In this document: one piece after another, positions 1-20,503 of the stretch
How the letters are laid out: each line of letters opens with the position of its first letter
Numbering within the stretch: position 1 is the stretch's first letter
DNA from: a virus
Strand: one strand, 5' to 3'
Virus record (IMG/VR): IMGVR_UViG_3300025128_000442
Location: 1 to 20,503 of that record
Length of the DNA: 20,503 nucleotides
The notes under the pieces: generated by a model
The model's input: the letters and a program-made list of their open reading frames with translations, nothing else
Databases searched by the model: none
What the model was told of the DNA's origin: nothing
Program-made: the position numbers and the translations under genes

Positions 1-27
1 ATTTGCGACTGTGAGGCTTGCACCCCA

Positions 28-498
28 TTAAGAAGCGTCTGCACTCACATCGTCGAACGTAGCGTTGTCGATGATTTCATCCGTAAAATCGTATGCTGAG
101 TGGTTTTCATTGAATTTTTCGATGGCTTCTTCCTCACTTTTCGCCTGAATCGACGTGTAAAAAGTGCCAGTGTATTCAACCGTGATTTCAAAATCACGTT
201 GGATAGCAATCTTTTCTTCGAGTTCTTCGCCCTCATACGTATTGATTGCTGAACGTAAGCGGAATATGTCATCGAATAACATCACGATTTTGTTCTGCAC
301 GATGCCCAGTTTTTCGTGCAATTCTTCGGGTAGATCCTCTTTGCTCAACAGGTACTTGTTATCGACGAGCGTTTTCACGTACTCATCCTTATCAATCATC
401 CACAACTTTCTTGCAACTTGTCTTGATTGCTCGTAAAGACTGTGTACAGCTTCGACTTCGCTCTCATTCAACTCAACTTCGTTTGATACGTATGACAT
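28..498 (-). CDS. Hypothetical acidic early protein, possible DpnD/PcfM-like C-terminal domain
   Basis: A 156-residue acidic protein (starts MSYVSNEVEL) of unknown function. The N-terminal two thirds is predicted helical and rich in Glu, Asp and Lys. The last ~50 residues (from about FEITVEYTGT, then QAKSEEEAIEKFNENH) have the beta-strand plus 'A.SEEEA' helix pattern of small DpnD/PcfM-like domains; I infer this by eye and am not sure. The upstream in-frame ATG at 630 is rejected because the leader motif shared by all genes of this strand (508-523, CACGAAAGG) sits just before the ATG at 498. A 6-bp hairpin (494-508) covers this start codon. The leader lies directly downstream of a hammerhead ribozyme, so this gene probably has a processed 5' end. 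Confidence 0.75.
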   Translation of the reverse strand: MSYVSNEVELNESEVEAVHSLYEQSRQVARKLWMIDKDEYVKTLVDNKYLLSKEDLPEELHEKLGIVQNKIVMLFDDIFRLRSAINTYEGEELEEKIAIQRDFEITVEYTGTFYTSIQAKSEEEAIEKFNENHSAYDFTDEIIDNATFDDVSADAS

Positions 499-508
499 TT
501 TCAATGTC
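494..508 (-). promoter_or_regulatory. Start-codon hairpin of the 28-498 gene
   Basis: On the minus strand GACAUU pairs with AAUGUC around a GAA loop. The start codon lies in the 3' arm. It belongs to a set of small hairpins at the starts of most genes on this strand. The structure is seen; an effect on translation is inferred. Confidence 0.5.
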
Positions 509-526
509 CTTTCGTGATTGGGTATT

Positions 527-579
527 GGCTGTTTCATGCTTTCGCAATCATCAGGCAGGATACACATCCCGCTACAACC
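527..579 (-). ncRNA. Hammerhead ribozyme, type III
   Basis: Read on the minus strand from 579 to 527. Stem III is GGUUGU with ACAGCC (6 bp, one G-U). The cleavage triplet GUA ends at 573. Stem I is GCGGGAU / AUCCUGC with a GUGU loop. Then come the core CUGAUGA, stem II UGC / GCA with a GAAA loop and a flanking U-U, and the second core strand GAAA. All invariant core positions (C3 U4 G5 A6 G8 A9, G12 A13 A14, A15.1-U16.1, H17) are present. Predicted cleavage is between 573 and 572, leaving a 5'-OH on the RNA that carries the downstream gene (28-498). Stem III is the open stem. Hammerheads are known from phage genomes; activity here is inferred. Confidence 0.88.
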
Positions 580-608
580 CCTCACAGGCCACCTAACGGC
601 CTGTGAGG
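580..608 (-). other. Strong 11-bp hairpin after the 617-919 gene
   Basis: CCTCACAGGCC pairs perfectly with GGCCTGTGAGG around a 7-nt loop. It lies between the stop codon of the 617-919 gene and the hammerhead at 527-579. There is no U tract, so it is unlikely to be an intrinsic terminator. After ribozyme cleavage it would be close to the 3' end of the upstream mRNA, where such a hairpin would block 3'-5' exonucleases (inference). Confidence 0.75.
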
Positions 609-616
609 TGTGTTGG

Positions 617-919
617 CTACTCAGATCCAAAGAATGCTTCTATTGCGTCTATGACGATAGACACGGTTTCATTCTCATTGTCAATCCTGACGGGGAGATA
701 TCCACGTAGTGCATCTTCGATAATGTTACGGTCTACTCCGTAGCCTTCCGACCATAACTCCGTCCAATCGTATAGGTGGGACGCATCCTCACCTCTACGT
801 TCCAATTCTTTGCGGATGTCCATATCCCATACGCTGTTTCGCCACATACCAGTGGCAGACCAGAATTGGTTTGAACCTAGGCAAATCACTTTGCCAGCGA
901 TTGCTGTTTGTGTAGTCAT
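617..919 (-). CDS. Hypothetical early protein, 100 aa
   Basis: Unknown function; I recognise no family. The protein starts MTTQTAIAGK, has a Trp-rich first half (FWSATGMWRNSVWDMDI) and a helical acidic C-terminus ending FFGSE. An in-frame ATG at 952 would add 11 residues, but those codons are the leader motif (929-945, CACGAAAG) found before every gene on this strand, so the ATG at 919 is the better start. It is the first gene after the promoter at 967-995. It is followed by an 11-bp hairpin and a hammerhead, which would separate its mRNA from that of the next gene. Confidence 0.72.
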   Translation of the reverse strand: MTTQTAIAGKVICLGSNQFWSATGMWRNSVWDMDIRKELERRGEDASHLYDWTELWSEGYGVDRNIIEDALRGYLPVRIDNENETVSIVIDAIEAFFGSE

Positions 920-966
920 GAGAAACTCGCTTTCGTGGTTGGGGTTTGTCAACTTCGACGCTAATC

Positions 967-995
967 AATCTATCGGCATCGAATTTGACTGTCAA
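967..995 (-). promoter_or_regulatory. Promoter for the 617-919 and 28-498 genes
   Basis: On the minus strand a perfect -35 TTGACA (995-990) is followed after 17 nt by TAGATT (972-967). The spacer holds GATGCCGATAG, a word also found in the promoter at 2560-2588. A second AATTTGACA-like box lies just upstream (about 1001-1009). Sigma-70 type by sequence; not tested. Confidence 0.6.
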
Positions 996-1038
996 CAACA
1001 AATTTGACATTTTGTTGGGTTACCGTAGGTAAAAAAGT

Positions 1039-1251
1039 TCATTCGGGATAGTAATCTTCAGCACTATCTTCCGGTATGTATTCTTTGATGATGTCACCAT
1101 CCTCAAAGAGCGTCACAGTTTCACCCCCTGCTCTACTAAAGCCTGAGAGTGATACTTGCTTGTATTCATTGAATAATGAGATAGCCTTTTCGCTATTGTT
1201 CCCATTCCATACATTACCGACGTTATCTACGTATAGTTCGTAAAGTGACAT
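1039..1251 (-). CDS. Hypothetical early protein, 70 aa
   Basis: Small protein of unknown function (starts MSLYELYVDN, ends EDSAEDYYPE) with an acidic tail. The ATG at 1251 is preferred to the in-frame TTG at 1254. The leader motif CACGAAAGG (1261-1277) precedes it with normal spacing. The pattern 'VGNVWNGNNSEKAISLFNEYKQVS' suggests a short beta hairpin and a helix. It is the last gene of its unit: T-rich DNA follows the stop and the next promoter begins about 45 bases on. Upstream lie a 10-bp hairpin and the tRNA-like minihelix at 1308-1351. Confidence 0.72.
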   Translation of the reverse strand: MSLYELYVDNVGNVWNGNNSEKAISLFNEYKQVSLSGFSRAGGETVTLFEDGDIIKEYIPEDSAEDYYPE

Positions 1252-1280
1252 CAAATTAAACCTTTCGTGATTAGGGTATA

Positions 1281-1305
1281 CGTGACTCCCCCTATGGGAG
1301 TCACG
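1281..1305 (-). other. 5'-leader hairpin with AUAGG loop, copy 1
   Basis: CGUGACUCCC pairs with GGGAGUCACG (10 bp) around the loop AUAGG. It lies between the minihelix at 1308-1351 and the leader of the 1039-1251 gene. The copy at 1918-1942 has the same loop and length with compensatory base-pair changes. It would become the 5' hairpin of the mature mRNA. The arm CGUGA could instead pair with UCACG in the leader next to the Shine-Dalgarno. Confidence 0.72.
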
Positions 1306-1307
1306 AA

Positions 1308-1351
1308 GTCACCGTTTGGGGCTTGAACCCAAATGCCTGCCTGTCAGTGAC
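1308..1351 (-). ncRNA. tRNA-like minihelix, copy 1 (44 nt)
   Basis: Minus strand, 5' end at 1351. GUCACUG (acceptor-like 5' strand), 11-nt linker ACAGGCAGGCA, then a T arm UUUGGG / CCCAAA with loop UUCAAGC, then CGGUGAC closing the 7-bp stem with one G-U. The loop fits the tRNA T-loop consensus UUCRANY with G53-C61. D and anticodon arms and a CCA end are absent, so it is not a tRNA. Acceptor stem plus T arm is the minimal recognition unit of RNase P and RNase Z, which suggests an RNA-processing site. Two other copies have identical geometry. Confidence 0.75.
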
Positions 1352-1352
1352 A

Positions 1353-1368
1353 CCTGCTATTAAGCAGG
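1353..1368 (-). other. Stop-codon hairpin of the ardA-like gene
   Basis: CCUGCU pairs with AGCAGG around the tetraloop UAAU, which contains the UAA stop of the 1360-1890 gene. It ends one base before the 5' strand of the minihelix at 1308-1351. If the minihelix is cut at its 5' side, this hairpin becomes the 3' end of the mRNA. Confidence 0.65.
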
Positions 1369-1890
1369 AGCGAAGATGTAATCTTCGCCTTCGTACTCGA
1401 CAAATGAGTAGTTGTTTTCATACTCTCTGAGTATTAAATCCTCGTTAAGGTAGGGGATAAAGAAGTCTAAGACTTCTCTTGTTTGACCGGAACATTCCAC
1501 CCAATGGTCTACAGACCAATCTTTACGGTCGGTGGTATATCCCATATAAGAATTCTCGAAATGGGATTCATCCCATCGTCCGAAGTTGCTTACATATGCT
1601 TCAACAGCCTCACGGCTGTATTTCTCATACATCCTGACACGTTCGGCTATGTCGTGCAGGACTCCGGTGCAGTCGAAGCCACCACCCCCATCAATATCTA
1701 GATATTCATGGTCGTGGATTTCCCATTCTTCGGCATACTCTGAAGGGGATGCTTCGAGCATTTGCTCGACTTCGAGGTACATACCTTCGGCATCATCCGT
1801 TGCGTCTATCCATTTGCCGTGGAGTATTCCTTCGGAATATGACGCTAAACAGGCAGCGTAAAAGCGTGGTTGAACTTTTGTAGTTTGCAT
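1360..1890 (-). CDS. ardA: ArdA-like antirestriction protein
   Basis: ArdA proteins mimic B-form DNA and block type I restriction-modification enzymes when phage or plasmid DNA enters the cell. This protein is 176 aa, close to the usual ~165-180, and strongly acidic. Family hallmarks are the N-terminal 'FYAACLASYSEGILHGKWID' (ArdA: LxxYNxGxLhGxWID), then a helix with 'LEASPSEYAEEWEIHDHEYLDI' (ArdA: EEWAIHDYEGF) and acidic helices to the C-terminus (EYENNYSFVEYEGEDYIF). The ATG at 1890 follows the leader CACGGAGG. Its A and U lie in the loop of a perfect 6-bp hairpin (1883-1897). Upstream are the minihelix at 1945-1988 and a 10-bp hairpin; downstream are the stop-codon hairpin and minihelix at 1308-1351. 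Early antirestriction fits the inferred early role of this region. Confidence 0.88.
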   Translation of the reverse strand: MQTTKVQPRFYAACLASYSEGILHGKWIDATDDAEGMYLEVEQMLEASPSEYAEEWEIHDHEYLDIDGGGGFDCTGVLHDIAERVRMYEKYSREAVEAYVSNFGRWDESHFENSYMGYTTDRKDWSVDHWVECSGQTREVLDFFIPYLNEDLILREYENNYSFVEYEGEDYIFAPA

Positions 1891-1897
1891 AGCAAAC
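1883..1897 (-). promoter_or_regulatory. Start-codon hairpin of the ardA-like gene
   Basis: GUUUGC pairs with GCAAAC around the loop UAU. The A and U of the start codon are in the loop and the G is the first paired base. The genes starting at 2501 and 3309 place their start codon in the same way. Confidence 0.6.
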
Positions 1898-1917
1898 CTC
1901 CGTGATTAAGGGTTTAA

Positions 1918-1942
1918 CGTGAACCCCCCTATGGGGTTCACG
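1918..1942 (-). other. 5'-leader hairpin with AUAGG loop, copy 2
   Basis: CGUGAACCCC pairs with GGGGUUCACG (10 bp) around AUAGG. Compared with the copy at 1281-1305 two pairs change in both arms (C-G to A-U, U-A to C-G) while loop and length stay the same, which supports selection on structure. It lies between the minihelix at 1945-1988 and the leader of the ardA-like gene. Confidence 0.75.
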
Positions 1943-1944
1943 AG

Positions 1945-1988
1945 GTCACCGTCTAGGACTTGAACCTAGAAGTAGGCCGTTCGGCGAC
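1945..1988 (-). ncRNA. tRNA-like minihelix, copy 2 (44 nt)
   Basis: Minus strand, 5' end at 1988. GUCGCCG, linker AACGGCCUACU, T arm UCUAGG / CCUAGA with loop UUCAAGU, then CGGUGAC (7-bp stem with one G-U). Same 7-11-19-7 layout as the other two copies. Stem sequences differ but pairing is kept, so this is a structured RNA family and not a simple repeat. It directly follows the stop-codon hairpin of the 1998-2501 gene. Confidence 0.77.
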
Positions 1989-1989
1989 T

Positions 1990-2007
1990 AGAGTTGTTTA
2001 CAACTCT
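1990..2007 (-). other. Stop-codon hairpin of the 1998-2501 gene
   Basis: AGAGUUG pairs with CAACUCU around UAAA, which contains the UAA stop. One base separates it from the minihelix at 1945-1988. Same arrangement as at 1353-1368 and 2653-2670. Confidence 0.68.
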
Positions 2008-2501
2008 GTGTAGCACTCAGAATCGTCGATACGGGCAAGGTATCGTACAACGTCCGAGCCAAGCAAATTTAGGTCGTTAGACCATGTGAAAAATGGTTCA
2101 TTGTCGATTATGTCGATGAATTCGATTACCTTTTCATCTTTGATGAATTGCCTGAAGTCTTGCTTATCTTCGTCTGATAAATCAGACGATGACCAATCAT
2201 CGTTTATGGCAGCACTTGCAAAGCAAGCTGGTAACTTAAATACGTAGTATCCACGTGTTTCGCTCCAAAGTTTCTCCATAGCTTCAGCTTCGCTGTCATA
2301 CGGAATCCACTCCGTACAATCGAGGTAGCCATCGGCGGACAATCTACCGATTGTGCCGGTTTCCTTTTCTACGGATACGTAGACTCCTTCATCCTTTAGG
2401 ATTGAACCAGCATGTTCTATGGCATCAGCCACAGATGGGAAGTAGTCGATACCATTAACTACGTAGTAGTCGCCGGTGACAAATTGAGGTGTCATATGCA
2501 T
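1998..2501 (-). CDS. Hypothetical early protein, 167 aa
   Basis: Unknown function. The acidic protein starts MHMTPQFVTG. Residues ~20-60 look like a beta/helix repeat (YFPSVADAIEHAGSILKDEG), residues ~105-125 are an acidic helix (DLSDEDKQDFRQFIKDEKV), and the end carries 'PFFTWSNDLNLLGSDVVRY', a Trp-containing motif resembling ones in small plasmid and phage proteins whose function I cannot name. The ATG at 2501 is chosen over 2495 by spacing to the Shine-Dalgarno (CACGGAG, 8 nt). The protein is about the size of the ardA-like product and similarly acidic, so a DNA-mimic role is possible, but nothing in the sequence proves it. First gene after the promoter at 2560-2588. Confidence 0.75.
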   Translation of the reverse strand: MHMTPQFVTGDYYVVNGIDYFPSVADAIEHAGSILKDEGVYVSVEKETGTIGRLSADGYLDCTEWIPYDSEAEAMEKLWSETRGYYVFKLPACFASAAINDDWSSSDLSDEDKQDFRQFIKDEKVIEFIDIIDNEPFFTWSNDLNLLGSDVVRYLARIDDSECYTEL

Positions 2502-2507
2502 AGCATA
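2495..2507 (-). promoter_or_regulatory. Start-codon hairpin of the 1998-2501 gene
   Basis: UAUGC pairs with GCAUA (5 bp) around the loop UAU. The A and U of the start codon are in the loop and its G closes the stem, as in the ardA-like gene. Confidence 0.45.
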
Positions 2508-2533
2508 AACTCCGTGATTAAGGTTTGGGGTTT

Positions 2534-2550
2534 GGCAGCAATTTGCCGCC
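2534..2550 (-). other. Hairpin near the predicted transcript 5' end
   Basis: GGCGGC pairs with GCUGCC (one G-U) around AAAUU. It lies just downstream of the predicted start of transcription from the promoter at 2560-2588, so it would be a 5'-terminal hairpin. A stability role is inferred. Confidence 0.45.
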
Positions 2551-2559
2551 GAGAATTAC

Positions 2560-2588
2560 AAAGTAACATAACTATCGGCATTTGTCAA
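2560..2588 (-). promoter_or_regulatory. Promoter for the 1998-2501 / ardA-like unit
   Basis: Minus strand: perfect -35 TTGACA (2588-2583), 17-nt spacer containing AATGCCGATAG, -10 TACTTT (2565-2560). Another TGTCAA-type box lies about 15 bases upstream. It shares the TTTGACA environment and the word ATGCCGATAG with the promoter at 967-995. Confidence 0.55.
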
Positions 2589-2608
2589 ACACAAACTTGA
2601 CAGTTAAT

Positions 2609-2652
2609 TTCCCCTTTGGGGAGTTGAACCCCAACGTAGGCCAACAGGGGAA
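2609..2652 (-). ncRNA. tRNA-like minihelix, copy 3 (44 nt)
   Basis: Minus strand, 5' end at 2652. UUCCCCU, linker GUUGGCCUACG, T arm UUGGGG / CCCCAA with loop UUCAACU, then AGGGGAA: a 7-bp stem with only Watson-Crick pairs, extendable by one U-A. Layout is identical to the other copies. The linker shares GGCCUAC with the copy at 1945-1988. Here the element marks the end of a unit, with the next promoter 20 bases on, so it may define an mRNA 3' end. Confidence 0.75.
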
Positions 2653-2670
2653 AGACATACTAGTATGTCT
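2653..2670 (-). other. Stop-codon palindrome of the 2660-2950 gene
   Basis: AGACATACTAGTATGTCT is an 18-base perfect palindrome. As RNA it folds to a 7-bp hairpin whose CUAG loop contains the UAG stop. It abuts the minihelix at 2609-2652. Confidence 0.7.
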
Positions 2671-2950
2671 CAGGTGGCACAAAGTCGATTATGCCTAATG
2701 TGCGACCATCGTATGAGTAGACTGCCTGAAGGCAATTGTCATTGCCTACGTGGGATTCGCCTATGATGTAGGCAAGTTTGTTTATGGGTACGAAGTGGTC
2801 GCTAACTCCGGCTCCCTCAAGAAGTAGCGAAGCTACTTCGTAAGCATTTTCGTTTTTGACTTTGGTATGGCGTTTTACGTCGATTTCCTTCGGAATTCCA
2901 TCGTGCATATCGCCTATACATGAGCCTATTTCGATTTCGTAATCAAACAT
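2660..2950 (-). CDS. Hypothetical early protein, 96 aa
   Basis: Unknown function. It starts MFDYEIEIGS and appears to alternate short beta strands (YEIEIGSCIGD, QAVYSYDGRTLGIIDF) with one central helix (ENAYEVASLLLEG), as in small single-domain alpha/beta proteins. I see no metal-binding or catalytic motif. The ATG at 2950 has GGAG 8 nt upstream; the GGA sits in the loop of a hairpin (2954-2968). Only 26 bases separate it from the preceding gene at 2977-3309, and this is the one junction of the upper unit with no ribozyme, minihelix or long hairpin, so the two genes may stay on one mRNA. Confidence 0.72.
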   Translation of the reverse strand: MFDYEIEIGSCIGDMHDGIPKEIDVKRHTKVKNENAYEVASLLLEGAGVSDHFVPINKLAYIIGESHVGNDNCLQAVYSYDGRTLGIIDFVPPETY

Positions 2951-2953
2951 GTC

Positions 2954-2968
2954 ATTTACTCCGTAAAT
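2954..2968 (-). promoter_or_regulatory. Shine-Dalgarno-in-loop hairpin, 2660-2950 gene
   Basis: AUUUAC pairs with GUAAAU around the triloop GGA, which is the Shine-Dalgarno core. The hairpins at 3735-3751 and 4195-4209 have the same design with changed stems. Confidence 0.6.
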
Positions 2969-2976
2969 GGGGTTAA

Positions 2977-3309
2977 TTAAACTCTGTCCAAACTAGTTTG
3001 GACGTATTCCGCTTCCATCGCTACAATACGGCTGAATTCTTTTAGTGCTTTGTCTAGATTACCCATAGGGTGGTATTGACCATTGCCAAAAAAACTGTGT
3101 TTAATTTCGTTATTTTCGGTGTATGCAGCTTCGCTGACAACCTCATTACACACTACGAGCATGTCCTGACTTTTATCAATCCTGACTACAACCCTATAGG
3201 GTTGGTTCCACATTCGTTTTATAATCGGCGAAGCCGCAATAATGGGCGAGTAGTCGATTTTGCCATTGTCTACTACGTAGACAGTCTTTTTGAATTCGTC
3301 GTATTTCAT
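2977..3309 (-). CDS. Hypothetical early protein, 110 aa
   Basis: Unknown function. It starts MKYDEFKKTV; residues ~8-50 are beta-rich (VYVVDNGKID, YRVVVRIDKS, MLVVCNEVV) and the C-terminus is a helix (LDKALKEFSRIVAMEAEYVQ). The longer reading frame back to 3444 is rejected because that extension is the hammerhead at 3346-3404 and the end of the previous gene. The ATG at 3309 follows CACGGAGG (3318-3334), and its A and U lie in the loop of a 7-bp hairpin. After ribozyme cleavage the mRNA would start at 3380 with the ribozyme's stem-I hairpin. Confidence 0.74.
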   Translation of the reverse strand: MKYDEFKKTVYVVDNGKIDYSPIIAASPIIKRMWNQPYRVVVRIDKSQDMLVVCNEVVSEAAYTENNEIKHSFFGNGQYHPMGNLDKALKEFSRIVAMEAEYVQTSLDRV

Positions 3310-3319
3310 TCTGAAATAC
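3301..3319 (-). promoter_or_regulatory. Start-codon hairpin of the 2977-3309 gene
   Basis: GUAUUUC pairs with GAAAUAC (7 bp) around AGAAU. The A and U of the start codon end the loop and its G is the first paired base. Confidence 0.55.
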
Positions 3320-3345
3320 CTCCGTGAATGGGTTACGTGGAATCT

Positions 3346-3404
3346 GCCATCATCAGACGTAGGCCGATTAACGCCTACATGACACCCCATAGGGGTGTTT
3401 CGGC
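3346..3404 (-). ncRNA. Hammerhead ribozyme, type II, copy A
   Basis: Minus strand from 3404 to 3346: stem II strand GCC, core GAAA, stem III ACACCCC / GGGGUGU with loop UAU, cleavage triplet GUC (C at 3381), stem I AUGUAGGC / GCCUACGU with 8-nt loop GUUAAUCG, core CUGAUGA, then U and GGC pairing with GCC. Stem II is the open stem, only 3 bp with one extra U after A9; this is the weak point for activity. Predicted cleavage is between 3381 and 3380. The element starts at the base right after the UAA stop of the 3405-3731 gene, so the ribozyme's stem III becomes that mRNA's 3' hairpin. Confidence 0.87.
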
Positions 3405-3731
3405 TTAGGAATGGGTATGTCCATCGGGTTCGATACCGAGCCACATGGTGTTACCGGCTTCGCCGGTTACCTCGACCATCCAACACCCAAAACCACTTTG
3501 TGGTTGTCCTACCTTCGCCCATCGTTCTCCTAGTCTGCCATAGGCAGCAATTTGTTCAGGGGTTCCGGTGAATCGCCACATGTCGGATTCTGCACTATCC
3601 CTATCGGGATAAGTCCAAGAACTCAGCTTTTCGTATGGCCCACATTCGGGACATAATGTCCCGATATAGTATCCTGCTGCTGATTTTAGAACCTTCGGTT
3701 CTAGTACGGTTCCACATTCTTCACATGCCAT
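3405..3731 (-). CDS. Zinc-ribbon early protein, 108 aa
   Basis: Protein of unknown function with an N-terminal zinc ribbon: CEEC at residues 3-6 and CPEC at 27-30 form a four-cysteine site. Residues ~36-75 are helical with Trp and Arg (WRFTGTPEQIAAYGRLGERW); the C-terminus is beta-like (GCWMVEVTGEAGNTMWLGIEPDG). Small zinc ribbons often bind nucleic acid or host RNA polymerase, but the target is not visible here. The ATG at 3731 follows ACGGAG, whose GGA is in the loop of a 7-bp hairpin (3735-3751). It is flanked by hammerheads on both sides (3767-3825 upstream, 3346-3404 downstream), so its mRNA would be released as a single-gene RNA of about 420 nt. Confidence 0.8.
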   Translation of the reverse strand: MACEECGTVLEPKVLKSAAGYYIGTLCPECGPYEKLSSWTYPDRDSAESDMWRFTGTPEQIAAYGRLGERWAKVGQPQSGFGCWMVEVTGEAGNTMWLGIEPDGHTHS

Positions 3732-3734
3732 GAT

Positions 3735-3751
3735 ATTTAACTCCGTTAAAT
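3735..3751 (-). promoter_or_regulatory. Shine-Dalgarno-in-loop hairpin, 3405-3731 gene
   Basis: AUUUAAC pairs with GUUAAAU (7 bp) around the triloop GGA. This is one pair longer than at 2954-2968, with the same loop and position. Confidence 0.62.
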
Positions 3752-3766
3752 GGGGTCGAGGTATCT

Positions 3767-3825
3767 GCCATCGTCAGGCACGGAGCGATAAGCCTCCGCA
3801 CGACTCCCCTTCGGGGAGTTTCGGC
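3767..3825 (-). ncRNA. Hammerhead ribozyme, type II, copy B
   Basis: Minus strand from 3825 to 3767: GCC, core GAAA, stem III ACUCCCC / GGGGAGU with loop GAA, triplet GUC (C at 3802), stem I GUGCGGAG / CUCCGUGC (two wobble pairs) with 8-nt loop GCUUAUCG, core CUGACGA (C at variable position 7), then U and GGC closing on GCC. It has the same 59-nt length and layout as copy A. Stems I and III differ in sequence but stay paired, which is strong covariation. Predicted cleavage is between 3802 and 3801. It starts one base after the UAA stop of the 3827-4189 gene. Confidence 0.88.
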
Positions 3826-3826
3826 T

Positions 3827-4189
3827 TTATGCGTTGACTACTACGTAGTTGGGGACAGCCCCCGAACTATCGCCACACCTATCTGCATGTTTGATAGCAT
3901 CTTCGATGCTCTCAAAGATGTAATCCTCGTTGTACCAACCCCATCTATCGCCGCAACACCTACAATCCTTGCCTTCGGCAACACCGTTCAGATAGAGACC
4001 TACGGTCTCAGCGGCTTTGGTGGCGGTATCAATCACCGATTCAATAGCATCTTCGATGCTTTCGTCGGTGTACCAATCGTCATCGCCCATCTCGAGCCTA
4101 TCGTCCCCAAAGGGGACGTTCACGATGATATATTTGGCGGGATAGGTATAGTATCCGCCTGAATTGCCTTGGCTGAACATGATAATCAT
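3827..4189 (-). CDS. Cysteine-rich acidic early protein, 120 aa
   Basis: Unknown function. It starts MIIMFSQGNS and has an N-terminal Gly/Tyr-rich segment, then two similar helices (DESIEDAIESV at ~43-53 and FESIEDAIKHA at ~92-102) flanking a cysteine cluster CRCCGDRWGWY (~76-86). With the later Cys of ADRCGD this could bind a metal. The repeated ESIEDAI helix suggests an internal duplication. The ATG at 4189 has GGAG upstream in a hairpin loop; an internal ATG at 4180 would remove three residues. A 10-bp hairpin lies upstream (4223-4248) and the type II hammerhead copy B starts one base after its stop codon. Confidence 0.74.
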   Translation of the reverse strand: MIIMFSQGNSGGYYTYPAKYIIVNVPFGDDRLEMGDDDWYTDESIEDAIESVIDTATKAAETVGLYLNGVAEGKDCRCCGDRWGWYNEDYIFESIEDAIKHADRCGDSSGAVPNYVVVNA

Positions 4190-4194
4190 GGCGC

Positions 4195-4209
4195 ATTTAC
4201 TCCATAAAT
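4195..4209 (-). promoter_or_regulatory. Shine-Dalgarno-in-loop hairpin, 3827-4189 gene
   Basis: AUUUAU pairs with GUAAAU (outer five Watson-Crick, inner U-G) around the triloop GGA. Third member of the set with 2954-2968 and 3735-3751. Confidence 0.52.
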
Positions 4210-4220
4210 TGGGGTGTAAA

Positions 4221-4256
4221 ATCCCTACGGGGAGACTACCCCGTAGGGGTAGGGAT
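4221..4256 (-). other. Two-state hairpin between the first two early genes
   Basis: A perfect 10-bp hairpin (CCCTACGGGG 4223-4232 with CCCCGTAGGG 4239-4248) is followed on the minus strand by AUUUUA. The tandem CCCUAC also allows an outer 8-bp stem (4221-4228 with 4249-4256). It may be a weak or partial intrinsic terminator, or a processing site that takes the place of the ribozymes at this junction. I see no hammerhead core here. Confidence 0.6.
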
Positions 4257-4258
4257 CT

Positions 4259-4357
4259 CTAGCCCTGATAATAAGTCGCTTCGATATCTTCGATATCTAG
4301 GTCAAAGTCTACGAGTTCATATTCCAAGTATTCAATGTCATTTTCGATGTAGGTCAT
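4259..4357 (-). CDS. Small acidic leader-proximal protein, 32 aa
   Basis: Very acidic peptide starting MTYIENDIEY and ending IEATYYQG, with 11 Asp/Glu and almost no basic residues. Function unknown. The ATG at 4357 is chosen because the strand-wide leader motif (4369-4385, CACGAAG) precedes it; the longer frame back to 4462 would run through that leader and the promoter. It is the first gene downstream of the promoter at 4428-4455. A 32-aa product could be a real micro-protein or a translated leader. The consistent leader and the strong codon-level acidity favour a real gene. Confidence 0.6.
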   Translation of the reverse strand: MTYIENDIEYLEYELVDFDLDIEDIEATYYQG

Positions 4358-4427
4358 GGTAATTCTCACTTCGTGATATGGGGTTTTGTTTGTCGGCATT
4401 GGCTGATGCCTTTGCTCGACGGTTCCA

Positions 4428-4455
4428 ATCTTAGCAGGATTATCGTCCTTGTCAA
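4428..4455 (-). promoter_or_regulatory. Promoter for the upper minus-strand unit
   Basis: Minus strand: perfect -35 TTGACA (4455-4450), 16-nt spacer, -10 TAAGAT (4433-4428). It would start transcription near 4421 and drive the genes from 4357 down to about 2660. Another TTTGACA box at 4544-4550 on the same strand lacks a good -10 and may be an operator or second promoter. Confidence 0.55.
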
Positions 4456-4638
4456 ATCGCAACTTGATAGAATCAGGGGAGAATGGGGGGATATTGCGAG
4501 AGTCGAGCGATGTAAACCCTTACGGGGCAAGGACTTACGTATTTGTCAAATTGCTACCATTTTTTGCGTGGTGCCCAATAGGCAACGCAATTGGACAGCC
4601 TGACAGGCTACGCTTTTAGGGGTGTTTTGTTTTTGGCA

Positions 4639-4688
4639 GGGGGGGATGGGGTGTAATGGTACGTATCATATCCAATCCATACCCCCCC
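4639..4688. repeat. G7/C7 inverted repeat with inner palindrome
   Basis: GGGGGGG (4639-4645) and ATGG (4646-4649) pair with CCAT (4677-4680) and CCCCCCC (4682-4688), with A4681 bulged. The 27-base loop contains ATGGTACGTATCAT (4656-4669), a near-perfect palindrome centred on TACGTA. It lies between the divergent early and late arms and could be an operator, a replication signal or a transcription block. Confidence 0.6.
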
Positions 4689-4781
4689 ACCTATGCATGG
4701 GACTCATAACGTATATCCCGCATCAGCCGAGATACCAATTTTCGACCCTATGGAGTATCATTGGATTGAAAGGAGACTCAC

Positions 4782-5015
4782 ATGGCGGAAAATCTTGAGT
4801 CTGTCGAATTATTCAACGCTTGGCGTTGGGATTGCACTGAATGTGGCAGGGAGAATTTTGAGCGTGCTATACACATATCTAAAGAGTTGATAAATGAGTG
4901 TATAAGCATTGACTGCGAGGATATGGACTTAATGGTGTTTCCGAACGATGTTAAGTGCAGATTCTGTGGTTGCAGGTATATAACAAAGCTCTTTGGCTTT
5001 GGGGAGGAAGAATGA
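4782..5015 (+). CDS. Zinc-ribbon protein, 77 aa
   Basis: First gene of the rightward arm. Small acidic protein with two cysteine pairs, CTEC (residues 18-21) and CRFC (59-62, followed by GC), a four-cysteine zinc-ribbon pattern with a long helical insert (FERAIHISKELINECISIDCED). The ATG at 4782 has a good AAAGGAG 7 nt upstream. The stop overlaps the next start (ATGA). Position at the head of the late operon suggests a regulatory or packaging role, but no family is recognised. Confidence 0.8.
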   Translation: MAENLESVELFNAWRWDCTECGRENFERAIHISKELINECISIDCEDMDLMVFPNDVKCRFCGCRYITKLFGFGEEE

Positions 5016-5575
5016 CTCAATACGCCAGACCGGACGGAGATGTCAGCCGCAATTCTGAATGGACTAACAGTTCATATGGCACAACGAATCTGTATAGCTT
5101 TATTGATGAAGCAACCGCTGACGACACCGACTATATAAAGTTTAATTCGTCATGGTCTGAAAGTACGTCCAGCGTTAGATTTACACTGAGTGACATTTCC
5201 GCACCATCAGATTTATCTACGGTAAAGGTCGTCTTTCGCAGCAAAGCGTATCAGGCGTGGTTTAGTGACATAAGCGGCAGAGTATTTCTCTACCAAGGCA
5301 GCAGCGAGATCGCCAACAAAAGTTACAGCAGCGCGAGTGCGTGGGGCGGGTCGTCATTTACCACGATTGACGATTTCGCGCTTACCTCCACAGAAGCTGG
5401 GAATATAACGGACTGGTCGGATTTAGAATTACGATTTAGCAATTTTGACAATGAAGGCACTGGGTCGTATATCTACATATCTCAGGCCTATTTAGAGGCT
5501 GGTGATGCAGGTGGTGGTGGCTCCAGTACAGCGTTACCAATGGCAATGAACACTTACAGGCAAATGAGGAGTTAA
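5012..5575 (+). CDS. Beta-rich virion protein, 187 aa
   Basis: The protein starts MTQYARPDGDVSRNSEWTNS and continues with LYSFIDEATADDTDYIKF, a pattern common in tailed-phage structural proteins of unknown detail (RPDGDVS..W, then IDE..DD.DYI). The rest is predicted beta sandwich (VRFTLSDIS, TVKVVFRSKA, DLELRFSNFD, SYIYISQAYLEA), like carbohydrate-binding or jelly-roll domains. The C-terminus is a Gly/Ser linker and a short basic tail. The ATG at 5012 is favoured over the upstream start at 4955 by GGGGAGGAAG and the ATGA overlap with the previous gene. Probably a head- or tail-surface protein; exact place unknown. Confidence 0.75.
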   Translation: MTQYARPDGDVSRNSEWTNSSYGTTNLYSFIDEATADDTDYIKFNSSWSESTSSVRFTLSDISAPSDLSTVKVVFRSKAYQAWFSDISGRVFLYQGSSEIANKSYSSASAWGGSSFTTIDDFALTSTEAGNITDWSDLELRFSNFDNEGTGSYIYISQAYLEAGDAGGGGSSTALPMAMNTYRQMRS

Positions 5576-5576
5576 G

Positions 5577-6479
5577 ATGTTTTTGAAACAGAGTACAGCC
5601 AGTCAGGAAGTGGTTATAGGTCCATTCCTTGATGAGGATGACGGTAAGACAGCCGAAACAGGCTTAACCATTTCAAACACGGATATACGTCTGAGTAAGG
5701 CCGGTGCTAACATTGTCGCTAAGAATAGCGGCGGTGGTACGCATGACGAGCTTGGTTTTTATCAGATTACGCTTGATGCAACGGATACCAACACGGTTGG
5801 CGAGTTGTTGATTGCTGTGCATGAATCAGGCGCATTGCCGGTATTTAAGTATTGCTATGTGCTGGAAGAGGCTATCTATGATGCTTTATTTGCTGCTAGT
5901 GCTTCTGCTTTTGATAGTAATGCTAGGGTTGATGTGGTTAGCATTGAAGGTTCTGATGCCACCGATCAGATAAATGCAGCATGTGATGCAGCAATTGTGA
6001 CATATGGTTTGGATCATCTGGTATCTGCATCTGTTGCGGGAAGCGATGTAGTTGATAACTCAATCATTGCTAAGTTAGTTAGCAAGGAAAGCACGGCTGA
6101 CTGGGATGACTTTGTTAATACGACTGATAGCTTGCAGGCTCTAAGAGATCAGACAGGAAGTGGCTTGTCTGCTATACCTTGGAATTCCAGTTGGGATGCT
6201 GAGGTTCAGAGCGAAGTAACGGACGCTCTGAACGCATATGATCCACCGACTAAAGCTGAGATGGATGCCATGTGGACGACAGCACAGACAGAGAGTTATG
6301 CCAGCGATGGTTCTACTGCAACACCGGCACAGTTGTTGTATATGATCCTTTGCTCGGTTAGTGAGTTTGCTATATCCGGCACAACGATTACGGGTAAGAA
6401 GTTGGACGGTAGTACGACTGCCATGACTTGGACGATCAACGATGCCAGTAACCCGACGAGCAGAACAAGGGCTAGTTAA
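5577..6479 (+). CDS. Phage structural protein with N-terminal beta domain, 300 aa
   Basis: Residues 1-100 form the beta domain often found in phage virion proteins: VVIGPFLDEDDGKTAETGLT, then DIRLSKAGANIV, then GFYQITLDATDTNTVGELLI and HESGALPVF. The middle (100-240) is Ala/Asp-rich and helical, and the C-terminal ~60 residues are Thr/Ser-rich. The N-terminal domain resembles those in the 6479-6892 and 15180-16277 proteins (ITLDAT... ; HESGALP versus THSSAVP), so these are likely paralogous modules. The start has GAGGAG 6 nt upstream. Stop and next start overlap (TAATG). Confidence 0.75.
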   Translation: MFLKQSTASQEVVIGPFLDEDDGKTAETGLTISNTDIRLSKAGANIVAKNSGGGTHDELGFYQITLDATDTNTVGELLIAVHESGALPVFKYCYVLEEAIYDALFAASASAFDSNARVDVVSIEGSDATDQINAACDAAIVTYGLDHLVSASVAGSDVVDNSIIAKLVSKESTADWDDFVNTTDSLQALRDQTGSGLSAIPWNSSWDAEVQSEVTDALNAYDPPTKAEMDAMWTTAQTESYASDGSTATPAQLLYMILCSVSEFAISGTTITGKKLDGSTTAMTWTINDASNPTSRTRAS

Positions 6480-6892
6480 TGGCGATTAAAGACCTTATTG
6501 GTCCCGGATTTATCGGGTCTGATACAATTGAATTTATCGTTGCTCGTGGTATGGGTACGGGTAAGTCTTATGTACCCTTGTACTTTAGATCAAATCATAT
6601 CATTGGTGATCAGACCGACGATGAGTTGTTTTTAAAGGGTTTACCTGTTACAGGTTACACCTTTGCATTGGTTGCCGTAGCTAACGGTGCCGCCGTTACA
6701 AGCGGCACCGTAACAGTAAAGATTACCAAGGATGGTGGTACTCAAGGTTCATTGGACGCAACTCCTGTGCATGAAGGCAATGGTCAGTGGAGCATAAACC
6801 TTACTGCGACAGAGATGGATGCTGACGTTGTTGGTATTGCTATCACGCACTCCAGTGCTGTTCCCCAGTATTTCACTTTGGAGACACGATGA
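6479..6892 (+). CDS. Small virion protein, beta domain, 137 aa
   Basis: Residues ~55-137 form a beta domain with TVTVKITKDGGTQGSLDATP, EGNGQWSINLTATEMDADVV and THSSAVPQYFTLET. The same words occur at the N-terminus of the 15180-16277 protein (TKDGGTQAALSGT, EGNGQYSINLTATEMNASVVG, THSSGVPVQFTIKT), so both come from one ancestor. The first ~55 residues (GPGFIGSDTIEFIVARGMGTGKSYVPLYF) are different; the GMGTGKS stretch is not a real P-loop in this context. A perfect 10-bp hairpin lies inside the gene (6684-6711). Start and stop overlap the neighbours (TAATG, ATGA). Confidence 0.72.
   Translation: MAIKDLIGPGFIGSDTIEFIVARGMGTGKSYVPLYFRSNHIIGDQTDDELFLKGLPVTGYTFALVAVANGAAVTSGTVTVKITKDGGTQGSLDATPVHEGNGQWSINLTATEMDADVVGIAITHSSAVPQYFTLETR
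6684..6711 (+). other. 10-bp intragenic hairpin
   Basis: ACGGTGCCGC pairs perfectly with GCGGCACCGT around an 8-nt loop, inside the 6479-6892 gene. Confidence 0.75.
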
Positions 6893-7524
6893 CAAAGAAG
6901 CGGAAGCGACCGGGATATTCCCTATTTATTGAACGGATGAAGCGAGAGGGTCGCTACAACGTATTCAAGGAATACTATGACGGTTTCATCAAGGATGGTC
7001 TTTCCACGATGAAGGCCACCTATCAGGCGTGCCTGAAGACAGGCTATGACGGCCCTGATGCGGAGAGAAAGCTGTACGAGAAACATCTTGAGAAGGAGAT
7101 GTCAGCAGAGCGTAAGGAAGCACATGATGCTGAGATGCGTGCTAACGAACTTGAAGAACTAGACATAAATGACGTAAAGCGATTATCAGAATACAACTTG
7201 AGTGAAAGTGATTTGCCGGAGGAGATAGCTTGGGTTTACCATAGCCTGCACAAGTGCAAGGGCGACCGTGATGAATGGTTTGTCGCATCGGAGGAGGCAC
7301 CCTCACCGGGTGCTTGGTCGATGTTGTGCTGGGCGGTGGATAACACAGGTAAGTTTATGGAGATTGTCATTAAGGAGGAACTCAAGTTGAGTTCTGCCAA
7401 GGATGATGATCAGTCAATGCGTGCAACGGAGCATAGCATTGATGTTATATCTCAACTCTTGAATGACATTGGCGGAGGTCACCATGAGAAAAATGTTGGA
7501 ATCCCTTTTTCTTCTAGCGGGTAG
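6889..7524 (+). CDS. Possible small terminase subunit, 211 aa
   Basis: Highly charged helical protein starting MTKKRKRPGYSLFIERMKRE, with a basic N-terminus, a long acidic/basic central helix (ERKLYEKHLEKEMSAERKEA) and an acidic C-terminal half. It lies upstream of the large terminase gene with only a small membrane-protein gene between, the usual place for the DNA-recognising small terminase, and YQACLKTGYDGPDAERKLYEKH could be part of a helix-turn-helix. I see no definite TerS signature, so the call rests on context. The start overlaps the previous stop (ATGA); the 3' end overlaps the next gene by 41 bases. Confidence 0.5.
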   Translation: MTKKRKRPGYSLFIERMKREGRYNVFKEYYDGFIKDGLSTMKATYQACLKTGYDGPDAERKLYEKHLEKEMSAERKEAHDAEMRANELEELDINDVKRLSEYNLSESDLPEEIAWVYHSLHKCKGDRDEWFVASEEAPSPGAWSMLCWAVDNTGKFMEIVIKEELKLSSAKDDDQSMRATEHSIDVISQLLNDIGGGHHEKNVGIPFSSSG

Positions 7525-7681
7525 TATTTGTTGCATACTCGTTGGTATGCACTATGGTTTGGCAGTCTATCAGCAGTACAAGCAGGTTCAGTTGATGGAA
7601 GCTGCACAAAAGGCGATTAAGATGCAGATGGAGTATTTTGAAGAACATACTCCTCCTGATCCAAGACTGAATTCAGCATGA
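7484..7681 (+). CDS. Small single-pass membrane protein, 65 aa
   Basis: The ATG at 7484 has GGAGG 6 nt upstream and is preferred to the in-frame ATG at 7463. Residues ~5-25 (LESLFLLAGSICCILVGMHYG) are one hydrophobic segment followed by a hydrophilic, probably coiled-coil tail (QQYKQVQLMEAAQKAIKMQM), giving an N-terminal anchor or signal-anchor topology. The gene is wedged between the putative small terminase and the large terminase and overlaps both. A holin-, spanin- or other lysis-related role is possible from topology and size, but no lysis genes are nearby and I do not assign one. Confidence 0.68.
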   Translation: MRKMLESLFLLAGSICCILVGMHYGLAVYQQYKQVQLMEAAQKAIKMQMEYFEEHTPPDPRLNSA

Positions 7682-9513
7682 CGAAACTATACGAGCAAGT
7701 TCCGAAGGACTTAAAGAGTAACCTAGAGTACCGTAGGGACTTGTTGCGTTGGGCTGATACTAAGGAGAAGCAGCGTATTCTGTTTACTGGGTGTCAACAG
7801 GATATTCTGTTTTTCATTAATGCCTTCTGTTGGTTATATGAGCCGAGGTCGTCCCGACTAAGGGGGACGACCTCGAATATCATTCCTTTCATAACCTATG
7901 GTTATCAGGATACGTCTTTCTTAGACATGCACGAAAACCTTGGTCAAAAAGACATCGGTATTGAGAAGTCTCGTGACTTGGGTGCAACGTGGATGTTCCT
8001 CACCCTTTACTTTTATCATTGGATGTTTCGTCCAATGACAAGTTTGGGGATTATGAGCAGAACGGCTGACTTGGTAGATAAGCCGGGTAAAAAGGATACC
8101 TTGATGTGGAAGTTGGACTTCCTGCTCAAGGGTGAAGGACAGTCAGGTGGGATACCCCCGTGGATGAGGCCACGGGTGTATCGAGCAGCAATGATTATGG
8201 AGAATCAGGATAACGGAAGCAGCTTTGAAGGAGCGAGTACGACAGAAGATGCTTTCCGTGGTGGTCGTAAGAAGAGCATTGCTATTGATGAATATGCAGC
8301 TTTTCCTAATGGCGATGATTACAAGGCTTTGGCAGCGACTCAGCACGCAACGGATTGTCGCATGTTTGTTAGCACTCCCAAGGGTGCAAGCGGTGCTTAT
8401 TACGATGTAATGCACCAACCCAGCAACATGTGCAAGATCGTAATGGATTGGAAAGAACATCCTGATCGTAAGCCGGGACTATACACAAGCGAGAATGGCT
8501 TTGTCAAAATTCTCGACGAAAATTACAAGTTTCCCGATGACTACAAATTTGTACTCGATGGGAAAATTAGAAGCCCGTATTACGATCAGGAATGTTTAAG
8601 ACCCGGAGCAACTCCTCAGTCAATCGCTCAGGAATTAGACCGTGACTATGGTGGTTCAGAGGCTCAAATCTTTGGAAAGGATTTGTATGAATCCGCTAAG
8701 CCAAAGTTGCTTGACCCGTATGATGCTGGGATGCTCGATTACGATGAGATTGAACTCACTCCGAACTATACTACGATGCCTGACGGACCGTTCAAGCTCT
8801 GGTGTCATCGGGACGCGAGAGACAACCCTGTGGCTACAGGCCAGTATTGTATCGGTTGCGACATTAGTGCCGGTCTTGGGGGTAGCTATAGCAGCAACTC
8901 TGTTGCTGTTGTTATGGATACTGTCACGGGTCAACAGGTCGCAGAGTTTGCCACCAACACGATGAGGCCGGAGAGGTTTGCTGACTATGTAATCGCAATG
9001 TGCAATTGGTTCCGTGATGCTTATCTTATTTGGGAAGCTAACGGTCCACCGGGAGGTGCCTTTGGAAGGCAGGTCTTGGAGAGGACATACGGTAACATTT
9101 ACTATCGTGAAATAGACAATAGAAGCTATAGTAAAAAGACGAAGAATCCGGGATGGCACAGTACCGATAAAAACAAGCTATCTGTGCTTACGCAGATGAG
9201 TAAAGCTGTTCAGACAGGTGAGTTTACGATCAGAAGTAACAAGCTGCTTGAGGAATGTAGGCAGTATGTTTACAAGGATGGTCGTGTAGTGCATAGCCGT
9301 AGCGTTCGGACACAGGATGATTCGTCGAAGGGTCAGGCTCATGGTGACAGGGTTATAGCCGCAGCTTTAGCATGGCACGCTGCGAAGGATAGACCTGCCA
9401 TTAAGGATGATGTTGAGGAATTCGCATTGAAGAATGATACACCTCAATTCACAATGGCTCATAGAATAAACACATATATGGCGGAAGTTAAAGTAAAGGA
9501 TAAATGGGGATAG
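7678..9513 (+). CDS. terL: Terminase large subunit
   Basis: ATP-driven DNA-packaging motor and headful/cos nuclease, acting at the portal. 611 aa, typical for phage TerL. ATPase domain: Walker-A-like KSRDLGAT (97-104; the lysine precedes the usual GK position, as in other TerLs with SRD(M/L)GAT), Walker B IAIDEY (201-206), and a coupling motif VSTPKG (231-236). Nuclease domain of RNase H fold: CDISAG with Asp395, IWEANGPPGG with Glu453, and HGDRVIAAAL with Asp557, the expected acidic triad. It contains two long intragenic hairpins (7844-7875 and 8151-8182). Starts by ATGA overlap with the previous gene and ends 1 base before the portal gene. Confidence 0.95.
   Translation: MTKLYEQVPKDLKSNLEYRRDLLRWADTKEKQRILFTGCQQDILFFINAFCWLYEPRSSRLRGTTSNIIPFITYGYQDTSFLDMHENLGQKDIGIEKSRDLGATWMFLTLYFYHWMFRPMTSLGIMSRTADLVDKPGKKDTLMWKLDFLLKGEGQSGGIPPWMRPRVYRAAMIMENQDNGSSFEGASTTEDAFRGGRKKSIAIDEYAAFPNGDDYKALAATQHATDCRMFVSTPKGASGAYYDVMHQPSNMCKIVMDWKEHPDRKPGLYTSENGFVKILDENYKFPDDYKFVLDGKIRSPYYDQECLRPGATPQSIAQELDRDYGGSEAQIFGKDLYESAKPKLLDPYDAGMLDYDEIELTPNYTTMPDGPFKLWCHRDARDNPVATGQYCIGCDISAGLGGSYSSNSVAVVMDTVTGQQVAEFATNTMRPERFADYVIAMCNWFRDAYLIWEANGPPGGAFGRQVLERTYGNIYYREIDNRSYSKKTKNPGWHSTDKNKLSVLTQMSKAVQTGEFTIRSNKLLEECRQYVYKDGRVVHSRSVRTQDDSSKGQAHGDRVIAAALAWHAAKDRPAIKDDVEEFALKNDTPQFTMAHRINTYMAEVKVKDKWG
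7844..7875 (+). other. 12-bp intragenic hairpin in terL
   Basis: CGAGGTCGTCCC pairs perfectly with GGGACGACCTCG around an 8-nt loop. There is no U tract. The encoded residues (EPRSSRLRGTTS) lie before Walker A. Confidence 0.8.
8151..8182 (+). other. 13-position intragenic hairpin in terL
   Basis: GATACCCCCGTGG pairs with CCACGGGTGTATC (12 of 13 positions) around the 6-nt loop ATGAGG. Confidence 0.7.
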
Positions 9514-9514
9514 C

Positions 9515-11302
9515 ATGTTTATAGACCTTGCGAAAGAGACGCACTTAACCCGTTTAGATAAGGCAATTAAGCACAGCACTCGTGCATTAAGGCCATTTAG
9601 AGACAATCGTTCAAAGCTGATTAAGGATTATGTAGGGAGTCAATACGGCAGCCAGAACTACGACCGTCAGGAGATCATACAAAACCTGATGTATCAGACA
9701 GCAGAGACCTATACGATGGCTCTGGCTGCCAATCGACCCAGATGCTTAATCACCTCCCTTCATCCTGAACTAACTTGGTTTGCCAATCAGTTCCAAGTGG
9801 CTATCAACAATCTTATCAAGGAAATCAAACTTGAGGAAACATTGCGCGCCGCTGTCCTTGATGCTTTCTTTTCGGTCGGTATTGTCAAGGTTTATACAGC
9901 CGAGGCAGGCGCAGTCCAGTTGGGCGACGAGGATGAATGGGTTGATCCGGGCAAACCGTATGCTGAGAGCATCTCACTCGACAACTTCGTATTCGACATG
10001 CAGGCGACAAAATGGTCACAGATAAGATTTGCTCTGGATAAGTACCATATGCCTTTTGAGAAGGCTCGTCAGGATGGTTCGCTTGACCAGAAGATTGTTA
10101 AAGATTTACTACCAAGTCAGGACTATTCAACTTGGGATGATCAGTCAGATGAAGAATCTGTTAAGGAGCTTCATGGTGCTGAGAAGGCTCAGGATTCTAT
10201 TACACCTAGGATTCAGCTAATGGATGTTTGGCTACCTGCCAATAAGCAGGTAGCCACCTTTGCGGTTAATAAGATGAGTAAACCGCTAAGGGTTGTTGAC
10301 TGGGCAGGTCCTGAACGAGGGCCTTTTCACAAGCTGAGTTTAACATCAGATGTGCCGGATAATATCATGCCGCTTCCACCGGCAATGAACCTGAAGGGTA
10401 TCAACGATATTATCAATGGTTTGCTGAGGAAGCAGCGCGCACAGGCACAGCGGCAGAAGGATATTCCGTTCTATCAGGATGGTTCACAGGATGATGCAAG
10501 GCGATTGCAGCAGGCTTCAGATGGTGAGTGGACGAGAGTTGGTAATCCTGAGAGTGTGAATGTTTTGAAGATGGGTGGCGTTGATCAGGGTAATCAGGCT
10601 TTCTATCACATGATGCAGGATATGTTTGATCGTATGGCCGGAAACCTTAGCCTGATGGCGGGTTTAGGCCCGCAATCAGGCACGCTTGGTCAGGATAAGA
10701 TGCTACATGGTGCTGTTAATAAGCGAGAAGCTAACATGCAGTACCGTGTCATACGCTTTGTAGCAGACATTTGTGAAGACTTAGGGTGGCTGCTTTGGAA
10801 CGATGAGAATATGGAGCTTCCCGGAGAAACAGAAGTCGCTGGTATTAAGTTTGACCGTACTTGGACTCCTGAGCAACGTGAAGGTGACTTCTTGCAGTAC
10901 AACTTTGACATTGAACCATTCTCAATGATGTACAAGTCGCCTAGTGAGAGGATGAATAATATCACTCAGTTCCTCACTCAGATAGCACTACCAATGCAAC
11001 CGATGATGGAGCAGTATGGTGGTCAGATTGATATTCAGGCACTTACGGACATCTATGCCGATTTGATGGATATGCCACGATTGCGTAGTATTATCATGTT
11101 TGAGGAGCCTAAAGAGGACAGGCCCGGACCTACCCCTGAAGCGCCTCCTCAACCGGCTCATACTGTGCGTGAAAGTGTCAGGAAGAGCGTACCAACTGGT
11201 GGTAACGATCAGTCCAGAAGTAACGTCATGCAGCAGATATTGCAGGGTGGTCAGCCGAATCAACAACAAATGGCTCAAATGGGTCGTGAACGAGCAGGTT
11301 AA
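9515..11302 (+). CDS. Portal protein
   Basis: Dodecameric ring at the capsid vertex through which DNA is packaged. 595 aa, in the podovirus portal size range, and placed directly after terL. N-terminal helical region (KAIKHSTRALRPFRDNRSKL), a wing-like middle region, and a helical clip/stem region near 385-440 (GLGPQSGTLGQDKMLHGAVN, then YRVIRFVADICEDLGWLLWN) as in portals of this group. The C-terminus is Pro/Gln-rich (PTPEAPPQPAH, QPNQQQMAQM) and probably flexible. Identification relies on gene order plus these motifs; no structure check was possible. It holds two stable hairpins (10229-10256, 10651-10680). The stop overlaps the next start (TAATG). Confidence 0.88.
   Translation: MFIDLAKETHLTRLDKAIKHSTRALRPFRDNRSKLIKDYVGSQYGSQNYDRQEIIQNLMYQTAETYTMALAANRPRCLITSLHPELTWFANQFQVAINNLIKEIKLEETLRAAVLDAFFSVGIVKVYTAEAGAVQLGDEDEWVDPGKPYAESISLDNFVFDMQATKWSQIRFALDKYHMPFEKARQDGSLDQKIVKDLLPSQDYSTWDDQSDEESVKELHGAEKAQDSITPRIQLMDVWLPANKQVATFAVNKMSKPLRVVDWAGPERGPFHKLSLTSDVPDNIMPLPPAMNLKGINDIINGLLRKQRAQAQRQKDIPFYQDGSQDDARRLQQASDGEWTRVGNPESVNVLKMGGVDQGNQAFYHMMQDMFDRMAGNLSLMAGLGPQSGTLGQDKMLHGAVNKREANMQYRVIRFVADICEDLGWLLWNDENMELPGETEVAGIKFDRTWTPEQREGDFLQYNFDIEPFSMMYKSPSERMNNITQFLTQIALPMQPMMEQYGGQIDIQALTDIYADLMDMPRLRSIIMFEEPKEDRPGPTPEAPPQPAHTVRESVRKSVPTGGNDQSRSNVMQQILQGGQPNQQQMAQMGRERAG
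10229..10256 (+). other. 11-bp intragenic hairpin in portal gene
   Basis: TGGCTACCTGC pairs perfectly with GCAGGTAGCCA around CAATAA. Confidence 0.78.
10651..10680 (+). other. 12-position intragenic hairpin in portal gene
   Basis: CCTGAT-G-GCGGG pairs with CCCGC-A-ATCAGG (11 bp, one G-A mismatch) around TTTAGG. Confidence 0.65.
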
Positions 11303-11535
11303 TGAGAACGATCATACACGTCAATCAGCACAAGCTAAGATCGAACACAAAGAATGGTACAAGTGATCCTGTATTAACAGTAAAGACTTACAAGGATAAC
11401 CGATACATGTCGGATGCGGTTATACGTGATGATGAGGGAAATGAAGTAGCCAGAGTAGTCTATCGCCCCCACAACCCTTTAAGTTGTGGGGCGAGGTGTT
11501 GGATTGAAACTAAATTAGAAGTAACTGATAGTTAG
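11302..11535 (+). CDS. Conserved small phage protein, 77 aa
   Basis: Small protein starting MRTIIHVNQHKLRSN and containing PVLTVKTYKDNRY, RVVYRPHNPLSCGARCWIET. I recognise this pattern (HVNQH..., VLTVKTYK.N.Y, RVVY.P..PLSCGARVWIET) from many uncharacterised tailed phages, where it sits between portal and scaffold genes. Function unknown; location suggests a minor head or assembly role. Probably beta-rich. The segment encoding RPHNPLSCGA contains a 9-bp hairpin (11463-11494). Starts by TAATG overlap with the portal gene. Confidence 0.78.
   Translation: MRTIIHVNQHKLRSNTKNGTSDPVLTVKTYKDNRYMSDAVIRDDEGNEVARVVYRPHNPLSCGARCWIETKLEVTDS
11463..11494 (+). other. Intragenic hairpin before the 37-aa gene
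   Basis: CCCCACAAC pairs with GTTGTGGGG (9 bp, loop CCTTTAA), extended by TCG/CGA after one bulged C. It lies inside the 11302-11535 gene. Confidence 0.68.
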
Positions 11536-11544
11536 GGAAAAGAC

Positions 11545-11658
11545 ATGCCTAGAGTAGGATCAAAGAAGTTTAGTTATTCAAAAAGTGGTCGTGCAGCAGC
11601 TAAACGCTATGCAAAGAAGACTGGTAAGAAATCTACCAGTAAAAGAAAGAAGAAGTGA
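11545..11658 (+). CDS. Tiny lysine-rich protein, 37 aa
   Basis: The peptide starts MPRVGSKKFSYSKSGRAAAK and ends GKKSTSKRKKK; about 40% of residues are Lys or Arg. GGGAAAAG lies about 5-12 nt upstream of the ATG. Peptides of the form MP.VG.KKF.Y...G...AK..AKK are frequent beside portal and scaffold genes in tailed phages. The strong charge suggests binding to DNA or RNA or to the acidic scaffold, but this is inference. The stop codon is followed at once by the ribosome site of the next gene. Confidence 0.72.
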   Translation: MPRVGSKKFSYSKSGRAAAKRYAKKTGKKSTSKRKKK

Positions 11659-11670
11659 TTGGAGATTCAA

Positions 11671-12009
11671 ATGGTTCGGAAGCAATATCTCTGGACAGAC
11701 CCTGACGGTGTAAACAGGTGGCATGATGTGCCTGCCCCTGACCCACGTTTTAAGAAGAACCCTTCCGAAGTTTCCTTCGGTGCGAAGGGATGGTCAACCG
11801 GAATAACAAGTGACTCTGCTGGAATTCATCCTACTCAGGTTGAATCATTCAGGGATGATGCACAGAAACATGGCTTTACTGGCGTTGATTTTACTAACGA
11901 TGGTACAGCAGTTTTTTCTAGTCGCTCGCAGAGGGCGGCTTACTTAAAGCATCGTGGTCTTTTTGATCGTGATGCGGGATACGGGGATGCGTCCCCAGAC
12001 AATGCCTAG
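11671..12009 (+). CDS. Conserved phage head-region protein, 112 aa
   Basis: Starts MVRKQYLWTDPDGVNRWHDV. The ATG at 11671 (GGAG 8 nt upstream) is preferred to the in-frame TTG at 11659. The second half has SDSAGIHPTQVESFRDDAQK, VDFTNDGTAVFSSRSQRAAY and GLFDRDAGYGD; I recognise this 'DSAG.HP.Q' plus 'F..DG.AVF.SR..R..Y....G..DRD.GYGD' layout from phage proteins encoded before the scaffold. No enzymatic function is known to me. A short hairpin (CCCTTCCGAAG / CTTCGGTGCGAAGGG, imperfect) lies near 11760-11790. Probably an assembly or minor head protein. Confidence 0.72.
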   Translation: MVRKQYLWTDPDGVNRWHDVPAPDPRFKKNPSEVSFGAKGWSTGITSDSAGIHPTQVESFRDDAQKHGFTGVDFTNDGTAVFSSRSQRAAYLKHRGLFDRDAGYGDASPDNA

Positions 12010-12018
12010 GAGGGAATT

Positions 12019-13041
12019 ATGTCTACAGAAAATGAACAGGAAGAATCAGTAGAATTTACTGCTGAAGATGTGCAAGTCATTGAAGAAATCAATGAACGGT
12101 CGCCTGAAGCTGATCCTCAGACTAATGAGTTAGAGGAAACTGATGTTGATTTAGGTGATAAAAGTGTACAAGATGAAACAGGCAGCGATGATAATTCCGC
12201 TGACCAACAGGAATCGGATCAGAAAAATGATTTCGATCCTGAACTACTGTCTCATGCAGAATACTACGGGCTTAACCCTGACGATTTTGCGAGTGAGCAG
12301 GTTTTGGCTCAGGTCATTGATGGTTACGAAGCAGGCAATGCGCAGCTTGCTCAGTGGCAACAATGGTATCGGAACCAAAATCAGGGACAGGGTGAACAGC
12401 AGCAAGGCGATGGCACAATTCCGCCCGAACAGCAATCACTAGCTCGTCCTGACTTCACTGTCGGCTTAGGCGATGATTATGACGAAGGACTTAAAGAGGC
12501 TATCAATGCTTTAGCCGGTCAAATGGCTAGTCATTACGATCAGCAGCTTGAATTGGTCGCAAGTCATATCATCAACCAACAAGGCGCGGTGGATGGTTAT
12601 TATCAGCAACAACAACAGGATCACGCGCTATCCGAGATTGATGCTTTTGATAATGCCGTTAATAGCTTAGGGAACAGCGGTTTATTTGGTGACGGTTCTT
12701 TTTTGGACTTAGAACCCAATAGCAATGTTTCTCAGGCTCGTGAGAATTTGTACTCACAAGTTAATGTCTTACGCAGCGGATATTACAACTCAGGACAAGA
12801 TGCGCCGGAATACGGCGAACTTGTTCGGCAGGCGTATAACACTGTGTTTAGTGACGAGGTTAAACAACAAAGCCAGTCAGAAGTCACAAATAGACTTAGG
12901 GGTGGTCAGTCAAAGAGATTGGGTGGTGGTACAACCACCCAATATATCAATGACCCTGACTATGATGGGGATGATCCTGTCAATGATTCTAAGCTGAAAG
13001 ATGCTTATGAAGGTTTCCTAAGAGAAAACGGTGACATCTGA
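12019..13041 (+). CDS. Scaffold protein (putative)
   Basis: 340-aa, very acidic and Gln-rich protein immediately before the major capsid gene, the standard position and composition of an internal scaffold. Residues 1-75 are Glu/Asp-rich and disordered; 90-150 are Gln-rich (WQQWYRNQNQGQGEQQQGDG); 155-200 are helical (QLELVASHIINQ, YYQQQQQDHA); the C-terminal region has GGQSKRLGGGTTTQYINDP followed by an acidic end, likely the capsid-binding end. The start has AGGAGGG 5 nt upstream. A perfect 10-bp hairpin sits near the 3' end (12918-12943). Function inferred from context and composition. Confidence 0.82.
   Translation: MSTENEQEESVEFTAEDVQVIEEINERSPEADPQTNELEETDVDLGDKSVQDETGSDDNSADQQESDQKNDFDPELLSHAEYYGLNPDDFASEQVLAQVIDGYEAGNAQLAQWQQWYRNQNQGQGEQQQGDGTIPPEQQSLARPDFTVGLGDDYDEGLKEAINALAGQMASHYDQQLELVASHIINQQGAVDGYYQQQQQDHALSEIDAFDNAVNSLGNSGLFGDGSFLDLEPNSNVSQARENLYSQVNVLRSGYYNSGQDAPEYGELVRQAYNTVFSDEVKQQSQSEVTNRLRGGQSKRLGGGTTTQYINDPDYDGDDPVNDSKLKDAYEGFLRENGDI
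12918..12943 (+). other. 10-bp intragenic hairpin in scaffold gene
   Basis: ATTGGGTGGT pairs perfectly with ACCACCCAAT around GGTACA. Confidence 0.75.
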
Positions 13042-13068
13042 TCGGTTTGAAACATAAGGAATTAAGCA

Positions 13069-14124
13069 ATGCCATTGCTTCCAGATCAATTAGATGATTT
13101 TGTCAATCTAACGCTTGACAACTTCACTAGAAAGCGCTGGGTTGACCTGTCCTTGGACAAGCAACATCACGTTTTCGCATCAAAGTTCTTGGCAGGTAAG
13201 TCCCGTACTCCGGTACAGGGTGGTGTTCAACTGAACTGGAAAGTTCAGACATCAAACACTGGAACTGCTAAGTTTTCAGAATTGTATAGTGTCGATCAAA
13301 CGGCTGTAAAAGACTTGACTACTGAAGCAAAGCAACAGTGGTCGAAAGCAACTGTGAACTTCAGTTATGATGTTCACGAAGATGCAATGCAGTCCGACCG
13401 TGAAACGCTCATCCGAGAACTCGATATTCGTCGTCATTCAATGTACAACGATTACTTTGAGTTAATGGAAGACGCTCTCTGGTCTGCTCCAAGCAGCGAT
13501 ACTCAATCTCCACGTAACCCATCAGGTATCCCGTTCTGGATTCAAAAATCCGCAACGACTCCCGGTGGTGGCTTTACTGGTGGAAATCCATCCGGTTTCT
13601 CGAATGGTGCCGCTGGTATCAATGTCAACACAGTATCAAACTGGAAGAACTGGTCGTTTAACTACACCAGCATCTCCCGTGACGATCTTGTGTCTAAGTG
13701 GCGTAAAGCAGTTGCTCACACTCACTTCAAAGCTCCTAAGCAGTTTGCTGAACTGGCTGGCGGTAAGGGTGACTCTAACTGGTGCTTCTTCACAACGTAT
13801 GACGTTCTTGAAGAAGTTGAGAAGATTTTGGAAGGTCGCAACGATAACCTCGGTGTTGATCTTGCAAAATACGCTGGTTCCGCAGTCTTCAAAGGCAACC
13901 CGATTATTTGGGTTCCTTACTTGCAGGCTAATGATTCCAGTAAGCCTATCTACGGTGTAAACTTCAACGCCTTCAAGTTCTTCTATAAGAAGGGCGTTGA
14001 TATGTTGGTACACAAGCCTCAACAGGCTTCTAACCAGCACACTGTACGAACGGTTCACATGGATTCATGGGGCAACTTTGTTTGTTACAACCGGCGTAAA
14101 TTGTTCGTCGGTTATGTCGCCTAA
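13069..14124 (+). CDS. Major capsid protein
   Basis: 351 aa. Placed after the scaffold and followed by a likely decoration protein. Codon use is strongly biased, as in a highly expressed gene. An N-terminal helical arm (LPDQLDDFVNLTLDNF), a beta region (GVQLNWKVQTSNTGTAKFSE), a long helix (DRETLIRELDIRRHSMYNDY) and C-terminal strands ending VHMDSWGNFVCYNRRKLFVG match the layout of HK97-fold capsid proteins of podovirus-like phages, though I cannot confirm the fold here. No large prohead protease or delta-domain processing signal is visible, consistent with a separate scaffold. AAGGA precedes the ATG. Confidence 0.88.
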   Translation: MPLLPDQLDDFVNLTLDNFTRKRWVDLSLDKQHHVFASKFLAGKSRTPVQGGVQLNWKVQTSNTGTAKFSELYSVDQTAVKDLTTEAKQQWSKATVNFSYDVHEDAMQSDRETLIRELDIRRHSMYNDYFELMEDALWSAPSSDTQSPRNPSGIPFWIQKSATTPGGGFTGGNPSGFSNGAAGINVNTVSNWKNWSFNYTSISRDDLVSKWRKAVAHTHFKAPKQFAELAGGKGDSNWCFFTTYDVLEEVEKILEGRNDNLGVDLAKYAGSAVFKGNPIIWVPYLQANDSSKPIYGVNFNAFKFFYKKGVDMLVHKPQQASNQHTVRTVHMDSWGNFVCYNRRKLFVGYVA

Positions 14125-14146
14125 TATGAGAGGAGCGAAATAAATC

Positions 14147-14914
14147 ATGGGTGATTTATATACAAAACCTCAAGCCAAGGCTTCTTCACTTCGCCGTGGT
14201 CTGTCTCCAAACATTTGGGCGCAAGCTCCGATAACGGAGATTAACAACGGTGGTCTAAGCGAAGGATTTGGCTTAGTTGATGACTTTTTAACTTTCGATG
14301 ATGAGAACAAGTGGGTTCTTACTCAAGCAACTGCCGGTACAGCCGCACTTGATGCTGCCGCCAAGGGTGGTGTTTTATTGCTGGATGCAGCAAGTAGCAC
14401 TGACAACCAAGGTGTGCAGATTCAAATGGGTGGTGCTGCTGGAGCTAGTAGTTTTATTGCTAGTGCTAACAGTAAGATTTACTTTGAAGCTCGTGTAAAG
14501 ATTGCAGATATTGGTACTAGCGGAAGTGATACCGGCAACTTAGTTGTTGGTCTAACTGAAGTTGATACCACGGTTCTGGCTTCGGGTGCAAACTCGACTG
14601 CTAACCATATCTGCTTTGAGCATGTCGATGACGATGGTGCTGTTGATTTCCACAGCGAAAAAGCTGGTAGCCGTGACAGTTCGACTGGTCTGCATACTTT
14701 AGTAGACGGTACTTACTTCAAGGTTGGCTTTATCGTTGACGGTGTTAGCAGCATTACACCATACGTTAATGGTATTGCTCAAACTGCTCATACCACGCAG
14801 ATTCCGATTGTAGCGATGACTCCTACACTCGTGTGTCATTCTGCTGGTACGACTGATCCAATTCTTCATGTTGATTGGATTGCTTGCTACCAAGTTGAGC
14901 AGATTGCTAACTAG
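14147..14914 (+). CDS. Putative capsid decoration / structural protein, 255 aa
   Basis: Starts MGDLYTKPQAKASSLRRGLS. Residues ~45-250 look like a single beta sandwich: GFGLVDDFLTFDDENKWVLT, KGGVLLLDAASSTDNQGVQI, KIYFEARVKIADI, NLVVGLTEVDT, FKVGFIVDGVSSITPYVNG and HVDWIACYQVEQ. This resembles concanavalin/lectin-like domains of phage head-surface proteins. It follows the capsid gene by 22 bases with AGGAG upstream, shares its biased codon use and ends just before a strong terminator, so it belongs to the most expressed late unit. Assigned as decoration by place and fold pattern. Confidence 0.72.
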   Translation: MGDLYTKPQAKASSLRRGLSPNIWAQAPITEINNGGLSEGFGLVDDFLTFDDENKWVLTQATAGTAALDAAAKGGVLLLDAASSTDNQGVQIQMGGAAGASSFIASANSKIYFEARVKIADIGTSGSDTGNLVVGLTEVDTTVLASGANSTANHICFEHVDDDGAVDFHSEKAGSRDSSTGLHTLVDGTYFKVGFIVDGVSSITPYVNGIAQTAHTTQIPIVAMTPTLVCHSAGTTDPILHVDWIACYQVEQIAN

Positions 14915-14937
14915 GTTCGCTACCTTAGTGAGACCTT

Positions 14938-14977
14938 AGCTGGGGTGGGGCTACAACCCCGCCCCAGCTTTATTTTT
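14938..14977 (+). terminator. Rho-independent terminator after the capsid genes
   Basis: AGCTGGGGTGGGG pairs with CCCCGCCCCAGCT (one G-U) around CTACAA, followed by TTATTTTT. It separates the capsid/decoration genes from the adaptor and tail genes. With no clear promoter before the next gene (12 bases on), it probably acts as a partial terminator that lowers tail-gene expression. Confidence 0.9.
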
Positions 14978-14988
14978 AAGAGGGAAAG

Positions 14989-15183
14989 ATGGAAGTATTA
15001 CTGCACGATTTGGAAGAATCCTTTGGCCCATTAACCGATACGCAGAGGCAGGTTATTGCTGATGCACATAGCTATTACCACAAAAAGCAGGAGGGGGTGT
15101 TACCCCTGTCTGAAATTTGTGTGTTATTAGCTATTGCGAAGCATTTGCCGAAGCCGGTAGCAAAGAAACAAACCACTAAATGA
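14989..15183 (+). CDS. Small hypothetical protein, 64 aa
   Basis: Helical protein starting MEVLLHDLEESFGPLTDTQR and ending KPVAKKQTTK. GAGGGAAAG precedes the ATG at normal spacing. A central HxxYYxKK segment and a hydrophobic helix (LSEICVLLAIAKHL) suggest a small soluble helical protein. It occupies the slot between capsid and head-tail joining genes, where small assembly proteins occur. I do not recognise a family. The stop overlaps the next start (ATGA). Confidence 0.7.
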   Translation: MEVLLHDLEESFGPLTDTQRQVIADAHSYYHKKQEGVLPLSEICVLLAIAKHLPKPVAKKQTTK

Positions 15184-16277
15184 GTTTTGTAAGAAACACA
15201 GCGGTAACGGGTTTTACATTTGGTATGGTCAATGCCACCACAGGTGCGGCATTGACAGGTGTTGCTAGTGCAATTGGGAAGTATCACACTAAAGATGGTG
15301 GTACTCAGGCAGCTTTATCCGGCACAATTGCAGAGGAGGGGAATGGTCAGTATTCCATAAACCTTACTGCTACGGAGATGAATGCCTCGGTTGTTGGTTT
15401 ATTATTCACCCATTCATCGGGTGTACCTGTCCAGTTTACAATCAAGACGATTGGTTCACCGGCAGATACCAGCACAGAAAGCACGTTAAGCACAACACTA
15501 ACCAGTCTCAGAAAAGAGGTTGGCTGGTTGTGGCTTGGTGACAGAACCAGTTCAAACTGGACATCGGATGAAACTGACCAGATAGATGAAATGATCAATT
15601 CTGGTTTAAGACAGTTTTATCATCCTCCGCCAAATTCAATATCTCCTAAAGGACATCGGTGGTCTTTCTTGGAGCCAACTACCACACTTAGTACCGTGTC
15701 GGGAACTGAGGACTACACACTAAGTGCTGATTTTGGTGGGTTAGTTGGCTTGATAACATACACGGATTCGGATGAACAATGGTATCCAATCGAACTGACT
15801 GGAGAGCATCGCATCCGAATCCTAAGACAGCGGGATTATAACAGCAATAAGTCTGACCCTCGTTATGCAGCAGTTCGTCCTAAGAGTAGTGACGGTGGCA
15901 ATGGTCAGCGTTTTGAACTAATGCTTTGGCCGATGCCGGATGCTGCGTATACATTGCGTTATAAGTATCACGCACTCCCTAGTAAGATAACAGCCTCAAA
16001 GCCTTACCCTCTAGGTGGTGAGATACATTCCGAGACAATACTGGAAAGTTGTCTTGCGATTACAGAGCAGCGACTCGAAAATGGTTCTGGTATTCATACC
16101 CAGAAGTTCCAAGAGAGGCTGGCAGCCTCGTGTGCAATGGATCGACAATTACAGACTCCTGACACGATGGGTTACAACGGTGACCCATCGAACCAAAAGG
16201 TACTCAGTGAGCAGGAAAATCGCTACATAAATGGTGACTTAGTTAAGTACAATAACAGTGTATTTTATGACTCATAA
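15180..16277 (+). CDS. Head-tail adaptor fused to a beta domain, 365 aa
   Basis: Two parts. Residues 1-95 are a copy of the beta domain of the 6479-6892 protein (TKDGGTQAALSGT, GNGQYSINLTATEM, THSSGVPVQFTIKT). Residues ~100-365 resemble the adaptor (gp4/tail-tubular-A-like) proteins that attach below the portal in short-tailed phages: helix LRKEVGWLWLGDRTSSNWTS, DQIDEMINSGLRQFYHPPP, HRWSFLEPTTTL, FGGLVGLITYTD, RFELMLWPMPDAAYTLRYKY, and a C-terminal helical bundle (ETILESCLAITEQRLENGSG, KFQERLAASCAMDRQ). No domain break or frameshift is seen, so the fusion looks genuine. Adaptor role is inferred from pattern and position. Confidence 0.75.
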   Translation: MSFVRNTAVTGFTFGMVNATTGAALTGVASAIGKYHTKDGGTQAALSGTIAEEGNGQYSINLTATEMNASVVGLLFTHSSGVPVQFTIKTIGSPADTSTESTLSTTLTSLRKEVGWLWLGDRTSSNWTSDETDQIDEMINSGLRQFYHPPPNSISPKGHRWSFLEPTTTLSTVSGTEDYTLSADFGGLVGLITYTDSDEQWYPIELTGEHRIRILRQRDYNSNKSDPRYAAVRPKSSDGGNGQRFELMLWPMPDAAYTLRYKYHALPSKITASKPYPLGGEIHSETILESCLAITEQRLENGSGIHTQKFQERLAASCAMDRQLQTPDTMGYNGDPSNQKVLSEQENRYINGDLVKYNNSVFYDS

Positions 16278-16286
16278 GGTAAAGAT

Positions 16287-16607
16287 ATGTACACAAATCC
16301 ACAGAATACTGTAATTGAGAGCATTACGCTTGATAGCACATTAGGAGATAGCCCTGTAATCACCTTTAAGGGGTTCAGGAAGATTGTCTGTGCTATACCT
16401 GCTGGAAGTAGCATTACATCGCTTACTTATTATGTATCACCCACCTCGGATGGTACATTTTTACAGCTTTATAATAGTAGCGGTGCTGTTAGTACGACTG
16501 TAGCTGCTGAGAGGGCTTATCAACTAACCAGTGAACTGGAAGGTATAAGCTATCTTAAAATTGTTCCAAATAACGATGGAAACGTATCTTTACACCTGAT
16601 TTCCTAG
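16287..16607 (+). CDS. Small beta-rich virion-like protein, 106 aa
   Basis: Starts MYTNPQNTVIESITLDSTLG; repeated short strands (VITFKGFRKIVCAIPAGS, SLTYYVSPTSDGTFLQLY, ISYLKIVPNNDGNVSLHLIS) suggest a small beta sandwich. AAGG lies 8 nt before the ATG. It lies between the adaptor and nozzle-like genes, so it is likely a minor tail or capsid-surface protein. No specific family recognised. Confidence 0.7.
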   Translation: MYTNPQNTVIESITLDSTLGDSPVITFKGFRKIVCAIPAGSSITSLTYYVSPTSDGTFLQLYNSSGAVSTTVAAERAYQLTSELEGISYLKIVPNNDGNVSLHLIS

Positions 16608-16617
16608 GAGAAACTAA

Positions 16618-16986
16618 ATGTCAGGACATAATATCCTTCAACAAATCGCTGGTACAACAGAGCTTGAGATCGTTGATCCGGGTAGTGGTGGAACCATTCC
16701 TGTTGACCGCAGTTTTGGTATCTGCCCTGTAGTTACTGGCGGTGCTGAAGCCCGAAAGATAGCATCACCTGAGCGTGCTGGTATTATCATTACGGTTTGT
16801 TTGAAAACAGACGGTGGTAATTTAACCATTACTGGTTCAGGAAGTGAAATCATCAACTCTGGTTCCGGTACAGAAACAACCGCAGTCATGGCTGATGCCG
16901 GTGATGTGCTTACATTGATTAGCATCAACAAAGGTACAAGCATCATCTGGGCTGTCATTGCAAATCATGGAGCTACGTTGAGCTAA
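16618..16986 (+). CDS. Small conserved virion-like protein, 122 aa
   Basis: Starts MSGHNILQQIAGTTELEIVD. The second half (PERAGIIITVCLKTDGGNLT, then ADAGDVLTLISINKGTSIIW, VIANHGATLS) follows a pattern I know from many uncharacterised phages: 'P.RAGL.....FDTDGGD', 'FADAGD...L.SV..G....W.V.AN.GA.LS'. Predicted all-beta, possibly trimeric. AGGAG precedes the ATG. Its stop overlaps the next start (TAATG). Probably a structural accessory protein of tail or head. Confidence 0.72.
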   Translation: MSGHNILQQIAGTTELEIVDPGSGGTIPVDRSFGICPVVTGGAEARKIASPERAGIIITVCLKTDGGNLTITGSGSEIINSGSGTETTAVMADAGDVLTLISINKGTSIIWAVIANHGATLS

Positions 16987-18554
16987 TGCCACGAGGCCGT
17001 ACCCGCTTTGATTTACCTTGGCCTTCCGGCGGGTTGATCGAGTCAACGGCTTACGAGTCACAGCCACGAGAGTCCACTGTTGATTGCCAGAATGTTAGGG
17101 CATATGAACCCTCCACGGGTCGAAGTCGTGGTGGACAACGCGCTGGTCTTGTTAAGCACGCCGATGCTCGGACTGCTGACGGAAAGGTGCAAACCCTAGG
17201 GCAGGTAGTTGCCCGAACCACTCCCGCTAACCAGAACGAGGTTGGTGCAAGGAGCGTGGTGTCTTATGCAGTTACCAATGGTACGGTTGCGAAGTTCACA
17301 TCTAGCGCGTTTACTACAGCAACAAATGGCTCAAGTGCATTAAGCTCTTCTGTGCCGGTTATATACTCCTCACAGCTTTTCGGCGTGGTCTATTTTGCTG
17401 ATGGGACTAATGAGAAGAAGTGGACGGCAAGCACAAACACTGTCGCAACTTGGTCAGCAAGTGCTGGTTCATTGCCTACTCAAGGTAGTAACAAGCCACG
17501 TCTGATCGAGACATGGCGTGGTCGCATTGTTTGTAGCGGCATTAGCACTGATCCTCATAACTGGTTTATGAGTAAGGTTGGCGATGCCGATGATTGGAAC
17601 TACAGCCCAACGACAGCAACTCGTGTGCAAGCTGTAGCGGGTAATCAGTCTGAGGCAGGCAAGAGTAGTGACATTATCAACGCTCTTTGCCCCTATTCAG
17701 ATGACATCTTGCTGATATTCGGTGATCATAGTATCTGGCAGATGACTGGCGACCCCGCTGAAGGGGGTCGCCTCGACCTCGTTACTGACACAATTGGTAG
17801 CACTTGGGGTCGTCCATACTGCAAGAGTCCTGAAGGTACTCTTTACTTCTTTAGCAATCAGGGTGGTGTTTACTCAATGGCACCGGGAAAAACCCCTGTG
17901 AACATTTCTGACCAGTTTATTGCTAAGAAGCTGGATAGCTATGATCCTGATACAACTCTGGTTCAGATGGTTTGGTCGGATGTGGAGCGTGGTTTTTACT
18001 TATACCTCACTCCTCTTGGTGGCGGGGCGACTACAAACTACTTCTTTGATGTTAGAAACAATAGCTGGTGGCCTGACAAGTTTGCAACTAATGGTTTTAA
18101 TCCAACAAGTGTGCATCTTTTTGATGGAGATAGTTCATCAGATAGGACAGTTCTTCTTGGTTGTCAGGATGGATATGTGCGAAAATATGATTGGTCTACA
18201 CCTTCAAAAAATGATGATGGTGTAGCGATTGATAGCTATATCTGGGCTGGACCGATTCAGTTACAGAACAAGCCAAAGATAATGCTGACTGAAATGCAGG
18301 CGGCGCTTGATACTAGTAGCAACGATGTTGCCTTTAGTGTTTATGCTGCTGAATCTGCTCAGGCTGCAAAGGCAGCGTCAGCAAAGTTTACAGGTTCATT
18401 TTCTTCTGGAAGGAATAAGTCAGAGCGAAGGCGTGCCACTGGTCACAACATCTTTGTGAAACTTGGCAATAGCACCTCTAACCAAACCTTTAGCTATGAG
18501 TATTTAAACATAGGTTTATCTAGCTTCTCAGGCCCAAGGAGTAGACAGTGGTAA
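16986..18554 (+). CDS. Nozzle-like tail protein (beta-propeller type), 522 aa
   Basis: Starts MPRGRTRFDLPWPSGGLIES. It has repeated strand pairs with Trp and Gly typical of propeller-like tail proteins: FGVVYFADGTNEKKWTA (~132-148), PRLIETWRGRIVCSGI and DPHNWFMSKVGDADDWNY (~171-206), DDILLIFGDHSIWQMTG (~239-255), GTLYFFSNQGGVYSMAPG (~284-301), then GFYLYLTPLGG and YFFDVRNNSWWPDKF. This fits the nozzle / tail-tubular-B or P22 stabilisation class, which closes the short tail below the adaptor. Assignment by pattern and gene order. It contains a 9-bp hairpin (17748-17772). The 3' end overlaps the next gene by 7 bases. Confidence 0.72.
   Translation: MPRGRTRFDLPWPSGGLIESTAYESQPRESTVDCQNVRAYEPSTGRSRGGQRAGLVKHADARTADGKVQTLGQVVARTTPANQNEVGARSVVSYAVTNGTVAKFTSSAFTTATNGSSALSSSVPVIYSSQLFGVVYFADGTNEKKWTASTNTVATWSASAGSLPTQGSNKPRLIETWRGRIVCSGISTDPHNWFMSKVGDADDWNYSPTTATRVQAVAGNQSEAGKSSDIINALCPYSDDILLIFGDHSIWQMTGDPAEGGRLDLVTDTIGSTWGRPYCKSPEGTLYFFSNQGGVYSMAPGKTPVNISDQFIAKKLDSYDPDTTLVQMVWSDVERGFYLYLTPLGGGATTNYFFDVRNNSWWPDKFATNGFNPTSVHLFDGDSSSDRTVLLGCQDGYVRKYDWSTPSKNDDGVAIDSYIWAGPIQLQNKPKIMLTEMQAALDTSSNDVAFSVYAAESAQAAKAASAKFTGSFSSGRNKSERRRATGHNIFVKLGNSTSNQTFSYEYLNIGLSSFSGPRSRQW
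17748..17772 (+). other. 9-bp intragenic hairpin in tail gene
   Basis: GGCGACCCC pairs with GGGGTCGCC around a 7-nt loop. Confidence 0.68.
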
Positions 18555-18796
18555 TTGAAGGATTTCCAAGACGAACCGGCGACTGCCCCCGCGCACGGAG
18601 GGCAGGAGCTTTATTATCCACAACGCCTGATGAGGCGGTTCAGTTGCAGGGTACGTTCGTGGTGAACATATATACTGACCTTGCTGATGTTGGCACACAC
18701 GGTGAGATTGCTCTGTATAAGCCCGCAGGAAACCCCTATCTAGTGATACATTACGGTGATACTTGGTACACATCGGCGGGAGGAGCGATTAGTTAA
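18548..18796 (+). CDS. Small hypothetical protein, GTG start, 82 aa
   Basis: Starts with GTG at 18548, with AAGGAG 7 nt upstream, overlapping the end of the previous gene. The N-terminus is Arg/Pro-rich (MVIEGFPRRTGDCPRARRAG); the rest is a small beta domain (GTFVVNIYTDLADVGTHGEI, PYLVIHYGDTWYTSAGG). Function unknown; the tail-module context suggests a minor virion protein. It ends directly at the next start codon. Confidence 0.68.
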   Translation: MVIEGFPRRTGDCPRARRAGALLSTTPDEAVQLQGTFVVNIYTDLADVGTHGEIALYKPAGNPYLVIHYGDTWYTSAGGAIS

Positions 18797-20503
18797 ATGG
18801 CACGCTTTGAAAAGAAAAACTTCGGAACTGATTTGCAGCGTCAAATTCGTGAGTTGAAGGCCGCTAGGGATAAAAGAGCGATGGGAGGAGCTTATGCAAA
18901 CCCCAGAGGTATGGGTACTCACCGTTTTGAAGATCCAACGAAGAAACGGCGGTTTAATCAAATTGCACTTAACTTAGGTCTTCAGCACGACTCACGCAAT
19001 CGGCATGGGGCGCGGAGGGGTTCTTTTTCGTCAAATATTCAACCGATTCAAGATTTGAAATATGGTGGAAAGTGGAAATCAGTGCCAAAGAGGATTAAAA
19101 ATAGAATTGAGTCTGTGATGCAGAGAGATGGGGATTGGGATACAGAAATAAAACCGGGAGATTCTGACTGGGTAAAGAAGGTAAAGAAGTATCGTCAGAT
19201 GAAAACTAACAGGGGTGGGTTTGGGGTGGGAAAGGGACCGAACGACCATTTTTCAACTTCACGGGAAAAACAGCGATGGATGCAGGAATTTGAAAATGAA
19301 GCTAGAGGTAAACACTATAAGGGGATGGAAGATAAACTTCGCGCTGAGGGTAAGCGGGGTCAAGCTGATATGGTAGCAGGATTCGCTAAATCGGCGATGC
19401 ACAAACTTGGCGATAGAAAGGCTGCCGAGGAGAGTTGGCGAAGAGAAGAGCTTTTAGGTAAGAGCAGATTTAAACGTACCCCTGAAGAAAATGCTGAACT
19501 GGAAGCCTTGGGTGCTGATCCGCTTGATAAGGGATCTACGTTTATGAAGGACCAAGGATTGAACATCACTAGCCCTGAAGAAAAAGCGCGTCTGGAAGCT
19601 GTTAAAGGAAAGACTGTCGCGGAGAGAGAAGCCGATTATCGTGCAAAAGAGGCTTCACAAAGAGATTTAGCTGCACAGGAGCGTAAGCAGATAAACGCTA
19701 GGGATGCAACTGCGGCTAAGGAAATGAAGCGTCGAGAGAGTGTCGAACCACACTTAAAGCATCGTCGAGACAGATTAAAAAAGATAAACACTCGTCTTAC
19801 AGGATTTGCTGAAGGTGATGTTAATAAGCTACCCGCCGGTGATAGAAAGTATCTTGAGCAAATGAAATCTATAGAATCAGGTAATTATACGCAGGACTCA
19901 GTTCGTTCAAAACAACAGCGTATCAAAGATAGGTCACAGGCCATGAGCCAGCGGCGTGCTGAAGCGCGTCGTAATCAAAAAGCTGATCAGCCTCAAGGAG
20001 GCATGAACCAAGGAGGAGGTGCCGGAATGGGCATGAACAGACAACAACCTGAGCGTAATAGTGTTACCGATGGAACTTACCAGCGGGGAGGTCAAGGTCA
20101 CCCGTGGTCACGCGGAAGGCGACATCAGGGCGGCGGCATGGGCGGCGGCGGTGCCATGGGTGGCATGGGCGGTGCTATGGGCGGCATGGGTGGTGCTATG
20201 GGCGGTGGTGGTGGAGGTGTAGCCGGAATCAGAGCGGGTGAATGGGATAATGTGCCTCAGCCACCTAAGCAACGGCGACCTGAGGGTGGTGGGATAATAA
20301 TGGACGAGGCAGGACCACGTAGGCGTAGGCCAGACGGCGGTGGCATGGGTGGCGGAATGGGCGGTGGCATGGGAGGCGGTGGCATGGGAGGCCATGACAT
20401 CAGAGGCCAATGGAATCCTAACCAGCGTTCTGATGTATGGTCTGCAAGAGGCGGTGGACGCGGCGGCGGTGGCGGCATGGGCGGCGGCGGTATGGGCGGC
20501 GGC
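18797..20503 (+). CDS. Long Gly/Met-rich protein, 3' end outside window
   Basis: Open from the ATG at 18797 to the window edge (569 codons, no stop), so it is partial. It starts MARFEKKNFGTDLQRQIREL. Residues 1-430 are hydrophilic, highly charged and mostly helical (KAARDKRAMGG, EEKARLEAVKGKTVAEREAD, RKQINARDATAAKEMKRRES). From ~444 there are three low-complexity blocks of Gly with regular Met (GGGMGGGGAMGGMGGAMGG at ~444-474, ~514-532 and from ~552), separated by similar segments: AGIRAGEWDN and HDIRGQWNP. GGAG lies about 13 nt before the start. Possibly an internal/ejection protein or a tail-associated protein; no family recognised. Confidence 0.75.
   Translation, partial: MARFEKKNFGTDLQRQIRELKAARDKRAMGGAYANPRGMGTHRFEDPTKKRRFNQIALNLGLQHDSRNRHGARRGSFSSNIQPIQDLKYGGKWKSVPKRIKNRIESVMQRDGDWDTEIKPGDSDWVKKVKKYRQMKTNRGGFGVGKGPNDHFSTSREKQRWMQEFENEARGKHYKGMEDKLRAEGKRGQADMVAGFAKSAMHKLGDRKAAEESWRREELLGKSRFKRTPEENAELEALGADPLDKGSTFMKDQGLNITSPEEKARLEAVKGKTVAEREADYRAKEASQRDLAAQERKQINARDATAAKEMKRRESVEPHLKHRRDRLKKINTRLTGFAEGDVNKLPAGDRKYLEQMKSIESGNYTQDSVRSKQQRIKDRSQAMSQRRAEARRNQKADQPQGGMNQGGGAGMGMNRQQPERNSVTDGTYQRGGQGHPWSRGRRHQGGGMGGGGAMGGMGGAMGGMGGAMGGGGGGVAGIRAGEWDNVPQPPKQRRPEGGGIIMDEAGPRRRRPDGGGMGGGMGGGMGGGGMGGHDIRGQWNPNQRSDVWSARGGGRGGGGGMGGGGMGGG

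Follow-up and report, generated by a model that had tools for sequence, protein, structure and literature searches.

In a bacterial virus, the gaps between the early genes are mostly occupied by a self-cutting ribozyme or by a 44-base miniature tRNA. Judged from the sequence, these hammerheads and tRNA-like minihelices are, with a probability of about 0.7, interchangeable processing signals that turn a polycistronic RNA into end-protected mRNAs. Transcription of the early operon would yield a long RNA, which would then be divided at the majority of its gene junctions through one or the other of the two cis elements. Hammerheads of type II or III would cut themselves, and the minihelix, as a mimic of the acceptor/T-arm half of a tRNA with its elbow, would be cut at its 5' end by host RNase P. 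With the stop codon in or beside a hairpin, the upstream mRNA would be left with this hairpin at its 3' end, and the downstream mRNA would start with a paired 5' end, which would carry a 5'-OH where it is hammerhead stem I and a 5'-monophosphate where it is the minihelix. The predicted outcome is mRNAs of single or few genes, protected at both ends.

Organization of the early operon

The window, that is, the whole stretch of DNA analysed, comprises 20,503 nucleotides of a virus record in IMG/VR (IMGVR_UViG_3300025128_000442). Ten small early genes lie on its minus strand from 4357 to 28, separated by nine junctions (Table 1), all as first described in an earlier note on this DNA. Two junctions hold type II hammerheads, one a type III hammerhead and three a 44-nt tRNA-like minihelix; the others are a switchable hairpin (A/B), a bare leader (D/E) and a promoter-like site (H/I), each of which is present as the note had it. 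Its placement of hammerheads at three junctions and of minihelices, each beside a stop-codon hairpin, at three more is upheld by a shuffle control, in which 300 shuffles of the region yielded 0 hammerhead-like and 0 minihelix-like elements, against 3 and 3 in the real sequence. Promoter-like matches in the region are not above chance (10 against 8.7 in shuffles). Intrinsic terminators were rejected as junction elements, the junctions being without U tracts; a search of the coding (minus) strand for U-tailed terminators (a GC hairpin with a U run) gave no match at any junction.

Table 1. Features of the early operon in window coordinates, all on the minus strand. Model CM R1 was built with the three minihelices listed, so that their bit scores are not independent.
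Feature	Positions	Description	Evidence
Promoter-like site preceding gene A	4428..4455	TTGACA-16-TAAGAT	Consensus scan, 10/12 matches
Gene A	4259..4357	32 aa	ORF
Junction A/B	4221..4256	Two mutually exclusive hairpins (CTACCCC-TAC-GGGGTAG, or CCCTACGGGG...CCCCGTAGGG), then TTTT	Sequence and fold
Gene B	3827..4189	120 aa, DUF7296 domain	Pfam PF23969, E=2.3e-9
Junction B/C	3759..3826	Type II hammerhead, cut predicted at 3802/3801 (GTC^G)	Rfam RF02276, 36.5 bits; descriptor
Gene C	3405..3731	108 aa, Cys pairs N-terminal	ORF; zinc-ribbon matches weak
Junction C/D	3338..3405	Type II hammerhead, cut predicted at 3381/3380 (GTC^A)	Rfam RF02276, 44 bits
Gene D	2977..3309	110 aa	ORF
Junction D/E	2951..2976	Only leader with ribosome-binding site	Sequence
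Gene E	2660..2950	96 aa	ORF
Stop-codon hairpin of gene E	2653..2670	AGACATAC-TAGT-ATGTCT	Sequence and fold
Junction E/F	2609..2652	44-nt tRNA-like minihelix	Descriptor; CM R1, 41.7 bits
Gene F	1998..2501	167 aa	ORF
Stop-codon hairpin of gene F	1990..2007	AGAGTTG-TAAA-CAACTCT	Sequence and fold
Junction F/G	1945..1988	44-nt tRNA-like minihelix, predicted RNase P cut at 5' end	Descriptor; CM R1, 47.3 bits
Hairpin directly 3' of F/G minihelix	1918..1942		Fold
Gene G	1360..1890	176 aa, ArdA-type antirestriction protein	Pfam PF07275, E=7e-15
Stop-codon hairpin of gene G	1353..1368	CCTGCT-TAAT-AGCAGG	Sequence and fold
Junction G/H	1308..1351	44-nt tRNA-like minihelix	Descriptor; CM R1, 51.3 bits
Hairpin directly 3' of G/H minihelix	1281..1305		Fold
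Gene H	1039..1251	70 aa	ORF, ATG at 1251
Junction H/I	967..995	Promoter-like TTGACA-17-TAGATT	Consensus scan, 10/12 matches
Gene I	617..919	100 aa	ORF, ATG at 919
Hairpin directly upstream of type III hammerhead	580..608	CCTCACAGGCC...GGCCTGTGAGG	Fold
Junction I/J	527..579	Type III hammerhead, cut predicted at 573/572 (GTA^G)	Descriptor; covarying sister copy L046:5965-5915
Gene J	28..498	156 aa	ORF, ATG at 498

Hammerhead ribozymes

Membership of type II (RF02276) was judged by a CUGANGA / GAAA core, closed stems I and III, a UH cleavage site and a score over the Rfam cut-off of 37 bits. The predicted hammerhead at C/D has these features and scores above the cut-off; that at B/C scores just below it, and according to the descriptor its core and stems are complete. 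Type III (RF00008) was judged by a core with closed stems I and II and a score over the Rfam cut-off. The type III candidate at I/J, also complete in core and stems, was picked up solely by a custom descriptor and not matched when the window was searched with RF00008; it carries a U.U at 10.1-11.1, without the usual G-C pair there. Two type III copies in a sister phage (L046) match RF00008 with E=1.3e-8 and 1.8e-5, both under the Rfam cut-off, and the second of these, the sister copy of I/J, keeps the U.U while its stems I and II have changed in a compensatory manner.

Hammerhead arrays of prophages cleave in vitro and in E. coli and have been proposed to divide the long transcripts of phages into mRNAs of one gene each; a triple array in A. 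tumefaciens surrounds ardA (Perreault et al., 2011; PMC3088659). The present operon resembles these arrays in that several hammerheads border single genes of a phage operon that includes ardA (gene G). It differs in mixing ribozymes with minihelices, and here ardA is bordered by minihelices, not hammerheads. The earlier note had called single hammerheads in phages known and the mixed arrangement new. No account of the mixture, or of a mini-tRNA family, was found in CC-licensed PMC papers (preprints excluded; an account elsewhere is possible), whereas arrays have been known since 2011 (PMC3088659).

Minihelices and their flanking hairpins

By descriptor, the segments of all three minihelices of the window measure exactly 7/11/6/7/6/7 nt. 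At 3/3 of their junctions the stop codon lies within a hairpin loop, and the hairpin ends 0-1 nt upstream of the minihelix. Where the G/H copy and the two L046 copies depart from the stem of the hairpin 3' of the F/G minihelix, the substitutions are compensated. As a qualification to the described anatomy, the minihelix at E/F is followed by promoter-like DNA instead of a hairpin.

Plain tRNA genes at the junctions were rejected, as ARAGORN found no tRNA gene in the window. A known Rfam element was also rejected for the minihelix: in the window and in six array-bearing loci, searched at permissive E-values (Rfam 15), no match to the minihelices appeared, and only the hammerheads match Rfam. 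A tRNA would show a cloverleaf with anticodon arm, recognition by ARAGORN or by the Rfam tRNA model, and a 3' CCA site. Because it has no ARAGORN gene, no Rfam match and no anticodon arm, the minihelix is called only tRNA-like. It is very improbable that the minihelices are decayed tRNA genes or mobile remnants, functionless in the transcript; tRNA genes do occur in phages and a T-arm is what a tRNA would contribute, but ARAGORN finds no tRNA gene in most of the tested loci either, and the fixed length, the compensated pairs and the intergenic sense placement also speak against decay.

The minihelix as a phage RNA family

The minihelix is common and unannotated in many phages, among them well-studied ones of Streptomyces and Mycobacterium. 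The contigs searched contain 225 distinct copies, and annotated phages (Streptomyces, Mycobacterium, Gordonia) have it at 773 places in 141 genomes, with no annotated feature underneath among the matches listed; IMG/VR and INPHARED were covered with exact patterns. One such pattern, GGTTCRANYCCNNNNCGGTGAC, gave 31 matches, most of which resemble a T-arm by chance and have no 5' partner, and did yield loci L079 and L084. Plasmids searched with both minihelix consensuses gave no match. The early region of phiC31 has terminators said to be without U tails, which was the reason for checking this phage; the descriptor found no minihelix there, and the model match was weak and at chance level (E=1.2). 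The earlier note had overlooked the minihelix as a large family, its covarying elbow pseudoknot and its RNase P-like signature, and had left the enzyme unnamed.

The copies are almost always sense-oriented and intergenic, a few nucleotides behind a stop codon and with hairpins close on either side. In five annotated phages 48/50 scored as intergenic, mostly 6-15 nt past the stop. The flanking hairpins, mostly 0-3 nt distant, are enriched over shuffles (upstream p=2e-10, downstream p=1e-20), and the 3' flank is mostly AC[TG].

In an alignment of 45 diverse minihelices, 98.8% of cells are paired (65.9% when shuffled, 28-47% in slid controls), and there are 200 double changes, against 58 shuffled. 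A 2-bp elbow pseudoknot between bulge 9-10 and T-loop 7-6, outside the requirements of the scan, shows 95.6% pairing and 18 double changes; among 187 unique copies, the bulge 9/T-loop 7 pair is A-T in 111, G-C in 61, C-G in 6, T-A in 3, G-T in 5 and other in 1. A conserved GG can dock onto the T-loop in the fashion of tRNA. Length is fixed as well, with an 11-nt bulge in 255 of the matches that have a 6-bp T stem.

The minihelices might instead stay uncut, as tRNA-mimic stabilizers or as binding sites for host or phage proteins (antitermination, translation coupling, exonuclease block). Structured RNA right behind a stop could stop 3' exonucleases, and the enrichment of flanking hairpins is in line with this; however, a plain hairpin would suffice for it, yet an elaborate tRNA elbow and cleavage-site features are kept, and additional hairpins are already present on both sides. 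Moreover, minihelices swap with hammerheads at homologous genes, and one copy per junction is unlike the few sites of antitermination. We regard uncut minihelices as quite unlikely.

Proposed recognition by RNase P

In mitochondria, tRNA structures between genes direct the RNase P cuts that free mRNAs. These organelle marks are working tRNA genes, whereas the phage marks are 44-nt mimics without an anticodon arm.

RNase P recognizes the T-stem-loop/acceptor stack, N-1, G+1:C72 and RCC, and it also accepts an acceptor/T-arm hairpin on its own for cleavage (PMC11143913, PMC4919913). The stack that it measures is 12 bp long. The minihelix has the shape of such a substrate (stacked acceptor/T-arm, T-loop, ~12 bp), with T-loop and stack present by construction of the scan; most copies have 11 bp (5+6) and are one short, a second class has 12, and the window copies have 13. 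The first paired nucleotide is G in 186/197 five-bp helices, R-C directly follows the helix in 212/225 minihelices, and N-1 is seldom paired with N73. On the other hand, the third position of RCC is C in only 15/225, and a CCA is nearly always absent (nearby in 4/225). Since bacterial RNase P reads G+1, an unpaired N-1 and R73-C74, their conservation amounts to an RNase P-like signature, and the 44-base miniature tRNA probably tricks the tRNA-trimming enzyme of the host.

The model substrate AT1, an acceptor/T-arm hairpin (PMC11143913), shares with the minihelix an acceptor stem on T stem and T-loop, R73-C74 and the G at +1. The minihelix differs in being natural, conserved and cis-acting between genes, with an 11-nt bulge that forms the elbow pseudoknot, an 11-13 bp stack and, as a rule, no CCA. 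Phage RNAs other than tRNA are also cut by host RNase P, namely M3 RNA, the P1/P7 C4 antisense RNA and T4 gene 32 mRNA (PMC11143913); these are single RNAs, in contrast to a repeated junction element, and the likeness lies in the proposed cutting by RNase P.

Processing by another host enzyme (RNase Z on the 3' side, RNase E/J or RNase III in the stems), or identity as a new self-cleaving ribozyme, is rather unlikely. RNase Z also reads the T-arm and acceptor, but the conserved R73-C74 and G+1 are a signature of RNase P. A third class of element alongside the hammerheads would fit, and the bulge is well conserved; this conservation is biased, because many minihelices were collected with a pattern that fixes part of the bulge, and once the bias is set aside near-invariance is confined to the GG, the T-loop and the pseudoknot. 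The surroundings of the cleavage site are variable, unlike a self-cleaving core.

Exchange of elements between phages

The sister phage L046 has different early genes and the same kinds of junction element (3 type II and 2 type III hammerheads, 2 minihelices), so that the elements do recur in a related genome, at other genes. Hammerheads and minihelices are used together in unrelated phages too, and there are homologous genes whose bordering element is a hammerhead in one phage but a minihelix in another. The earlier proposal of post-transcriptional cutting by two kinds of element is thus strongly supported in its anatomy and in the exchangeability of the elements, while the function itself we infer.

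Beyond this operon, we consider it reasonably probable that the ~44-nt mini-tRNA family serves phages of Actinobacteria, Bacteroidetes and others as a general system of RNase P punctuation, interchangeable with hammerheads, by which operons would be cut gene by gene into end-protected mRNAs. If so, the same function at junctions would have arisen twice in phage evolution, on unrelated catalytic principles, and phages would use very small RNA signals, which either cut themselves or borrow host RNase P, to divide and protect their mRNAs one gene at a time. Phage genomes that have passed through annotation in many laboratories would gain a large structured-RNA family, so far unmarked. The elements would also be natural minimal RNase P substrates and could serve as small insulators for operons with separately expressed genes. 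Streptomyces phage Joe and Mycobacterium phages Oaker and Papyrus are cultured phages suited to direct testing.

Longer relatives in the same terminase clade (G011, G023, G037) have just one element apiece, a point against the proposed processing of the operon. A 77-aa protein adjoining the operon, used as a search probe, had the sister phage as its sole match.

Junction elements in the early operon

The window, a linear IMG/VR virus contig of 20,503 bp, encodes a terminase on its plus strand (PHROG match), along with a gene that has a weak major-head match and others that match no family; the minus strand of its first 4.4 kb holds ten small ORFs (genes A to J). Apart from B and G (Table), the family search gave no firm match for the genes of this early operon. 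The hammerheads and the 44-nt tRNA-like minihelices (acceptor stem, 11-nt bulge and T-arm) that the earlier note had placed at the gene junctions are present as described, and scanning 300 shuffled versions of the region returned 0 hammerheads and 0 minihelices. The proposed anatomy is also borne out, each stop-codon hairpin ending 0-1 nt upstream of its minihelix. At F/G and G/H no more than 2-3 nt separate the minihelix from a long hairpin downstream; at E/F promoter-like DNA comes next instead. Stem II of the I/J type III hammerhead has a U.U mismatch at its base; this element is unlikely to be an accident, since its copy in the sister phage L046 keeps the U.U, differs from it in stems I and II by compensated base-pair changes and matches Rfam weakly. 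At window positions 1-30 (minus strand), GTGAG and CTCAC flank the stop of gene J and the contig ends 10 nt further, in AGTCGCAAAT, so a further junction element may have been lost there.

Table. Genes and junction elements in the window and in related phages
Feature	Location	Strand	Detail
Gene B, DUF7296 domain	window	minus	family search
Gene G, ArdA antirestriction protein	window	minus	PF07275, 7e-15
Type II hammerhead (RF02276)	window, B/C	minus	36.5 bits (cut-off 37)
Type II hammerhead	window, C/D	minus	44 bits (cut-off 37)
Type III hammerhead (RF00008), complete	window, I/J	minus	without Rfam match
Minihelices	window, E/F, F/G, G/H	minus	exactly 7+11+6+7+6+7 nt
Stop-codon hairpin	window, E/F		AGACATAC-TAGT-ATGTCT, stop in loop
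Stop-codon hairpin	window, F/G		AGAGTTG-TAAA-CAACTCT, stop in loop
Stop-codon hairpin	window, G/H		CCTGCT-TAAT-AGCAGG, stop in loop
Type II hammerheads	L046: 6829-6765, 6363-6297, 3902-3833		junctions
Type III hammerheads	L046: 5965-5915, 2873-2825		junctions
Minihelices	L046: 5001-4958, 4560-4517		junctions
Hammerhead/minihelix exchange	L174/L132 group, L307/Oaker, L348/L192, L312/L119		homologous genes

L046 (IMGVR_UViG_3300025141_006528) has its terminase 99% in common with the window, and its early operon appears different in gene content. Its junctions nevertheless have the same kinds of element (three type II, two type III, two minihelices), together with leader-only and promoter-like junctions. 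Because the kinds recur despite apparently differing genes, the elements are part of the junction design and are not tied to particular genes. Most of the 38 relatives are fragments too incomplete to judge; the longer ones in the clade have only one or two elements each. The early region of L046 also encodes an apparent serine recombinase (L046:1763-2650) and DNA methylase (283-1227), both judged by eye and not seen in the window.

Minihelix structure and predicted cleavage

In an alignment of 45 diverse minihelices, 98.8% of cells are paired; shuffling lowers this to 65.9% and sliding to 47% or below, and double changes number 200, compared with 58 in shuffles. Both stems were demanded by the scan itself, so the independent evidence comes from the undemanded features (pseudoknot, R-C, G+1 and N-1/N73). 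A 2-bp pseudoknot of the bulge with the T-loop is 95.6% paired with 18 double changes, R-C follows the acceptor in 212 of 225 minihelices, G occupies +1 in 186 of 197 five-bp helices, and N-1 rarely pairs with N73. With GG opposite TTC, the element looks like a tRNA elbow minus the anticodon arm. Flanking hairpins on both sides exceed shuffles (p=2e-10 and 1e-20) and lie mostly 0-3 nt off. The phages Cafasso, Oaker and Papyrus also have minihelices of a second class, in which the bulge is D-loop-like (ATGGTCGAAG, AACGGTTCACCG), the stack is 6+6 bp and R-C is again present; this class takes up further junctions in Gordonia and Mycobacterium phages (L242, L240, L243). A variant with a 16-nt bulge (AATGGGCGTAGATGCA) lies in a terminase relative of the window (L048:6444-6396) and in another viral contig (L079:5465-5513).

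To cut before G+1, RNase P binds the stack of acceptor and T-arm, clamps the elbow and pairs with RCC (positions 73-75); hairpins made of the acceptor and T-arm alone are cleaved too (PMC4919913, PMC11143913). In sequence, the minihelix retains most features read by this enzyme; however, in most copies the stack is 11 bp, and C75 is mostly absent, both of which count against such a reading. RNase P cleavage of the minihelix and self-cleavage of these hammerheads are predicted. After a 5' cut by RNase P the upstream mRNA would end in the stop-codon hairpin and the downstream mRNA would begin with a paired 5' end; type II and III hammerheads would produce equivalent ends by cutting themselves.

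Mixed use and exchange with hammerheads

Judged from motif matches, the mixture of minihelices and hammerheads is general beyond the window. Contigs picked for minihelices also have type II hammerheads at junctions (four in L174, two in L127; also L148, L153, L178 and L202), and minihelices occur in 5 of 115 viral contigs picked for hammerheads and in none of the shuffles. At least two type II matches, a few overlapping and mostly without minihelices, were found in 28 of these 115 (among L244-L358), a rate that applies to contigs selected for hammerheads. Among 31 contigs chosen by another pattern, hammerheads were found in L046 only. In L174 the stop codon UGA itself forms the first strand of three ribozymes (UGACGAAAC). 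In several homologous gene families (27-39% identity), the element next to the gene is a hammerhead in one phage and a minihelix in a different one.

Single prophage genes are often flanked by several hammerheads, with one array around ardA; their cleavage was shown in vitro and in E. coli, and processing of transcripts into single-gene mRNAs was proposed (Perreault et al., 2011; PMC3088659). Individual examples of phage RNAs cut by RNase P are known (PMC11143913). In our literature search neither the minihelix family nor its exchange with hammerheads was found described. The principle of RNA punctuation is already known; the minihelix and its mixture with ribozymes are not, as far as we found.

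Distribution of the minihelix

The bulge and T-arm pattern occurs in at least 120 IMG/VR stretches, many of which repeat it 3-8 times at intervals the size of a gene. Across all loci collected, a general scan gave 280 matches against 2 in two shuffles; de-duplication left 225 distinct copies from 103 contigs (GC 35-73%). In annotated phages the consensus matched at 773 places spread over 141 records (113 Streptomyces, 24 Mycobacterium, 4 Gordonia), and none of the matches listed overlies an annotated feature. Plasmids gave no match, and a stricter pattern found only 18 stretches in 257 Gb of bacterial genomes (Actinobacteria, Bacteroidetes, Gemmatimonadota and others). In Joe, Oaker, Lika, Papyrus and part of Cafasso, 48 of 50 matches scored as intergenic, a score in which a few matches count twice with differing stem lengths and nine Cafasso minus-strand matches lack gene coordinates and hence a real gene comparison; the first four regions are ~87% coding. 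In these five phages the minihelix mostly starts 6-15 nt past a stop codon, and it shares its strand with the genes on either side. Three minihelices lie in a 116-nt tandem repeat of the bacterial MAG ADurb.Bin236 (L365:4126-4358, minus strand), a spacing unlike that of genes, and Actinocatenispora rupis (L377:6651-7948) has four bulge/T-arm copies, three of them ~70 nt apart.
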